In this document: one piece after another, positions 1-64,000 of the stretch | Layout of the letters: each line of letters opens with the position of its first letter | Numbering within the stretch: position 1 is the first letter of the stretch | DNA from: Pseudoruegeria sp. HB172150 | GTDB lineage: Bacteria; Pseudomonadota; Alphaproteobacteria; Rhodobacterales; Rhodobacteraceae | Length of the DNA: 64,000 nt | Reading direction: 5' to 3' | Assembly (NCBI RefSeq): GCF_013184805.1 | Contig: NZ_JAATNG010000001.1 | Coordinates: forward strand, 2,294,001-2,358,000 | Translations under genes and position numbers: made by a program | The notes under the pieces: model-generated | The model's input: the letters and a program-made list of their open reading frames with translations, nothing else | Database searches by the model: none | Told to the model about the DNA's origin: nothing

Positions 1-439
1 GCGGGATCTCGACACTGGTGGTGGATGTCGCCCCGGCCGAAATCGTATGGTCGAACTCCAGCACCCGCAGCGCCGATGCAGCCCGGTTGACAGAAACCGC
101 AACTCCGCCTTCGACCCATCCCGAACCGTCATGCAAGGCGCTCGCGTGCCGATCCACGACCCAGCCGCGCCATCCCGTGCGCGGCTGCACGTAAACCCAG
201 CCGCCATTCGACCAGATCGCAACCTCTCCCGCATGCCCCGCCCAGTCGCCAGTCGCACTCGACGGCACGCCGTAGCTCTCGCCATCCTCCGCCGAACCCG
301 GCGGCGTGCTGGTATCCATCGACTGCAACGTCAGATACGTCAGCCCGTCCAGCCGAACCAGAGCCTCGTTTACCGTCACATGTTTCTGCGCCTGCGCCGG
401 CTGCAGCAGCGGCAGCGCCAGTTGCAAGGTCTCATCCAT
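1..439 (-). CDS. DUF2793 domain protein downstream of the gene transfer agent cluster, C-terminus outside window
   Basis: The reading frame starts with ATG at 439 (MDETLQLALPLLQPAQAQKH) and runs off the left edge after about 146 codons. It overlaps the end of g15 by 8 bp, so it is translationally coupled to the gene transfer agent operon. The N-terminus (LQPAQAQKHVTVNEAL followed by a LDGL..L.L...D segment) is the DUF2793 signature, a family often encoded next to GTA or prophage tail genes in Rhodobacteraceae. A tail-fibre or adhesin-like role is an inference from position; the family has no defined activity that I know of. No signal peptide or membrane segment is visible in the part present. 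Confidence 0.75.
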   Translation of the reverse strand, partial: MDETLQLALPLLQPAQAQKHVTVNEALVRLDGLTYLTLQSMDTSTPPGSAEDGESYGVPSSATGDWAGHAGEVAIWSNGGWVYVQPRTGWRGWVVDRHASALHDGSGWVEGGVAVSVNRAASALRVLEFDHTISAGATSTTSVEIP

Positions 440-3400
440 CGATCACGATCCTCCTGAAAGGCCCGGGCCCGAACCGGGCCGACACCTGCGCCACATCCAA
501 CTGGTAACTGCCGCTCACACCATCCGCCGACCTGGCGGCAGCCGAATACGAATGGGACGGCGCCGAAACACTGACCTCGCGCACCACCGAACCCCCTTCG
601 ATGACCCGCACAAGGTAGCTCTCGCTCTCCTCGCCCAGCGGCACCTCCGTCGACTGCCAGCTGTCGCCATCCACCCGCGTCCGCCGCACCCAGCTCACGA
701 CATCATTCCCGGATCCGTCACGCACCCACCGCAAATGCACCGGCGCATAGGGCCGCAGCCCGATCCCGTCGAATGCCTCCACCACATGCGTGTAGGACGG
801 ATGGTCATACCCGCGCCGCGCCGGCCCGATGCGGTAATGCCGCGCCAGTCCTCGCTTCGACAGCGCCAGGTCGATCTGTTGCGCCGATCCGTTCAGCAGC
901 ACGTAAATGCTGCCCGCAGGCCAGCTCGCCGGCATGACCCCGTCGGTGCCCGCCTGCCCGCGCAACCGCGATGACAGCTCGTAGGTACGCTCATCCACCA
1001 ATTCGGCATCGGCGAACTGGAACACCTCCCAGTTCCCCGGCGTCCCGTCCCCGATCGCCGCCACGTTCGCGCCGTTCAGAACCTCCGCCAGGCTTGCCGA
1101 AGCCAGCACCCCCGATACCAGCTTCACTCGCAGCGCCGCCGAGCGGTCGAGCACACCCGGCTCTGCCGCCGCCATCACCGTCTCGGTCGTCCCGATCACC
1201 GCAGCCGAAGACAGCACCCGGTTCAGCTCGTATCCCTCGTCGGCCGAAGAGTCGTAGACCGCGACTGACCCCGGCCAGGGACGCGCCGCCGCCGCCACGT
1301 AGGGCGCATGCGGCACCTCATCCCCACGTAGGAGCGGCAGGTCCAGGAACAACGGATAAACCGGCACCGGAGCCACGTAAGGCCGCGCCCGCGGCCCCAG
1401 TTCCACCGCATCGGACGGTGTGTAGAGCTTCGGCTCCACCCGCACCGCCTCGATCATCTGAAACTCCGCCAGTTCGACCCGGTCGATGCGATAAGACGCG
1501 GCCTCCCCCGGCAGAGACACAACGTCGCCCGCACCCAAAGACATCTGCGACAGCGGCAGAGCGAAAGCTGCTGTATCCCGCGCAACCCGCGCCTCGGCAA
1601 GCCAGCGCTCAACGATCCCGCGCGCCTCCGTCCGAGTCAGAACCAGCGGCAGCTCGGACCCCGCCACGCTCTGCGTCGCCTCATCAGGATGCACCGCCTC
1701 TTCCGCCCGCGTTTCGTAATCCGCGCCTTCCTCGATGAACGACAATCGCAACCGCCCCGAGGTCTCCGCCCCCGGCGCCCGCACCAGCGCCAGATCGGTC
1801 TCTGCCTCGGGCGACACAGCCAGCCCTTCCGCAGCAACCGCCGCCACCGCCCGCCCGTCCCGGCAGCGGAAGATCAGCTTGCCTTCCCGCTCCAGCGCGT
1901 CGAACGCATAGGCCAGCATCAGAGGCTGCAACGCCGCCCGCCCGGTCTCGGCATCCCCGGCATAACCGCGCACCAGCCCGTAGAGCTTCTCGACGTCGTA
2001 ATCCGTGACCCCGGCGGCCAGACACACCTCCGCCACCAGCCCCGCCAGCGACCGCGCCGACGCCCGCCCGTTCAGCCAATGACCGCGCAGGTAATTCTCC
2101 CCGTCGCTCCACAATTCATCCCGCGCCGGGAAAGACGGGTAAGGCCGCGTGTCCCAGGCCCAGACATGCGCGCGCGACATGTCGACCATCCGCTGGCCGT
2201 AAACCGACGACACAGGATTGTTTGCCACAGACGCGTAATACGATGTCATCGCGCGCAGGTACTGCATTTGGACAAAGTCGTCCCGCCGGCCGCTCGAATG
2301 ATACGGCAAGGAGGATTCCGACGACTTCGGATCGAGGAACTTGTTCGGCTGATTGGTCCCGTACTCGACCGCGCCGCAGCCGTACTCGGTGAAGTAGATC
2401 GGTTTGCTCTCAGGCACCCAAACCGTAGGCGAGCCCTGCCGCACGCCCCCGATCCGCTCGTGATGCGCATTGGTCCACCAGTTGCGCAGATCCTTGTACC
2501 GGAACACCCACGGCTCGCCATGAGCCCCGTCGGTGATCGGCGTCCGCACCTGGTACTCCCGCGCCGCGCCGTCGGAATAGTACCAGTCGTACCCTTCCCC
2601 GCCTTCAATATTCCCTGTCAGGTAATCGAGGTTGTAGACTGATCCCCACCCAGCATCCGCATGCGCGTCCCCGTCGCGCCAGTCGGACAGTGGCATGTAA
2701 TTGTCGATCCCGACGAAATCGATATCGGCATCCGCCCACAGCGGATCGAGGTTGAAGTAAACATCACCCGACCCGTCCTGAGGATGATACCCGAAATACT
2801 CCGACCAGTCCGCCGCATAGCCGATCTTGCAACCGGCCCCCAGGATCGAGCGCACCTCACCAGCCAGCACACGCAGCGCCGCCACCGCCGGAAAGCCGCT
2901 CGCCCCCCGGATCTGCGTCAGCCCGCGCATCTCGGATCCGATGCAGAACGCATCCACCCCACCCGCAACCGCACAGAGGTTCGCGTAATGCAGGATGAAC
3001 CGCCGGAACGACCATTCCGCCGGACCCGAATAATCCACTCCATCGGCGGTCTGCGAGTAATCTCCCGTCGCCGCCGACCCGAAGAAGGCCGCCACCTGAG
3101 CGTCCGCCACCGCGCTCTGATCCGGGCTCCCCGGCTCCCCCGGCGCCACGGACAACGTGATCCGCCCCCGCCAGGGAAATTCAGGCTGATCCGCATCCCC
3201 GGTCCACGGATCGGTCAGCCCGTTCTCAGCCTGCTGCGTCATCAGGATGAACGGATAGAACACCACGTCCTGCCCCGCAGCCTTGCACGCCTGAATCGCC
3301 TCGATCACCGAGCGATCCGTCGGCGTTCCGCCATAAAGCGGCCGGTCCTCCGCGCCCTTCGGCACATCCGTGGCACCCGACCGGCCAAGCCCGGAGACCA

Positions 3401-4343
3401 CCCACGGCATCCCCGCCCCGTCCTGCAGCTTCTGCTCCACCTTTGGCTTGATCTCGCACGCCCCGCAGCGCAGATCGTCGCCGAACCACGACACCACAAG
3501 CGAGACCGAGCCGCAGTTCGGCAGTTCAGCCTTCAGCCCGTCCAGCGACACCAGCAGATCCGGCTTCCCGACCGGCGAATTCACATTTGCCGACCGGTTC
3601 TCGCCCGGACCGATCTCGAAATGCACCGGCGTCGTCGCGAGCGCGTATTCCCCGGTCCCCGGGATCAGCGCCACCGCCTTCACCGCACGCGACGGATCAT
3701 CCACCACCCCCGGCAACCCCGACGGCGCCGGACGGAACACCTCGAAACTGAATTGCGGCACACGGTTGCCGAACGGCCCCAGCTCCAGATCCTCGATCAC
3801 CACATAGGCGGTCCCGCGATACGCGGGCGCCATCCCGGCGCCCTCCACCGCCTCGATCTTCGGATCGGGCAGCTGATCCTCAGCCCCATGATAGACCCGC
3901 AGCGAGATCTCATCCGCGGCCAGCTCCCGCCCGTCCGCCCAGATCCGCCCCACGCCTGAGATCTCGCCACGACACAGCGCCACGGCGAGACTCACGCTGT
4001 AGGAATACTCCGTCACCTTCGGCTTCGGCGGCCCGCCCTTGCCGCCGCCAGAGGTCGTCGCCGTCTCCAGGAACTCCGTCGCCCAGATCACCTGCCCCGA
4101 CACGCGACCCCGGCCGTGCATCTGCGCCACCAGGGCGCCTTCACTCGCCCCGCTCAGCCGAAACCGGTCCACCTTGCCGTGCTCGACCGGATCCGACCCC
4201 TGCCCCAGCAGCTTCTGGTCGATCACCCGGCCAATCGTCGCGCCGATGGCGCGCCCGATCACGGCAGAGGACAGGCCCAGCACGCTGCCGCCAACGGCCT
4301 GTCCGGCCGCGAAGCCCACGGCCGACAGAACTATCGTCGCCAT
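432..4343 (-). CDS. GTA g15: host-specificity / baseplate hub protein
   Basis: A 1303-residue protein, the largest of the cluster and the size expected for RcGTA g15. The first 50 residues are Gly/Ala-rich and hydrophobic (GQAVGGSVLGLSSAVIGRAI), as in this family. The central part holds the GTA TIM-barrel-like domain, roughly residues 400-760, recognisable from FCIGSEMRGLTQIRG, KIGYAADWSEYFGYHP and DFVGIDNYMPLSDWRDG. The C-terminal third corresponds to baseplate/fibre-binding domains. In RcGTA this protein forms the tail tip (megatron) that contacts the recipient cell. The gene begins 3 bp after the g14 stop. The assignment rests on sequence pattern and exact synteny. Confidence 0.93.
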   Translation of the reverse strand: MATIVLSAVGFAAGQAVGGSVLGLSSAVIGRAIGATIGRVIDQKLLGQGSDPVEHGKVDRFRLSGASEGALVAQMHGRGRVSGQVIWATEFLETATTSGGGKGGPPKPKVTEYSYSVSLAVALCRGEISGVGRIWADGRELAADEISLRVYHGAEDQLPDPKIEAVEGAGMAPAYRGTAYVVIEDLELGPFGNRVPQFSFEVFRPAPSGLPGVVDDPSRAVKAVALIPGTGEYALATTPVHFEIGPGENRSANVNSPVGKPDLLVSLDGLKAELPNCGSVSLVVSWFGDDLRCGACEIKPKVEQKLQDGAGMPWVVSGLGRSGATDVPKGAEDRPLYGGTPTDRSVIEAIQACKAAGQDVVFYPFILMTQQAENGLTDPWTGDADQPEFPWRGRITLSVAPGEPGSPDQSAVADAQVAAFFGSAATGDYSQTADGVDYSGPAEWSFRRFILHYANLCAVAGGVDAFCIGSEMRGLTQIRGASGFPAVAALRVLAGEVRSILGAGCKIGYAADWSEYFGYHPQDGSGDVYFNLDPLWADADIDFVGIDNYMPLSDWRDGDAHADAGWGSVYNLDYLTGNIEGGEGYDWYYSDGAAREYQVRTPITDGAHGEPWVFRYKDLRNWWTNAHHERIGGVRQGSPTVWVPESKPIYFTEYGCGAVEYGTNQPNKFLDPKSSESSLPYHSSGRRDDFVQMQYLRAMTSYYASVANNPVSSVYGQRMVDMSRAHVWAWDTRPYPSFPARDELWSDGENYLRGHWLNGRASARSLAGLVAEVCLAAGVTDYDVEKLYGLVRGYAGDAETGRAALQPLMLAYAFDALEREGKLIFRCRDGRAVAAVAAEGLAVSPEAETDLALVRAPGAETSGRLRLSFIEEGADYETRAEEAVHPDEATQSVAGSELPLVLTRTEARGIVERWLAEARVARDTAAFALPLSQMSLGAGDVVSLPGEAASYRIDRVELAEFQMIEAVRVEPKLYTPSDAVELGPRARPYVAPVPVYPLFLDLPLLRGDEVPHAPYVAAAARPWPGSVAVYDSSADEGYELNRVLSSAAVIGTTETVMAAAEPGVLDRSAALRVKLVSGVLASASLAEVLNGANVAAIGDGTPGNWEVFQFADAELVDERTYELSSRLRGQAGTDGVMPASWPAGSIYVLLNGSAQQIDLALSKRGLARHYRIGPARRGYDHPSYTHVVEAFDGIGLRPYAPVHLRWVRDGSGNDVVSWVRRTRVDGDSWQSTEVPLGEESESYLVRVIEGGSVVREVSVSAPSHSYSAAARSADGVSGSYQLDVAQVSARFGPGPFRRIVIDG

Positions 4344-4346
4344 ACC

Positions 4347-4787
4347 CTAGCCCCTTTCCGGAAACCGAAACCGCGCCACGATCCGCCGCCGCCACGGCGC
4401 GGACAGCGGGCTTTCCATCACCGCATGCCCCGAATAGGCATGCACGAAGGTCGGCGCCGCCCCTACGTCTCCCTGAATTCCCAGGTGCTTGGCCACCCCG
4501 CCGTCCCGCATCCGGAAAAGCAGCACGTCGCCCGAGGCTTCCGCGCCTGGCGCCTCCGCCAGATGCCGCATAGCCGCCGCCCACAGCCGCTCCACCCTGC
4601 CCGCCTCGGACCAGTCCTGCGTATAGGCCGGCACCATCTCCGGCTCGGTCGCATACAGCACCCGCCAGACCCCGCGCACCAGCCCGAGGCAGTCCGCCCC
4701 GAACCCGCGCGCCGACGCCTGATGCACGTAGGGCGTCCCGATCCACCCACGCGCCTCCGCCAGCGCCGCCTCACCCACGCCGCTCAT
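4347..4787 (-). CDS. GTA g14: NlpC/P60 family cell-wall peptidase
   Basis: A 146-residue protein with the NlpC/P60 catalytic start GTPYVHQASARGFGADCLGLV, whose Cys (residue 33) is the expected nucleophile. A His within the HAYSGHAV segment is the likely partner. In RcGTA the orthologue sits in the tail tip and degrades recipient peptidoglycan during DNA delivery. The start codon overlaps the g13 stop as ATGA, which fixes the start. It is placed between g13 and g15 exactly as in the reference cluster. Confidence 0.92.
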   Translation of the reverse strand: MSGVGEAALAEARGWIGTPYVHQASARGFGADCLGLVRGVWRVLYATEPEMVPAYTQDWSEAGRVERLWAAAMRHLAEAPGAEASGDVLLFRMRDGGVAKHLGIQGDVGAAPTFVHAYSGHAVMESPLSAPWRRRIVARFRFPERG

Positions 4788-5671
4788 CGCTGCCGGCTCC
4801 CGCCGTCGCTGGGCCGCGCCGAACTCGGATAGGCCATCAGCCAGTCCTCACCCGGAATATGCGGAAACCCCCGGAAATTGACGAAGTTCGCGAACTTGTC
4901 CCGGCACGTCGCCGCCCGCTTGTCGCACCCGGCTTCGATCCGCACGGTGTCGCCAAGCGAAACCTCGGCCCCGAGACTCTCCCAGATCTCCACCATCCGG
5001 TCCGAGGTCCGCCGCCGGTCGTTCTTCACGACCGCCACCAGACCCTCCGCCGAGCCATCCAATACCGTGAACCGCCCCTTCTCGAACCACCGGTCCGCGA
5101 AGGTCCCCAGCGATGTGAAGGTGAACCGCTTCCGGTCCTCCACGCTCTCCACCGCCACCTCGGCAAAGAACCCGCTCGCCCCGGTGTCGAACCCGCACTC
5201 CGCATCCCCCAGCACCGCCGCGCAGGGCGTCTGGTACACCCGTCCCATCGGCTGGTTCAGCGCCTCCGCCAGCCCCCGCAGCTCCGCCTGAAACGCGCCA
5301 CCGCCCCGCTTCACCTCGCCGATGGACCCGCGGAACAATACGACCCGCTGCGCCACGTCCCGCCAGTTCACCAGCCAGGCAGTCACCTCGGCCCCATCGA
5401 ACCGCCCCGCCAGGATATCCGCCTCCGACAGCGAGGCATCGCTCAGCACACCCACCGCCTCGGTATTGTCGACCGCAAGCCCGGTGCCCGACTGGATCGC
5501 CGCCGCCGTCATCCCGCTGTCCGGCACAAAGGTCGTCCCGCCAAAGGCCAGCCCCTCGTCGTGATCCGTGAACCCGAACGACACGCCATCCCCGCGCACC
5601 ACCGACCAGCAGCGGCACACCGTCGTGACGCCGGTTTCCAGATGCGCCTTCAGATCTTCGGGAAACGCCAT
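4784..5671 (-). CDS. GTA g13: DUF2163 tail/baseplate protein
   Basis: A 295-residue protein (MAFPEDLKAHLETGVTTVCR...) matching the DUF2163 / phage BR0599-type family of GTA g13. In the RcGTA structure the orthologue builds part of the tail hub and carries an iron-sulphur cluster in the distal tail. Cysteines that could serve this are visible, for instance in QTPCAAVLGDAECGFD and in the C-terminal GCDKRAATCRDKF. It starts 1 bp into the g12 stop (TGATG) and overlaps g14 by 4 bp. The iron-sulphur role is known for the family; here only the cysteines are seen. Confidence 0.9.
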   Translation of the reverse strand: MAFPEDLKAHLETGVTTVCRCWSVVRGDGVSFGFTDHDEGLAFGGTTFVPDSGMTAAAIQSGTGLAVDNTEAVGVLSDASLSEADILAGRFDGAEVTAWLVNWRDVAQRVVLFRGSIGEVKRGGGAFQAELRGLAEALNQPMGRVYQTPCAAVLGDAECGFDTGASGFFAEVAVESVEDRKRFTFTSLGTFADRWFEKGRFTVLDGSAEGLVAVVKNDRRRTSDRMVEIWESLGAEVSLGDTVRIEAGCDKRAATCRDKFANFVNFRGFPHIPGEDWLMAYPSSARPSDGGSRQR

Positions 5672-6303
5672 CAGACCCGCACCTCGACGACCGGCACATC
5701 CGGCATCTCGCCCGCGTTGAACGAGGCAACCGATACCTGCACCCGGTCGGTATCGAACCGCACCGGCACGTCGAACTCGAACCCTGCCGTCACCACCGCA
5801 TCCAGCGCCGGCGCCGATACAAAGGTGATCACCCCCGTGGCGTCATTCACGGAATAATTGCCCGGCGCCGCCTGCAGCACGCCGTTCAGTCCAACCAGCA
5901 CCGTCCCCGCCACCGGCTTTTTCACCGGCCGCGCATAACTCTGCGCCCCCGAGGCATAGACCTTCTGAAGCTGGAACGCCGTGGTCACTCCGTCGCCGAC
6001 GCCGATCTCTTGATCCTCATACCCCGGTGCCGAGGAATGCGGGCAGGACTTGTAATCCGACCAGTCCTTCCACCGGAACCCGTAAAGCTGCCCCTGCCGT
6101 GCCTCGAAAAACGCGATCAGCGTCTCGACATCGTCCATCGAGCGCATCGCAACGCCCGCATCATAGCGCCGCCGCGCATGCGCCCAGGGCGTGTTGCGCT
6201 CCTCGAATCCGTTCGCCAGCGTCACGATCTCCGTGCGCCGCTCCGGCCCGCCGACAGAGCCGAAGCTCAGCGACGCCGGGAACCGTACCTCGTGAAACTG
6301 CAT
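5671..6303 (-). CDS. GTA g12: DUF2460 distal tail protein
   Basis: A 210-residue protein beginning MQFHEVRFPASLSFGSVGGP, the typical DUF2460 (TIGR02217) N-terminus. A longer in-frame extension upstream reads Arg/Ala-rich through g11 and is rejected. Family motifs seen are GPERRTEIVTLANGFEERN, ARRRYDAGVA and FRWKDWSDYKS. In RcGTA the orthologue is the distal tail protein linking the tail tube to the hub. It follows g11 by 10 bp and overlaps g13 by a single base. Confidence 0.92.
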   Translation of the reverse strand: MQFHEVRFPASLSFGSVGGPERRTEIVTLANGFEERNTPWAHARRRYDAGVAMRSMDDVETLIAFFEARQGQLYGFRWKDWSDYKSCPHSSAPGYEDQEIGVGDGVTTAFQLQKVYASGAQSYARPVKKPVAGTVLVGLNGVLQAAPGNYSVNDATGVITFVSAPALDAVVTAGFEFDVPVRFDTDRVQVSVASFNAGEMPDVPVVEVRV

Positions 6304-6313
6304 CGCGCCCTCC

Positions 6314-6967
6314 TCAGCGATTGCGCTGGCCGCGCGCCAGCACCCGGCCCATCTGCGCCGCGATCTGGGACTGGCTGCGCCGGAAGCTCTCGGCATCCGG
6401 CGTCTGGATGTTCATGACAACGCTGACGGGTCGCCCGCCCGCGTCGCTCCGCACACCCAGACGCCCGTCGGCTCCGCGCGCCAGCGGCAGGATCGCCTCC
6501 GGCCCCGCTTCGCCCATCAGCCCCATGCCGCCGCGCATCGGAAAAGACACCGGCCCCGACACCACGCCACCATTTGCGAACGGCACCACGCGCCCCTGGG
6601 TAAAGGCGCCGCCCTTCTCGAACAGCGACCCGCCCTGAACGATGCTCTCCACGCCCCGCGCCAGCATACCGCCGAAATGAGACGTCACCGGCCGGATCGC
6701 TGCGCTGTACGCGGCATCTACCATCGACTGCGCCACGCCCCGCAGCGCGTCCGACAGCTTCATGCCGTCAAAGATCAGGCCGTCGAACGCATTGCGCAGC
6801 CCACGGCTGATCCCGCCCGACAGCACCCGCACCTCGCGACCCGTATCGGCGATGGTCGATCCCATCGACCGCAATTCGCCGTCGAATGCCGCGGCCACCG
6901 CCGCCGCCCCTCCCAGAGACCGCTCCAGCGCGTCGATCTGGTCTTCCAGCGCGTCAATCTCGTCCAT
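6314..6967 (-). CDS. GTA g11: short tail tape-measure protein
   Basis: A 217-residue protein. The start is taken at MDEIDALEDQIDALERSL because it follows the g10.1 stop by overlap; an in-frame ATG six codons upstream is also possible. The N-terminus is a coiled coil. The C-terminal half has the tape-measure signature FEKGGAFTQGRVVPFANGGVV ... GEAGPEAILPLARG. It is much shorter than phage tape measures, in keeping with the short GTA tail. Tape-measure proteins set tail length and exit during DNA ejection. Confidence 0.9.
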   Translation of the reverse strand: MDEIDALEDQIDALERSLGGAAAVAAAFDGELRSMGSTIADTGREVRVLSGGISRGLRNAFDGLIFDGMKLSDALRGVAQSMVDAAYSAAIRPVTSHFGGMLARGVESIVQGGSLFEKGGAFTQGRVVPFANGGVVSGPVSFPMRGGMGLMGEAGPEAILPLARGADGRLGVRSDAGGRPVSVVMNIQTPDAESFRRSQSQIAAQMGRVLARGQRNR

Positions 6968-7160
6968 CCGTCCCTCCATTCGCATCCGGATAGGCCGCGG
7001 CCAGCTCCTCCAGCCGGTCCCGCGTCAGCGGCGCCGTCCCTTCACCACCGCCCAGAAGCAGCACCAGCTCCGCCGGGGTCAGCGCCCAGAACTCGCCCGG
7101 CCTCAACCCCAGCCCGCGCATCCCCGCGCGCATCAGCAGCGGCCAGTCGAAGCCGCTCAC
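6954..7160 (-). CDS. GTA g10.1 (rcc01693-type) tail assembly chaperone
   Basis: A 68-residue protein starting with GTG at 7160 (GTGA overlap with the g10 stop). The sequence FDWPLLMRAGMRGLGLRPGEFW followed by LTPAELVLLLGG is the conserved pattern of the small rcc01693-type protein between g10 and g11. Position and size suggest a tail assembly chaperone working with the tape measure, as the frameshift product does in lambda-like phages. The longer open frame covering this region is an artefact of the neighbouring gene. Confidence 0.85.
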   Translation of the reverse strand: MSGFDWPLLMRAGMRGLGLRPGEFWALTPAELVLLLGGGEGTAPLTRDRLEELAAAYPDANGGTDGRD

Positions 7161-7480
7161 TCCGCCCTCTCGGGCAGGGCAAACGCCCGCGCCAGCAGCT
7201 GCCCGGCGACCCGCGCCGCCTCCACCGGCCCGCCCTCGATCTCCGCGCTCAGCAGATCCGCAGCCGCCCCGCGCCACCCGCCGCCACGCAGCCCCGCGAC
7301 CACCAGCGCCAGCACGTCGCGCGTCGAAAACCGCCCCGCCTCGAACCGCTCGATCATCCCGACCAGCGTGTCCGCCAGCAGCGTCGCCTCCAGCTCCGCC
7401 AGCGCTCCCAGTGTCAGCTTCAGCACGTGACGCTTGCCATCGACGACCAGCGCCACCTCGCCCGCCCAAGGGTTCGCCAT
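7157..7480 (-). CDS. GTA g10: gene transfer agent family protein
   Basis: A 107-residue protein (MANPWAGEVALVVDGKRHVLKLTLGAL...) of the GTA-specific DUF3356/PF11836 family. The ATG at 7480 overlaps the g9 stop (TGATG); a GTG one codon earlier is an alternative. The LTLGALAELEATL...D segment is characteristic. It is believed to act as a tail assembly chaperone rather than a structural subunit; this is knowledge of the family, not seen here. It is coupled to g10.1 by a 4-bp overlap. Confidence 0.88.
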   Translation of the reverse strand: MANPWAGEVALVVDGKRHVLKLTLGALAELEATLLADTLVGMIERFEAGRFSTRDVLALVVAGLRGGGWRGAAADLLSAEIEGGPVEAARVAGQLLARAFALPERAE

Positions 7481-7893
7481 CACGCCGCCGTAAAGGTCAG
7501 CGCACCCGCCGAGGCGATCGACAGCTCGTACGTCGCCTCGCCGTTATGCGTCCCGGCATATTCGATCGAGGTCACCTGGAACGGCCCCTCGATGGTGCCG
7601 AAATCCGGGATGATCACCTGGAAATCCGGCATCTCGGCGTCAAAGAAGATCTGCCGCGCCCGCTCGTCCGTGGTCTCGTCGCGGAACACGCCCGAACCCG
7701 AGATCGCCGCCGATTTCACCCCCGCGCCCGCCAGCAGCTCGCGCCACCCGCCCGCGCTCTCCAGGCTGGTCGCATCGACGCTCTCGGCGTTGAAAGAGAT
7801 CCGCGTCGCCCGCAGCCCGGCAATGGTCGAGAACGACCCGCCCCCGGTCATGTCGAGCTTGATGAGAAGGTCCTTGCCGTTCTGGGCACCCAT
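7480..7893 (-). CDS. GTA g9: major tail tube protein
   Basis: A 137-residue protein of the TP901-1-like major tail family (MGAQNGKDLLIKLD...). The start is taken at the ATG preceded by GGAG about nine bases upstream, in preference to an in-frame GTG three codons earlier. Motifs include ATRISFNAESVDATS and GSGVFRDETTDERAR. In RcGTA this protein stacks as rings to form the tail tube. Confidence 0.92.
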   Translation of the reverse strand: MGAQNGKDLLIKLDMTGGGSFSTIAGLRATRISFNAESVDATSLESAGGWRELLAGAGVKSAAISGSGVFRDETTDERARQIFFDAEMPDFQVIIPDFGTIEGPFQVTSIEYAGTHNGEATYELSIASAGALTFTAA

Positions 7894-7919
7894 ATCCGTC
7901 ACTCCAACCGTTTGAAAAC

Positions 7920-8330
7920 TCAGTCGTCCTCGACACGCGCGCGGAAGGTCATGTCGATCTGCCGCTGCGCGCTCTTCGACACCCGCCGCGCCCGCGCCTT
8001 CAGGAAGCTCAGCGACACCAGCCGCCCGCGCGCCAGCGCCAGCCCGGCATCCACCAGCGCATCCGACACCGCCGCGGCAGCCGCCTTCGCCGCCTGAAAC
8101 CCGGTTTCGTCCGTCACCACGCTGACCGTGAAATCGTGGATCGCCGCGCCGCCGGTCCCGTCCGACCGGTCGCGCACATCCTCCGGCCCCAGCGTTACGT
8201 AAAGCCCCGGCACCGGCCCCTGCGGCGCCGAGTCGTAGATCGACGTACCCACCAGTGCCGCCAGCACCGCATCCGCCTCAAGCCGCTGAAACACCGCCTC
8301 CTGCAGCGCCGACCCCATGGCATATGTCAT
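7920..8330 (-). CDS. GTA g8: DUF3168 tail terminator-like protein
   Basis: A 136-residue protein (MTYAMGSALQEAVFQRLEADAVLAALV...) of the DUF3168 family. Family features are a start in xxxLQxAVFxRLxAD, the YVTLGPEDVRDRSD segment and the FxAKARRVSDxxQRxIDMTFRA-like end. In RcGTA it is the tail terminator joining tube and head. The start overlaps the g7 stop (ATGA) at 8327-8330. Confidence 0.9.
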   Translation of the reverse strand: MTYAMGSALQEAVFQRLEADAVLAALVGTSIYDSAPQGPVPGLYVTLGPEDVRDRSDGTGGAAIHDFTVSVVTDETGFQAAKAAAAAVSDALVDAGLALARGRLVSLSFLKARARRVSKSAQRQIDMTFRARVEDD

Positions 8331-8668
8331 GACGCCACCTCCTCTTCCCGCGCGAACACGGTCAGGTAGCGGGCGTCGTCATCCGCCTCGGTCACCGCCA
8401 GCACTGCGAACATCCGCGTCCCCTCGCGCAGCCGCTGCCCCGGCACGGGCCGCTGCGGCGAACTCACCGGCGCCGCCCGCACCGTGATCCTGTAAGGCAC
8501 CGTCGACACGGTCAGCCCCGCACTCTCCGCATCCCGGCCGGTCCCGGGCCTGATCGAAGCCCAGAGCGTGCCCAGCACACCCCACGTGGTCACATAGCCG
8601 CCCGCCTCGTCCCGCGTACGCAGCGGCCGCTCCAGCGTCAGCCGCCGGTTCAGCACCGGCCGCGTCAT
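8327..8668 (-). CDS. GTA g7: head-tail adaptor (stopper) protein
   Basis: A 113-residue protein, start MTRPVLNRRLTLERPLR, fixed by the ATGA overlap with g6. It belongs to the phage head-tail joining (PF05521) type: LERPLRTRDEAGGYVTTWGVLGTLWASIRP is the usual N-terminal beta module, and GTRMFAVLAVTEADD..YL the C-terminal one. It sits in the connector between g6 and the tail terminator g8. Confidence 0.9.
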   Translation of the reverse strand: MTRPVLNRRLTLERPLRTRDEAGGYVTTWGVLGTLWASIRPGTGRDAESAGLTVSTVPYRITVRAAPVSSPQRPVPGQRLREGTRMFAVLAVTEADDDARYLTVFAREEEVAS

Positions 8669-9267
8669 CGCGCACCGCCTTCCCCGAAGAGCCGGACCGT
8701 CCGGTACCGGTCGATCAGCAGGCTCACCCCGAACGGCACCGGCGCTTCCCCGGCCAGAACCGCCGACCGGTTCTCGTAGTAATGCGCCGCCAGCAGCAGC
8801 ACCGCTTGGCACAGGTCTGCCGGAATATCGTCCCAGGACGTGCCGAACCCTGCCGTGAACGTCACCTCTGCCGTCCCATGCGTCGGGATCAGCGGCAGAT
8901 GCAGCACCGTCGACACCAGCCGCGGCCGCTGGCTATCCATCTGCAGCCTGTATTTATCCGCCGCGATCACCGTCTCGGCCCCGTCCCGGTCGAACAGCCT
9001 GACCCCGCTGACCGCCGTCACCGGCGCCACCGGCAGCGCCTGCCGCGCCAGCTCCCGCCACCGGTCCAGCGTCCAGACGAAGACCCGCGAATACAGCACC
9101 TTGCCGGTGCGCGCCTCGATCGCCGCCAGGGCGGAACGCACATAGCCTTCAAGCACCGTGTCCTGCACCCCGTCATCGGAAAACCCGCTGCCCAGACGCA
9201 AATGGTCCTTGAATTCCGTCACCGGCAACGCCTCGGTCGCCACGGTGGTCTGTTCCACTAACATCAT
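8665..9267 (-). CDS. GTA g6: head-tail connector protein
   Basis: A 200-residue protein, start MMLVEQTTVATEALPV; a longer frame upstream enters the gap after the capsid gene and has no family pattern. Family cues are the N-terminal VTEFKDHLRLGSGFSDDG..D.VL and the C-terminal IPADLCQAVLLLAAHYYENRSA, typical of gp6/phiE125-type connector proteins. In RcGTA it binds the portal and starts the neck. The Met doublet at 9267/9264 leaves a one-codon start ambiguity. Confidence 0.9.
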   Translation of the reverse strand: MMLVEQTTVATEALPVTEFKDHLRLGSGFSDDGVQDTVLEGYVRSALAAIEARTGKVLYSRVFVWTLDRWRELARQALPVAPVTAVSGVRLFDRDGAETVIAADKYRLQMDSQRPRLVSTVLHLPLIPTHGTAEVTFTAGFGTSWDDIPADLCQAVLLLAAHYYENRSAVLAGEAPVPFGVSLLIDRYRTVRLFGEGGAR

Positions 9268-9415
9268 GGATTGTCTCCGAAATCGGGTCCCGCCCCGGTG
9301 GACGGTCGTTACCTCTCCCGCGCCGCACTCACATGGAGCGGACGCGCGCCACCGCACCGCTCGGACAGAGGGAAACAGCTAGACAGCACGGCTTCCCGGC
9401 GCGCGCCCGCACGCC

Positions 9416-9438
9416 CCGCGAGGCGCGATGCCCCGCGG
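9416..9438 (-). terminator. Stem-loop just after the capsid gene
   Basis: Between the g5 stop at 9460 and g6 there are about 190 bp without a gene, unusual in this tightly packed cluster. The gap contains a 9-bp GC stem (CCGCGGGGC / GCCTCGCGG, one G-T wobble) with a 5-base loop. No T-run follows, so it is more likely an mRNA-stability or partial-termination structure than a full terminator. It could favour capsid over downstream products; that is inference. Confidence 0.45.
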
Positions 9439-9459
9439 AACGCCTTACCCGGCCTCCGG

Positions 9460-10656
9460 TCAGGAGGCCGAGAACTTCAGCACCTTGATGGCGTTGAAAT
9501 CGGCCACATCGCCGCCCACGCGCTTGGTCGCGTAGAACAGCACATGCGGCTTGGCAGAGAACGGATCGCGCAGGATCCGCAGGTCCGGGCGCTCCGCGAT
9601 GGTATAGCCGGCGCGGAAATCGCCGAAGGCAATCGACAGGCTTCCGGTGGAGATATCCGGCATGTCCTCCGCTACCAGCACCGGATACCCCATCAGCCGC
9701 GCGGGCTCGCCCGCCGCCAGCCCGTCCGACCACAGGAACCGGCCGTCGCTGTCCTTCAGCTTGCGCACCGACGCCACGGTCTTCGAGTTCATCACGAAGG
9801 TACCGTTCGCCCGGTACTGCGCGCCCAGCGCATAGACCAGATCGACTATCGCATCCGCCGGATCGGTCCCGTCGAACGCACCATCCGCCCCGGTGATCAC
9901 GTGCCCCAGCTCGCCCCAGGTCTCGGTCCCGTTCGTCGCGGTCGTGTAGTCCAGGAACCCGGTCGGCTTGTCGTTGCCGTCGCCCCCGATAAAGGCCGCC
10001 GCCTCGGCGCGCGCGAATTTCTCCGCGATCCGCCCCGCCAGCCAGCTTTCAAGGTCGAAGGCGCTGTCGTCCAGCAGCCGCTGCGACGCCTTCGGCAGCG
10101 CGCTCAGCTCGTGCAGCGGGATCACCCGGCGCTCGATGGTCGGCGTGCCGGTCTCCGCGCTCGGATCGGTTTCGGTGGCCCAGCCGGCCCCGGCCTCGGT
10201 GGTGTCGATCAGCACGTCGTAGGAGGTCGCCTCGACATTCACCACCGTCGCCACGCGCCGCAGCGACGCCGTGGCGTTCAGCACGCTCTGGATCGTCTCC
10301 GAGGTCTGCGGATCCACCAGGTATCCGCCGTCGCCGCTCGTCGCCAGCGCCTTGCCTTCCAGCGCCAGCCCGCGCAGCCCGTCATCGTCGCCGGTGCGGA
10401 CATAGGCGGCAAAGGCCTTGCTGTGGGGCGGCTCTTCCTCGGCGGCAGACGCCAGTACCGGGCGTGCCCGGGTCAGGGATTTCCGATCAAGCATCATGAT
10501 ACGCTCTTCCTGCTGTTGAAACTTCGCTTTCATCTCGGCCTGGAAACTCCCCAGGTCGTCCACCAGCCCGGCCAGTTCGGTCTTCACCGCCTCGGCCGGC
10601 GACAGCCCGCCCGGCACATCTCGCCCGGGCCGAGCCCCGCACTCGGTCTTGCTCAT
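9460..10656 (-). CDS. GTA g5: HK97-family major capsid protein
   Basis: A 398-residue HK97-fold capsid protein. The N-terminal ~100 residues are charged and coiled-coil-like (VDDLGSFQAEMKAKFQQQEERI), matching the delta/scaffold domain removed by the g4 protease. The mature part begins near KALATSGDGGYLVDPQTSETI, and typical HK97 motifs follow (YDVLIDTTEAGAGWATET, LHELSALPKASQRLLDDS, FIGGDGNDKPTGFL). It forms the small GTA head. The gene is preceded by g4 with a 34-bp gap. Confidence 0.95.
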   Translation of the reverse strand: MSKTECGARPGRDVPGGLSPAEAVKTELAGLVDDLGSFQAEMKAKFQQQEERIMMLDRKSLTRARPVLASAAEEEPPHSKAFAAYVRTGDDDGLRGLALEGKALATSGDGGYLVDPQTSETIQSVLNATASLRRVATVVNVEATSYDVLIDTTEAGAGWATETDPSAETGTPTIERRVIPLHELSALPKASQRLLDDSAFDLESWLAGRIAEKFARAEAAAFIGGDGNDKPTGFLDYTTATNGTETWGELGHVITGADGAFDGTDPADAIVDLVYALGAQYRANGTFVMNSKTVASVRKLKDSDGRFLWSDGLAAGEPARLMGYPVLVAEDMPDISTGSLSIAFGDFRAGYTIAERPDLRILRDPFSAKPHVLFYATKRVGGDVADFNAIKVLKFSAS

Positions 10657-10690
10657 CCCGCCTCTCCTCTGTTGGGATCGCTCCGCTGAC

Positions 10691-11257
10691 TCAGCCCTGG
10701 GCCAGCTTCCGGCGCGCCGTCATCAGCGCCACCGCCACTTCGCGCATCAGGTCCTCTGCCGAAGCGGGCTGGTCCCCCTTCGCGCCGACCCGCGCGCCCG
10801 GAAGCATCGGAAAGGTCACCAGCGACACTTCCCAAAGCTCCAGCTCGGACAAGAGCCGCCGGCCCTTGCCATCCTTCTCCGCCCGCACGGTCCGGTAGCC
10901 GATCGACAGCCCGTCGATTGCGCCGGCCCCCAGCAGCGCCACCGCCTCGCGCCCGCGCGCCACATCGGTCAGGATGCGTCCCTTGACGTACAGCCCCTTG
11001 CCGTCCTCGCGCACCTCGTCCCAGACTCCGATCGGCTGGACCGGATCGTGCTGCCACAGCATCTTCACCCGTCCGCCCTTCGCCTGCAGCGCCGCCAGCG
11101 ATTTCGCATAGGCGCCCGCCCCGACGATATCGCCGCCCTGATCCGCCTGCCCGAACAGCGAGGCATAGCCCTCGATCTCGCAGCCATCCTTCACCGTCAG
11201 ATCGCCGCCCAGCCGGCAGAACTTGTGCTCCAGCGCACCCGCCATCTCGTCCAACAT
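10691..11257 (-). CDS. GTA g4: HK97-family prohead protease
   Basis: A 188-residue protein starting MLDEMAGALEHKFCRLGG. The pattern EGYASLFGQADQGGDIVGAGAY is the standard prohead-protease start, followed by MLWQHDPVQPIGVWDEVREDGKGLYVKGRI, which carries the catalytic His, and GLSIGYRTVRAE with the catalytic Ser. It cleaves the capsid precursor during head maturation. It lies directly upstream of the capsid gene. Confidence 0.93.
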   Translation of the reverse strand: MLDEMAGALEHKFCRLGGDLTVKDGCEIEGYASLFGQADQGGDIVGAGAYAKSLAALQAKGGRVKMLWQHDPVQPIGVWDEVREDGKGLYVKGRILTDVARGREAVALLGAGAIDGLSIGYRTVRAEKDGKGRRLLSELELWEVSLVTFPMLPGARVGAKGDQPASAEDLMREVAVALMTARRKLAQG

Positions 11258-11360
11258 GCCCCTACCCTTTCCCTGATCGCGCTCCGCCCGCCGTTGCGTA
11301 ACAGCCGTCGCGTACCCGACGCGCCCAAGCCGCTTCGAACCTGAACCGCAGCCCGAAAGC

Positions 11361-12533
11361 TCAGTCCGCGCCGCAGACCCGCGGCAGCCCCAGCAGCGCC
11401 CGTTTTTCCTCGTCCGACAGGAACGGCGCTTCCGAGACCCGCTTCCACTGCTGATCGCGGTCCGCCGCCAGCGCCGGCACCTGGTCCGGGTCGGGTTTCA
11501 GCTCCACCTCGTCGCCGGCATAGGCGCTCAGCCAGTGCGCCAGCGCCGCCGTCACCTTCGCCGCCAGCGGCAGCACCGTCAGCCGGTAGAACGCCCGATG
11601 CGCCTCCTGATAGTTCGCATAGGTCGCGTCCCCCGGAATCCCGATCAGCATCGGCGGCACCCCGAAGGCCTGCGCGATCTCCCGCGCCGCCGCTTCCTTG
11701 GTCTTCTGGAACTCCATGTCCGACGGAGAGAAGCCCATCGGCTTCCAGTCCAGCCCGCCTTCCAGCAGCATCGGCCGCCCGGCATTCGCCGCGCCCTGAT
11801 GATAGCTCTCCATCTCCGACTGCAGCCGGTCGTACTGGTCCGCCGCCATCGTCCCGTGCCCGTCCGCGCCCTTGTAGACGATCGCCCCCGAAGGCCGCGC
11901 CGCATTGTCGAGCAGCGCCTTCGACCAGCGCGACGCCGAATTGTGCACGTCGACCGCCTGCGCCGCCGCCTGCATCGGCGAAAACCCGTAATGGTCGTCC
12001 TGCGGATGGAAGCTGCGCACATGGCAGACCGGCGACACCCCGTCGCCCACCGCAAAGCGGTGTTTCCGCGCGCCCACCGCATATTCGAACGCCACCGGCC
12101 AGCCATCCGCCCCCGGCACCACGCTCATCCGGTCGGAGCGCAGCACATGCAGCTCCACCGGTAGCCCCGCCTCGCCGCCCACCGCCTCGACATAGCCGTT
12201 CCCGCTCAGCAGCAGCTGCGCATAAAGCGCCTCCAGCATTTCCGCCCGCCCCTGCGCCGCATTGGGGCGTCCCAGCAGCGCCAGCACCGGATGCGCCTCG
12301 TACCGCCGCGTCCCGTCCTGGCAGAGCAGCGGCAGCGCCGCCGCCGCCTCCGCGATCAGCCGGACCGAGCGGAACCCCACCGGGTTCGCCGCGAACCCGG
12401 TCCGCGTCAGGCTGGCCGTGTCCCGCGCCGACCAGGCCACACGCCCCGCGCCCGGCCAGACCGCCACACGCCCAGTGGCCGAGGCCTTGCGTTCCGGCGC
12501 CTCGTCCGTGCGCCGTTTCAGAAACTCGAACAT
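11361..12533 (-). CDS. GTA g3: portal protein
   Basis: A 390-residue HK97-type portal protein, start MFEFLKRRTDEAPERK (20 extra in-frame codons upstream are rejected because they lack family character). Signature segments are NPVGFRSVRLIAEAAAALPL, LLLSGNGYVEAVGG, GFSPMQAAAQAVDVHNSASRW and AFGVPPMLIGIPGDATYANYQEA. The ring of portal subunits is the DNA entry channel. The 103 bp between g3 and g4, where RcGTA has the small g3.5, hold no frame with a standard start. A frame following the g3 stop reads LRFRFEAAWARRVRDGCYATAGG but begins only with CTG. Confidence 0.93.
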   Translation of the reverse strand: MFEFLKRRTDEAPERKASATGRVAVWPGAGRVAWSARDTASLTRTGFAANPVGFRSVRLIAEAAAALPLLCQDGTRRYEAHPVLALLGRPNAAQGRAEMLEALYAQLLLSGNGYVEAVGGEAGLPVELHVLRSDRMSVVPGADGWPVAFEYAVGARKHRFAVGDGVSPVCHVRSFHPQDDHYGFSPMQAAAQAVDVHNSASRWSKALLDNAARPSGAIVYKGADGHGTMAADQYDRLQSEMESYHQGAANAGRPMLLEGGLDWKPMGFSPSDMEFQKTKEAAAREIAQAFGVPPMLIGIPGDATYANYQEAHRAFYRLTVLPLAAKVTAALAHWLSAYAGDEVELKPDPDQVPALAADRDQQWKRVSEAPFLSDEEKRALLGLPRVCGAD

Positions 12534-12651
12534 CGCCGCCCCTTCCTCGTAACCATCCGACACGCGCCCGCAGCCGCCCCGGGGCGCCCGCACCGCATGC
12601 CTTGTTCAGAAACCCGACCCCACGCGCGCTCTGGCAAGGGCGGACCGCCTG

Positions 12652-12714
12652 CTTCTTCTGGTCGAAAATATCCCCGCCGGAGGCTCCCGCACCCGCCACC
12701 AGACCCTCCGCCGG
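12652..12714 (-). repeat. Dispersed element, copy A (weak hairpin + GGATATTTTCGACCAGAAGA)
   Basis: In the g2-g3 gap, on the minus strand, a weak 6-bp inverted repeat (CGGAGG/CCTCCG) is followed by GGGGATATTTTCGACCAGAA and GAAG. The same GGATATTTT-x-GxCCAGAAGA string recurs upstream of cimA and between ilvB and ilvN, each time in the direction of transcription between two genes. The other two copies are preceded by better hairpins. Confidence 0.7.
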
Positions 12715-12724
12715 GACAGCGCCC

Positions 12725-14104
12725 CTACCGCAACGCCCGGATCTGCGGCCGCCGGTAGGCCGCCCCCGGGCCGACCATCAGCTCATGCAGCGCCCAGACC
12801 AGCGCATCCACCCGGTCCGGCGAGCCCTTGCCCTCGAATCCCCGCGCCGTCATCCGGCACATCTGCTCCTCCAGCGCGCCCAGCCCCGGCAGGTGCATCA
12901 CCCGCCCCTGCTCGTAAAGCGCGGCCACCGGTTCCGCCCGCGCCGCCTTGCCGCGCGCCGCCCGCACCGACCGGTAGGGCACCAGCGGATCGACCTGCCG
13001 CAGCACGCTCTCCACCAGATCCCCGCCCTGGTTCACCTCGGCCACCAGCCGCTCCGCGTCCCAGCGATCCCGCGCCGCAATCGCCGCCTCGGCCCAGACC
13101 TTGGGCGAGGCCGCCGAGACGCTCGCATCCTCCAGCACCCAGGCCCGCCATTCCTGCGGCGGGCCCTGCGTCACCGCGCCGACCACCACGATCCCGCAGT
13201 CGTCCGACGCGTCATGCCCGGTCACCGGCGGGTCCACCGCCACCACCACCCGGTCCAGCTCCGGCGCCTCCCCGACCCGCAGCGCCTCCAGCGCCGCCCC
13301 GGTCCAAAGCGCCCCGTCCGCATCCTCCAGCAGAACCCCGTCCAGCTCCTGCCGCCCCAGCCGCGTCCCACCATAGCGGGCCTGCATCTCGGCCAGGAAG
13401 GACTCCGCCAGAAACGCCCGGTTCGCCGCGGTCGGCGCATGGGTCCGCACCGTCGAAGGCGCGTCCAGTAGCTGTTTCAGCACCTCGACATTGCGCGGCG
13501 TCGTCGTCACCACCTGCCGCGGATCGTCGCCCAGCCGCAGCGCGAACTGCAGCATGTCCCAGGCTTCCTCGCCGCGCTTCCATTTCCCAAGCTCATCCGC
13601 CCAGGCCGCATCGAACTGCGGCCCCCGCAGCGTTTCCGGCTCCGACGCCGAGAACGCCTGCGCCACCGCCCCGTTCGGCCAGACCAGCCGCCGCTTCGTC
13701 GCTTCCCATTCCGGCCGCCGGTCCGGCGGCGAACAGGCCAGGATCCCGCTGTCCCCGAACACCATCACGTCCCGCACCTGATCCAGCGTCTCGCCGATCA
13801 GCGCAACGCGCCGCGCCCGGCCCTCGTCCAGCGGCCGCGCGCCCTCGACCTGCGACCGCACCCATTCCGCCCCGGCCCGCGTCTTGCCGGCGCCGCGCCC
13901 GCCGAGGATCACCCAGGACCGCCACATACCCTCCGGCGGCAATTGATGCGGCAGCGCCCAGAATTCGAAAAGAAAAGGGAGCGCCAGCAGCGCTCCCTCG
14001 CTCAGGTCTCGCAGGAATTGCTCAGCCACCTCCGGCGGCGCGGAGGCGAGCCAGGCGGCGCCCGATCTCAGCTCTGGCGGCGTCGAAGTCGATGGCAAAG
14101 CCAT
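12725..14104 (-). CDS. GTA g2: terminase large subunit
   Basis: A 459-residue packaging ATPase/nuclease. The start MALPSTSTPPELRSG is chosen over an ATG 13 codons further up; either start overlaps g1. The Walker A motif GGRGAGKT is at about residues 68-75, and a Walker-B-like FDAAWADELGKWKR is near residue 175. The nuclease domain contains VAVDPPVTGHDASDDCGIVV and SPDRVDALVWALHELM. In GTAs this enzyme packages about 4 kb of random host DNA by headful. The overlap with g1 (about 80 bp) makes co-translation likely. Confidence 0.95.
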   Translation of the reverse strand: MALPSTSTPPELRSGAAWLASAPPEVAEQFLRDLSEGALLALPFLFEFWALPHQLPPEGMWRSWVILGGRGAGKTRAGAEWVRSQVEGARPLDEGRARRVALIGETLDQVRDVMVFGDSGILACSPPDRRPEWEATKRRLVWPNGAVAQAFSASEPETLRGPQFDAAWADELGKWKRGEEAWDMLQFALRLGDDPRQVVTTTPRNVEVLKQLLDAPSTVRTHAPTAANRAFLAESFLAEMQARYGGTRLGRQELDGVLLEDADGALWTGAALEALRVGEAPELDRVVVAVDPPVTGHDASDDCGIVVVGAVTQGPPQEWRAWVLEDASVSAASPKVWAEAAIAARDRWDAERLVAEVNQGGDLVESVLRQVDPLVPYRSVRAARGKAARAEPVAALYEQGRVMHLPGLGALEEQMCRMTARGFEGKGSPDRVDALVWALHELMVGPGAAYRRPQIRALR

Positions 14105-14354
14105 GGACAAGTCCGGAAGTTCTTTTCTTCTGCTCAAGTACACGGTTCTTCTCCGTCAGCAGTTGTCGTGTTGCCGCGCCCGCCTCGGAAGCCGCCTTCG
14201 GCATCTCCCGCAACGCGTCCAGTTCCTGTCGTCTGATCTTCTCGGTAATCGCCTCAACCGCGCTGAGCGCATCCAGGAACATCCGTTCCGCGATCTCGAC
14301 GCCGGCATCCCGTTCGGAATCGTCGCCATCGCCCGTCAGCCTGATCAAAGTCAT
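14022..14354 (-). CDS. GTA g1: small terminase-like protein
   Basis: A 110-residue, highly charged helical protein (MTLIRLTGDGDDSERD..., ending FDAARAEIGRRLARLRAAGGG). It occupies the first position of the cluster and overlaps the large terminase gene. RcGTA g1 has been shown to be the small terminase that activates g2; the family is short, coiled-coil rich and poorly conserved, so the call rests mainly on position and composition. The ATG follows the terminator-like leader described separately. Confidence 0.8.
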   Translation of the reverse strand: MTLIRLTGDGDDSERDAGVEIAERMFLDALSAVEAITEKIRRQELDALREMPKAASEAGAATRQLLTEKNRVLEQKKRTSGLVHGFAIDFDAARAEIGRRLARLRAAGGG

Positions 14355-14392
14355 AACGCCCGCCTCTCATGCTGCTCCGCACGAGAGAAACG

Positions 14393-14423
14393 AAAAAACG
14401 GCCGCCCGGGTATCCCGGGGGCC
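14393..14423 (-). terminator. Terminator-like hairpin in the GTA leader, between promoter and g1
   Basis: On the minus strand a strong stem (GGCC, bulge, CCCGGG / CCCGGG, GGCC; 3-base loop) is followed one base later by TTTTTT and then CGTTTC. This has the full form of an intrinsic terminator. It lies about 40 bp upstream of the g1 start and downstream of the predicted GTA promoter, so it could act as an attenuator. It could equally stop transcription arriving from the small genes at 14.6-15.0 kb. Confidence 0.7.
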
Positions 14424-14451
14424 GCTCGCCCATTTCTTCCAGCATGTCGGA

Positions 14452-14480
14452 TTTCTACAAAAGACCGCGCGCCGGGTCAA
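14452..14480 (-). promoter_or_regulatory. Predicted promoter of the GTA operon
   Basis: The minus strand reads TTGACC (14480-14475), 17 bp, then TAGAAA (14457-14452), a good sigma-70-type promoter pointing at g1. The predicted start base, six bases after the -10, is the A of an ATG at 14445. The transcript may therefore be leaderless for a reading frame (MLEEMGERPPGYPGG...) whose codons span the terminator hairpin. Confidence 0.6.
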
Positions 14481-14513
14481 GAAGTTTATTGTTTACAATG
14501 CGTTACCGATCCG

Positions 14514-14529
14514 CGCGTTCATAAACGCG
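14514..14529. promoter_or_regulatory. Inverted repeat upstream of the GTA promoter, candidate activator site
   Basis: CGCGTT-CATA-AACGCG, a perfect 6-bp inverted repeat with 4-bp spacer, lies about 34 bp upstream of the -35 box on the operon side. GTA operons are switched on by GafA and the CtrA pathway. No exact CtrA site (TTAA-N7-TTAA) is present here, so this repeat is the best visible candidate for a GTA-specific activator. The assignment is inference. Confidence 0.35.
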
Positions 14530-14602
14530 TAACCTTGGTTAAGCAAAGCCGCCCCCCCACACGCGGCCCCGACCACGGGCAGCGCATCACGCGAACCCCG
14601 GC

Positions 14603-14833
14603 TTACCAATCCGCGATGACCGACCCGCCGCGATTGATCGTATCGCCGGCAACCATGCCCGTCAGCCGGACCACCGCGCCCGCCTCGACCAGCAGATCGC
14701 CACCAACCATTCCCTTCAGGGTCAGTTCCACGCCTTCGGCGACGGTCGCGTCGCCGCCGATCATGCCGTCGAACGCCCCATCCTCGGTGAAAACATGGTC
14801 GCCCAGTATCATCGGTCTCGCCGTCGTCCTCAT
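14603..14833 (-). CDS. Small beta-repeat protein, bactofilin-like pattern
   Basis: A 76-residue protein starting MRTTARPMILGDHVFTEDG, fixed by the ATGA overlap with the upstream gene. The body is built of short repeats: GMIGGDATVAEGVELTLK, GMVGGDLLVEAGAVVRLT, GMVAGDTINRGGSV. This G-x-V/I-x-G-D rhythm resembles one sheet of a bactofilin or hexapeptide-type beta-solenoid, but the protein is far too short for a normal member. No function is known to me. No signal peptide is present. Confidence 0.65.
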   Translation of the reverse strand: MRTTARPMILGDHVFTEDGAFDGMIGGDATVAEGVELTLKGMVGGDLLVEAGAVVRLTGMVAGDTINRGGSVIADW

Positions 14834-15006
14834 CGGTACAGCCCGAAGTTCTTGGCCCGCTGCTGCTCCCGTTCGAGCACCAGGCGCCGCAGGGTATGTT
14901 CGAAATTCTCGTCGGCCTCCGGAACCTGTCCTTCGGCCTCCACCACGATCCCGGTATCTGATCCCTTTGGGGCCTTCGCGGCGGATTGCTTGGATTTTTC
15001 GGTCAT
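14830..15006 (-). CDS. Small charged protein of unknown function
   Basis: A 58-residue protein starting MTEKSKQSAAKAPKGSDTG; 24 further in-frame upstream codons are Gly/Arg-rich and unlikely to be used. The C-terminal half (DENFEHTLRRLVLEREQQRAKN) is predicted helical and strongly charged. It is translationally coupled to the beta-repeat protein by a 4-bp overlap, so the two probably work together. I do not recognise the family. Confidence 0.55.
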   Translation of the reverse strand: MTEKSKQSAAKAPKGSDTGIVVEAEGQVPEADENFEHTLRRLVLEREQQRAKNFGLYR

Positions 15007-15144
15007 CGCACACCTCCCAGTACGAATACGATCAATTCGGCAACCTGCGGGATTCGCAGCGGCACCTCCCGGCCGCATGGATTCCCGTCTCCCTCAGCCT
15101 AGCGCATTTGCGGTCGCCTCGCTATTCCGGCGTGGCCCGCCGTC

Positions 15145-16191
15145 TCACCGCACGGCGGGAGACGCGGCCAGAACCTCGCCGACCAGCGGCTGGCTTTCCT
15201 TCTTGCCCGAGATGCGCGCCTCTGCGGCCCGGTACATGTCGAGCAACTGCGCCTTCCGGCCGCGCAGCCCAGGCAGATCCATGATGTCGGGCCCCGCCAG
15301 CGGGTTGAATGGGTTCACCCGCAGCGACGCATATAGCGCCAGCCGCGTCGACGGCCGCGCGCTCGGCTGTCGCGCGTGGAACCCATGAGTATCCGCCACC
15401 ACCAGAGTGTTTGCCTTCACCGGAAACGGCACCGCCGCCGGATAGCCCATTGCGCGCAACTCGTCTTCGCTTGCCCGGAAGGATCCCCCGGAATGATGGC
15501 CATTCACGTGTTCCCGGGCAGTCAGGCTCTGCTCGTACTCCCATTCCAGCCGCCCCGGCGTCATCCGGTGCGAGCCGGGCACGTAAGAGAACGGCCCGTC
15601 CTCCATCTCGACCTCCCGCAGGAACAGCCAGCATTTCGAGGTCGGGTGAAAGGTATCGGAATGGAACGCGGTCTGCGGATCGGGACGTCCCTTGCCGGGA
15701 TTGGTCAGCACGGTGTGCAGCGTCACCAGAGGATCGGTATTCGACGCCCCGGCATAGCGCATGAGCCCCTGAAACAGGTCGCCGCGGATCGTCTGCGCCA
15801 GTGCCGGCGTCTTGCGCAGGACCTCCGGCGACAGGGTGATGAACCGGGTGACGGCATTGCCCTGCTTCATCTCGCGCGCCGGAAACGGCGTCGTCTCCAC
15901 CTCTTCCGTCACCGCGGCGAACAGCTCGTCCGGCAGCGCGTTCTCGACGGAGATGTAACCCAGCTCCCCGAACATCTCGCGATGCTCCGGCGACGCCAGC
16001 CGCCGCAGCCTGCGCCGCCGCGCGTCCGCGATCTGCTCCGCCAGCTTGACGCGCTGCACATGCAGTCCCCGCCGGTTCAGCGCCGGACTGCCGATCACCC
16101 TGTTGTGGCGGAACGACTTCGACCCGCTTGCGACGGCAAGCGTTTGGAAAGGAAGAAGGGCAATATCTTTCGGATGCATATGCAACGGCAC
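15145..16191 (-). CDS. Phytanoyl-CoA dioxygenase (PhyH) family Fe(II)/2-oxoglutarate oxygenase
   Basis: A 348-residue protein. The HxD of the iron site is in TAFHSDTFHPTSK and the distal His in ADTHGFHARQPS, followed by a downstream Arg for 2-oxoglutarate (RLALYASLR). SYVPGSHRMTPGRLEWEYE is the usual PhyH segment between them. The substrate cannot be read from the sequence. The gene stands alone: the next genes on either side are tens to hundreds of bases away. Confidence 0.85.
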   Translation of the reverse strand: MPLHMHPKDIALLPFQTLAVASGSKSFRHNRVIGSPALNRRGLHVQRVKLAEQIADARRRRLRRLASPEHREMFGELGYISVENALPDELFAAVTEEVETTPFPAREMKQGNAVTRFITLSPEVLRKTPALAQTIRGDLFQGLMRYAGASNTDPLVTLHTVLTNPGKGRPDPQTAFHSDTFHPTSKCWLFLREVEMEDGPFSYVPGSHRMTPGRLEWEYEQSLTAREHVNGHHSGGSFRASEDELRAMGYPAAVPFPVKANTLVVADTHGFHARQPSARPSTRLALYASLRVNPFNPLAGPDIMDLPGLRGRKAQLLDMYRAAEARISGKKESQPLVGEVLAASPAVR

Positions 16192-16360
16192 CGTTTACAG
16201 TCAGGAAATGCTACCTCCGGGAACCGGGCACCTCAAGAGGCACCGCCCGGTCCCAGCCGCCTGCTATCCTCCCGGAACAGGAAAGTTTCGCGGAAATCCG
16301 CCGGAGGCCCCTGGCCTGTATCGCTGGGTTCAGAACCGGGATCCGGCAACAGCTCCGACC

Positions 16361-17524
16361 CTAGTTCCCGCTCTGCTCCGCCTCGATGGCGCGCCACTTG
16401 GCGACGTTGGCGTTGTGCTCGTCCAGGGTTTCGGCAAAAGCATGCCCGCCGGTCCCGTCCGCCACGAAGAACAGGAATTTCGTATCCGCCGGGTTCAGCG
16501 CGGCCTCCAGCGCCGCCACGCCCGGATTCGCAATCGGCGTCGGCGGCAGCCCCTCGATGACATAGGTGTTGTACTCATTCCGCGCCCGCAGCTCGCTCTG
16601 CCGCAGCCCGCGCCCAAGCACACCCTGCCCGCCCGTGATCCCGTAGATCACCGTCGGGTCCGTCTGCAGCCGCATCCCCTGCTCCAGCCGGTTCACGAAG
16701 ACAGAGGCCACCTTCTCGCGCTCCTCGTCCACGCCGGTCTCCTTCTCGACGATGGAGGCCAGCGTCACCGCTTCTTCCTTGGTCTCGAACGGCAGGTCGT
16801 CCGACCGGTTCTGCCACGCCGCGTCGATCCGGTCCGCCTGCCGCGTCTCCATCAGCGCCAGCAGCTCGCCCCTGTCGTCGCCCTTCAGGATCTCGTAGCT
16901 GTCCGGCGCCAGGTATCCTTCGGCCGGAACCTCGGTGACCTCGCCGGTCATCACGTCCACCGCGTTCAGCCCGTTGACCACCTGCCACGAGGTGACACCC
17001 TCGGCCACCACGATCCGGAACTGCGTCCCGGTCGCGTCGCGGTACTGCTCGTACAGCTCCTGCGACTGCTCGATACCTTCATCGGATGGCGAATAGTTCA
17101 CCACGTCCACGAACCGGTTCGTGCCCGGATCCAGCTCGCGCACTTGGAACGTCTCGTGGTTCACACCAATCCGGTAGACCACCTCGGTCCCGCAGGTATT
17201 GCGCCCGCTGGCGGTGATCGCATCGACGATCTGCTCCATCGACGCGCCTTCGTCGATCAGGAAGTTCCCCGCCTTCAGCGCGCCCGCCTTGCCGCTGTAA
17301 TCGGCGCCGATCCGGAAGATGCTGGGATGGCTGACCGCGCCCTGCGCCTCCAGGTCATCCGCAACCGCAGTCATGTTCGAACCCGGCTCGACCTGCAGGC
17401 AGATCGCCTCGGCCAGCGGCCCATCGCCCTTGTACTGTGCCCGGCCCCAGCCGACGGCCGCCGCCGCCACCGCCAGCAGGACGATCAGCAATGTCAGGCC
17501 GTTCGAGGCGACGGATCGCCACAT
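16361..17524 (-). CDS. mltG: Endolytic murein transglycosylase MltG
   Basis: A 387-residue protein with one N-terminal membrane helix (residues 8-26) and a periplasmic YceG-like domain. Characteristic segments are ASIVEKETGVDEEREKVASVFVNRLEQGMRLQTDPTVIYG, containing the catalytic Glu, and YNTYVIEGLPPTPIANPG. MltG cleaves nascent glycan strands and limits their length. The start overlaps the fabF stop by one base (TAATG). The pair fabF-mltG is a common bacterial arrangement. Confidence 0.95.
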   Translation of the reverse strand: MWRSVASNGLTLLIVLLAVAAAAVGWGRAQYKGDGPLAEAICLQVEPGSNMTAVADDLEAQGAVSHPSIFRIGADYSGKAGALKAGNFLIDEGASMEQIVDAITASGRNTCGTEVVYRIGVNHETFQVRELDPGTNRFVDVVNYSPSDEGIEQSQELYEQYRDATGTQFRIVVAEGVTSWQVVNGLNAVDVMTGEVTEVPAEGYLAPDSYEILKGDDRGELLALMETRQADRIDAAWQNRSDDLPFETKEEAVTLASIVEKETGVDEEREKVASVFVNRLEQGMRLQTDPTVIYGITGGQGVLGRGLRQSELRARNEYNTYVIEGLPPTPIANPGVAALEAALNPADTKFLFFVADGTGGHAFAETLDEHNANVAKWRAIEAEQSGN

Positions 17525-18783
17525 TAGCGGGCCTGCCCCAGCACCAGCGACGCATTCGTGCCGCCGAACCCGAAGGAATTCGACAGCGCCACCTTCACTT
17601 CGCGTTCCCGCTTGGCATTGGGCGCCAGATCCAGCTGCGATTCCACCGCCGGATTGTCGAGGTTGATGGTCGGCGGCGCCACCTGATCGCGGATCGCGAG
17701 GATCGAAAAGATCGCCTCGATCGCCCCCGCCGCACCCAGCAGGTGCCCCGTGGCCGACTTGGTGGAGGACATCGTCGCCGCGCCCGCCTTGTCGCCCAAT
17801 AGCCGCTCAACGGCGGCCAGTTCGATCGTGTCCGCCATGGTCGAGGTGCCATGCGCGTTGATGTAATCCACTTCCTCCGGCTCCAGACCGGCGCGCTTCA
17901 GCGCCGCCGACATCGACCGCAGCGCGCCGTCGCCATCCTCGGACGGCGCGGTGATGTGATAGGCGTCGCCCGACAGGCCGTAGCCCAGAACCTCGGCATA
18001 GATCTTCGCGCCGCGCTTGACCGCGTGCTCATATTCCTCGAGCACGACGATGCCGGCGCCTTCGCCCATCACGAACCCGTCGCGGTCCGCGTCATAGGGG
18101 CGGCTCGCCCGCTCCGGCTCGTTTCCGAACTTGGTCGACAGCGCCTTGCAGGCATTGAATCCGGCAATCCCGATCTCGCAGATCGAGCTTTCCGCGCCGC
18201 CCGCGATCATCACGTCGGCATCGCCCCACTGGATCAGCCGCGCCGCATCGCCGATGGCATGCGCGCCGGTCGAACAGGCGGTGACCACCGCGTGGTTCGG
18301 ACCCTTGAAACCGTAACGGATGCCGACCTGGCCAGAGACAAGGTTGATCAGCGCGCCGGGAATAAAGAACGGCGATACCCGGCGCGGGCCCTTCTCGGCC
18401 ATCATCAGGGTGGTCGCCTCGATGGATTGCAGCCCGCCGATGCCCGACCCGATCATCACGCCGGTGCGCAGGCGCTCTTCCTCGTCCTCCGGCATCCAGC
18501 CGGAATCGCGCACCGCCTGCTCCGCCGCGGCCATCCCGAACAGGATGAAATCATCGACCTTGCGCTGCTCTTTCGGCTCCATCCAGTCGTCGGCATTGAA
18601 GGTGCCGTCGGACCCGTCGCCAAGCGGCACTTCACAGGCATATTTCGTGGTCACCCGGCTCGCATCGAACTTGGTGATCGGGCCACCGCCCGACTGACCC
18701 GCCAGAATCCGGCTCCAGCTTTCCTCGACGCCACAGGCAAGGGGGGTCACCATCCCCAGCCCGGTTACGACCACTCGACGCAT
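17524..18783 (-). CDS. fabF: 3-oxoacyl-[acyl-carrier-protein] synthase II
   Basis: A 419-residue condensing enzyme. The active-site Cys is residue 170 in VVTACSTGAHA, and the His residues are in INAHGTSTMADT and ATGHLLGAAGA. GFGGTNASLV ends the protein as usual. It elongates acyl-ACP in fatty-acid synthesis. acpP, often upstream of fabF, is not adjacent here; the upstream 207 bp carry no gene and should hold the promoter. Confidence 0.96.
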   Translation of the reverse strand: MRRVVVTGLGMVTPLACGVEESWSRILAGQSGGGPITKFDASRVTTKYACEVPLGDGSDGTFNADDWMEPKEQRKVDDFILFGMAAAEQAVRDSGWMPEDEEERLRTGVMIGSGIGGLQSIEATTLMMAEKGPRRVSPFFIPGALINLVSGQVGIRYGFKGPNHAVVTACSTGAHAIGDAARLIQWGDADVMIAGGAESSICEIGIAGFNACKALSTKFGNEPERASRPYDADRDGFVMGEGAGIVVLEEYEHAVKRGAKIYAEVLGYGLSGDAYHITAPSEDGDGALRSMSAALKRAGLEPEEVDYINAHGTSTMADTIELAAVERLLGDKAGAATMSSTKSATGHLLGAAGAIEAIFSILAIRDQVAPPTINLDNPAVESQLDLAPNAKREREVKVALSNSFGFGGTNASLVLGQAR

Positions 18784-18990
18784 GGAGTGCCCCCATATTT
18801 CGCTTTTGGCTGCTTCTAGCCGACCCCGTCAGAGTTGAAAAGTCCACGGTCGCTCCCGAGGCAACCCTTCGCCGGATCGTTACAAATCGTTTCAGCCGCT
18901 CCGCTTGGCCCGTGTCACTCTCGTGGCCGAAACATCGCTGTCCCGCAGCGGGGAAAGAGGGGCGTTCGGCGGGGCACCCGGTAACATCAC

Positions 18991-19740
18991 CTATCCGAAG
19001 CTCCGCCGAAGGATCAGGCTGCCGCGCCGCCGGAACTCCGACTGCCGCAGCGCACCCGCGCCAACCCGCTCCGGATGCGCCCGCGCCTGTCGCAGCAGCG
19101 CCCCGGCGCGCCAGGTCGCCAGCAACGCGGGCTTCGCGGTCGCGCTCACGGAACCAGCATCCAGCCGGCGCAACCCCTCCTCCGCCAGCGCCCGCACCGC
19201 GTCCACGCGCCCGTCCGGCAGCGGCTTTTTCCCGCGCGCCTCCAGATCCGGGATCGCGAGGAACCAGTTCGCCAGCCCGGCGGCCCAGGCCTGCCCCCGC
19301 GTGCCCGGCTCGTCGCTGTCCGGCGCTTCCAGCGCCCGCGCCGCAGCCCAGAACAGGTGGCCCGCCGTCGCTTCCAGGTACCTGCCGAAGGCGTCCTCAT
19401 CCTCAAACGGGTCCGCGCCGATATCCCAGCGCCGCGCCTCGATCAGCGCATCCAGCAGGGCGGCGCCTTCGGCATCCAGTACCGGCGCCAGTGCATCGAC
19501 CACCTCGTGCCGCCGCACCGCACCACCGCCACCGATCTCCTCCAGCGCGTCACGCCACCATTGCAGCCGCATCTCGGCGATCATCGGCTCGGCGGTCACC
19601 CAGGGAGCGCGGGCCACTTCGACATTGAATGCGAAAACAGGAAACAGCACCCGCCGCGCCTCGACCGGCGCCGCCATTGCCGCAAGGAACCGGTCCGGGT
19701 CGGCCCGGCCCACCAGATCCGCACAGGCCTGCAGGCTCAT
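18991..19740 (-). CDS. Squalene/phytoene synthase-like protein without the catalytic Asp motifs
   Basis: A 249-residue helical protein of the squalene/phytoene synthase superfamily (FPVFAFNVEVARAP, EMRLQWWRDALEEI, GHLFWAAARAL). The Asp-rich magnesium-binding motifs of true phytoene synthases are missing, which resembles the NDUFAF6-type subgroup linked to complex I assembly. A carotenoid role is therefore unlikely. It overlaps the upstream methyltransferase gene by 4 bp and probably forms an operon with it and cimA. Confidence 0.75.
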   Translation of the reverse strand: MSLQACADLVGRADPDRFLAAMAAPVEARRVLFPVFAFNVEVARAPWVTAEPMIAEMRLQWWRDALEEIGGGGAVRRHEVVDALAPVLDAEGAALLDALIEARRWDIGADPFEDEDAFGRYLEATAGHLFWAAARALEAPDSDEPGTRGQAWAAGLANWFLAIPDLEARGKKPLPDGRVDAVRALAEEGLRRLDAGSVSATAKPALLATWRAGALLRQARAHPERVGAGALRQSEFRRRGSLILRRSFG

Positions 19741-20444
19741 GCGGGGCGCACCACACTCATCAGGTAACCGGTCTCTTCCTTCACGGTCCGCCAGGTGGCG
19801 ATTTCCGTGTCCGTTGCGTCAAGGACCGCGGTCATCACCGGCTCCGCCCCATCCCGCAGCAACGCGATCCGCGCCTTCAGCGGCTGGTAATAACGCTCCC
19901 AGGCCGCATCCGCGATCCGCCGGGTGCCCAGCACTTCGTAGCCTGCGGACTCGATCTGCATCGCGATCCCGGCCTCGTCCATTGTCGGGTAATCGTCCCA
20001 GAACAGCCGCGCCGCCTCGCTTGGTTCCTCGACAAAGAAGCAGGGCTCGGAGAACGCCACAGCGCCGCCTTTCGCCAGAACCGGCCGCCAGCAGTTCAGT
20101 GCCCGCGGAACGCCCAGGAAATACACAGCCCCGGCCGACCAGATGAAGTCATATGGGCCCTTCAGCTTCGCGATATCACCCTTGTAGGCCGTCACCCGCC
20201 GGTCGGTGCCGAACCGTGCCAGCACCTCGTCGACGAACCCTTTGTGCTTGTCCACCGCGGTGACATGTCCCTCCGGCGCCACTGCGAGCAGCGCCGGGAT
20301 ATCGCCCCCCGAACCGGAACCCGCGTCGCAGATTCGTGCCTCCGGCCCCAGCCCGGCCACGCCGGCGGCCCAGATCACATCCTCCGGTTCTCCCGGCCCT
20401 TCCCTGTCGAGCCCGGCATAGAGCTCGTAGAAGGCGTCCCTCAT
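19737..20444 (-). CDS. Class I SAM-dependent methyltransferase
   Basis: A 235-residue protein. SAM-binding motif I is ARICDAGSGSGGDIPALL, followed by an acidic residue at the end of strand 2 (VTAVDKHKGF). FIWSAGAVYFLGVPRALNCWRPVLAKGGAVAFSEP is the motif IV-VI region of the UbiE/Methyltransf_25 type. The substrate is unknown. It overlaps cimA by 4 bp, so translation is coupled. Confidence 0.85.
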   Translation of the reverse strand: MRDAFYELYAGLDREGPGEPEDVIWAAGVAGLGPEARICDAGSGSGGDIPALLAVAPEGHVTAVDKHKGFVDEVLARFGTDRRVTAYKGDIAKLKGPYDFIWSAGAVYFLGVPRALNCWRPVLAKGGAVAFSEPCFFVEEPSEAARLFWDDYPTMDEAGIAMQIESAGYEVLGTRRIADAAWERYYQPLKARIALLRDGAEPVMTAVLDATDTEIATWRTVKEETGYLMSVVRPA

Positions 20445-22060
20445 ACCGGCTGCGCTCCGTCGCGGATCAGCTTCCAGTTGATCGCATCAAGCAACGCCTC
20501 GAAGCTCGCGTCAACTATGTTCGGGCTGACCCCGACCGTCGACCAGCGCCGGCCCTCGGAATCCTCGCTGTCGATGATGACCCGCGTCACCGCCTCGGTG
20601 CCGCCCTGCGTGATCCGCACCTTGAAGTCCCGCAGCGCCATGTCGTCGATGAATTTCTGGTACGGCCCCAGATCCTTGCCCAGCGCCTTCCACAATGCGT
20701 TCACCGGCCCCCGGTCGCTGCCCTTCTCGTCGAGCGATTCGCTGGCAGAGATCATCCGCTCCCCCGCGATATCCGCCACCACCACCGCTTCCGAGTGGCT
20801 TTTCAGCCCAACCCCGTTCGGCCGCCGCTCAACCGTCACCGTATAGCGCAGCACATCGAAGAAATCCGGCTTCAGCCCCAGTTCCCCCCGCGCCAGCAGC
20901 TCGAACGACGCCTGCGCGGTGTCATAGGCATAGCCCTGCTCCTCCCGCTCCTTCACCGTCTCGAGGATCCGGCCCAGCCGCGGATCGCCCTTCTCGGTCT
21001 CCAGCCCCATATCCGCCAGCCGCGCGCGCAGGTTCGACTGCCCCGCCTGGTTCGACATGGGCACGATCCGCGCATTCCCCACCAGCGACGGCTCCACATG
21101 CTCGTAGGTCGACGGATCCTTTACGATCGCGCTCGCATGCAGCCCCGCCTTGTGCGCAAAGGCGCTGGCCCCGACATAGGGCGCCGACCGCAGCGACACC
21201 CGATTCAGGATCGAGTCGAGGCTCCGCGACGCCCGCGTCAGCCGCGCCAGCTGTTCCATCCCCACGCCGGTCTCGTACCGGCTCGCATAAGGCTCCTTCA
21301 GCAGCAGCGTCGGGATCAGCGTCACGAGGTTCGCGTTGCCGCACCGCTCGCCCAGCCCGTTCAGCGTCCCCTGCACCTGCCGCGCCCCCGCATCCACCGC
21401 CGCCAGCGTGTTCGCCACCGCATTCCCGGTATCGTCATGGGTGTGGATCCCCAGCCGCTCCCCCGGAATCCCCGCCGCGATCACCTCGCCCACGATCCGC
21501 GCCACCTCCGCCGGCAGCGTCCCGCCATTGGTGTCGCACAGCACGACCCACCGCGCCCCGGCCTCGCTGGCCGCAACAAGGCATTCCAGCGCGTACTCCG
21601 GGTTCGCCTTGTACCCGTCGAAGAAATGCTCCGCATCGAACAGCGCCTCGCGCCCCAGCTTCACCAGATGCGCCACCGAGGCCCGGATATTCTCGACATT
21701 CTCCTCCAACGTGATCCCCAGCGCCGTGGTCACGTGGAAATCATGCGTCTTGCCGACGAGGCACACCGCCGGCGTGCCCGCATTCACCACCCCCGCCAGC
21801 ACATCGTCATTCTCCGCAGACCGCCCGGCCCTCTTTGTCATGCCGAAGGCGGTAAACGTCGCCCGCGTCTGCGGCCGCTCCGCGAAAAACGCGCTGTCGG
21901 TCGGGTTCGCCCCCGGCCATCCGCCCTCGATATAGTCGATCCCCAGCGCATCCAGCGTCTCGGCGATCTTCACCTTGTCGGGCATCGAGAACTGCACCCC
22001 GTGCGTCTGCTGCCCGTCCCGCAGGGTCGTGTCGAAGAGATAAAGCCGCTCCCGCGTCAT
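20441..22060 (-). CDS. cimA: (R)-citramalate synthase
   Basis: A 539-residue member of the isopropylmalate synthase family. The first segment LYLFDTTLRDGQQTHGVQFS carries the metal-binding Asp and catalytic Arg. GIDYIEGGWPGANPTD, VVLCDTNGGTLP and GIHTHDDTGNAVANTLAAV are typical of CimA rather than LeuA. The C-terminal ~130 residues form the LeuA-type regulatory domain. It condenses pyruvate and acetyl-CoA to citramalate for threonine-independent isoleucine synthesis. A dispersed hairpin element sits immediately upstream. Confidence 0.94.
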   Translation of the reverse strand: MTRERLYLFDTTLRDGQQTHGVQFSMPDKVKIAETLDALGIDYIEGGWPGANPTDSAFFAERPQTRATFTAFGMTKRAGRSAENDDVLAGVVNAGTPAVCLVGKTHDFHVTTALGITLEENVENIRASVAHLVKLGREALFDAEHFFDGYKANPEYALECLVAASEAGARWVVLCDTNGGTLPAEVARIVGEVIAAGIPGERLGIHTHDDTGNAVANTLAAVDAGARQVQGTLNGLGERCGNANLVTLIPTLLLKEPYASRYETGVGMEQLARLTRASRSLDSILNRVSLRSAPYVGASAFAHKAGLHASAIVKDPSTYEHVEPSLVGNARIVPMSNQAGQSNLRARLADMGLETEKGDPRLGRILETVKEREEQGYAYDTAQASFELLARGELGLKPDFFDVLRYTVTVERRPNGVGLKSHSEAVVVADIAGERMISASESLDEKGSDRGPVNALWKALGKDLGPYQKFIDDMALRDFKVRITQGGTEAVTRVIIDSEDSEGRRWSTVGVSPNIVDASFEALLDAINWKLIRDGAQPV

Positions 22061-22070
22061 GCCCCGGCTC

Positions 22071-22117
22071 CTTCTTCTGGTCGAAAATATCCTCGGGGGG
22101 GCTCACCGCAGGTGAGC
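22071..22117 (-). repeat. Dispersed element, copy B (hairpin + GGATATTTTCGACCAGAAGA)
   Basis: On the minus strand a perfect 7-bp hairpin (GCTCACC-TGC-GGTGAGC) is followed by a C-run and GAGGATATTTTCGACCAGAA and GAAGG, ending 10 bp before the cimA ATG. The AGAAGG end may double as ribosome binding site. The rest of the 340-bp gap to cysS (to 22400) has only unlikely reading frames and I see no gene in it. Confidence 0.7.
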
Positions 22118-22400
22118 GGGGTCGAGGCGAACCGTGGCGCCGGTGGCGCCGCGAAAGTCGCCGAGACGAAAGCCCCCCTCGACACCAGCCCAACGGCACC
22201 ACCGCAAAACAGAGTCACCGCCCCACCCAAACGCCCCGCCCGGTGTTCACGCCGGGCTGCGCCGACCCGCCCCCACACGGGGCGGCGCTTCTGGCGAAGG
22301 CCCCGACAAGTTCGCGACACCGGGGCTTTGATGCCGGACATCTCACAGTTCCACCTCGCCCCGCGCGGTCCGGCGCTGCCCTCGTCTCTCAGCATACAGG

Positions 22401-23804
22401 TCATCTCAGCGCCTCCAGCTTCGCCGCGTCGAACTTCGGCCCCATCTCCCAGACAGCACCGTCCGCGGTGTCCTTCACGATCAGCCCCGCTTCCGCGAAC
22501 CCGTCCCGCAGCGCATCGGCGCGCGCGAAATCCTTCGCTTTCCGCGCCTCGGCCCGCGCCGTCAGCAGCGTCTCGACCAGCGCCGAGACATCGCCCGACA
22601 CTTCCACCGCCGCGTCCCAGCCGCTCAATGCCTCGGTCAGCAGCCCCATCACCTGCGCCGAGGCCAGGAAGACACCCTTCTCGTAAAAGCAGTCCTTCTG
22701 CGGGTTGGCAGAGATCGCCTTGGCCAGCGCGTGCAGCCGCGTGATCGCCCCTGCCGTGTTCAGGTCATCGGCGATCAGCGACACCACCTCCGCATCGGGC
22801 CCGGTCGGCTCCACGCCCGCGACCAGCCCGCGCCACTCGCGCAGCACGGCCTCAGCCTCCTCCCGCTTCTTCTCCGTCCAGTCCATCGGCTTCCGGTAAT
22901 GCGTCCCGAGAAAGACGAGCCGGATCACCTCGCCCGGAACGCCCTGTTCCAGCAGGTCGTGTACCGTGAAGAAGTTGCCGAGCGATTTCGACATCTTCTT
23001 CCCCTCGACCTGCAGCATCTCGTTATGCAGCCAGTAACGGGCGAAATCCCCTTCGGGATGCGCGCAGCAGGATTGCGCGATCTCGTTCTCGTGGTGCGGA
23101 AACATCAGGTCGTTGCCGCCGCCGTGGATATCGAACGACGGCCCCAGCAACTCGAACGCCATGGCCGAGCACTCGATATGCCAGCCCGGCCGCCCGCGGC
23201 CCCAGGGGCTCTCCCACCCCGGCAGATCGTCGGATGACGGCTTCCACAGCACGAAATCCATCGGGTCTTCCTTGTAGGGCGCCACCTCGACCCGCGCGCC
23301 CGCGATCATGTCGTCGACCGACCGCCCCGAAAGCTTCCCGTAAGCCTCGTATGACCTCACCCGGAACAGCACGTGACCTTCCGCCTCATAGGCATGGCCG
23401 GAGGCGATCAGCCCCTCGATCATCGCCACCATCTGCGGAATGAACCCGGTCGCGCGCGGCATCGCGTCCGGCTCCAGCGCGCCAAGCGCGCCCATGTCGT
23501 CCAGATACCACTGCGTCGTCTCCGCCGTGATCTCGCCGATCGGCCGCCCGGACTCCTTCGCGCGCGCATTAATCTTGTCGTCTACATCGGTGAAATTGCG
23601 GACATAAGTGACATGGTTCTCGCCATAGACATGCCGCAGCAGCCGGTAGAGAACGTCGAACACGACCACCGGCCGCGCGTTCCCCAGATGCGCCCGGTCA
23701 TAGACCGTCGGCCCACAGACATACATCCGCACATTGGCAGGATCGAGGGGCTCGAAAAGCTCCTTCTTCCGGGTCCGGGTGTTGTGGAGCCAAATATCGG
23801 TCAT
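22401..23804 (-). CDS. cysS: Cysteinyl-tRNA synthetase
   Basis: A 467-residue class I synthetase, start [17 protein letters not shown], preceded by GGAAG seven bases upstream; an in-frame codon six residues earlier is less likely. The zinc Cys and HIGH equivalent are in [16 protein letters not shown] (residues 30-45). [10 protein letters not shown] and the KMSKS motif KKMSKSLGN are present. It charges tRNA-Cys. Upstream lies a Cys-codon leader and hairpin described separately. Confidence 0.97.
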
Positions 23805-23870
23805 GTCGCTTCCTTCACGCACGCAAATGCAGCCGCGGCGGGCTTAGGCGATTTCGAAGATGAGAGGAAA

Positions 23871-23903
23871 CGAAAAGACCGGCCCGCCTGACGATGTCAG
23901 CGG
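23871..23903 (-). terminator. Terminator-like hairpin of the cysS leader
   Basis: On the minus strand, CCGCTGAC-ATC-GTCAG(G)CGG forms an 8-bp stem with one bulged G, followed by GCCGGTC-TTTT-CGTTT. The stop codon of the Cys leader peptide lies in its left arm. The bases after it (CCGGTCTT, 23882-23875) also pair with AAGACCGG at 23938-23931 inside the leader frame. GGCGGGC (23888-23882) can alternatively pair with GCCCGCC at 23843-23837, so mutually exclusive folds exist. Confidence 0.6.
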
Positions 23904-23941
23904 ATAATGCAGCAGATGCAGATGATGATTCCGGTCTTCAT
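23897..23941 (-). CDS. Putative 14-codon cysteine leader peptide of cysS
   Basis: ATG at 23941 to TGA at 23897 encodes MKTGIIICICCIIR, with three Cys codons (TGC) in four positions. It ends inside a terminator-like hairpin and is followed about 90 bp later by cysS. The match between the amino acid in the leader and the tRNA synthetase downstream is what a classical attenuator would show. No clear Shine-Dalgarno precedes it, but the predicted transcription start falls on the A of the ATG. It is too short for gene finders; translation is unproven. Confidence 0.55.
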   Translation of the reverse strand: MKTGIIICICCIIR

Positions 23942-23947
23942 GAAGTT

Positions 23948-23976
23948 CTCGTAACAGAGCGCCTTCGTCCTGCCAA
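23948..23976 (-). promoter_or_regulatory. Predicted promoter of the cysS leader transcript
   Basis: The minus strand reads TTGGCA (23976-23971), 17 bp, TACGAG (23953-23948). The -35 is good (5 of 6) and the -10 moderate. The expected start, seven bases downstream of the -10, coincides with the leader ATG at 23941, implying a leaderless mRNA. Confidence 0.4.
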
Positions 23977-24046
23977 GAGCATTGCACCGCCTCCGGCGCC
24001 CTGCAAAGGTGCGTCCGACACCTGAAAACACGGGAGAAACGGCACG

Positions 24047-24376
24047 ATGACCCGCGAAGAGATCGCCGCCTACTGCGAGGCACAGCAGGGGGTGACCCGC
24101 GACCAGTCCTTCGGCAAGGGCATCGACTGCTGGCGCGTCGGCCCCAGCGTCTTCGCGATGATGGCCGAGGGCGCCGATCGTCTATCGGTCAAGAGCGGCG
24201 CCGAGGACGCGGCGCAAAGCCTGTCCGCCTCCGCCCGCGCCGCGACCCTGCCGCACGGCAACTGGGCCACGCTGGACCTGTCCACCGGGGAGGAAGAGCT
24301 CAAGTCCCGCATCCTCGAAAGCTACCAGATGGCGCTCGAAAGCCTGAACCCGTCGGAGCGGGCGGCGCTGCCTTAG
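24047..24376 (+). CDS. MmcQ/YjbR family protein (first of two)
   Basis: A 109-residue MmcQ/YjbR protein: MTREEIAAYCEAQQGVTRDQSFGKGIDCWRVGPSVFAMM is the family N-terminus, and W..LDL.......E....I..SYQM.. the C-terminal half. The fold is cyto-nuclear/DNA-binding-like (CyaY-like topology), but no biochemical role is established. A related gene follows 375 bp downstream on the same strand. It is divergent from the cysS leader. Confidence 0.82.
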   Translation: MTREEIAAYCEAQQGVTRDQSFGKGIDCWRVGPSVFAMMAEGADRLSVKSGAEDAAQSLSASARAATLPHGNWATLDLSTGEEELKSRILESYQMALESLNPSERAALP

Positions 24377-24453
24377 GGCTTCCTTGCTGGCACGGTTCCG
24401 CGACGAGCATGCGAGAGCGGGCGTCGACACACGATCGGAAAAGCCTGTCTCTC

Positions 24454-24503
24454 GCGCTCTCGCAAAGCACAACCCGCCGCGCTCTCGCAAAGCACAACCC
24501 GCC
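24454..24503 (+). repeat. Tandem 25-bp duplication in a 374-bp gap
   Basis: Two exact, adjacent 25-bp units, each beginning GCGCTCTCGCAAAGCACAAC, lie in the intergenic stretch 24377-24750 between the two YjbR-type genes. The rest of that stretch shows no supported gene, only Ala/Arg-rich frames without family character. A related CTCGCAAAGCGC string recurs near 27551. Confidence 0.8.
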
Positions 24504-24750
24504 CGAATAGCGCCTGCCCGCCCCGACGGGCTGGCGCTTTGCCGACCGCGCGCGACAATCGGTCTGCGCGCGAACTTGGCTGGCATAAAGCGCTTCGCTC
24601 GACCGAAGCAGCGCCATCCCGTGGGCAGCCGCTCGCCCGGCTTGCAACCATGTTCGAAGGACCGCAACGCCGGTATCCCGTCATATTTTCGCGGGCAAGA
24701 CATCGCCGCCCCCCCTTCCCCGCACCCCCCGTTTCCGGCATCCTCTTCCC

Positions 24751-25086
24751 ATGACCCGCGACGACCTCAACGCCATCTGCGCCGCCCAGGCCGGTGCCGA
24801 AGTCTCCGACCCATGGGGCGGCGGCCATGACGCCTGGAAGGTCGGCGGCAAGATGTTCGCCTGCATCGGCGCGGTGCAGCCCGGCATCGCGGTCAAGACC
24901 GACTCGGTCGAAACCGCCGAGATGCTGATCGACGCCGGCCTCGCGCAGAAGGCCCGCTACATGCACCGCTCCTGGGTGCTGATCCCGCTGGAAACCGCGC
25001 CCGACGAGGCCCGCCACCGCATCGAGACCTCGTACCGCCTGATCCGCGACAAGCTGCCCAAGAAGGTACAGGCCCAGCTCGGCTGA
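24751..25086 (+). CDS. MmcQ/YjbR family protein (second of two)
   Basis: A 111-residue paralogue of the protein at 24047: MTRDDLNAICAAQAGAEVSDPWGGGHDAWKVGGKMFACIG, then the family pattern around MHRSWVLIPLE and the C-terminal HRIETSYRLIRDKLPKK. The two share the MTR-(E/D)-(E/D) start and overall layout but have diverged strongly. No catalytic residues are known for the family. It is probably monocistronic, with a dispersed repeat 125 bp downstream. Confidence 0.82.
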   Translation: MTRDDLNAICAAQAGAEVSDPWGGGHDAWKVGGKMFACIGAVQPGIAVKTDSVETAEMLIDAGLAQKARYMHRSWVLIPLETAPDEARHRIETSYRLIRDKLPKKVQAQLG

Positions 25087-25211
25087 GCGCGTCACCCTCA
25101 CTACGGTTCCGGTTCTACCCCGCAAACAGGACCGCGACCGTGCCAGGGGCCGCACCCACCTGCACCCTCAACGACCGATCATTTTCCGTGATGCTCCCCA
25201 TTCCGAAAACT

Positions 25212-25287
25212 GCGCGTCCCCACCGACGTTTGCGCTACCATGCCTGAAATCAATGACTTGACCCCCCGTCCCCATGGGGACGCCCCC
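25212..25287 (+). repeat. 77-bp dispersed repeat, copy 1
   Basis: This stretch is about 90% identical to the reverse complement of 37474-37550. The last 39 bases, from AATCAATGACTTGACC through the 16-bp palindrome CGTCCCCATGGGGACG to CCCC, are identical. The first part shares GACGTTTGCGCTA. Here the element lies downstream of the second YjbR gene and upstream of the aminotransferase. It encodes nothing. Confidence 0.88.
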
Positions 25288-25354
25288 GGAAACCGGCCCG
25301 AGTCCGGCCCGACAGCCGATTGACAAAAACGCCCGCCCATGGCCCCGTCCGGCC

Positions 25355-26530
25355 ATGAAGCTCTCGACCCGCCTCACCACCCTCACCCCCGATTCCGACG
25401 GCTGGGGCGTCTACTACCGCGCCAAGGCCATGATCGCCGCCGGCACCCCGGTGATCGAGCTCACCATCGGCGAGCACGATACCCCGACCGACCCGGCGAT
25501 CCTCGACGCCCTCCACGCCGCCGCCCGCGCCGGCCACACCGGCTACGCCTCCGTCCCCGGCACCAACGCCCTGCGCGACGCCATCGCCGCCCGCGTCACC
25601 GAGCGGACCGGCGTCGCCACGGCCCGCGACAACATCCTCGTCACCGCCGGCGGCCAGGCCGCCCTCCTCGCCACCCATTCCGCCGTCTGCGACCCCGGCG
25701 ACACCGCCCTTTTCATCGACCCGTTCTACGTCACCTATCCCGGCACGATCCGCGCCGTCGGCGCCGTCCCCCGCGCCATCGCGGCCATGCCCGAGGATGG
25801 CTTCCAGCCCCGCCCCGGCCCCATCGCCGCCGCCGCGGCCGGCGCCCGCTCCCTCCTGATCAACTCGCCCCACAACCCCACCGGCGTCATCTATTCCCGC
25901 GACACCCTCGAAGGCATCGCCGCCGTCTGCCGCGATCAGGATCTCTGGCTGATCTCCGACGAGGTCTACGACACGCAGGTCTGGCACGGCGACCACCTCA
26001 GCCCCCGCGCCCTGCCCGGCATGGAGGACCGCACCCTCGCCATCGGCTCGATGTCGAAGAGCCACGCGATGACCGGCAGCCGCATCGGCTGGATCGCCGG
26101 ACCGGAGGAGGCCATCGACCACCTGTCGAACCTGTCGACCCACACCACCTACGGCGTCCCCGGCTACATTCAGGATGCCGCCCTCTTCGCCCTCGAACAG
26201 GGCACGGCGTTCGAGAGGCGCATCGCCGAACCGTTCCGCCGCCGCCGCGATCTGGCCCTGTCGATCGTCGCGAAGTCGAACCGGATCGTCCCAGTCCCCT
26301 CGGGCGGCGCCATGTATCTGATGCTCGACATCCGGCGCACCGGCCAGACCGGCGAAGGCTTCGCCAACGCCCTGCTCGAGTCGGAGCATATCGGCGTCAT
26401 GCCCGGCGAAAGCTTCGGCAAATGCGCCGCCGGCCATATCCGCGTCGCCCTAACCGTTCCCGACGACCAGCTCACCGATGCCCTGCACCGCCTCGTCCGC
26501 TTTGCCGAAGGATTAGCCCATGCCGCATGA
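25355..26530 (+). CDS. PLP-dependent class I/II aminotransferase
   Basis: A 391-residue aminotransferase, start MKLSTRLTTLTPDSDGWGVYY; the longer frame upstream runs into the dispersed repeat and is rejected. The PLP-binding Lys is in IGSMSKSHAMTGSRIGW. INSPHNPTGVIYS and WLISDEVYDTQVW carry the conserved Asn and the Asp/Tyr. The Arg near the end (GHIRVALT) binds the substrate carboxylate. The substrate is undetermined. It overlaps the next gene by 11 bp, suggesting a two-gene operon. Confidence 0.9.
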   Translation: MKLSTRLTTLTPDSDGWGVYYRAKAMIAAGTPVIELTIGEHDTPTDPAILDALHAAARAGHTGYASVPGTNALRDAIAARVTERTGVATARDNILVTAGGQAALLATHSAVCDPGDTALFIDPFYVTYPGTIRAVGAVPRAIAAMPEDGFQPRPGPIAAAAAGARSLLINSPHNPTGVIYSRDTLEGIAAVCRDQDLWLISDEVYDTQVWHGDHLSPRALPGMEDRTLAIGSMSKSHAMTGSRIGWIAGPEEAIDHLSNLSTHTTYGVPGYIQDAALFALEQGTAFERRIAEPFRRRRDLALSIVAKSNRIVPVPSGGAMYLMLDIRRTGQTGEGFANALLESEHIGVMPGESFGKCAAGHIRVALTVPDDQLTDALHRLVRFAEGLAHAA

Positions 26531-27332
26531 CCCCGGATCCGACTTCCGCGCCCTGCACAAGCCCGGCGATCCGTTCATCCTCGCCAACGCCTGGGACGCG
26601 GGCTCGGCCAAGATGCTCGCCGCCCTTGGCGCGCAGGCCATCGCCACTTCTTCGGCGGCCCATGCCTTCACCCTCGGCCGGCCCGACGGCAACGTCACCC
26701 GGGACGAGGCGCTGGCCCATGCCGCCGACCTCGTCGCCGCCACGCCGCTCCCCGTCTCCGGCGATTTCGAGGACGGCTTCGGCGAGGCGCCCGAGACCTG
26801 CGCCGAAACCGTCCGCCTCGCCGCCGAGGCGGGTCTCGCCGGCATCTGCATCGAGGACATTTCCTCCGATACCGGAAAAACCTACCCGGCCGACCTGTCG
26901 GCCGAGCGCATCCGCGCCGCCGCTGCCGCCGCCCGCGCCCTGCCGAAGGATTTCGTGCTTATCGCCCGCGCCGACGGCGTCCTGAAGGGCAGCTACGGGA
27001 TGGACGAAGCCCTCGCCCGCATCCGCGCCTTCGACGCGGCCGGCGCCGACGGGCTCTATGTGCCGATGCCCCCCGACATGGCCGCCCTTGCCGAGGTAGT
27101 CAAAGCCACGACGAAACCCGTCAACGCCCTCGCCGCCGGCCCCTTCGCCAAGGTTTCCCGCGCAGAATTCGCCGCCATCGGCATCGCCCGCATCTCGCTC
27201 GGCTCGGCGCTCGCCCGCGTAACCCACCGCGTCATCCTCGACGCCGCCAAGGCAATGTTCGAGGCGGGCGATTTCACCCCCCTGACCCAGGGCGCCCCCG
27301 GCAAGAAGATCGACGAACTCCTGACCGGGTGA
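26520..27332 (+). CDS. Isocitrate lyase / PEP mutase family enzyme
   Basis: A 270-residue TIM-barrel protein of the ICL/PEPM superfamily. It starts with FRALHKPGDPFILANAWDAGSAKMLAALG and has the metal-site segment PLPVSGDFEDGFG, then GICIEDISSDTG and FVLIARADGVL. The KKCGH-type motif of isocitrate lyase is absent, so it is of the PEP mutase/oxaloacetate-hydrolase-like branch; the C-C or P-C substrate is unknown. It is co-transcribed with the aminotransferase by overlap. Confidence 0.87.
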   Translation: MPHDPGSDFRALHKPGDPFILANAWDAGSAKMLAALGAQAIATSSAAHAFTLGRPDGNVTRDEALAHAADLVAATPLPVSGDFEDGFGEAPETCAETVRLAAEAGLAGICIEDISSDTGKTYPADLSAERIRAAAAAARALPKDFVLIARADGVLKGSYGMDEALARIRAFDAAGADGLYVPMPPDMAALAEVVKATTKPVNALAAGPFAKVSRAEFAAIGIARISLGSALARVTHRVILDAAKAMFEAGDFTPLTQGAPGKKIDELLTG

Positions 27333-27610
27333 GTCCGCGAAGGGTCAAGGATGGCCCAAAGGGCCACCGCCGCAGGCGCGCGCAGCGTCCTTGAGGCTTC
27401 GGGGACTCGTCCCGACACTCGACAAGGCGCCTTGAGGGCAGACCTGCCCCTCAAGCGTCTCTCGGCAAATTCTCCCGTTCAAGGCATATCCCGGCCCGTC
27501 CGTTTCAGGCGCCCGCGCGCTTTGCGGGCAGGGCTGGGTGGGCGTGAGGCTCGCAAAGCGCGCGTTCCCGCAGCTTGCCAACCTCTCCGCCGCATGCGCA
27601 GATGCGCGCC

Positions 27611-29011
27611 ATGAACCACGATGATCTGAAAGACTGGTCGAAACGCGCCGCCGACTGGGCGCATGAATACCACGCCACACTCCGCGATCGCCCGGTCCGC
27701 GCCGACACCACGCCCGGCAAAACCGCCGCGAAGCTCCCCGCCAGCCCGCCGGAGCAGCCGGAAAGCCCCGAAGCCATCTTCGAGGATTTCAAGCGCATCG
27801 TCCCAGACGCGATGACCCACTGGCAGCACCCGCGTTTCTTCGCCTATTTCCCGTCGAACGCCTCGCCCGCCTCGATGTGGGCCGAGCAGCTGGCCAACGC
27901 CATGGCCGCGCAATGCATGCTGTGGCAGACCTCGCCCGCCGCGACCGAGATCGAACAGGTCACCACGGACTGGCTGCGCCAGGCCCTCGGCCTCGCCGAT
28001 CACTTCGCCGGCACCATCCACGACAGCGCCACCACGGCCACGCTCTGCGCCGTCCTGACCATGCGCGACCGTGCCAGCGGCTGGGCCAGCGTCGAGGACG
28101 GGCTAAGCGGCCAGCAGCTCCGCATCTACGCCTCCGCCCAGACCCACAGCTCCGTCGACAAGGCGGTGCGCCTCGCGGGCATCGGCCAGAAGAACCTCGT
28201 GAAGATCGCCACCGACGCCGATTACGCGATGGATCCGCAGGCGCTCGACACGGCGATCCGCGAAGACATCGCCGCCGGCCGCAAGCCCGCCGGTGTCGTC
28301 CTTTGCACCGGCGGCACCTCGATCGGGGCGTTCGATCCCATCTCCGCCTGCATCGACGTGGCCAAGGCCCACGACCTCTACACCCATGTCGACGCCGCCT
28401 GGGCCGGCTCCGCGATGATCTGCCCCGAGTTCCGCCGCCTCTGGGAAGGCGTCGACCGGGCCGACAGCATCGTCTTCAACCCGCATAAATGGCTCGGCGC
28501 GCAGTTCGACTGCGCCGTCCAGTTCCTCGCCGATCCGGCGCCGCAGATCCGCTCGCTCGGCCTGCGCCCCGACTACCTGCAGACCATCGGCCAGGAAGAG
28601 ATCGTCAATTTCAACGAATGGACTGTCCCGCTCGGCCGCCGCTTCCGCGCGCTGAAGCTGTGGTTCGTGCTGCGCGCCTACGGTCTCGAAGACCTGCGCG
28701 GCCGCATCCGCAACCATGTCGCCTGGACCGCCGAACTCGCGGAAAAATTCCGCGCCACCCAAGGCTTCGAGATCGTCACCGAACCGCGCCTCGCCCTTTT
28801 CACCTTCCGCTACGCGCCCGAAGGCGGCGATGCGGACGCACTGACCGAGAAACTGCTGGCAAGGATCAACGACGACGGCCGTGTGTACCTGACCCAGACA
28901 AAGCATGACGACAAATTCGTCATCCGCATGACCACCGGCAGCTTCAACTGTACCCGCGACGACGTGATGATGGTCCATGCCGTCGCAACCGAACTGGCGC
29001 AGGGTCTGTAA
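27611..29011 (+). CDS. PLP-dependent aromatic-amino-acid-decarboxylase-like protein
   Basis: A 466-residue group II decarboxylase. The start MNHDDLKDWSKRAADW is preferred over an upstream ATG that lacks family sequence. Family signatures are HPRFFAYFPSNASPASMWAEQL, HSSVDKAVRLAG, LYTHVDAAWAGSAMICPEFR and the PLP Lys in IVFNPHKWLGAQFDC. It probably decarboxylates an aromatic or related amino acid; the exact substrate cannot be told. It ends in TAA next to a terminator shared with the convergent outer-membrane gene. Confidence 0.9.
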   Translation: MNHDDLKDWSKRAADWAHEYHATLRDRPVRADTTPGKTAAKLPASPPEQPESPEAIFEDFKRIVPDAMTHWQHPRFFAYFPSNASPASMWAEQLANAMAAQCMLWQTSPAATEIEQVTTDWLRQALGLADHFAGTIHDSATTATLCAVLTMRDRASGWASVEDGLSGQQLRIYASAQTHSSVDKAVRLAGIGQKNLVKIATDADYAMDPQALDTAIREDIAAGRKPAGVVLCTGGTSIGAFDPISACIDVAKAHDLYTHVDAAWAGSAMICPEFRRLWEGVDRADSIVFNPHKWLGAQFDCAVQFLADPAPQIRSLGLRPDYLQTIGQEEIVNFNEWTVPLGRRFRALKLWFVLRAYGLEDLRGRIRNHVAWTAELAEKFRATQGFEIVTEPRLALFTFRYAPEGGDADALTEKLLARINDDGRVYLTQTKHDDKFVIRMTTGSFNCTRDDVMMVHAVATELAQGL

Positions 29012-29016
29012 GCAAC

Positions 29017-29050
29017 AAAAAGGCCGGAGCAGATTAACTCCGCTCCGGCC
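29017..29050 (-). terminator. Intrinsic terminator of the outer-membrane protein gene
   Basis: A perfect 9-bp stem GGCCGGAGC / GCTCCGGCC with an 11-base loop is followed on the minus strand by TTTTTGTT. It lies between the convergent decarboxylase and beta-barrel genes. The T-run is only on the minus side, so it serves the gene at 29081. Confidence 0.9.
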
Positions 29051-29080
29051 CAGATCCGGTTCAGGACAGGGGGATGTGTA

Positions 29081-29695
29081 TCAGAACCGGTAGCTTACAC
29101 GCGCCTGGACGGTGGTCGTGTCGACATCGATGCCCGTGTCGTCGAAATCGTCGAACTGGTGATACAGCGCTTCACCGGCCAGCGAGACGTTCTCGTTGAT
29201 CCGGTATTCCGCACCGGCGCCAGCGAACCAGCCCTGGTCGCTGTAATCCGTGCCGGCAAGGTCCGCTGTCGCCCAAGCGGGACCGCCCGTACCATAAAAC
29301 AGCCATTTGCCGGCATCGTAGCCAACTCGCAGTTTGGCGCGCGTCACACTGTCCAGCGAACCGTCGGTATCGTCGAATTCGATGTCTGCGGCGTCATAAT
29401 CGGCACCGAGACCCACGACGACATTGCCGAAGTCCCAGTCGTACCCGGCGTGCACACCGCCGATGATGCCATTGCCTTCGTCCTCGACGGTGCCGTCATC
29501 GCCATTTACCTGGCCCCAGCCAAGCTGCGCACCGGCGTAGAAACCGGACCAGTCATAGGTGATCGGTGCGGCGACCGCCGCCGGCGGCGGCGACACGACA
29601 ACCGGGTCCGGCTCGACAATGGTCGGGCCGCCGGCAAGGGCGGGTACAGCGGCCAGCGCGGCCACAGCCGAAGCGGCAAGTGTCAGGGTTTTCAT
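29081..29695 (-). CDS. Outer membrane beta-barrel protein (Omp25/31-like porin family)
   Basis: A 204-residue protein. MKTLTLAASAVAALAAVPALAGG is a signal peptide; the start has GAGGAG eight bases upstream. A Pro-rich linker follows (EPDPVVVSPPPAAVAAP), then the barrel with WSGFYAGAQLGWG, repeated Gly-x-Asp-Tyr-Asp strands and a C-terminal VQARVSYRF ending in aromatic Phe, the outer-membrane insertion signal. The acidic loops (DDTDGSLDS, DDFDDTGID) suggest a marine-type surface. A structural or adhesion role is likely; there is no porin evidence beyond the fold. Confidence 0.88.
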   Translation of the reverse strand: MKTLTLAASAVAALAAVPALAGGPTIVEPDPVVVSPPPAAVAAPITYDWSGFYAGAQLGWGQVNGDDGTVEDEGNGIIGGVHAGYDWDFGNVVVGLGADYDAADIEFDDTDGSLDSVTRAKLRVGYDAGKWLFYGTGGPAWATADLAGTDYSDQGWFAGAGAEYRINENVSLAGEALYHQFDDFDDTGIDVDTTTVQARVSYRF

Positions 29696-30131
29696 GGATT
29701 CACTCCTCGTATTTTCTGCTTCGCCACGTCTCTTCGCCGTGGCGCCTGCGATGCCAACTTGGGGTTCCAGTCGGCATGTGCCAGAGCCATCATTTTTGAC
29801 GGCGCTTACATGCCCATTACGCAGGGGACCCGACGGCAGGTTCCCGCTGGGGGATTCACATCGGTGTGAGAGCAGCGACGGAACGGTCGGGCCGGACCGT
29901 ATGACACGACCTTCCGAGAGCACTGGAAACATTTCGAAACAATGCGTTACAGGGCTCTGTGGAAGCGGCTGCGGCGTTCAACCCCGCACCATCGCGCAGC
30001 GTGTCTTCCGTTGCGGCACAGAACCCGATGAGTCGCTGTAAGAAGGAGGTGAGACAACCCGAAATCGGTCGCTGAGAACATGCGTGCAGCGCGCCTGTAA
30101 TGGCTCCCATCCAGCCACCAGAAACGGCAAC
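29696..30131. other. Intergenic stretch without a gene
   Basis: About 435 bp between the outer-membrane gene and the TRAP transporter, both on the minus strand. It should hold the promoter of the outer-membrane gene. A plus-strand string AGAAGGAGGTGA near 30041 matches an ideal ribosome-binding site, but only an 8-codon frame follows. I see no supported coding region or RNA. Confidence 0.5.
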
Positions 30132-30163
30132 GGGCGGCCGGGGTTTCCACCACCCGGCCGCCC
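30132..30163 (-). terminator. Hairpin terminator after the TRAP transporter operon
   Basis: A perfect 11-bp stem, GGGCGGCCGGG / CCCGGCCGCCC, 10-base loop, lies 23 bp after the stop of the large permease gene. On the minus strand it is followed by GTTGCCGTTT, only weakly T-rich. Confidence 0.75.
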
Positions 30164-30185
30164 ACAATCTGACAAATCTTCAACC

Positions 30186-32540
30186 CTAGTTCGGAATAAG
30201 ATCCGGTATGATCGTGACCACCCCGGGAAACAGCCACAGCAGGGCCAGACCGACAACCTGTATGATCACGAAGGGAATGATCCCGCGATAGATATGACCG
30301 GTCGTCACCGACGGCGGCGCAACACCACGCAGGTAGAACAGTGCAAATCCGAAGGGCGGCGTCAGGAACGACGTCTGCAGGTTCACCGCAATCATGATCG
30401 TCACCCATTTCGGGTCCATCGTGCCGCCATAGATTACTGGCCCCACGATCGGGATCACGATGTAGATGATCTCGAGGAAGTCGAGAACGAAGCCCAGAAT
30501 GAACAGCACCAGCATCACGATCAGGAACACCGTGAACTCGTTGTCATAGCTCTTAAGGAAGTCCTGGATGTAATGCTCGCCGCCGAAGCTGATCACCACC
30601 AGGTTCAACAACTGCGATCCGATCAGGATGGTGAAAACCATCGAAGTGACCTTCGCCGTCTCCCGCACCACCGGCCCCAGCACATGGGTCCTCAGCAGGG
30701 TCCAGAGCGCGAAGAGCAGGCCGAAGAAAGCGAACATGTACGCGGCCGCCGCGACCAGATAGGCCACCCAGGTCTCGAAGCTCACATTCGTCTGGTTGAT
30801 CCGCAGGTCGAAGTTCGCGCCAAGCAGGATCATGATCGCGATTGCGAAGGTCGCGTTGATGATGATCCGGCCGGACCGGTCCTCGTCCCGCAGCTTGCGG
30901 TAGGCCGCCAGCATGATCGCACCCGCCGCCCCGAGCGCCGCCGCCGGAGTCGGGTTGGTGATACCGCCGAGTATCGAGCCGAGCACCGCCACGATCAGCA
31001 CCAGTGGCGGGAACACGACACGAAGCAGGTCGTTCTGCGCCATGCGCTTGGCACCCTCGGCCAGCCCGATCAGTGCGATCCCAACCGGGATCGCCATGAT
31101 CAGCACGGTAGCTCCCGCTGACGTCCGCGGTGTGATGAACAGGATGTCCACCGCCAGCAGCAGGATCAGCCCCACAGCGCCCACCAGCAGCGGCCGCGGA
31201 TCGGCCAGCGCCATCACGCCGCGCGCCGTGGTCAGAACCAGCGCGCCCATCAGGAACAGAATCGCGATACCGGGACCGATCCACGGAGCCGAGGCGACCT
31301 TCGCTTCCAGCGCCGCCGCGACTTCCTCTTCGGTCAGGTCCACGACAATGTCGCCGCCGCCCGACTCGTTGATCTGTGCCTGCTCGGCCAGTGCCCGGTC
31401 CCAGGCCGCCTGCCCGTGCAGCTCGATCATCGCCTCCTGGCATTGCGGGCTGACATTGGTGCGCAGGCTTGCGACACGCAGCGTCTCGCTATGGCTTGCG
31501 ACGGTGAAGTCTTGGCTGCCCACCAGACCGACCTGCCCCGCCAGCAAAATGCCACCGATCAGCAGGATCGGGGCGCCGATGAACCAGCCCAGGGCATCCG
31601 GGCGGGTAATGACCGGCCCATGACCGCCTTCCGCCAGCACAGGCGGTGCCTTGGACGGGTTCAGCACCGCGTAACCCAGAGCATACAGCCCGTAGAGCAT
31701 CGCCAGCAGGATCCCCGGCAGCATCGCCGCCTGGAACAGCGTGCCGACAGACACAACCGCGGGCTCGCCCAGATAGGTCAGCGCGTCGGTACAGCCGACC
31801 GACGCCGCCCGCGCCTCCTGCGCGGTGGCATAAAGGTCCCCGGCGAGGGTTCCCAGCAGCACGATCACGATCGACGGAGGGATGATCTGCCCCAGAGTGC
31901 CCGACGCCGCGATCACGCCCGTCGCCAGTTCCGGCGAGTAGTTGTTGCGCAGCATCGTCGGCAGCGACAGCAGCCCCATGGTGACGACGGTGGCGCCCAC
32001 GATGCCCGTCGAGGCCGCAAGGAAAGCGCCCACCACGACCACAGAAACTGCAAGGCCGCCCGGCATCGGGCCGAAAACCCGTGCCATAGTCGTCAACAGA
32101 TCCTCGGCGATCTTCGAGCGTTCCAGCGTGATGCCCATCATCACGAACATCAGCACCGCGAGCAGCGTCTCGATGGACTGCCCGGCCAGCACCCGCTCGT
32201 TCATCCGGTTCACGATGAAACTGATGTTACGATCCAGCGCCGTCTGCCAGCCTTGCTCGAACACCGCATGGCCGATCCGTGGCAAGTCCGGATTTCGGAA
32301 TACGGATATGTTGTTCGGGTTCGCCCCCGACGCCACCAGATCCCTGTACGCCTGCGATGACGTGTCGATCGCCTGGTGTATCAGCAGCCCCGCCGCATCC
32401 AGCCCGGCAATGATCGTGAAGGAGATAACCGCCGCGCCGCCGATGGCGAACGCCACCGGGAAGCCCGACAGGATTGCTCCGAAAAGGCAGAGAAAGACGA
32501 TGATCAGGCCGATCTCGATGCCATCCAAACCGAAAATCAT
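30186..32540 (-). CDS. TRAP transporter large permease (DctM type) with an extra inserted domain
   Basis: A 784-residue, very hydrophobic permease starting MIFGLDGIEIGLIIVFLCLFGAILSGFPVAFAIGG. DctM family signatures at the start and end are clear (MGITLERSKIAEDLL, ASTGIVGATVVTMGLLSLP, IIPPSIVIVLLG; LDFLEIIYIVIPIVGPVI, LQTSFLTPPFGFALFYLRG). Ordinary DctM proteins are about 430 residues. Here the middle adds some 300 residues, with a soluble segment around residues 350-420 and further membrane helices. It moves the solute using a cation gradient with its partners at 32553 and 33525. Confidence 0.9.
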   Translation of the reverse strand: MIFGLDGIEIGLIIVFLCLFGAILSGFPVAFAIGGAAVISFTIIAGLDAAGLLIHQAIDTSSQAYRDLVASGANPNNISVFRNPDLPRIGHAVFEQGWQTALDRNISFIVNRMNERVLAGQSIETLLAVLMFVMMGITLERSKIAEDLLTTMARVFGPMPGGLAVSVVVVGAFLAASTGIVGATVVTMGLLSLPTMLRNNYSPELATGVIAASGTLGQIIPPSIVIVLLGTLAGDLYATAQEARAASVGCTDALTYLGEPAVVSVGTLFQAAMLPGILLAMLYGLYALGYAVLNPSKAPPVLAEGGHGPVITRPDALGWFIGAPILLIGGILLAGQVGLVGSQDFTVASHSETLRVASLRTNVSPQCQEAMIELHGQAAWDRALAEQAQINESGGGDIVVDLTEEEVAAALEAKVASAPWIGPGIAILFLMGALVLTTARGVMALADPRPLLVGAVGLILLLAVDILFITPRTSAGATVLIMAIPVGIALIGLAEGAKRMAQNDLLRVVFPPLVLIVAVLGSILGGITNPTPAAALGAAGAIMLAAYRKLRDEDRSGRIIINATFAIAIMILLGANFDLRINQTNVSFETWVAYLVAAAAYMFAFFGLLFALWTLLRTHVLGPVVRETAKVTSMVFTILIGSQLLNLVVISFGGEHYIQDFLKSYDNEFTVFLIVMLVLFILGFVLDFLEIIYIVIPIVGPVIYGGTMDPKWVTIMIAVNLQTSFLTPPFGFALFYLRGVAPPSVTTGHIYRGIIPFVIIQVVGLALLWLFPGVVTIIPDLIPN

Positions 32541-32552
32541 ACGCCCGTCCCC

Positions 32553-33449
32553 TTAAAACTCGGCGTGGTCATAGGCTTCTTCGCCTGGTTCGAGCGTATC
32601 CCGGTCAAGGTACTTGCCCTCGCTCTCGGGTCCTTCCTTCCACTCAAGGTAGGAGCGGTAGAAGAAGGCGATCCCCTGAAGGAACACCATCGCAGCAAAG
32701 GCCAGAAGCAGGATCTTGAACAGGAAGTAGCCGTTGAACCCGTTGGGAGAGAACGCGATCGTTTCGACGTTCCACCGCAGCGCGCGGGCCTTCAGGATCA
32801 AACGGTCGAGCGTGTCCGAGGCCGACGGCTTCGGCACCACCAGGTGCCGCCACAGAAAGTACCAGCCGTACATCCAGATCAGCACAGCCATCGGCAGCAT
32901 GAAGAACAGCGATCCGAACATGTCGACCACGCGCTTGGTGCGGAACTTGGCACCCGCGTAGAACAGGTCGACCCGTACATGCCCGCCCTGCACGAACGTA
33001 TAGGCGCAGCACAGCGCCACGACCATCGCGTTATACAGCTTCAGTTCTTCCGAAAACCAGCCGACCGATTGCGTGAACCCCACGCCGAATGGTGCGATGG
33101 TCAGGTTTCCCATCCGGAAGATCGACTGCAGGAACACCACCAGTACCTGCTGCAGAACCATCAGCAGGCCGGCCCAGGCAAAGAAACGCCCGGTGACATT
33201 GGCGAAACCTTCGAGGAACCGCACACAGCCCCACATGAAGGGACGGAAAATGAAACCGGCGATGGTCACCAGCAGGAATATATCAAAGACGACGAAGAAG
33301 AATTCGACCGACCCGCCGTAGTAGATCACCCGCATGATCGCTTCGCTGTCGGACCAGTTCAGCCAGAGCGCCGGCTGAAACAGCGCCTGGAACAGGTTGA
33401 CGAAGCCCATTCCGATCTGCGTGAAGAACCAGAGAATTGCGTCGACCAT
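32553..33449 (-). CDS. TRAP transporter small permease (DctQ type)
   Basis: A 298-residue membrane protein, longer than the usual 160-230. It has hydrophobic helices (VEFFFVVFDIFLLVTIAGFIF, FFAWAGLLMVLQQVLVVFLQ, VVDMFGSLFFMLPMAVLIWM) and the DctQ-type segment QGGHVRVDLFYAGAKFRTKRVVD. The C-terminus is charged and probably cytoplasmic. It is 12 bp upstream of the large permease gene. A strong hairpin separates it from the binding-protein gene. Confidence 0.88.
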   Translation of the reverse strand: MVDAILWFFTQIGMGFVNLFQALFQPALWLNWSDSEAIMRVIYYGGSVEFFFVVFDIFLLVTIAGFIFRPFMWGCVRFLEGFANVTGRFFAWAGLLMVLQQVLVVFLQSIFRMGNLTIAPFGVGFTQSVGWFSEELKLYNAMVVALCCAYTFVQGGHVRVDLFYAGAKFRTKRVVDMFGSLFFMLPMAVLIWMYGWYFLWRHLVVPKPSASDTLDRLILKARALRWNVETIAFSPNGFNGYFLFKILLLAFAAMVFLQGIAFFYRSYLEWKEGPESEGKYLDRDTLEPGEEAYDHAEF

Positions 33450-33474
33450 ACGCCCCGCCCTAGATAACCGAAAC

Positions 33475-33502
33475 GGCCGTGCGCGTGGTGACGCGCACGG
33501 CC
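33475..33502 (-). terminator. Strong hairpin between binding-protein and permease genes
   Basis: A perfect 12-bp stem GGCCGTGCGCGT / ACGCGCACGGCC with a 4-base loop, followed by a short GTTTCGGTTAT on the minus strand. Such structures between solute-binding-protein and permease genes commonly give partial termination or protect the upstream mRNA, so that binding protein is in excess. Confidence 0.75.
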
Positions 33503-33524
33503 TGTCCTAATTGTGCAGCGTCGA

Positions 33525-34613
33525 TTACATCGCCGCGAGCACGCGGTTCCGCTGTGCGGCATAGGCGCTGTCGGATTGCGACAGCCAGCCCGAAGTCGAC
33601 CGCATCGACGCCTGCGCCGACTCGTGGATCTTCTTGAAGATGTCGTCGCCGGTGTACTGGTTCAGCACTTCCATCGACGCGCTGCCGAACGCGTCCCAGA
33701 CGTCGTCCGAGAACTCGTGCACCTGCGTACCTCCGGCGATCAGACGCTCAAGCGCCGGACCGTTGTTGGCGATGAACTGGGCATAGTTTGCCTGGTGTGC
33801 ATCGGCGCACGCAATTTCGATGATTTTCTGCTGTGCCGGGGTCAGGCCCTCGAATACTTCGAGGTTCGTGGCCACCGACAGCGCCGCGCCGGGCTCGTGG
33901 AAGCCGGCCGGATAATAGTGGTCGCAGACTTCCTGGAGGCCAAGCTTCTCGTCCGACCACGGGCCGATCCACTCGGTCGCGTCCAGTGCGCCGGTCGACA
34001 GCGCCTGGTAAATCTCGCCACCCGGCACGTTCTGCACCGATGCGCCAAGTTTCGACAGAGCCTCGCCGCCAAGACCGGGCATCCGGAACTTCAGGCCGTT
34101 GAAGTCGTCAGCAGAATTCACCGCGCTACGGAACCAGCCACCGCCCTGCGCGCCGGTCTGGCCCGCGATGAACGACTTGAGTCCGAAGATTTCGCCCAGT
34201 TCGTGGTGCAGCGCCATGCCGTCCTGGCCATAGTACCAGGTCATCAGTTCCGGCACGGTCATGCCAAAGGGCACGGCAGTGAAGTAGGCGAACGCCGGAT
34301 GCTGACCGACGAAGTAATAGTCGGCGCCGTGATACATGTCGGCCTGCCCGGCGGTCACCGCGTCGAATACCTCGAAGGCGCCGACGAGTTCACCGGCGGC
34401 CTTCGGCTCGACGGTGATCTGGCCATCGGTGGCGGCGGTAATGTTGTTGGCAACACGCTCCACCGAATCCCACACGCCGGCAAGTCCGCGCGGCCATGTG
34501 GTGACCATGGTCAGGGTCCGGTTGCCCTGCGCATAAGCCGGCGCGGCCAGCGCCGCACCAGCGGCCGCAGCGCCACCGAGGGCGGAGTTCTTGATAAACG
34601 AACGACGATCCAT
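33525..34613 (-). CDS. TRAP transporter solute-binding protein, TakP-like
   Basis: A 362-residue periplasmic protein with a Tat signal: DRRSFIKNS at residues 2-10, then an Ala-rich stretch ending APAYAQG. The mature part shows TRAP features (TMVTTWPRGLAGVWDSVERVANNI) and the TakP-type block GQTGAQGGGWFRSAVNSADDF, with KFRMPGLGGEALSKLGA carrying the carboxylate-binding Arg. TakP of Rhodobacter binds 2-oxo acids; a similar ligand is likely but unproven. It is first gene of the operon. Confidence 0.9.
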   Translation of the reverse strand: MDRRSFIKNSALGGAAAAGAALAAPAYAQGNRTLTMVTTWPRGLAGVWDSVERVANNITAATDGQITVEPKAAGELVGAFEVFDAVTAGQADMYHGADYYFVGQHPAFAYFTAVPFGMTVPELMTWYYGQDGMALHHELGEIFGLKSFIAGQTGAQGGGWFRSAVNSADDFNGLKFRMPGLGGEALSKLGASVQNVPGGEIYQALSTGALDATEWIGPWSDEKLGLQEVCDHYYPAGFHEPGAALSVATNLEVFEGLTPAQQKIIEIACADAHQANYAQFIANNGPALERLIAGGTQVHEFSDDVWDAFGSASMEVLNQYTGDDIFKKIHESAQASMRSTSGWLSQSDSAYAAQRNRVLAAM

Positions 34614-34861
34614 AGGTAATTTTCCTCCCGTTGATCTTACATGCCTACCGCGCTTCCAGGCGCGGTTTTGTTCGCATTGAGTGAAAGCACAGTAGCGGCG
34701 TCCATTAGTTGAGAAAAGACCTGTTTCAAAGCACTTTCGCGGCTCTTCTTCAGATTTACGTAAGATTACCTAGTGCATGAAAGACACAATTTTCCGTGAG
34801 GGTCCCGATAATAAAGTTTCGCGCAATAGCCGCTTTACGACACATTATCTGCGCTTTACGG
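34614..34861. other. Divergent intergenic region between the TRAP operon and the ilv leader
   Basis: About 250 bp, clearly more AT-rich than the surroundings, with the palindrome TTACGTAA near 34757 and two near-identical strings GCCGCTTTACG / TGCGCTTTACG around 34831-34860. No gene is supported; a 106-codon minus-strand frame here crosses the ilv leader and lacks protein character. It should contain the TRAP promoter. Confidence 0.5.
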
Positions 34862-34890
34862 TTGACGCCCCCGGCGGTGCTGCATAATGT
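34862..34890 (+). promoter_or_regulatory. Predicted ilvBN promoter
   Basis: TTGACG at 34862-34867 is followed after 15-17 bp by CATAATGT (34883-34890). The implied start lies near 34897, giving a leader of about 170 nt that contains the Leu/Val peptide and the terminator. Confidence 0.6.
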
Positions 34891-34921
34891 CCGCGCACGC
34901 AATCGAAGGAGCCAGAGGTTC

Positions 34922-34969
34922 ATGAGCCTCATTCTCGTACTCGTAGGAGTAAGGCGCATGGGCCGGTAG
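34922..34969 (+). CDS. ilv operon leader peptide
   Basis: ATG at 34922 to TAG at 34969 encodes MSLILVLVGVRRMGR. Seven of the first ten residues are Leu, Ile or Val. AAGGAG lies ten bases upstream of the ATG. The frame is followed by an antiterminator/terminator pair and then the acetolactate synthase gene, so it is a branched-chain amino-acid attenuator peptide. It is too short for standard gene finders. Confidence 0.88.
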   Translation: MSLILVLVGVRRMGR

Positions 34970-35025
34970 AACCGGACACCCTTCCAGGATCCCATGCGCC
35001 CCCGACCGAAAGCCGGGGGCTTTTT
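34953..35025 (+). terminator. Attenuator of ilvBN: antiterminator and terminator
   Basis: GGCGCATGGG (34953-34962, end of the leader peptide frame) is perfectly complementary to CCCATGCGCC (34991-35000). The latter overlaps the left arm of the terminator GCCCCCG / CGGGGGC (34998-35004, 35014-35020), which is followed by TTTTT. A ribosome finishing the leader covers the first arm and lets the terminator form; stalling at the Leu/Val codons leaves it free for the antiterminator. Confidence 0.88.
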
Positions 35026-35069
35026 CATGCCTGATACAAGCAAGATGACGTCAGCCAAGGAACAGACAG

Positions 35070-36830
35070 ATGACACGTCAGATGACCGGAGCGAAAATGG
35101 TGGTCCAGGCCCTGAAGGATCAGGGTGTGGATACGGTATTCGGCTATCCCGGCGGCGCCGTCCTTCCGATCTATGACGAGATCTTCCTCCAGAACGACAT
35201 TCGCCATTATCTGGTCCGCCATGAACAGGGCGCAGTTCACGCGGCCGAGGGCTATGCCCGTTCCACCGGCAAACCCGGTGTCGTTCTGGTCACATCCGGT
35301 CCCGGCGCAACCAATGCAGTCACCGGCCTGACCGACGCGCTGATGGATTCGATCCCGATCGTGGTCCTGACCGGACAGGTCCCCACCTTCCTGATCGGTA
35401 CGGACGGGTTCCAGGAGGCCGACACCGTCGGCATCACCCGGCCCTGCACCAAGCACAACTGGCTGGTGAAGGACCCCGAAGACCTGTCCGGGCGAATCCA
35501 TCAGGCCTTCCACGTCGCGACAAACGGCCGCCCCGGCCCGGTTCTGGTCGATATCCCGAAGGACGTGCAGTTCGCCACCGGCACCTACACACCGCCGGAA
35601 AAAGCACGCACCTTGCATTATCAGCCAAAGACGAAGGGGGACCCGGAAGCCATTGAGGCGCTGGTCGAGCTGATCGAACAGGCCGAGCGCCCGATCTTCT
35701 ATACCGGGGGCGGCGTCATCAACTCGGGTCCGGAAGCCTCTGAGACCCTGAGGGAATTCGTAGATACATCCGGTTTCCCGATCACCTCGACCCTGATGGG
35801 GCTGGGCGCCTATCCGGCGAACGGAAAGAACTGGCTGGGCATGCTGGGCATGCATGGACTCTACGAGGCCAACCTGGCGATGCATGGTTGCGACCTGATG
35901 ATAAATGTCGGCGCCCGTTTCGACGACCGCATCACCGGCCGGGTGCAGGATTTCAGCCCGAAGTCCCAGAAGGTCCATATCGATATCGACCCTTCTTCAA
36001 TCAACAAGGTGATCCATGTCGACCTGCCCATCGTCGGAGATGTCGGATCGGTTCTGGCAGACGCGCTGATACTCTGGAAGTCCCGGGGATCGAAGACCAG
36101 GGCCGACTCGATCCAGAAATGGTGGTACCAGATCAAGGAGTGGAAGAAGGTCGACTGCCTCGCTTTCACTCAGTCGAAGAAGACCATCAAGCCGCAGCAC
36201 GCCCTGACCCGCCTGGAGGCGCTGACCAAGGACCACCCGAAGCGCTACATCTGTACCGAGGTCGGTCAGCACCAGATGTGGGCTGCACAGTTCCTTGGTT
36301 TCAACGAGCCCAACCGCTGGATGACCTCCGGCGGGCTCGGCACAATGGGCTACGGCTTCCCCGCCTCCATCGGTGTTCAGGTCGCGCATCCCGACGCGCT
36401 GGTCATCAACGTGGCAGGCGAAGCCTCGTGGCTGATGAACATGCAGGAAATGGGCACCGCAGTTCAGTTCCGCCTGCCGGTCAAGCAGTTCATCCTGAAC
36501 AACGAGCGTCTGGGCATGGTCCGGCAGTGGCAGGAACTGCTGCACGGCGAGCGCTATTCGCATTCCTGGTCCGAGGCGCTGCCCGACTTCGTCAAGCTGG
36601 CGGAAGCCTTCGGCGCCAAGGGCATCATGATCTCGGACCCCGCCGACCTGGACGACGCGATCATGGAGATGCTCGAATATGACGGTCCGGTGATCTTCGA
36701 CTGCCTGGTGGAGAAGCACGAGAACTGTTTCCCGATGATCCCTTCGGGCGAGGCACACAACAAGATGCTGCTGGGCGAAGGCGCGCCGACGCAGGACGTG
36801 ATCGGGACCTCGGGCGCCGTTTTGGTGTAG
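35070..36830 (+). CDS. ilvB: Acetolactate synthase large subunit
   Basis: A 586-residue ThDP enzyme, start MTRQMTGAKMVVQALKDQGVDTVFGYPGGAVLP. The catalytic Glu is residue 52 in VRHEQGAVHAAEGYARSTG. The ThDP/Mg segment near residue 450 reads NVAGEASWLMNMQEM ... FILNNERLGMVRQW, with Glu where many homologues have Asp; the AGEAS form is usual in alphaproteobacterial enzymes. It makes 2-acetolactate and 2-aceto-2-hydroxybutyrate for Val, Leu and Ile. It is regulated by the upstream attenuator. Confidence 0.96.
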   Translation: MTRQMTGAKMVVQALKDQGVDTVFGYPGGAVLPIYDEIFLQNDIRHYLVRHEQGAVHAAEGYARSTGKPGVVLVTSGPGATNAVTGLTDALMDSIPIVVLTGQVPTFLIGTDGFQEADTVGITRPCTKHNWLVKDPEDLSGRIHQAFHVATNGRPGPVLVDIPKDVQFATGTYTPPEKARTLHYQPKTKGDPEAIEALVELIEQAERPIFYTGGGVINSGPEASETLREFVDTSGFPITSTLMGLGAYPANGKNWLGMLGMHGLYEANLAMHGCDLMINVGARFDDRITGRVQDFSPKSQKVHIDIDPSSINKVIHVDLPIVGDVGSVLADALILWKSRGSKTRADSIQKWWYQIKEWKKVDCLAFTQSKKTIKPQHALTRLEALTKDHPKRYICTEVGQHQMWAAQFLGFNEPNRWMTSGGLGTMGYGFPASIGVQVAHPDALVINVAGEASWLMNMQEMGTAVQFRLPVKQFILNNERLGMVRQWQELLHGERYSHSWSEALPDFVKLAEAFGAKGIMISDPADLDDAIMEMLEYDGPVIFDCLVEKHENCFPMIPSGEAHNKMLLGEGAPTQDVIGTSGAVLV

Positions 36831-36833
36831 CGC

Positions 36834-36890
36834 GGTGGACCGGGGGGCCAGCCCCCCGGTCCACCGGGATATTTTTGGCCAGAAGACGAA
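36834..36890 (+). repeat. Dispersed element, copy C: perfect 15-bp hairpin + GGATATTTTTGGCCAGAAGA between ilvB and ilvN
   Basis: GGTGGACCGGGGGGC / GCCCCCCGGTCCACC is a perfect 15-bp stem with a 2-base loop, immediately followed by GGGATATTTTTGGCCAGAAG. This would be a strong intrinsic terminator, yet it lies between two subunit genes of one enzyme. The tail matches copies A and B. It starts 3 bp after the ilvB stop and ends about 18 bp before the ilvN start. Confidence 0.85.
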
Positions 36891-36907
36891 CATAAGGACG
36901 AGACGGG

Positions 36908-37471
36908 ATGTCCGCACTCAAGATCAAGAAGGGCACGTCGAGGCATTCGGCCTACGACCTGCGCGACCCTCATGCCGAGACCGAGGAACGGCACACGCTG
37001 GCGGTGGTGGTCGACAACGAGGCGGGCGTGCTGGCTCGCGTCATCGGCCTGTTCTCGGGCCGGGGCTACAACATCGAGAGCCTCACCGTGGCCGAGACGG
37101 ACCATACCGGGCATGTCAGCCGGATCACCGTGGTGACCACCGGGACGCCCTCGGTGATCGAGCAGATCAAGGCGCAGCTGGGGCGGCTGGTGCCGGTGCA
37201 TGACGTCCACGACCTGACCGTGGAAGGCGCTTCGGTGGAGCGGGAGCTGGCGCTGTTCAAGGTGTCGGGCAATGGCAACGACCGGATCGAATCGCTGCGG
37301 CTGGCGGAGATCTTCCGGGCCAACGTGGTCGACTCGACACTGGAGAGCTTCGTTTTCGAGATGACGGGGACGCCTCAGAAGATCGACGCCTTTGCCGAGC
37401 TGATGCGGCCCTTAGGGCTGGTGGAGATGGCCCGGACGGGGGTCGCGGCGCTGAGCCGGGGGATGGACTGA
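36908..37471 (+). CDS. ilvN: Acetolactate synthase small (regulatory) subunit
   Basis: A 187-residue protein, start MSALKIKKGTSRHSAYDLRD. The ACT domain is HTLAVVVDNEAGVLARVIGLFSGRGYNIESLTVAETD; the C-terminal ALS_ss domain contains RELALFKVSG and FRANVVDSTLESFVFEMTG. It gives the large subunit activity and valine feedback inhibition. It lies 77 bp after ilvB, with a hairpin between them. Confidence 0.95.
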   Translation: MSALKIKKGTSRHSAYDLRDPHAETEERHTLAVVVDNEAGVLARVIGLFSGRGYNIESLTVAETDHTGHVSRITVVTTGTPSVIEQIKAQLGRLVPVHDVHDLTVEGASVERELALFKVSGNGNDRIESLRLAEIFRANVVDSTLESFVFEMTGTPQKIDAFAELMRPLGLVEMARTGVAALSRGMD

Positions 37472-37473
37472 GC

Positions 37474-37550
37474 GGGGCGTCCCCATGGGGACGGGGGGTC
37501 AAGTCATTGATTCCAGGCGTGTTAGCGCAAACGTCGGGTGAGGACGCCCG
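37474..37550 (-). repeat. 77-bp dispersed repeat, copy 2
   Basis: The reverse complement matches 25212-25287 with about six differences. It includes the palindrome CGTCCCCATGGGGACG (37478-37493), TCAAGTCATTGATT and TTAGCGCAAACGTC. It fills the whole gap between ilvN and the next gene; its end, GAGGACGCCCG, directly abuts the ATG at 37551 and may supply the ribosome-binding site. Confidence 0.88.
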
Positions 37551-38663
37551 ATGACGACGGGCGATTTCGAGATCTTCCTTGCCGCCCCGCCGGGGCTGGA
37601 ACCGGTGCTCGCCGAAGAGGCGCGGGCCGAGGGCTTTGCCCTGCCCCGCCCGGTGCCCGGCGGCGTCGAGACCCGCGGCGGCTGGTCCGAGGTCTGGCGC
37701 GCCAATCTCGTGCTGCGCGGCGCCTCGCGGGTGCTGGTGCGGATCGGCGAGTTCCGCGCGTTCCACCTCGCCCAGCTCGACAAGCGGGCACGGAAGTTTC
37801 CGTGGGGCGACTATCTGCGCCCCGACGTGCCGGTGAAGGTCGAGGTCGCGACCAACCGCAAGTCGAAGATCTACCACGCCGGCGCTGCCGCCCAGCGTCT
37901 GGAACGCGCGATCGCCGACACGCTCGGCGCGCCCATCGGCGAGGACGGAGTGACCCTGAAGGCGCGGATCGAGGACAATCTCGTCATCCTCAGCCTCGAC
38001 AGCTCGGGCGAGCCGCTGCACCGGCGCGGCCACAAGCAGGCGGTCAGCAAGGCGCCGATGCGCGAGACGCTGGCCGCGCTGTTCCTGCGGCAATGCGGTT
38101 ACGACGGAACCGAGCCGGTGCTGGACCCGATGTGTGGCTCGGGCACCTTCCCCATCGAGGCGGCGGAGATCGCCGCCGGGCTGCTGCCGGGGCGGACGCG
38201 CAGCTTTGCCTTCGAGCGGTTCGCTGGTTTCGACGCCGAAGCCTGGGCGCATTTGAAGACCACCGGCACTATCCGCACGCCCGGAGTCCTGTTCCACGGC
38301 TCCGACCGGGATCAGGGCGCGATCCGGATGGCCGCCGAGAATGCGGAGAGATCAGGCGTGGCCGCCTGGACCCGGTTCGACTGCCGTTCCGTGGCGGATC
38401 TGGAACGGCCCGACGGGCCGCCGGGGCTGGTGATGGTCAACCCGCCCTACGGCGCGCGGATCGGCAACAAGAAGCTGCTGTTCGGGGTCTATGCGCAGCT
38501 GGGCGAGGTGCTGAAGGCGCGGTTTTCCGGCTGGCGCGTGGGGATGGTGACGTCCGAAAAGGCTCTGGCCACGGCCAGCGGGTTGCCGTTTCTGCCGACA
38601 GGGGCGCCGGTGCCGCATGGGGGGCTGAAGGTGGTGCTGTACCGGACGGGGGTTCTGGGGTGA
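37551..38663 (+). CDS. THUMP-domain SAM-dependent RNA methyltransferase (RlmL-like)
   Basis: A 370-residue protein. The N-terminal half holds a ferredoxin-like/THUMP region (FEIFLAAPPGLEPVLAEEARAEGF). PVLDPMCGSGTFPIEAAEIA is SAM motif I, and LVMVNPPYGARIGNKK has the NPPY catalytic motif of N2-guanine methyltransferases. It corresponds to the RlmL/YcbY N-terminal module that modifies 23S rRNA, without the second RlmK domain. The start directly follows the dispersed repeat. Confidence 0.88.
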   Translation: MTTGDFEIFLAAPPGLEPVLAEEARAEGFALPRPVPGGVETRGGWSEVWRANLVLRGASRVLVRIGEFRAFHLAQLDKRARKFPWGDYLRPDVPVKVEVATNRKSKIYHAGAAAQRLERAIADTLGAPIGEDGVTLKARIEDNLVILSLDSSGEPLHRRGHKQAVSKAPMRETLAALFLRQCGYDGTEPVLDPMCGSGTFPIEAAEIAAGLLPGRTRSFAFERFAGFDAEAWAHLKTTGTIRTPGVLFHGSDRDQGAIRMAAENAERSGVAAWTRFDCRSVADLERPDGPPGLVMVNPPYGARIGNKKLLFGVYAQLGEVLKARFSGWRVGMVTSEKALATASGLPFLPTGAPVPHGGLKVVLYRTGVLG

Positions 38664-38706
38664 TTGACCCCTAGGGATGGTGCGTGCGAGCATGGACTCT
38701 ACGGGA

Positions 38707-39369
38707 CTAGCTTTCTTCTCTCGGCATAATGTTGGGTAGCGGCTCGGAGCGCTTGCCCTTCTTGCGACCGCGTCGATATCTGCTCTGGTAATCGCGGCGC
38801 TGTTTGGCGACCTCGTACAGAACTATGCCGGAACTTGTCCCAAGGTTCAGGCTCTCGATCATACCGAACATCGGAATCGCAACGCATGCTTCGCTGCGAT
38901 TAACCGCAATGTCACTTATCCCGCGCTTTTCGTTGCCGAACCACACTGCGAGTTTCGTGTACTGTGTAAAATCGCCTTCATGGAGGTAAACGTTTGTTTT
39001 GCCCTTCACATGCGGAGATGTCACAACCGAGAAATATCCATGCTTTTCCAAATGGTCCAAACAGTCCTCTGTGCTGTCAAAGCGTTTCACAAAAGTCCAC
39101 TTGACGGCGGAGACGGACGTTTTTGAAAGCGATTTACGCTCGCGCATATCTTGCCAGTCATCGGGAAGAGAACGCCGCGGATCAATTACGTAGACTTTCT
39201 CGACACCAAGCGCGTTCACATTGCGAATGACGGTTCCAATATTTCTAATGTCCACCGGGTCTTCGATGACTGCAATAAGGTTCTTGCAACGGAAGTCCCG
39301 GATAGCATCCGCGCGTTTGCGAACGGTCGGCTTTGACTTCTCAGACGTCTCAACATTCATGAAGAGCAT
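38707..39369 (-). CDS. TrmH/SpoU-type RNA 2'-O-methyltransferase in a lower-GC segment
   Basis: About 220 residues. The three SPOUT motifs are visible: DPVDIRNIGTVIRNVNALG, KLAVWFGNEKRGISD and CVAIPMFGMIESLNLGTSSGIVLYE. The tail is Arg/Lys-rich (RYRRGRKKGKRSEP). Start choice is uncertain between ATG at 39369, ATG at 39360 and GTG at 39393. Base composition is close to half GC, clearly below the neighbours, and codon use differs, so recent acquisition is likely. The target RNA is unknown. Confidence 0.85.
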   Translation of the reverse strand: MLFMNVETSEKSKPTVRKRADAIRDFRCKNLIAVIEDPVDIRNIGTVIRNVNALGVEKVYVIDPRRSLPDDWQDMRERKSLSKTSVSAVKWTFVKRFDSTEDCLDHLEKHGYFSVVTSPHVKGKTNVYLHEGDFTQYTKLAVWFGNEKRGISDIAVNRSEACVAIPMFGMIESLNLGTSSGIVLYEVAKQRRDYQSRYRRGRKKGKRSEPLPNIMPREES

Positions 39370-39797
39370 AATACGATCGATGACTCCGCGCACAACAGTA
39401 GCGGGGCATATTGTTCCTATTGAAGATAGAAAGCTGCCCAGAATCGTACTTTCAGACTGAAGCCAAAAACGGCTTTACCTGTCCAACGCTGAAGGCTGTC
39501 ATCCCGTATTGCTCGCGCAAGTAACCACGAAGTTTTTCGCCGTATAGGCTACGGACGGTTGCTCCAACCTAATTTCATTTCCCACGCGCGAACAGCGGCG
39601 AAGCCGCCGCGCATCGACGGGCCGCCCCCGGGCCCGGCGATTGGCTGCCGCAGGTGCGTCGCTCTGAGGGGTGAGGGGTGCGGCGGAGATAAAGTGCTCA
39701 GCTCATCGGTGGGATCGCCGCGCCGCGGCCCGTCGGTGTGCGGCTTTGAGTTGGTGGCTCGGTTGGGATTTGGCGCTGGAAGAGGGCGAGCATAGTT
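39370..39797. other. Intergenic stretch upstream of the SpoU gene
   Basis: About 430 bp. The first 200 bp keep the low GC of the SpoU gene; the composition returns to high GC near 39600. A small inverted repeat (AAGCC / GGCTT) lies near 39461. I see no supported gene, tRNA or repeat that would mark the edge of an element. Confidence 0.5.
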
Positions 39798-39830
39798 CCC
39801 GCGGGGCCGGGCGGCCCCCGGCCCCGCGGG
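39798..39830 (-). terminator. Long GC hairpin after the CBS protein gene
   Basis: A perfect 14-bp stem CCCGCGGGGCCGGG / CCCGGCCCCGCGGG with a 5-base loop lies 10 bp after the stop codon of the gene at 39840. No T-run follows; it probably ends or protects that transcript. Confidence 0.75.
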
Positions 39831-39839
39831 CTGCCTTTA

Positions 39840-40283
39840 TCAGGCGTCCTCGGTGTGACCGGCCGCCCGAACCTCGGTGTATTCGCGGAAGCGCTCGACC
39901 AGCACCCGGTTTTCGGCCGGAATGTCGCGCATCGACAGGAGGCCGGCGATCCTGCCGTTCTGCATCACCGGCACGTGCCGGAACCCGCCGTCGAGCATCA
40001 CCGCCAGCGCAGTCGCGACGGGATCGTCGATGGAGACGGTCTTGAGCTCGGCGGTCATGATCTCGGCCACTTTCGTCTCCGCCGTCAATCGGCCGCGGCA
40101 GATGCATTTCCGGATCACGTCGCGTTCGCTGAGGATGCCGACCAGCCGGTCGCCTTCCATTACCACGGCGGCGCCGATGTCGAGGTCGGTCAGCACGGCG
40201 CAGGCCTCGCTGACGGCGATGTCGGGGCGGACGCTTGGAATCGGCCGGCTGCCCAGCAATTCGGGAATGGTTCGCTTAATCAT
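39840..40283 (-). CDS. Tandem CBS-domain protein
   Basis: A 147-residue protein consisting of one pair of CBS domains: VSEACAVLTDLDIGAAVVMEGDRLVGILSERDVIRK and ATALAVMLDGGFRHVPVMQNGRIAGLLSMRDI. Such pairs bind adenine nucleotides or SAM and act as energy sensors. No partner domain is fused. It stands alone between two terminators. Confidence 0.9.
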   Translation of the reverse strand: MIKRTIPELLGSRPIPSVRPDIAVSEACAVLTDLDIGAAVVMEGDRLVGILSERDVIRKCICRGRLTAETKVAEIMTAELKTVSIDDPVATALAVMLDGGFRHVPVMQNGRIAGLLSMRDIPAENRVLVERFREYTEVRAAGHTEDA

Positions 40284-40455
40284 TTAAGTAACTCCAATGG
40301 GCGCAAAAAAATGTGCGAAGGCCTGTTTATGACAAATCCGTAACCGCAGGGATTCAGGTATTCCTGACCTAGCGGAACCCGATTTGCGCGGGTCGGGATA
40401 TGGCGCCCGGCGATTCCCGCCTGTACGCCGCCGGAGCCCTGCCCAGAAAAGAAAA

Positions 40456-40477
40456 TGGGGCCCCGGACAGGGCCCCA
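40456..40477 (-). terminator. Intrinsic terminator downstream of nrdJ
   Basis: An 8-bp stem TGGGGCCC / GGGCCCCA with a 6-base loop is followed on the minus strand by TTTTCTTTTC (40455-40446). It lies about 210 bp beyond the nrdJ stop, so the nrdJ transcript should carry that extra segment. Confidence 0.8.
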
Positions 40478-40542
40478 GTTTCGCTGATCAGGCTCATCCT
40501 TACTACCGCCCGGTGGTTTTCTGCCTGCGGCCTGATCCGCGT

Positions 40543-40686
40543 TCAGGGCGAGCGCACCCGCCCCTCGGCAAGTCGGGCGGGGACGATGGGGTCGTACCTG
40601 CCCTGTTCGTGCCCGTTTAGCCGCCGGGCCAGCGGGGTCGGTCCGGTCCCGCCCAGGAAGTACAGCGGAACCGGGCCTAGGGTTCG
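40543..40686 (-). other. Open frame continuing after the nrdJ stop codon
   Basis: Directly after the nrdJ TGA the same frame stays open for 47 codons and reads like protein (for example VPLYFLGGTGPTPLARRL and DPIVPARLAEGRVRSP). It ends in TGA before the terminator. There is no ATG, GTG or TTG; the only near-start is CTG. It could be a stop-codon read-through tail, a small gene with a non-standard start, or chance in high-GC DNA. Confidence 0.35.
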
Positions 40687-43600
40687 TCAGCTACACCCGG
40701 AGGTTGCCCCGCAGGTGTTGCATTTCATGCAGGTGCCGTTCCGCACCAGCGTGTAGTTTCCGCATTCACCGCAGGGATCGCCCTCGTAACCCTGCATCTT
40801 GGCCTTGGTGCGCGCGTCCATCGAGACGGTGCCGCTGGCCACCGCCGTCGAGGCCCGGCTTTCGCCGACCTCCGGCACCAGCGTGGTGAGCGTCGCCATC
40901 GCGTCGCCGGCGCCGTTCAGTGCGACCGCGCCCGAGGCGCCGCCCTGCACCACCATCAGTTCCTGCGGCAGGCGGTTGCGGGTGTACCCGGCCGACGCCA
41001 CCTGCTTGAGCACCTCGAAGGGAGAGGCGCCGCGGCTGTCCGGCACTTCGCGGAAGTTGCGCTTGCCCTCTTCCTCGCCCCGGCCGAGATCGTCGAAGGA
41101 GACGCCCTCGGGCTTGACGTGGGCGAGATCGGTGCGGTCGAGGTAGGACACGGCCAGTTCGCGGAAGATGTAGTCGAGGATCGACGTCGCGTTCTTGATC
41201 GTGTCGTTGCCCTGAACCATCCCGGCGGGCTCGAACTTGGTGAAGGTGAAGGCGTCGACGAATTCCTCGAGCGGGACGCCGTATTGCAGGCCGACCGACA
41301 CCGCGATGGCGAAGTTGTTCATCATCGCGCGGAAGCCGGCGCCTTCCTTGTGCATGTCGATGAAGATCTCGCCGAGCGTGCCGTCCTGGTATTCGCCGGT
41401 CCGCAGGTAGACCTTGTGGCCGCCGACCACCGCCTTCTGGGTGTAGCCCCGGCGGCGTTCCGGCATCTTGGAGCGGCCCGCGGAGACTTCCTTGACGATG
41501 ATCTTCTCGACGATCTTCTCGGCGAGGACGACGGCCTTTTCCTGCGGCGTGCCGGATTCCAGCACCTCCGCCGCCTCGTCGTCATCCTCGATCAGCGCCG
41601 AGGCCAGCGGCTGTGACAGCTTGGATCCGTCGCGGTAAAGCGCGTTGGCCTTCACACCGAGCGACCACGACAGTTCGTAGGCCGCCTGGCAATCCTCGAT
41701 GCTGGCATCGTTGGGCATGTTGATCGTCTTGGAGATTGCGCCCGAGATGAAGCTTTGCGCCGCCGCCATCATGGTGATGTGGCTGTCCACCGACAGGAAG
41801 CGCTTGCCCTTCTTGCCGCAGGGGTTGGCGCAGTCGAAGACGCTGTAGTGCTTCGGATCGAGATGCGGCGCGCCTTCGAGGGTCATGGTGCCGCAGACAT
41901 GGTCGTTGGCGGCCTCGATATCGGCCTTGGTGAAGCCGAGGTGACGCAGCAGGTCGAAGCTGGGATCGTTCAGCTTTTCCGCCGGGATTCCAAGGGTTTC
42001 CTTGCAGAAGCTCTCACCCAGGGTCCACTGGTTGAAGACGAAGCGGATGTCGAAGGCGGACGGCAGTGCCGCCTCTACCTTGTCGATTTCCGCCGGGCCA
42101 AAACCGTGGCCGATCAGCGAGGTATGGTTGATCCCGGCCGCGTTCCCGAGCGTGCCGTGACCGACGGCGTAGGAAACGATCTCTTCAATCTGGGAGGAGG
42201 AATATCCGAGCGTCTCCAGCGCCGCCGGCACCGAGCGGTTGATGATCTTGAAGTATCCGCCGCCCGCGAGTTTCTTGAACTTCACCAGGGCGAAGTCCGG
42301 TTCGATTCCGGTCGTGTCGCAGTCCATCACCAGCCCGATGGTGCCGGTCGGTGCGATCACCGAGGTCTGTGCGTTCCGATAGCCGTGCTTTTCACCGAGC
42401 CGCAGCGCCTCGTCCCAGGCGGAGGTCGCGAGAGCGATCAGCTCCTGGTCCGGGCAGTTGCCGTGGTCCAGAGCCACCGGTTTCACCGCGAGGTCTTCGT
42501 AACCCTCGGTCATGCCGTAGGCGGCGGTGCGGTGGTTTCGGATGACCCGCAGCATGTGCGCCGCGTTGCGGTCGTAGCTGGGGAAAGCGCCGAGTTCGCC
42601 GGCGATCTCGGCCGAGGTGGCATAGGCCACGCCGGTCATGATCGCGGTCAGCGCGCCGCCCATCGCCCGGCCCTCGTCGGAGTCGTAGCCGAGGCCCATG
42701 TTCATCAGCAGGCCGCCGATGTTGGCGTAGCCGAGGCCAAGGGTGCGGAAATCGTAGGAAAGCTGCGCGATCTCCTTCGACGGGAACTGCGCCATCATCA
42801 CCGAGATTTCCAGCGTCAGCGTCCACAGCCGCGTGGCGTGCACGTAATCCTCTGCCTGGAACTTGCCGTCCTTCCAGAAGGTCAGCAGGTTCATCGAGGC
42901 CAGGTTACAGGCGGTGTCGTCGAGGAACATGTATTCCGAGCACGGGTTCGAGCCACGGATCGGGCCGTCTGCCGGGCAGGTGTGCCAGGCATTGACGGTG
43001 TCGTGGAACTGGATGCCCGGATCGGCGCAGGCCCAGGCGGCGTGTCCGATCTGTTCCCAGAGATCGCGCGCCTTGATGGTCTTGGCGACCTTGCCGTCGG
43101 TGCGGCGGATCAGTTCCCAGTTAGCATCGTCCCTGACGGCCTGCAGGAAGGCATCGGTGACGCGCACCGAGTTGTTGGAATTCTGGCCCGAAACGGTGTT
43201 GTAGGCTTCCGAATCCCAGTCGGTGTCATAGGTCGGGAATTCGATCGACGCATAGCCCTGCCGCGCGTATTGCAGCACCCGGTTGATATAAGTTTCGGGT
43301 ATGGCGCATTTCTTGGCGGCACGAACGGCCTTTTTCAGCGCGTCGTTCGTGTTGGGGTCGTAGGCGTCTTCTTCCTTGCCGTCCCAGGCGCGGATCGCGG
43401 CGAAGATCTCGTTGAGCTGGCGCTCGTGCATCTTCGACCCGGCGACGATGCTGGCGACCTTCTGCTCTTCCTTGACCTTCCAGTTGATGAAGTCCTCGAT
43501 ATCCGGGTGATCGGCGTCGCAGATCACCATCTTGGCGGCCCGGCGGGTTGTGCCGCCGGATTTGATGGCCCCCGCTGCGCGATCACCGATGCGCAGGAAA

Positions 43601-44367
43601 CCCATCAAACCCGACGACTTGCCGCCACCCGACAGTTTCTCGCCTTCTGCTCGAAGCGATGAAAAGTTGGTTCCGGTTCCGGACCCGTATTTGAACAGCC
43701 GTGCCTCGCGCACCCACAGGTCCATGATGCCGCCTTCGTTCACCAGATCGTCCTGAACCGACTGGATGAAGCAGGCATGGGGCTGCGGATGTTCGTATGC
43801 GGTCTTCGATTTCGTCAGCTTGCCGGTCTTGTAGTCGACGTAGAAATGGCCCTGGCTGGGCCCGTCGATCCCATAAGCCCAGTGCAGACCGGTATTGAAC
43901 CACTGCGGAGAGTTCGGGGCGGCCTTTTGCGCGGCCAGCATGAAGCGCATCTCGTCGAAATAGGCCTGCGCGTCTTCCTCGGTGGTGAAGTAGCCACCCT
44001 TCCAGCCCCAGTAGGCCCAGGCGCCGGCGAGACGGTCGAAGACCTGACGCGCGGAGCTTTCGCCGACCTTGCGCTGATCTTCCGGCAGGTCCGCCAGCGC
44101 CTCGTCATCGGGCACGGACCGCCACAGGAATTCCGGCACACCCTTTTCGCGCACCTTCTTCAGCCGGGCCGGAACGCCCGCCTTGCGGAAGTATTTCTGC
44201 GCGATGACGTCAGAGGCGACCTGGCTCCATTTCGCGGGCACCTCGACGGAGTCGTTCTTGAAGACGACCGTCCCGTCGGGATTCCGGATCTCGGATACGG
44301 TCGTGGTGAAGTCGATATCGGCGTACGCGTCGAAACCTGCCTTGGTAAACTTGCGTTCGATTTTCAT
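40687..44367 (-). CDS. nrdJ: Adenosylcobalamin-dependent (class II) ribonucleotide reductase
   Basis: A 1226-residue enzyme, start [20 protein letters not shown]; a longer frame through the promoter region is rejected. Features seen: [43 protein letters not shown], the loop with [23 protein letters not shown] and [24 protein letters not shown]. The tail [25 protein letters not shown] is a zinc-ribbon-like Cys cluster for re-reduction. It makes deoxynucleotides without oxygen and needs vitamin B12. Its promoter carries DnaA- and NrdR-type sites. Confidence 0.96.
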
Positions 44368-44519
44368 CTCGTTGGATGCCCCGTGGCGTTGTTTTTGTCG
44401 TCCACCCGGTCGCGCGTCGTTGCACGCAATCCGGTCCTCGTTCGTGCCGGCGGACGGGATCTGAAAAGGGCAAATCGACCTTGGGTCCGGGTGTTGAGCC
44501 CCGACTCTGCCTGCGGAGG

Positions 44520-44633
44520 TTATCCACAGTCCCACTTGTTTTTGTGTCTGTCCCTTTCCGTGCCCCGATCCACTATATGTTGTGGTTCGCCGCCCGGCCC
44601 GTACAAGGTTACGTAGTGGGCCCGTCGGGTCAA
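44520..44633 (-). promoter_or_regulatory. nrdJ promoter with DnaA box and NrdR-like box
   Basis: Minus-strand promoter TTGACC (44633-44628), 16 bp, TAACCT (44611-44606). Just downstream, CCACTATATGTTGTGG (44570-44585, plus strand) matches the NrdR-box consensus at about 13 of 16 positions. A weaker relative, CCACTTGTTTTTGTGT, is at 44532-44547. TTATCCACA at 44520-44528 is a perfect DnaA box. The leader to the ATG is about 230 nt with no frame of its own. Confidence 0.65.
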
Positions 44634-44704
44634 CGGAAAATTTGAACTTTCCCACAGGAAAATTCGGTTGACGGACAGAGCCCGTTTTCGGGCCTGATTC
44701 CATC

Positions 44705-45021
44705 CCTCGCGGCGGAGCGGTTTGATAGCGCTCTCAATCTCTGGTTGGCCGGTGCGATTTTCCCCCAATATATAGGGCTTTACGCCGGCTGTCTCACGCC
44801 GTGGTTGAACTGGGCGACGGGCGCCCCTGCGCGGACGAGCAGCGGACGGGCCAGCGGGAGGTGGCGTTGCAGCCCGGACACGGCCCCGAAATCTCTGCTG
44901 CCGATGCCGAATTGTGCAGCCTCTTCAGACTGCCTTTCCGGCGGGATAACCGCACGGTATTTAACCGGATATCCGGTATGAAGCGAAACACGCCCCCTAC
45001 ATCTTGTAGTGATCCGGAAAG
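44705..45021. other. Intergenic stretch between the nrdJ promoter and tRNA-Pro
   Basis: About 315 bp with no supported gene. It contains a perfect 14-bp palindrome ACCGGATATCCGGT (44964-44977) and an inverted repeat CTACA-TCT-TGTAG near 45000, just beyond the 3' end of the tRNA. These could be a tRNA terminator or regulator sites; no T-run supports the former. Confidence 0.45.
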
Positions 45022-45098
45022 TGGTCGGGGCGGCGAGATTCGAACTCACGACCCCCTGTACCCAAAACAGGTGCGCTACCAGACTGCGCTACGCCCCG
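45022..45098 (-). tRNA. tRNA-Pro (anticodon TGG)
   Basis: A 77-nt cloverleaf on the minus strand: acceptor CGGGGCG / CGCCCCG, D arm with GCGC..AGTCTGGTAGCGC, anticodon stem-loop CCTGT-TTTGGGT-ACAGG giving anticodon TGG, T arm GTGAG-TTCGAAT-CTCGC, and an encoded CCA end at 45024-45022. It decodes Pro codons. No attachment-site duplication is seen beside it. Confidence 0.97.
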
Positions 45099-45188
45099 AC
45101 GCAAGCGCTCTTAGCGCATGTGCCCGGGGCTGGAAAGCCCCAAGCGTGCCGACTTGCGCGGCCCCGGCGACACCGTTACGTCCGCGCC

Positions 45189-45539
45189 ATGCTCGTGCTC
45201 GAGAATATCATCAGCGACCGGGGGTCGCGCTACGCGGTCTCCGGCGGTCCGTGCCGGTCGGAGGACGAGGCGAAAACCTTCCTCAAGGAGCTGCAGCGGA
45301 AGAAGAAGTTCGCCAAGGCGACCCACAACAGCTGGGGCCTGCTGGCCGGAGACACGCCGCTGAAGAACGATGACGGCGAGAGTGGCGCGGGCATGGTGAT
45401 CCTGCGGATGCTGAAGCGCGAGGGGTTCCGCGATCACATCGTGGTGGTCACGCGGTGGTATGGCGGCAAGCACGTGGGCGGCGACAGGTTCCGGCACGTG
45501 CAGGACGCGGTGCGGCAATACATCGAGGCCGCGCGCTAG
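45189..45539 (+). CDS. IMPACT/YigZ N-terminal domain protein
   Basis: A 116-residue protein, start MLVLENIISDRGSRYAV. It contains the UPF0029/IMPACT pattern HNSWGLLAGDTPLKNDDGESGAGMVILRML and VVVTRWYGGKHVGGDRFRHV. Usual YigZ proteins are about 200 residues with a second DUF1949 domain, which is missing here. Function is unknown; relatives bind ribosome-associated factors. Its stop overlaps the stop of the convergent ccmB by 4 bp, leaving no room for a terminator. Confidence 0.85.
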   Translation: MLVLENIISDRGSRYAVSGGPCRSEDEAKTFLKELQRKKKFAKATHNSWGLLAGDTPLKNDDGESGAGMVILRMLKREGFRDHIVVVTRWYGGKHVGGDRFRHVQDAVRQYIEAAR

Positions 45540-46192
45540 CGCAGGTTCACCCGCAGCGCCGCGGCGGCGGCGAAAGGCAGCAGCGCCAGCGCCCCAAGGG
45601 TGATCGCGCCGAGGAAGACCAGCGGTGTTTCCACCGCCATGCCGCCTGCCCCGCGGCGCACGACCTCTGCCCCGAAGATCAGTGTCGGCACGTAGAGCGG
45701 CAGGACCAGCAGGGACAGCAGCAGACCGCCGCGTTTCAGACCCACGGTCAGTGCCGCTCCGAAGGCCCCGATCATGCTGAGCGCCGGGGTGCCGACGGCG
45801 AGCGACAGCACCAGCCAGCCATATCCCGGCGTATCGAGGTTCAGGAGCACGCCGAGCACCGGCGCCGCCAGCGTCAGCGGCAGGCCCGTCGTCATCCAGT
45901 GGGCCGCGGCCTTTACTGCCACGACGCCTTCCAGGGGAATCGGCGCGGTGGCGAGCAGGTCAAGCGATCCGTCCTCGTAATCGAGCTGAAAGATCCGGTC
46001 GAGGGACAGCAGGCAGGCCAGCAGCGCGCCGACCCACAGGATCCCCGGCGCGATCACCCGCAGCGTCGCCGATTCGGGTCCGACCCCGAACGGCACCAGC
46101 ACGGTGACGATCAGGAAGAAGGCGAGGCCGAGGCCGAATCCGCCGCCGGCGCGCACCGCAAGTTTCAGGTCGCGCAGGAACAGCCGGATCAC
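45536..46192 (-). CDS. ccmB: Heme exporter membrane protein CcmB
   Basis: A 218-residue six-helix membrane protein starting with GTG at 46192 (GTGA overlap with ccmA). It opens [40 protein letters not shown], then [30 protein letters not shown], both diagnostic. With CcmA and CcmC it delivers heme to CcmE for cytochrome c maturation. In many Rhodobacteraceae ccmC, ccmD and dsbE follow; here they do not. Confidence 0.93.
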
Positions 46193-46803
46193 AGGAATGC
46201 CTCGTCGAAGCCGCCGGTCTCGCGCGGGACGGCGCGGAACTGCGCCACGTCCAGTTCCCGCGCCGCGAAGCCGAGGTCGATATGGGTCGCGATCAGCGCG
46301 GCACCGCCGCCGTCGCAATGCGCCTTCACCGCATCGGCGAAGAGTTGCACGGCAGAGGTGTCGAGCGACACGGTCGGTTCGTCCAGCGCCCAGACCGGGC
46401 GGCCGGTGACGAGGAGGCGCGCCAGACCGAGCCGCCGCTTCTGACCGGCCGACAGGTTCTGCGCCGGGCGGTCCCGGAGTGCTGCAATGTCGAAGGCCGC
46501 CAGCGCCGGTTCGATTCCGCTGCCGCCGTAAACGCCGGCCCAGAATTCGAGATTTTCCGCCACGGTCAGCACGGTTTTCAGCCCGTCCGCGTGAGCGCCG
46601 TAGGCGATCGCGTCGGGGGCACAGGCCACCTGCCCTTCCAGCGGTTTCTGCAACCCGGCGATGGTGCGCAGGAGCGTCGTCTTGCCGATCCCGTTCGGGC
46701 CGCGCAGCAGCAGCACCTCGCCCGGAGCGAGCGCGAAACGCACGCCCTCCAGCACCGGCACCCCGCCGCGCGTCACGGTCAGATCGGAAACGTTCAGAAC
46801 CAT
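46189..46803 (-). CDS. ccmA: Heme exporter ATP-binding protein CcmA
   Basis: A 204-residue ABC ATPase, start [21 protein letters not shown]; a long upstream extension is out-of-frame reading of the neighbour. Walker [10 protein letters not shown], signature [16 protein letters not shown], and Walker [13 protein letters not shown] are complete, with the switch His in IATHIDLG. It powers release of holo-CcmE. Coupled to ccmB by a 4-bp overlap. Confidence 0.95.
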
Positions 46804-46840
46804 CCGGACCGGCTTAGCCGATCCCGGAAAGGCAGGGAAG

Positions 46841-47194
46841 TCAGACCGGCAGCAGTGCGACACCAACGCGCCGCCCTTCGGAGAGCAGCACGTTATAGGT
46901 GCGCGCGGCGGGCGGAGAGGCCATCGCCTCGACCCCCAGACCGGCCTCTTCAAGCTGGGCGCGCAGGTCGCCCGGCAGATGGGCGATCTCGGCGCCGGTA
47001 CCGACGAACAGCACGTCGATCTGTTCAACCGACGCCAGCAGCGGTTCGATATCGTCATACCCGCCCCAGGCTTGTGCGCCCTTGGGCAGCGCCAGCACCG
47101 GCCCTTCCCAGACGGTGCCGCCGATCCGGAAGAAACCGGGGCCGTAGCCCTCGACCGGCGGGCCGTCATAGCTGCGGATCTCGTTCAGGCGCAT
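46841..47194 (-). CDS. Mth938-like domain (DUF498) protein
   Basis: A 117-residue protein of the Mth938/NDUFAF3 family: [32 protein letters not shown], then [31 protein letters not shown] and [22 protein letters not shown]. In alphaproteobacteria it is almost always next to secDF, as here apart from one inserted gene. A role in assembly of respiratory complexes is suggested by the mitochondrial homologue. Confidence 0.88.
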
Positions 47195-47204
47195 GGGTCG
47201 TCCT

Positions 47205-47954
47205 TCAGTCCCAGACCGGCAGGCCGCCCAGGGCGGAGCCCGCGATGATCAGATAGGCGATGAGCCGGTAGACGCTGGCATGCTTCGGATGAAAGATCCA
47301 CGCGCCCAGGCTCACGCTGGCAAGGTAGGGCAGCACAAGGCAGATGCCAATCAGCAGCGCCTCGGGCGCAAGCAGCCCGCGCAGGCCGAAGACGGCGATC
47401 ATGATCAGGTCTGTCAGCACCAGAAACAGCAGGACGGAGGCGCGGATCACTTCCACCGGCAGCGGGCGCGCCATGTAGAGCAGGATGACCGGCGGTCCGG
47501 GCAGGCCCGCCGCGCCGCCGAGGAAGCCGGACAGGGCGCCGATCCCGTAGATCAGCGGCCGTCCGACATGCCCGCGATAGCGCACACCGCTGATCAGCGC
47601 CGCAAGCAGCGCCAGCGACAGGACAGAGACGATGGTGCGGAACCACTCGGGCTGCAGGATCAGCAGGACCGCGACACCAAGCGGCGTGCCGATCAGCGCC
47701 CCTGCCCCCAGCCGCAGCACGTCGCGCGTGTGGCTTTCGCGGATCGCGCGCGGGATCGCCGGGATCGGCCCGAAGAAATCGATCACCATGATGGTGACCA
47801 GCGCCGATACAGGATCCAGTACCTGACCCGCGAAGGGGAGGTAGACCATGGCTGTTCCGAATCCGGTAAAGCCGCGCACCAGCCCCGCCAGCAATGCCGC
47901 CGCGACGAGCAGCCAGAAGCCTTCCATCGCGACGATATCGGCGATCACGCTCAC
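47205..47954 (-). CDS. TauE/SafE family sulfite/organosulfonate exporter-like permease
   Basis: A 249-residue membrane protein with about eight hydrophobic segments. It starts MSVIADIVAMEGFWLLVAAALLAGLVRGFTGFGTAMVYLP; the FTGFGTA motif and the later ISGVRYRGHVGRPLIYGIGALSGFLGGAAGLPGPPVILLY are TauE/SafE signatures, present as two internal repeats. The substrate is unknown. It separates secF from the Mth938 gene, which are usually adjacent. Confidence 0.88.
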   Translation of the reverse strand: MSVIADIVAMEGFWLLVAAALLAGLVRGFTGFGTAMVYLPFAGQVLDPVSALVTIMVIDFFGPIPAIPRAIRESHTRDVLRLGAGALIGTPLGVAVLLILQPEWFRTIVSVLSLALLAALISGVRYRGHVGRPLIYGIGALSGFLGGAAGLPGPPVILLYMARPLPVEVIRASVLLFLVLTDLIMIAVFGLRGLLAPEALLIGICLVLPYLASVSLGAWIFHPKHASVYRLIAYLIIAGSALGGLPVWD

Positions 47955-48020
47955 CGCGCGCGGGCCCTAACGGCCGGCTCCGGAACAGGACCCGTCAGGA
48001 ACCGGTCAGCCGTCACCGGA

Positions 48021-48989
48021 TCAGTTGTCGATATTGGCGTACTGGTTGCCTTCGGTCTTGCTCGGCTTCGACCAGTCGCGCTTGGTGCCCAGCATCAGCA
48101 CGATGTTCTTCGCGACATAGACGGACGAGTAGGTACCCACGATCACGCCCCACGTAATCGCAAAGACAAAGCCGCGGATCACGTCGCCGCCGAGGATCAG
48201 CAGCGCGATCAGCGCGATCAGCGTGGTGCCAGAGGTCATCACCGTCCGCGACAGCGTCTCGTTCACCGACAGGTTCATGACGTCCTGCAGCGGCTTGGTC
48301 TTGTACTTGATCAGGTTCTCGCGCACCCGGTCGAAGATCACCACGGTGTCGTTGATCGAGTAGCCGACGATCGTCAGCAGCGCCGCGATGGTCGCAAGGT
48401 CGAACCGGATCTGCAGCACCGAGAAGATACCAATGGTCAGGATCACGTCGTGGAACAGCGCCACGACCGCGCCCAGCGAGAACTGCCATTCGAATCGCAG
48501 CCAGATGTAGAACATGATCGCGATCAGCGAGATGCCCACGGCCAGAACGGCGGTTCGTATCAGCTCTGCCGATACCTTTGGCCCGACACTTTCCACCGAG
48601 GTGAACTGGATATCCGGATCGACCCCCTGCAGCGCCGTTTCGACCGACTGGATCGTCTCGTTTGTGACGCTCTCCTCGCCTTCCTGCGCCTGGATGCGGA
48701 TCATCGCGACGTTGTGGTCCTCGGCGAAGGTCGGATCGAACACTTCCGAGATCGCCACGTCGCCCAGGTTCAGCGGCTGCAGCGCGTCGCGATAGGCGCC
48801 CACGTCGACGGCATGGACCGATTGCGTGCGGATCGTCGTGCCGCCGCGGAAGTCGATGCCGAAGTTCAGCCCCATCACCATCCAGGCCACAAGCGACAGC
48901 ACCATCAGGATCATCGACGCGCCGAAGGTGACCTTCCGCGCCTTGAAGAAGTCGATATGGGTCTCTTCGGGAACCAGTCTCAGACGCAT
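48021..48989 (-). CDS. secF: Protein translocase subunit SecF
   Basis: A 322-residue protein with six membrane helices: first helix at ASMILMVLSLVAWMVMGLNFGIDFRGGT, a periplasmic P1 domain, then the MMPL-type block GYSINDTVVIFDRVREN and LSRTVMTSGTTLIALIALLILGG. Together with SecD it uses proton motive force to complete protein export. One base separates it from secD. Confidence 0.96.
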   Translation of the reverse strand: MRLRLVPEETHIDFFKARKVTFGASMILMVLSLVAWMVMGLNFGIDFRGGTTIRTQSVHAVDVGAYRDALQPLNLGDVAISEVFDPTFAEDHNVAMIRIQAQEGEESVTNETIQSVETALQGVDPDIQFTSVESVGPKVSAELIRTAVLAVGISLIAIMFYIWLRFEWQFSLGAVVALFHDVILTIGIFSVLQIRFDLATIAALLTIVGYSINDTVVIFDRVRENLIKYKTKPLQDVMNLSVNETLSRTVMTSGTTLIALIALLILGGDVIRGFVFAITWGVIVGTYSSVYVAKNIVLMLGTKRDWSKPSKTEGNQYANIDN

Positions 48990-48990
48990 G

Positions 48991-50655
48991 TCAGACCTCG
49001 ATGGTTTTCGGACGGCGGCGGTCGAACCAGATCACGATGATCGCCCGCGTCACGAAGATGGCGGTGAAGACCGAGGTCAGGATGCCCAGCCCCAGCGTCA
49101 CGGCAAAGCCGCGCACCGGGCCGGACCCCATGATGAACAGGATCGCCGCGGTGATGAATGTGGTGATGTTGGCGTCGAGAATGGCGCTCAGCGCCTTCTC
49201 GTAGCCCAGTTCGATGGCGCGCGCCGGGCCCTTGGCCGTCTTCAGTTCCTCGCGGATCCGCTCGAAGACCAGCACGTTGGCGTCCACCGCCATGCCAATG
49301 GTCAGCACGATCCCGGCGATGCCAGGCAGCGTCAGCGTCGCCCCGATCAGCGACAGCAGGCCGAAGATCATGCCCACGTTCAGCAGGAGCGCGATGTTGG
49401 CGATGATGCCGAACCAGCCATAGCTGAGCGCCATGAAGACAAGCACGGCGGCGAAGGCCACCATGGAGGCGATCCGCCCCGCCTCGATACTGTCGGCGCC
49501 CAGTTCCGGTCCGATGGTGCGCTCTTCGAGGAAGGTCATCTCGGCGGGCAGAGCGCCTGCGCGGAGCAGCACGGCGAGTTCAGTCGATTCCTCGACGGTG
49601 AACTGGCCGGTGATGATGCCCGAGCCGCCGCAGATCGCCTCGTTAATCCGGGGGGCCGAGATAACCTCGTTGTCCAGCACGATGGCGAACAGCGCGCCGA
49701 CGTTTTCCGAGGTGTATTCGCAGAATTTCCGTGCCCCCGCCGGGTTGAACCGGAAGCTGACGGCCGGGCGGCCGTCCTGCTGGTTGAAGGTCGGCTGGGC
49801 GTCGGTCAGTTCCTCGCCCGAAACGGCGGAGGTTTCCTCGAGGATGTAGTAGACACCTTCCTCTTCCATCGACGGCAGCAGCACGTTGCGCGCGCCGGGG
49901 TCTTCCTCGGAATCCGAGGTCCGGCCGACCACGGGATGGAAGGTGAGTTTCGCGGTGGTGCCGATCAGCGATTTCAGCTCGTCGGCGGAGCCGATGCCGG
50001 GCACCTGGATCAGGATCCGGTCGGTGCCCTGCCGCTGGATTGTGGGTTCGCGCGTGCCGACCTCGTCGACGCGGCGCCGGATGATCTCGAGGCTCTGGCG
50101 GATGGTGCGGTCGTCGGTCGCGGCCATCTCGGCATCGGTCAGACGCACGATGAGCATGTCGCCGTCGCCGGCCACCTCGATATCGGTTGACCCGACACCG
50201 GTAAGCGACACCACCGGCTGCGCCAGGCCGCGCACGACTTCCATCGCGCGGGCCATGCCGTCGGGCTGGCTGATTTGGATGTGAAGCTCGCCCGCGGGCG
50301 CGTCCTGCCGCCGGATCGTGCCGACCGTCTCGCGCTCGTCGCGCAGCGCGTCGCGAATCTCCGGCCAGTAGGCGTTCATCCGTTCGGCATAGACGTCCTC
50401 GACCTGGACCTCGGCCAGCAGATGCGCGCCGCCCCGGAGGTCGAGGCCGAGATTGACCAGCCCGTTGGGCAGCCAGTTCGGCCACAGCGCGGCGTCCGCC
50501 TCGCGCTCGGGGGTGGCGCCCTGCGCCTCTATCGCGGCGACGGCGTCGTTATGGCGTTCGACGCGGTCGTAGAACAGGTTGGGCATCGCGTAGAGAAGCC
50601 CGAACACCACGACGCCAAAGATGACGACCCGTTTCCACAGCGGGATTTGCAGCAT
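48991..50655 (-). CDS. secD: Protein translocase subunit SecD
   Basis: A 554-residue protein. The N-terminal helix is followed by LGLDLRGGAHLLAEV, the P1 domain with RRVDEVGTREPTIQRQGTDRILIQVPG, and the C-terminal helices with GIAGIVLTIGMAVDANVLVFERIREEL and FITAAILFIMGSGPVRGFAVTLGLGI. It is encoded between yajC and secF as in most proteobacteria. Confidence 0.96.
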   Translation of the reverse strand: MLQIPLWKRVVIFGVVVFGLLYAMPNLFYDRVERHNDAVAAIEAQGATPEREADAALWPNWLPNGLVNLGLDLRGGAHLLAEVQVEDVYAERMNAYWPEIRDALRDERETVGTIRRQDAPAGELHIQISQPDGMARAMEVVRGLAQPVVSLTGVGSTDIEVAGDGDMLIVRLTDAEMAATDDRTIRQSLEIIRRRVDEVGTREPTIQRQGTDRILIQVPGIGSADELKSLIGTTAKLTFHPVVGRTSDSEEDPGARNVLLPSMEEEGVYYILEETSAVSGEELTDAQPTFNQQDGRPAVSFRFNPAGARKFCEYTSENVGALFAIVLDNEVISAPRINEAICGGSGIITGQFTVEESTELAVLLRAGALPAEMTFLEERTIGPELGADSIEAGRIASMVAFAAVLVFMALSYGWFGIIANIALLLNVGMIFGLLSLIGATLTLPGIAGIVLTIGMAVDANVLVFERIREELKTAKGPARAIELGYEKALSAILDANITTFITAAILFIMGSGPVRGFAVTLGLGILTSVFTAIFVTRAIIVIWFDRRRPKTIEV

Positions 50656-50679
50656 GTAACAGCCTTTCCCGAAAGGGGT

Positions 50680-51003
50680 CTATTCTTCGGCCGGTTCGGT
50701 CTTGGACATCACCTGCGCGACGGTCGACTTGACCACCCGCACCTTCACGCCATCGGAGATCTCTACCTCGATCTCGTTGTCGTCCTTGACCTTGGAGACC
50801 TTGCCGATCACGCCGCCCTGGGTGACCACCTGGTCGCCCCGCCGCAGCGCCGCCACCATCGCCTGGTGGTCCTTCACCTTCTTCTGCTGCGGACGGATCA
50901 GCAGGAAATACATGATCGCGAAGATCAGGATCAGCGGGATGAACGAGGTGAAGGCCCCCGCGCCTCCACCGGCAGCTTGCGCGAAGGCAGGCGTAGCGAA
51001 CAT
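50680..51003 (-). CDS. yajC: Preprotein translocase subunit YajC
   Basis: A 107-residue protein, start MFATPAFAQAAGGGAGAF (upstream codons rejected). One membrane helix SFIPLILIFAIMYFLLIRPQQKKVKDHQ, with the RPQQK motif, then a small cytosolic domain GDQVVTQGGVIGKVSKVKDD. First gene of the yajC-secD-secF operon. Confidence 0.95.
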   Translation of the reverse strand: MFATPAFAQAAGGGAGAFTSFIPLILIFAIMYFLLIRPQQKKVKDHQAMVAALRRGDQVVTQGGVIGKVSKVKDDNEIEVEISDGVKVRVVKSTVAQVMSKTEPAEE

Positions 51004-51220
51004 ATGGTCTTCCTTTATCGGCGAGGACGCTCCGGCCCCCTGAAATTTGGCGCGCACCCTATCTTCGGCGTCCCGGATGCACAAGGCACCGGGGGTCCTC
51101 CCTGCGGGCGCATGGGGGCTAGATACGCATTCGGCGGAGGGGTGCAAGGCGGGAGACAGGGAATTCTTGGCAGATGGGGTTGGCGGTGGCAGTGTTTGCC
51201 GCGGGAAGAGGGGAAATTCG

Positions 51221-51850
51221 ATGAAAGACCTTTACTTCACGATTCTGTCTTCGCCGCTTGTCTGGGTGGGGGTGTTGCTGGTTGTGGTGCTGTCACTATT
51301 GAACACAGTCTCCCAGCAAAGCCCCTCGCCAAGAAAAGCCCCCCTTGAGGCTCTTTGTACCAAGATGGGTCTTGGCAAAGAGTTTACCCCATTGCTTCTC
51401 GTTGCTGCCCTGGTCGCCCTTGCGCTGATCGTGGCGGCAGTTTTGACGCTGTTCCAGTTCATGAAAGCGACCCTGCAGTTACCGCCTTACGACAGCGACA
51501 AAGAGGCAGCTTCGGTTAGTAACATTGGCCTGGTACTCGCTGCCCTGTTGGGCGCTCCCTTTGTAGTTTGGCGGTCATGGATCGCTGCCAAACAAGCAAA
51601 CATCGCCGAAGAATCCTTGTTCAACGACAAGATCAACGCAGCGTCCGAGGATCTGGCTTCGCGCAGACAGGTGACCCGTGTTGTCCAGAGCGATGATGGC
51701 TCCGAGGCGGTATTGACCGAGTGGGAGGACGACCTTGTCAAACGAGCGGCAAGTATCGATCGCCTCGAAGGGCTGGCGGAAGAACGGCCAGATTCAACCG
51801 CGCGAATTGCCAGGATGCTGAGTGTATACGTCCGGGAGCTTTCAAAATGA
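51221..51850 (+). CDS. Two-helix membrane protein coupled to a pentapeptide-repeat protein
   Basis: A 209-residue protein, start MKDLYFTILSSPLVWVGVLLVVVLSLL, preceded by GAGGGG. Three hydrophobic segments (residues 10-25, 55-80 and 97-115) precede a cytosolic domain with SLFNDKINAASEDLASRRQV and a C-terminal IDRLEGLAEERPDSTARIARMLSVYVREL. That last motif is found at the N-terminal side of pentapeptide-repeat proteins in related bacteria. The gene overlaps the next by ATGA. GC content is lower than the flanking housekeeping genes. Function unknown. Confidence 0.75.
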   Translation: MKDLYFTILSSPLVWVGVLLVVVLSLLNTVSQQSPSPRKAPLEALCTKMGLGKEFTPLLLVAALVALALIVAAVLTLFQFMKATLQLPPYDSDKEAASVSNIGLVLAALLGAPFVVWRSWIAAKQANIAEESLFNDKINAASEDLASRRQVTRVVQSDDGSEAVLTEWEDDLVKRAASIDRLEGLAEERPDSTARIARMLSVYVRELSK

Positions 51851-52686
51851 CCAAAGCCCTGGATCATCCGCGAGTGGAATTCCTGCGCCTTGTTGAAGAT
51901 GAACGGAAGTCGCCTGCAGAGGCTGCGGAATCTTTAGGTTTAGCCGAGGATGAGGTTTCTGTAAGTGCGTTGAGAGACTGGACCCGCAGCCTTACTCCAA
52001 TTCGTTCCGACCTCGAGAAAGCCGTTCAAACGCTCGGTCGATTGAAACTCATCGACGGAATTGTTCCCGACGACATCCCGATAGATCTTAGCAGCGCAAA
52101 CCTTCAGGGATTCGATCTTTTCGAAGCGAATTTGCAGAAGGCGAACCTCCGCGGGGCGCGGATGGAGGGGGCGGACCTCTTCGAGGCGCGGATGGAGGGG
52201 GCAGACCTCGGTGGCGCGCGGATGGAATGGGCGTCCCTCAGAGAGGCGCGGATGAAGGGGGCGGACCTCAGCGGGGCGCAGATGGAGCGGGCAGACCTCA
52301 GTGGGGCGCAGATGGAGGGGGCGTACCTCTTCGAGGCTCGGATGGAGGGGGCAGACCTCCGCGGGGCGCGGATGGAAGCGGCGTACCTCGGCGAGGCGAG
52401 AATGGAGGGGGCAAATCTCAGCGGGGCGCGGATGGATGCTGCGACCTTCTTCAAGCCAGCTACTCTTCGAGGTGCCGGGCTGAAGGTGGTCGATTTTAGC
52501 GACGTTACCATGGATCCGCAGATCATGGCAGAAGCCTTCGGCGACGCCACGGTCAAGCTACCCGAAGGCGTCTCTCTCCACCCCGACTCACCGACCGACA
52601 GGGATCTCGACTGGAACGAATTCTACACCCAATGGCGCGCCTGGCAGCGCGAGCACGGCTACGACCGGTACCAACCTCCAGATTGA
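51847..52686 (+). CDS. Pentapeptide-repeat protein
   Basis: A 279-residue protein, start MTKALDHPRVEFLRLVEDER. After a helical N-terminus (residues 1-75), residues from about 77 to 215 are pentapeptide repeats of the A(D/N)LxxA(R/Q)Mx(G/W) type, e.g. ARMEGADLFEARMEGADLGG, in which Met alternates with Leu at the central position. The C-terminus has RDLDWNEFYTQWRAWQREHGYD. Pentapeptide repeats fold as a right-handed quadrilateral beta helix. Translational coupling to the membrane protein suggests that the helix is held at the membrane. The biological role is unknown. Confidence 0.8.
   Translation: MTKALDHPRVEFLRLVEDERKSPAEAAESLGLAEDEVSVSALRDWTRSLTPIRSDLEKAVQTLGRLKLIDGIVPDDIPIDLSSANLQGFDLFEANLQKANLRGARMEGADLFEARMEGADLGGARMEWASLREARMKGADLSGAQMERADLSGAQMEGAYLFEARMEGADLRGARMEAAYLGEARMEGANLSGARMDAATFFKPATLRGAGLKVVDFSDVTMDPQIMAEAFGDATVKLPEGVSLHPDSPTDRDLDWNEFYTQWRAWQREHGYDRYQPPD
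52141..52440 (+). repeat. Ten tandem 30-bp units within the pentapeptide-repeat gene
   Basis: Ten consecutive 30-bp units, typically GCGGACCTC-N6-GAGGCGCGG-ATGGAGGGG, encode two pentapeptides each. They are much more similar to each other at DNA level than needed for the protein pattern, which indicates recent expansion and possible copy-number variation. Confidence 0.88.
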
Positions 52687-54755
<2,069 letters not shown>

Positions 54756-54894
54756 GTCTGCGAAGCGCAAAGCGTGGCGCAGGGGTCGATTGGCAAAAAT
54801 CCTGAGATATCAGCTGGTCGCGTGGCTGGGTTGAAGCGTCACTTCAACGATGTCCGGAACAGGATTGCGCGGCAGCGCTCCGCTGAAACCGCCT

Positions 54895-55899
54895 TTATTC
54901 GGCTGGCACCGCCGCCGTCGCGGTTTCCTTCGGGAACGGCACCAGCAGCTCCCGCTCCTCGTCCCACAGCTTCAGCCGGAAGGACCGGATCGCCTCGGGC
55001 CACTCGATCCGCGGCAGGTCCAGTTCCGGCGGCAGCGCGAAATGCGCCTTGCGCAGACGGTAGGACGGGATCGCCGGCATGAAGTGGTGGATGTCGTGAT
55101 AGGCGATGTTGCCGGTGCCGAGGTCCCACCACCAGCCCAGGTTCAGGCAGGACGAGCCCTGCAGCGTCGCCTTGCGGAAATCAAGCTCGGGCTTGCGGTC
55201 CCAGTAGGTGTCTTCGAAATTGTGCTGCAGGTAGACGAGGAACACTCCGATCATTCCAGACAGCAGCGAGATCCCGAGGAACACCAGCAGCCCGTTGGTC
55301 CCGAAGACATACCAGACCAGCGTCAGCCAGGCGAAGAAGGCGATGTTGTGCAGGATGACGCTGGCGGCGCCGATGCGGCGCGCGTTTACCGGCCAGCGAT
55401 AGGCGATGAAATAGGTGAAGAACGCGCCCACGGGGATCAGCACGAAGGGGTTGCGGTAGAGGCGGTAATAGAGCCGCTTCCAGAAGCCGGCCTCGTTCCA
55501 CTCTCTCAGGGTCATGGTGTATATCTCGGTCGTCTCGCGGTGATCGAGATTGCCGAGATAGGCGTGGTGCATGTTGTGGTTGTACTGCATCGCCCGGTAC
55601 GGCGTCATCGCGAAGGGCGACAGCACGTGGCCCGCGATGTCGTTCGCGCGCTTCGTCGAGAACAGCGAATGGTGCCCGCAGTCGTGCATCAGGACGTATA
55701 GCCGCACGCCCGCGAAGGCGGTGATGACGATGAAGGGAAGCGCCAGCAGGAAGCTGCGCTCGACGAGGGTCAGCGCAAGGTACATCGCCGGGAAAAAGAC
55801 CGCGAACGTGCCGAAGTAACTCGCCGCGGCGAGCCAGTCGTTCTTGTGGGTATAGTTGCGCAGGTGCTTCCGGAAATCCGGTGCCGCTGTGTCGCTCAT
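54895..55899 (-). CDS. Fatty acid desaturase (second of a tandem pair)
   Basis: A 334-residue membrane di-iron enzyme, start MSDTAAPDFRKHLRNYTH with a GGGGGTGA stretch upstream. The three His boxes are HDCGHHS, HNMHHAYLGN and NIAYHDIHHF; an extra QHNFEDTYW lies between. Hydrophobic hairpins flank them. It introduces double bonds into acyl lipids or carries out carotenoid-type oxygenation; regiospecificity cannot be read. It follows its paralogue at 55925 in the same direction. Confidence 0.9.
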   Translation of the reverse strand: MSDTAAPDFRKHLRNYTHKNDWLAAASYFGTFAVFFPAMYLALTLVERSFLLALPFIVITAFAGVRLYVLMHDCGHHSLFSTKRANDIAGHVLSPFAMTPYRAMQYNHNMHHAYLGNLDHRETTEIYTMTLREWNEAGFWKRLYYRLYRNPFVLIPVGAFFTYFIAYRWPVNARRIGAASVILHNIAFFAWLTLVWYVFGTNGLLVFLGISLLSGMIGVFLVYLQHNFEDTYWDRKPELDFRKATLQGSSCLNLGWWWDLGTGNIAYHDIHHFMPAIPSYRLRKAHFALPPELDLPRIEWPEAIRSFRLKLWDEERELLVPFPKETATAAVPAE

Positions 55900-55924
55900 T
55901 TGGTCACCCCCGGTCGAGACGGTC

Positions 55925-56962
55925 TCAGCTGCGCCCGGTTCCGGGCGATGGCACCCCCTCATAATTCTGATTTGTAACGGATTGTCCAGACAGAGCCGAT
56001 TGGCTTGAGGGGAACGGCACCATTCGGCCGGTCTCTTCGTCCCAGAGCTTCCAGCGCAGGGTGCCAGCGGCCTCGCGCCAGCCGATCCGGCGGGATTTGA
56101 ACGTCGGCTCCAGCTCGCGATAGCACCGCTTCAGGTTGTAGCATGGGATGTTGGCGTTCAGGTGATGCAGGTCGTGATAGGCGATGTTCGCGGTGCAGAG
56201 GTCGAAGAAATCGCCGAAATCCAGCACCGCCGAGCCTTCCACCGCGGCCTGATCGAACTGCAGATCCTTCGGCCGCGCCCAGAACACCTCTTCAAAATTG
56301 TGCTGCACGTAGGGAATCACAACGCCGCAGGACACGCCGATAATCACCGAACCCAGCCACACCGCCAGCGCCACCGGTCCCCACAGAGTCCAGAGCAGCG
56401 CAAGAAACCCCACCACCATCGCGTCGTGCAGAACGACGTCGCCGATGCCGGATTTGAGCGCGTTGCGCGGGAAGCGGTAGCGGATGACGTACAACAGTGT
56501 CGGGCCCACCAGGAACAGCAGGAAGAAACTGCGGTAGAACCGGTAGCCCAGCTTCTTCCACCAGGGTGCGGCGAGGTATTCGTCGACCGTCATCACGTAG
56601 ATCTCGGTTGAATCCCGGCGGTCGAGATTGCCGATATGGGCGTGATGCAGGTTGTGATTGTAGCGCACCGCCTTGTACGGCGTCAGCGTGAAGGGCGAGA
56701 GCAGCGTGCCCATCCGGTCGTTCAGCTTGCGGCTGGTGAAGAAAGAGCCGTGCCCGCAGTCGTGCTGCAGCATGTAGAGCCGGACCGCGCAGGTCGCGGT
56801 CACGCACATGAAGGGCAAGGCGGCCAGCCAGTGGCCACGGCGCGCGAGAAGGATCGCGATGACAAGCCCGCTCAGGTAAATCCCGAGCGTGATGGCGATG
56901 TTCCAGGCGGCAATGGTGTTGTTGCGTGCGGTATAGGCGCGCGTGCGTTGTCTGAGTGTCAC
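55925..56962 (-). CDS. Fatty acid desaturase (first of a tandem pair)
   Basis: A 345-residue paralogue of the gene at 54895. His boxes HDCGHGS, HNLHHAHIGN and NIAYHDLHHL are in the same spacing, with QHNFEEVFW. Overall identity to the neighbour is moderate, with the same ending (LRWKLWDEETGRMVPFP versus RLKLWDEERELLVPFP), so an old duplication is likely. The reading frame is intact. The promoter should lie in the 160 bp between it and the SDR gene. Confidence 0.9.
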   Translation of the reverse strand: MTLRQRTRAYTARNNTIAAWNIAITLGIYLSGLVIAILLARRGHWLAALPFMCVTATCAVRLYMLQHDCGHGSFFTSRKLNDRMGTLLSPFTLTPYKAVRYNHNLHHAHIGNLDRRDSTEIYVMTVDEYLAAPWWKKLGYRFYRSFFLLFLVGPTLLYVIRYRFPRNALKSGIGDVVLHDAMVVGFLALLWTLWGPVALAVWLGSVIIGVSCGVVIPYVQHNFEEVFWARPKDLQFDQAAVEGSAVLDFGDFFDLCTANIAYHDLHHLNANIPCYNLKRCYRELEPTFKSRRIGWREAAGTLRWKLWDEETGRMVPFPSSQSALSGQSVTNQNYEGVPSPGTGRS

Positions 56963-57121
56963 GTTGTAAAATCCGCCGGTGCGGTCCGGCGCCCCAGAAT
57001 GATGAAATGCAGCGTTGGCTTCTAAAGCTATTGGGATCTGTACATGGGCTTCGGGAATTGGAAAGCGTTTGGAACGTTCCCAATTGAATTCTGCGTATAA
57101 TTGTGTGTCGGCAGCAACGCA

Positions 57122-57874
57122 CTACTGCGCGGTGTAGCCCCCATCGGCCGGATAAAAGCCGCCTGTGCAGAAAGATGCCTGTTCCGAAAGCAGAAATGCG
57201 ATCAGGTCGGCCACTTCACTGCGGCGCCCCATGCGGCCCATCGGATGTGCCGCGTGAAACACCTGCTGCAGTTCCTGCGGGGCCTGCCGGATCTTGGGCG
57301 TTTCGACATAGCCGGGTCCGATCGCGTTGATCCTTACGCCTTTGTCGGCGCATTCCAGCGCCGCCGTGCGGGTCAGGCCGAGGATGCCGTGCTTGGTGGC
57401 GGTATAGGGCGCGAGGCCCGGCGCGCCGACGATGCCGTTCGCCGCCGACAGGTTGACGATCGCGCCGCCGCCCGAGGCAATGATCGCCGGTATCTCGTGC
57501 TTCAGGCACAGGAATGTGCCGGTCAGGTTGGTCGCGATCACCATATGCCAGTCGGCCAGCGGGATGTCGGGCAGCTCCGCCGGACCCGGACCCGGTGTGC
57601 CCGCGTTGTTGACGGCGAGGTGCAGCCCACCGAACTTTTCGACCGCCGCCGCTATCAGCGCGGCGACCTGTGCCTCGTCCGATACGTCGCAGGCCAGACC
57701 GAGGCACCGTTTGCCCGTGGGATCAATCTCCTGCGCCTTCCGCTCCGCGGCGTCGCCGTTCCGCGCGCACAGCACCACCGCCGCGCCGCGCGCGAACAGC
57801 GTTTCCGCCACACGCTCGCCGATGCCTTCGGTGCCGCCTGTCACGACGGCCGTTGTTCCGTTGAAATCCTGCAT
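57122..57874 (-). CDS. Short-chain dehydrogenase/reductase
   Basis: A 250-residue classical SDR. The Rossmann motif is VVTGGTEGIGERVA (TGxxxGxG), NNAG is in LAVNNAGTPG, and the catalytic Ser and YxxxK are in VNLSAANGIVG and YTATKHG. VRINAIGPGYVETP follows as usual. Basic residues after the first strand (CARNGDAAERK) suggest NADP preference. The substrate is unknown. Confidence 0.9.
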   Translation of the reverse strand: MQDFNGTTAVVTGGTEGIGERVAETLFARGAAVVLCARNGDAAERKAQEIDPTGKRCLGLACDVSDEAQVAALIAAAVEKFGGLHLAVNNAGTPGPGPAELPDIPLADWHMVIATNLTGTFLCLKHEIPAIIASGGGAIVNLSAANGIVGAPGLAPYTATKHGILGLTRTAALECADKGVRINAIGPGYVETPKIRQAPQELQQVFHAAHPMGRMGRRSEVADLIAFLLSEQASFCTGGFYPADGGYTAQ

Positions 57875-57988
57875 GCCGATCTCCTTTCACCGGCACCATG
57901 ACCGGCGTCAGGCGGCGCGGGAATGCGGCCAGGCGCGCATGCCGTCGGATGCTGACAGGACGATGTCAGGAACCGGCGGACATAACCG

Positions 57989-59467
57989 TCAGTCGCGCGG
58001 GGATTTCTTTCCCAGATGCTTGCGCAGCCGCGACGGCGTGGACTTTTTCCTGTCCTTGTACGGGTTCTGATCCGCCTGACTGCGCATGTGCAGCCGGATC
58101 GGCGTGCCGGGCATGTCGAAATCGTCCCTGAGCCCGCCGACAAGGTACCGCGAATAGCTCGCGGGCAGCTTGTCGGGGTGCGAGCACATCACCACGAAGC
58201 CCGGCGGTCGCGTCTTGGCCTGGGTCATGTAGCGCAGCTTGATGCGGCGCCCGCCGGGCGCCGGGGGCGGATGCTGCGCGGTCATATCCGCGAGCCAGCG
58301 GTTCAGCCGGGCCGTGGAGATGCGCCGGTTCCAGACCTCGTGCGCTTTCAGCACCGCGTCGTGCAGCCGGTCGAGGCCCCTGCCCGTCAGCGCCGACACC
58401 GTCACCAGCGGCGCGCCGCGCAGCTGCGGCAAGAGCCGCTCGAACGCTTCCTTCAGTGCGCGCAGCTTTTCCTGCTTGTCGGTCTCGGCGTCCCACTTGT
58501 TGACGGCGACGACCACAGCGCGCCCCTCGCGCTCGGCGAGGTCGGCGATGCGCAGGTCCTGCTGCTCGAAGGGGATGGCCGCGTCGAGCAGCACCACGAC
58601 CACCTCGGCGAATTTCACCGCGCGGAGGCCGTCCGCCACTGACAGCTTCTCGACCTTTTCCTGCACCTTGGCCTTCTTGCGCATGCCGGCGGTGTCGAAG
58701 ATCCGCACCGGCGTACCGTCCCAGTCGATCGACAGCGAGATCGCGTCGCGGGTGATCCCCGCCTCGGGTCCGGTCAGAAGGCGATCTTCGCCGAGGATCT
58801 TGTTGATCAGCGTCGACTTCCCGGCATTGGGACGCCCGACGACGGCCACCTGCAGCGGCCGCGCCTTTGTCGGCGCGCGGTAGGCCGGGACGCTTTCGTC
58901 ATCTTCATCGGTCTCTTCCAGCAGGACGTCCGTCTCCGGCGCCTCTGCTTCGGCGACGGCGGTGCGGGCGGAATATTCGTCCGCCAGCGGCATCAGCGCC
59001 GACAGCAGATCGCCCATGCCCTCGCCATGCTCCGCCGAGATCCTGAGCGGCTCGCCCAGCCCCAGTTCCCATGCCTCGATCACTCCGGCATCGGCGGCGG
59101 AGCCTTCGGCCTTGTTGGCGGCCAGGATCACGTGGGCGTTCTTCCTGCGCAGGATATCGGCGAAGACGCGGTCGTCGGGCAGGATGCCCGCCCGCGCGTC
59201 GACGAGGAACAGGCAGATATCGGCCATCTCCACCGCGCGCTCGGTCAGGCGCCGCATCCGCGCGGGCAGCGTATCGCCGGTCTCGTTCTCCAGCCCCGCC
59301 GTGTCGATCACGGTGAACCGCAGGTCGGCCAGCCGCGCCTCGCCCTCGCGCAGGTCGCGCGTCACACCCGGCTGGTCATCGACCAGGGCGAGGCGCTTGC
59401 CAACGAGGCGGTTGAACAGCGTCGACTTGCCCACATTGGGCCGGCCGACAATGGCGAGGGTGAACAT
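57989..59467 (-). CDS. der: Ribosome-associated GTPase Der (EngA)
   Basis: A 492-residue protein with two GTPase domains: G1 [14 protein letters not shown] (residues 7-20) and [14 protein letters not shown] (about residue 216); the second has [20 protein letters not shown] and NKWD. A C-terminal KH-like domain follows ([18 protein letters not shown]). It assists maturation of the 50S subunit. Order der-bamB-YfgM is the widespread one, read in the opposite direction. Confidence 0.96.
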
Positions 59468-59582
59468 CAGGGCGCTCCCGGAACGGTAAGACCGCCGCTT
59501 CTATACCCGATTTCGCGCCGCGAAAAGCATTGAAGGCGCCCGGCGCGGCTCGCCGCCGTGGTAGCCGGGTCGCACCGCCCGA

Positions 59583-60905
59583 TCAGCGGTAGGCGTGAAG
59601 CTGACCGTTGTCGCTGAGGACGTACATCGTGCCGCCCGCGACTGCGAGGTTGGACGCCGCGCCGCCCGGTACGTCGATCTGACGACGGATCGCGCCGGAG
59701 GTCGGGTCGAAGGCGATCAGCTGGCCGGCGTCGGAGGCGATCCAGAGGTTTCCGCCGGCGAGCACCGGGCCATAATAGGCGTAGATCGCTTCCCGCCGTT
59801 TCGGCTTGGAATTGCGGAAATAAGGCAGCTCGACCTCCCAGATCATCTGCCCGGTCGCCGCGTCGAGCCGCACCAGCTTGGCATCGTCGGACACCAGAAA
59901 GACGGATCCGCCGGCGACCCAGACGGGACCGTAGGCGCCGTCATCTGCGGTCCACAGCCGCTCGCCCGAATCCACGTCCATCGCGACCGCCCGGCCCGAC
60001 TGGTTGCCGGTATAAAGCACACCGCCCGCGATCACCGGATCGGCGATGATGTCCGTGACGTTCGCATAGGCCGCGTGCCTGTTCCCGCCGGATACGGTAC
60101 CGCCCCACAGGCGCACGCCGCCCTGGCGCAGGGCCGCCACCAGCTCGCCGCTGGCAAAGGGGAAGACCGCCAGCTTGTCGGTCACCGCGGGTCCGGCACC
60201 GCCGACCATGCCCGATTCAGAGGGCGTGCCCGGCAGGCGCCAGCGCACCCGGCCGTCATCCGTCTCGATCGCCCAGGCGACATTGTCGCGCGACACGAGG
60301 TACAGCAGATCGCCATGCACCGTCGGGCTCGCCGTCGCGGGCGCGTCGAGTTTCTGTTTCCAGTATTCGCCGCCGTTCCTCGGATCGAGCGCGAAGGCCT
60401 CGCCGAAGCCGGTGGTCACGAACAGCTTGCCGCCGCCATAGGCCAGGCCGCCGCCCGAGGCATCGCCCTGCCGGTCCGACGCCGGTACCAGGCTGCGCGA
60501 CCAGACCCGGCCGCCCGACGTGGTGAAGGCGCTGACCTGGCTCTGGCTGTCGAGGGTGAAGACCAGCCCGTTGGCCACGACCGGATCGGCGGTGATGCGG
60601 GCCTTGCGCTTGTTGCCCTCGCCGATCTTGGCGCTCCAGATGCGGGACGGCGCCTGTGACAGCGCGACATGGGTCAGGTTGTGGGTCTCGTTGCCGCCGC
60701 GATGGGTCCAGGCGGCGACGTTCTGTTGGGGAGGCAGTGCGAAGGCGCGGCTGACCGGCAGATCCTCTTCGATCGGCAGCGCCGCTTCTCCGGGGGTCAG
60801 CCCGCCGCGCAGATCCAGCCGTTCGCCCGGCAGGATCACTTCCGGCTCGCCGCAGGCGGCAAGCAGGCCGGTCATCCCGAGGGCAAACACCCACTGTCTG
60901 GTCAT
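59583..60905 (-). CDS. bamB: Outer membrane assembly lipoprotein BamB
   Basis: A 440-residue protein, start MTRQWVFALGMTGLLAACGE, with lipobox LAAC. PQQ-type beta-propeller repeats follow (GLVFTLDSQSQVSAF, GEAFALDPRNGGEYWKQKL, LLYLVSRDNVAWAIETDDGRVRW, MYVLSDNGQLHAYR). BamB is the scaffold lipoprotein of the beta-barrel assembly machine. The upstream extension is rejected because the signal peptide fixes the start. Confidence 0.93.
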   Translation of the reverse strand: MTRQWVFALGMTGLLAACGEPEVILPGERLDLRGGLTPGEAALPIEEDLPVSRAFALPPQQNVAAWTHRGGNETHNLTHVALSQAPSRIWSAKIGEGNKRKARITADPVVANGLVFTLDSQSQVSAFTTSGGRVWSRSLVPASDRQGDASGGGLAYGGGKLFVTTGFGEAFALDPRNGGEYWKQKLDAPATASPTVHGDLLYLVSRDNVAWAIETDDGRVRWRLPGTPSESGMVGGAGPAVTDKLAVFPFASGELVAALRQGGVRLWGGTVSGGNRHAAYANVTDIIADPVIAGGVLYTGNQSGRAVAMDVDSGERLWTADDGAYGPVWVAGGSVFLVSDDAKLVRLDAATGQMIWEVELPYFRNSKPKRREAIYAYYGPVLAGGNLWIASDAGQLIAFDPTSGAIRRQIDVPGGAASNLAVAGGTMYVLSDNGQLHAYR

Positions 60906-60986
60906 CCGCACGGCTTGCAACTCCTCGTCGTCGTCTCGGGTCTGATGCCCGTGTTTTGCAGGATGGTCCCCATCTGCGTCAAACAC

Positions 60987-61640
60987 TTACGCCGCGTCGG
61001 CCGCGCCACCCAGTGCCATGATCAACTGAGATGCGCGCTGGCGCAAGCCCGCGCTCGCCTCGGTATCCTCGGACAGCGCGCGCAGCCGGTCCAGCGCCCC
61101 CGCAACGTCGCCGGATTCCAGCTCTGCAAGGGCGATCTGCTCTTCCGCCAGCACCCGGAACGGTGCGCCGGGCGTCGCCAACGGCTCCAGTTCCGCGATT
61201 CGATCCGCGGGGGTGGTGCTGTCCGATGTCAGAATCACCCGCTTCAGCGTGGCCATCTGGCGGTAGAGGGCGGGCATTTCCGCATCCTCCTCGACAGCGC
61301 GCAGCGCCACCACTGCTGCGTCATCGTCGCCGGCCTCCAGCGCCTGTTGCGCCTCGAGCATCCCCGTCACCGCACGAGCGCCGCCTTCGGCATCGACCGC
61401 TTCCAGCGCCTCCATGCGGGCCGCCGGGTCGCCGGCGTCCAGCGCCGTCAGGATCGCGTCGCCGCGGGCCTCGGCCGCGGCCCGCCGCTGCGCCTTGGTC
61501 CATTCGTTATAGGCCGCACCGCCGACGATCAGTAGAACCACGGCCAGCGCGATCCAGCCATAACGGCGGAAATAGCCGAACAGCTGATCCCGGCGAACCG
61601 CTTCGGTCACCTCGTCGATGAAATTGTCGCTGTCGCTCAC
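60987..61640 (-). CDS. YfgM-like membrane-anchored TPR protein
   Basis: A 217-residue protein starting with GTG (VSDSDNFIDEVTEAVRRDQLF), GGAG eight bases upstream. One membrane helix (YGWIALAVVLLIVGGAAYNEW, residues 29-49) is followed by Ala-rich helical repeats of the YfgM/TPR_21 type, with the family segment RRDQLFGYFRRYGW before the helix. YfgM works with periplasmic chaperones at the Sec translocon; it is commonly upstream of bamB. Confidence 0.88.
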   Translation of the reverse strand: MSDSDNFIDEVTEAVRRDQLFGYFRRYGWIALAVVLLIVGGAAYNEWTKAQRRAAAEARGDAILTALDAGDPAARMEALEAVDAEGGARAVTGMLEAQQALEAGDDDAAVVALRAVEEDAEMPALYRQMATLKRVILTSDSTTPADRIAELEPLATPGAPFRVLAEEQIALAELESGDVAGALDRLRALSEDTEASAGLRQRASQLIMALGGAADAA

Positions 61641-61734
61641 GCGCGTCTCCACCCCAGTCGAAAGTCTGCCCGCTTTTACACATGCGTGCGCGCGGTGCAA
61701 AGGGGGGCATAGGGCGGTTTCCCGCCCGCGTTCC

Positions 61735-61758
61735 TGACACCAACTGACGTTGATGTCA
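61735..61758. promoter_or_regulatory. 24-bp inverted repeat upstream of the efflux operon
   Basis: TGACACCAAC-TGAC-GTTGATGTCA: two 10-bp arms with a 4-bp spacer, 9 of 10 positions complementary. It lies about 30 bp upstream of the -10 region of the efflux promoter, in the divergent gap with the YfgM gene. Its form suits a dimeric repressor or activator. Confidence 0.5.
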
Positions 61759-61761
61759 GTC

Positions 61762-61809
61762 TTGCTTGCTCTGCACTGCGGAAAGTTATAAACTGAACCG
61801 AACAGTTTA
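61762..61809 (+). promoter_or_regulatory. Efflux operon promoter with a TetR-type operator
   Basis: A -10-like TATAAA at 61787-61792 has a weak TTGCTT 19 bp upstream. Overlapping the -10 is a perfect inverted repeat TAAACTG-AACCGAA-CAGTTTA (61789-61809), very like operators of AcrR/TetR-family repressors that control RND pumps. No TetR gene is inside the window; it may lie beyond the right edge or elsewhere. Confidence 0.6.
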
Positions 61810-61907
61810 GTCGCGTACCGCCCGCGTAGATCTTGTTATGGGCCAGCCCAATGCGTATCTGACCCCCGGCGCGAAACGCCAATAGTTATGGATTATTGAG
61901 GACGGCT

Positions 61908-63833
61908 ATGCGGTTTTCTTCCATTGTAATCGCAGTCCTGGTTACGGTGACATTGTACCTCCTGATCTTTCAACGGGAGGAACTGTTGGCTTTTGCCGCC
62001 GGCGACAACTCTCAGGAAACAGGCGAAGAAACGGTTCTGGCCTCTGCGGAGACCGAAGCCCCGGCCGAAGACTCCGAGGCGCCGACCGGTGTTCCCGTCG
62101 TGGCCATGAGCTCGTTGTCGAAGGAAATCGAACAGATCGTGCTGCTGCGTGGCCGGACCGAGGCCGCCCGTACCGTCGAGGTTCGCGCCGAGACGGCGGG
62201 GTCCGTCGTTTCCGACCCGCTTCGCAAGGGCGCCTTCGTCACCGCCGGCGACGCGCTGTGCGAGATCGATCCGGGCACCCGGAATGTCAGCCTTTCCGAG
62301 GCAGAGGCGCGGCTGGCCGAGGCGCGCGCCGCCCTGCCCGCCGCCCGCGCGTCGCAGGCGCAGGCCGAGGCGCAGCTTCCCGCCGCCGAAGCGGCGATCC
62401 TCGAAGCCCGCGCCCGCGTGCCCGAGGCCAAGGCGAACCTGCTGCAGGCAGAAGCCGGCGTGCCCACCGCCGAGGCCAATCTGGCCCAGGCCCAGGCCAG
62501 TATCCCGGCCGCGGAGGCGAACCTTGCGCAGGCCAAGGCCGGTGTTCCGACCGCCGAGGCGCGGCTGGCGGAGGCGCTTGCCTCGGTCCCGACCGCCGAG
62601 GCCAATCTCGCCCAGGCGGAAGCCTCTGTTCCCGCCGCCGAAGCCAGCCTAGCCCAGGCGCGCGCCGGTCTGCCGGCCGCCGAGGCGGCAGTCGTGGAGG
62701 CCCGCGCCCGCATCGAAGAGGCGGAAATCAACCTCGAAGCCGCGCGCCGGCTGTCGGATAACGGCTTTGCCTCGCAGACCCGCGTCGCCGGTGCGGTGGC
62801 CACATCCGAATCTGCCAAGGCCGGGCTGCAAAGCGCCCTCTCCGCGCTCGAAGGCGCGAAAGCGTCGGTTCAGAACGCCCTCTCCGCCGTCGAAGGCGCC
62901 AAGGCGAGCGTTCAGGCCGCCAAGGGCCAGGTCGAGAGCGCCAAGGCCGCTGTCGTGTCCGCCCGCGGCCAGGTCGAGAGCGCCAAGGCCGCCGTGGAAT
63001 CCGCGAAGCAGCAGATCGAAAGCGCCAAGGCCTCGGTGCAGTCGGCCAAGGGCCAAGTGGAAAGCGCCAAGGCGGCGGTGCAGTCGGCGAAATCCGGCGT
63101 GGAATCGGCCAGTGCCGGGGTCGCTTCTGCCCTCTCGGCGCAGGAAAGCGCCAAGGCCGCGGTCGAATCCGCCAAGTCCGGCGTTGAAAGCGCTCTGGCC
63201 GGGATCGGCAGTGCCGAAACCGCCGTCGCCTCCGCCCAGAAGGAAATCGACCGGCTGACGATCCACGCGCCCTTTGCCGGCCTGCTTGAAACCGACACGG
63301 CAGAGCTTGGCAGCCTGCTGCAGAACGGCGGTCTCTGCGCCACGGTGATCCAGCTTGATCCGATCAAGCTGGTGGCCTTCATCCCTGAAACCCAGGTCGA
63401 CAAGGTGGAACTGGGCGCCATGGCCGGGGCGCGCCTTGCCTCCGGCGGAACCGAGGTGATCGGCAAGGTCGCCTTCCTGTCGCGGTCCGCCGACAGCACC
63501 ACCCGCACCTTCCGGGTCGAGATCGAGGTGCCGAATGCCGACCTCAAGATCCGCGACGGCCAGACCGTACAGATCGCCATCCAGGCCGATAGGCAGGTCG
63601 CGCACCTGATCCCGCAAAGCGCACTGACGCTGGATGACGAGGGTGTGCTGGGCGTGCGTACCGTCGAGGACGGCAACGTCGTCGGCTTCCATCACGTCGA
63701 GATTCTGCGCGACGCGCCCGAAGGTGTCTATGTCTCCGGTCTGGGTGAGGAAGCGGACGTGATCATCGTCGGCCAGGAATACGTGACCGAGGGTGTGACT
63801 GTCGCACCGACCTTCAGGGATACATCGAAATGA
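61908..63833 (+). CDS. RND efflux periplasmic adaptor with a greatly expanded coiled coil
   Basis: A 641-residue membrane fusion protein, start MRFSSIVIAVLVTVTLYLLIF with GAGG seven bases upstream and one membrane anchor. The lipoyl halves are RTVEVRAETAGSVVSDPLRKGAFVTAGDALCEID (residues 88-121) and RLTIHAPFAGLLETDTAELGSLL (from about 448). Between them, about residues 128-446 form a coiled coil of 14-residue (VPxAEANLAQAxAS) and then 7-residue (SAKxxVE) repeats. Usual RND adaptors are about 380 residues. It precedes and overlaps (ATGA) the pump gene. Confidence 0.92.
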   Translation: MRFSSIVIAVLVTVTLYLLIFQREELLAFAAGDNSQETGEETVLASAETEAPAEDSEAPTGVPVVAMSSLSKEIEQIVLLRGRTEAARTVEVRAETAGSVVSDPLRKGAFVTAGDALCEIDPGTRNVSLSEAEARLAEARAALPAARASQAQAEAQLPAAEAAILEARARVPEAKANLLQAEAGVPTAEANLAQAQASIPAAEANLAQAKAGVPTAEARLAEALASVPTAEANLAQAEASVPAAEASLAQARAGLPAAEAAVVEARARIEEAEINLEAARRLSDNGFASQTRVAGAVATSESAKAGLQSALSALEGAKASVQNALSAVEGAKASVQAAKGQVESAKAAVVSARGQVESAKAAVESAKQQIESAKASVQSAKGQVESAKAAVQSAKSGVESASAGVASALSAQESAKAAVESAKSGVESALAGIGSAETAVASAQKEIDRLTIHAPFAGLLETDTAELGSLLQNGGLCATVIQLDPIKLVAFIPETQVDKVELGAMAGARLASGGTEVIGKVAFLSRSADSTTRTFRVEIEVPNADLKIRDGQTVQIAIQADRQVAHLIPQSALTLDDEGVLGVRTVEDGNVVGFHHVEILRDAPEGVYVSGLGEEADVIIVGQEYVTEGVTVAPTFRDTSK

Positions 63834-64000
63834 GCGGCGGCTTCACCGGCATCGTCGGCGTCGCCGCGACGCGCGCGCGGATGGTTATCGCGTTCATCGT
63901 GCTGTCCATCGCCGCCGGCGCGGTCGCCTATGCCACGCTCCCGAAGGAAGGCGAACCGGATATCGAGATCCCGGCGGTCTTTATCTCTGTCCCCTTCGCC
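63830..64000 (+). CDS. RND efflux transporter permease, N-terminal part only
   Basis: Starts MSGGFTGIVGVAATRARMVI with the ATG overlapping the adaptor stop (ATGA) and continues to the window edge for 57 codons. The first transmembrane helix (MVIAFIVLSIAAGAVAYATLP) and KEGEPDIEIPAVFISVPF match the start of AcrB/HAE-type pumps of this family. The rest is outside the window. Confidence 0.88.
   Translation, partial: MSGGFTGIVGVAATRARMVIAFIVLSIAAGAVAYATLPKEGEPDIEIPAVFISVPFA

Follow-up and report, generated by a model that had tools for sequence, protein, structure and literature searches.

The short reading frame in front of cysS in Pseudoruegeria sp. HB172150 is probably the leader of a ribosome-mediated attenuator that reads both isoleucine and cysteine codons and controls the cysS-cimA operon. 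The conservation of the leader, the association of its codons with particular genes, and the pairing of its RNA support this reading, from which we infer ribosome stalling, transcription termination, and a response to starvation. In the window, the whole 64,000-nucleotide stretch of DNA that was analyzed, the leader frame, MKTGIIICICCIIR, runs from ATG to TGA over 14 codons at positions 23941 to 23897 of the minus strand, on which all features below lie unless noted. It is followed by cysS, the cysteinyl-tRNA synthetase gene (22401 to 23804, starting at 23804; TIGR00435, 449 bits, cutoff of 340), and the next gene is cimA, encoding citramalate synthase of the isoleucine pathway (20441 to 22060; TIGR00977, 580 bits, cutoff of 450). 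Leader codons 5 to 13 (23903 to 23929), the control codons, read Ile Ile Ile Cys Ile Cys Cys Ile Ile; as in known attenuators, this short frame abounds in codons that belong to the pathways it would regulate. The three TGC codons in four positions (codons 8, 10, and 11) picked out by an earlier sequence-only reading were confirmed; that reading left cimA and the six ATC/ATT codons (5, 6, 7, 9, 12, and 13) unremarked. Rfam 15, searched over positions 20000 to 28000, gave only two microRNA matches, both below the gathering score and neither inside the leader, and a T-box or other Rfam riboswitch identity was rejected, the leader having no Rfam 15 family match. Divergent from cysS, on the plus strand, are two small genes (24047 to 24376 and 24751 to 25086) that by eye resemble each other; the former has no NCBIfam match.

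A CysS query found matches in 389 of 395 Rhodobacteraceae genomes, and the leader was surveyed at 90 family loci (30 plus 60 more). An Ile/Cys leader is present at 84 of them, 77 above score and 7 accepted by eye, and was not found at the other six (L022, L035, L036, L061, L085, and L089). The comparison of cysS upstream regions that had been proposed as a check on the sequence-only reading thus came out in its favor, with compensating changes in one helix (P3) and supported pairing in another (P1), both described below. Throughout the 90-locus set, cimA follows cysS except at L011, L035, L061, and L070, the last of which is a contig end. Among 80 named family loci, 68 score at least 7 for the leader; the 90-locus and 80-locus sets overlap (L154 and L055 have the same leader), and counts of cimA association are therefore restricted to unique upstream sequences. 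At three AT-rich family loci that have cysS and cimA together (L103, L104, and L110), no leader is recognizable.

Position-specific conservation across 77 loci, numbered so that +1 is the A of the leader ATG, outlines a promoter with the −35 element TTGGCA (23971 to 23976, first T at −35) and the extended −10 element TGTTAC (23951 to 23956, T at −12 and A at −11). The conserved positions are T at −35 (87%), G at −33 (74%), T/A at −12 (96%), A at −11 (66%), and C at −1 (91%). A strict promoter scan, which requires the −10 element to end in T, found none. The conserved spacing suggests that transcription starts on or next to the A of the leader ATG, in agreement with the leaderless mRNA proposed by the sequence-only reading. 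Between the terminator and cysS lies a second promoter-like block, TTTCC ... TCGCCTA (23845 to 23870), in which TTtCc is followed by 11 variable bases and then AAgTTGcTAAGCCCGC, with TT 23 bases ahead of TA; when loci are aligned on the block, TT stands at 96 to 97% (80 of 84 loci). By eye, TTYCC...TTG[CA]TA is kept at equal spacing at four loci that lack the leader (L036, L085, L089, and L100). The block is a candidate, as yet unproven, for a second, unattenuated promoter that would secure basal cysS expression.

In the leader RNA, helix P1 joins AAGACCGG, within leader codons 2 to 4 (23931 to 23938), to CCGGTCTT (23875 to 23882) and ends in a terminator-like T-run (23873 to 23876). The 5′ strand of helix P2 (23896 to 23903) includes the leader stop codon and pairs with 23884 to 23892. 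Both features had been anticipated: early leader bases do pair past a hairpin, and the TGA does lie inside one, the inner hairpin P2. The sequence GGCGGGC (23882 to 23888) is common to P2 and to an alternative helix, P3, whose 3′ strand is GCCCGCC (23837 to 23843). Counted from the leader A, P1 joins bases 4 to 11 with 60 to 67, the control codons span 13 to 39, P2 joins 39 to 46 with 50 to 58, and the T-run covers 66 to 69.

Folding energy alone was not decisive (z of −1.93 for the window leader; 8 of 200 shuffles fold equally well). Because RNAalifold returned no structure on an 84-row local alignment, the helices were tested by permuting partners. P1 strands, taken as leader codons 2 to 4 and the stretch that follows GCGGGC, pair better with their own partners than with permuted ones, both in duplex energy (z of −6.5, 0 of 5,000 permutations, 77 loci) and in helix length (z of 8.0, 0 of 5,000, 73 loci); kinship among sequences can inflate this test, and thinning to 32 loci with distinct 5′ strands, a partial answer, left helix length at z of 4.6 (0 of 5,000). 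For P2, 92.8% of cells are paired in the outer helix, 69.4% in the inner helix, and 83.2% in the whole (67 rows), a total matched by 3 of 500 shuffles and lowered to at most 62% by sliding; pair changes on both sides were not above shuffles in these 67 rows (162 of 500 reach the observed value). P3 also prefers its own partner (z of 7.3), with a helix of at least 6 bases at 66 of 73 loci and 7-base helices kept through changes in both strands at L012, L055, and L065; it is broken at L046 and L037. The leader shows mutually exclusive helices that are under selection, as expected of an attenuator (z of 8.0 for P1 and 7.3 for P3). Ahead of cysS, a stem is followed by a T-rich stretch that may serve as an intrinsic terminator. 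The tail is fair, not strong: counting on from base four past GCGGGC, the fractions of T are 0.94, 0.24, 0.72, 0.72, 0.57, and 0.59. The T-run is brief, with C's interspersed, and some relatives lack four consecutive T's. A strict terminator scan, which demands loops of 3 to 8 bases, found none.

These elements suggest the following mechanism. Since the transcript appears to begin on the A of the leader ATG, the ribosome would load on a leaderless frame, for which trpL of Sinorhizobium meliloti, as described in PMC7298713, offers a precedent. When charged tRNA-Ile and tRNA-Cys are both plentiful, the ribosome would complete the leader and depart; once it is gone, or if it never arrived, P1 would stack on P2 and transcription would terminate ahead of cysS. 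When either charged tRNA is scarce, the ribosome would slow within the Ile/Cys block, which is flanked by the 5′ strand of P1 and that of P2 and spans about one ribosome footprint. The footprint of a bacterial ribosome extends ∼15 bases to either side of its P site; at codons 5 to 8 it would cover much of the P1 5′ strand, and at codons 10 to 13 it would reach the 5′ strand of P2. As codons 2 to 4 pair with the strand before the T-rich run, a ribosome slowed at Ile or Cys should block the terminator: by covering part of one or both 5′ strands, it would let polymerase continue into cysS and cimA. The Ile codons would serve cimA and the Cys codons cysS, and the leader would act as an OR gate.

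A rather unlikely alternative, though the best of those that we considered, retains dual sensing but replaces intrinsic termination as the output: stalling would shift the balance between P2 and P3, like the classical 2:3 versus 3:4 choice, and act via Rho or cysS translation. The sharing of GGCGGGC by P2 and P3, the pairing statistics and compensating changes of P3, and the weak T-run speak for such a switch, as does the leader stop codon within the P2 5′ strand; classical attenuators have theirs in the corresponding strand. However, P1 is itself supported and ends in T-rich sequence (94% and 72% at two positions), while P3 has no T-run after it and is broken at two loci. Furthermore, the P3 3′ strand ends at least ∼20 bases before cysS (block start at least 37), leaving the likely ribosome site free. 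Of the competing folds proposed by the sequence-only reading, the pairing of GGCGGGC (23888 to 23882) with GCCCGCC (23843 to 23837) is borne out by compensating changes, but P3 is not a simple antiterminator formed before polymerase reaches the terminator, because its second strand follows the T-run.

Whichever helices carry the output, the dual attenuator that we favor makes isoleucine and cysteine its two inputs. Among 1,057 codons after the start in the 84 leaders, Ile accounts for 331 (31%) and Cys for 246 (23%), compared with 4.1% and 0.94% in the cysS genes that follow. The Ile codons comprise 186 ATT, 141 ATC, and 4 ATA, and codons −8, −7, and −6 from the stop are often ATT and often ATC. 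Leu, Val, Met, and Phe together supply 35 codons, so that Ile makes up 331 of the 366 Ile/Leu/Val/Met/Phe leader codons versus 15% of those residues in cysS. This excess, together with the mixture of ATT and ATC at several positions, indicates that the amino acid, not hydrophobicity, is conserved. Codon −3 is Ile in 80 of 84 leaders, and its spelling as ATT in 78 of them points to a constraint at the nucleotide level there. The tandem Cys codons rank with the most fixed positions (−5 in 64 of 84 and −4 in 60 of 84), and the first codons of the leader vary together with P1.

Isoleucine codons follow cimA. We compared unique loci, taking as loci without adjacent cimA those with at least 700 bases visible after cysS and no cimA there. 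A frame with at least three Ile codons occurs at 138 of 160 unique cimA-adjacent loci (shuffled mean of 7.8) versus 1 of 16 without (Fisher P = 7e−11), and the one exception, L099, is chance-like. Locus L117 (four Ile and two Cys; from G095, in which cimA had no match), with 658 bases beyond cysS, is ambiguous: a 650-base cutoff makes it the 1 of 17, a 700-base cutoff leaves it out of the 16, and including it would give 2 of 17. A frame with at least two Cys codons occurs at 142 of 160 cimA-adjacent loci versus 6 of 16 without; Cys frames are rarer in the latter because a leader of any kind is missing from 11 of the 16, and these 11 would not alone separate Ile from Cys. Five loci without adjacent cimA keep a Cys leader with no or one Ile: MDWICCLCRA at L011 and L133, MEWICCPC at L130, MTETATLRCICRLR at L172, and MTKQPASAQSFCSRR at L121. 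Conversely, one cysS-cimA operon (L107) has a leader, MNAPNRIIGIIIGG, with no Cys. The Ile-rich frame is missing at 15 of 168 adjacent loci when two Ile codons are demanded and at 22 of 160 when three are.

At a threshold of 1e−60, cimA has no match in 18 of the 395 family genomes. In seven of these (G107, G141, G143, G166, G179, G211, and G282) the contig ends in or just after cysS; they have ordinary leaders, and we treated these absences as assembly gaps. In G375, cysS was not found either. Nine genomes remain as cimA absences (G010, G044, G098, G136, G273, G285, G336, G374, and G384), and the 16 loci without adjacent cimA consist of these nine, G042, in which cimA lies elsewhere, and L130, L133, L135, L155, L172, and L201, for which absence was judged from the cysS 3′ flank only. 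In G042 and G068, cimA has no leader, nor does cysS of G042. In G268, cimA gives a nearly full-length match on each of two contigs.

The case that each set of codons serves its own gene is strongest in another alphaproteobacterial family (f9), in which cysS and cimA are separate; most of these genes carry a leader with their own codons, which makes the family a ready-made control. Of 40 f9 genomes searched, 39 yielded cimA and 36 yielded cysS; the comparison drew on the best 30 loci for each gene (29 scored for cysS). Among these best loci, an ATG frame with at least three Ile codons precedes 28 of 30 cimA genes versus 0 of 29 cysS genes (Fisher P = 8e−15), and a frame with at least two Cys codons precedes 1 of 30 versus 22 of 29 (P = 3e−9); both P values overstate the case because the thresholds were chosen after viewing the data and the species are related (four genera per set). 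The 28 Ile leaders (18 distinct) contain no Cys, and the 22 Cys leaders (20 distinct) contain seven Ile altogether. Separate f9 cimA genes (L222, L224, and L325 to L354) have Ile-only leaders, often ending in ...GLIISG, which precede a GC-rich stretch with a possible stop-codon hairpin; by eye, a complementary pair similar to P3 of the window seems to follow some of them. In the class sample, among 23 separate cimA genes, a frame with at least four Ile codons was found at the two f9 loci only, which, like the lack of a leader at either gene of G042, speaks against a general pattern. Separate f9 cysS genes (L303 and L355 to L383) have Cys-rich frames such as MTCRCC... or ...TTCCRTS..., and a few of these frames are followed, by eye, by a GC hairpin and a short T-run. 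A cysteine attenuator belonging to f9 cysS itself is possible.

The published reading of the motif uORFC-8-2, a cysteine-only attenuator of cysS in which Ile codons would be incidental, was our starting point and was dropped after the gene-association tests; we now regard it as improbable. The well-conserved tandem Cys codons and the place of cysS as first gene fit it, and it is the reading given by the one paper found on the motif (PMC8632094). Yet Ile codons are commoner than Cys codons and rare without adjacent cimA, codon −3 is nearly always Ile, Ile stands alone before f9 cimA, and L107 has Ile without Cys. Relatives thus uphold the Cys-codon attenuator before cysS that the sequence-only reading proposed, but not its restriction to cysteine. 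Least credible is that the Ile codons are no sensor but belong to an arrest peptide or form a structural spacer, in the shape of an A/U-rich loop that stays unstructured: the near-fixed ATT codon implies some nucleotide constraint, but f9 Cys leaders mostly lack Ile, f9 Ile leaders lack Cys, and the first codons vary with P1, as they do in no arrest peptide that we know of.

The dual Ile/Cys leader extends beyond Rhodobacteraceae. Across the class, 116 of the 192 genomes searched have cimA; cysS lies beside cimA at 19 of 27 loci from other families, and two of the remaining eight are short contigs. A frame with at least three Ile codons and one Cys codon precedes 8 of 18 nearer operons outside the family (shuffled mean of 0.17), with leaders such as MKTAATIWCICCTIIIS (L242 and L243, one genus) and MSARIAQIIITAGNTCCCRSKICA (L254), and only 1 of 22 more distant cysS-cimA operons (shuffled, 0.53). 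Among 12 family loci of low CysS identity (L103 to L114), five leaders are Ile-rich with no or one Cys (L105, L106, L107, L111, and L113), that of L108 combines five Ile with two Cys, those of L112 and L114 contain more Cys, and four loci lack a clear leader. Of the two halves, the isoleucine one may be older. A broader proposal, to which we give slightly less than even chances, is that the leader is an old alphaproteobacterial module in which a single translating ribosome applies OR logic to two unrelated amino acids, and that its codons have been gained, lost, and shared as cysS and cimA joined and separated, recording operon history. The dual attenuator would couple the supply of charged tRNA-Cys and the synthesis of isoleucine through one switch; the dual reading of the leader gives a prediction that is testable codon by codon.

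The citramalate route carries 80% of the isoleucine flux on pyruvate in Roseobacter denitrificans, in which cimA is unannotated, according to PMC2749216. The cysteine half of the control is already in print, although the sequence-only reading knew of no cysS attenuator described in Rhodobacteraceae: uORFC-8-2, with 145 examples, was proposed as a cysteine-only attenuator of cysS in Rhodobacterales (PMC8632094). As that motif is described, the present leader shares with it the position upstream of cysS (TIGR00435) in Rhodobacterales (the named relatives place the window in Rhodobacteraceae), an ATG uORF, tandem Cys codons (10 and 11), two stems, the first of which holds the Cys codons, and a final 3′ U-run; we take the leader to be uORFC-8-2, matched by description. 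The tandem Cys codons of uORFC-8-2 are usually codons 14 and 15, whereas relatives of the window leader have them mostly at ∼8 to 12; "usually" does not make this a defining position, and a different start or numbering is possible. The motif was called exclusive to Rhodobacterales, but dual-codon leaders occur here also in other families. The word "isoleucine" does not occur in the searched text of PMC8632094, and cimA is absent from its uORFC-8-2 passages; in the open-licence literature, mostly titles and abstracts, none of the papers listed mentions control by isoleucine or a dual Ile/Cys reading. The isoleucine half and the link to cimA thus appear to be new and extend the published cysteine-only reading.

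Multivalent attenuators control ilvGMEDA and thrABC of Escherichia coli, and to our knowledge each known multicodon attenuator reads amino acids that share a pathway. In actinobacteria, ilvB leaders contain codons for Ile, Val, and Leu, as described in PMC1262725. The present leader resembles all of these in that a single leader carries codons for more than one amino acid. Unlike theirs, which belong to one pathway or branch, its two amino acids are unrelated, and it precedes a tRNA synthetase gene for one amino acid and a gene for the synthesis of the other. Leaders of mycobacterial cys operons, as described in PMC1262725, likewise consist of a short uORF that contains runs of Cys codons but differ in the genes controlled and in lacking a conserved terminator hairpin. 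The trpL leader of S. meliloti, as described in PMC7298713, is also alphaproteobacterial, has 14 residues, and belongs to an RNA that starts on the ATG, as appears to be the case here, but its codons are for Trp and its gene is trpE(G).
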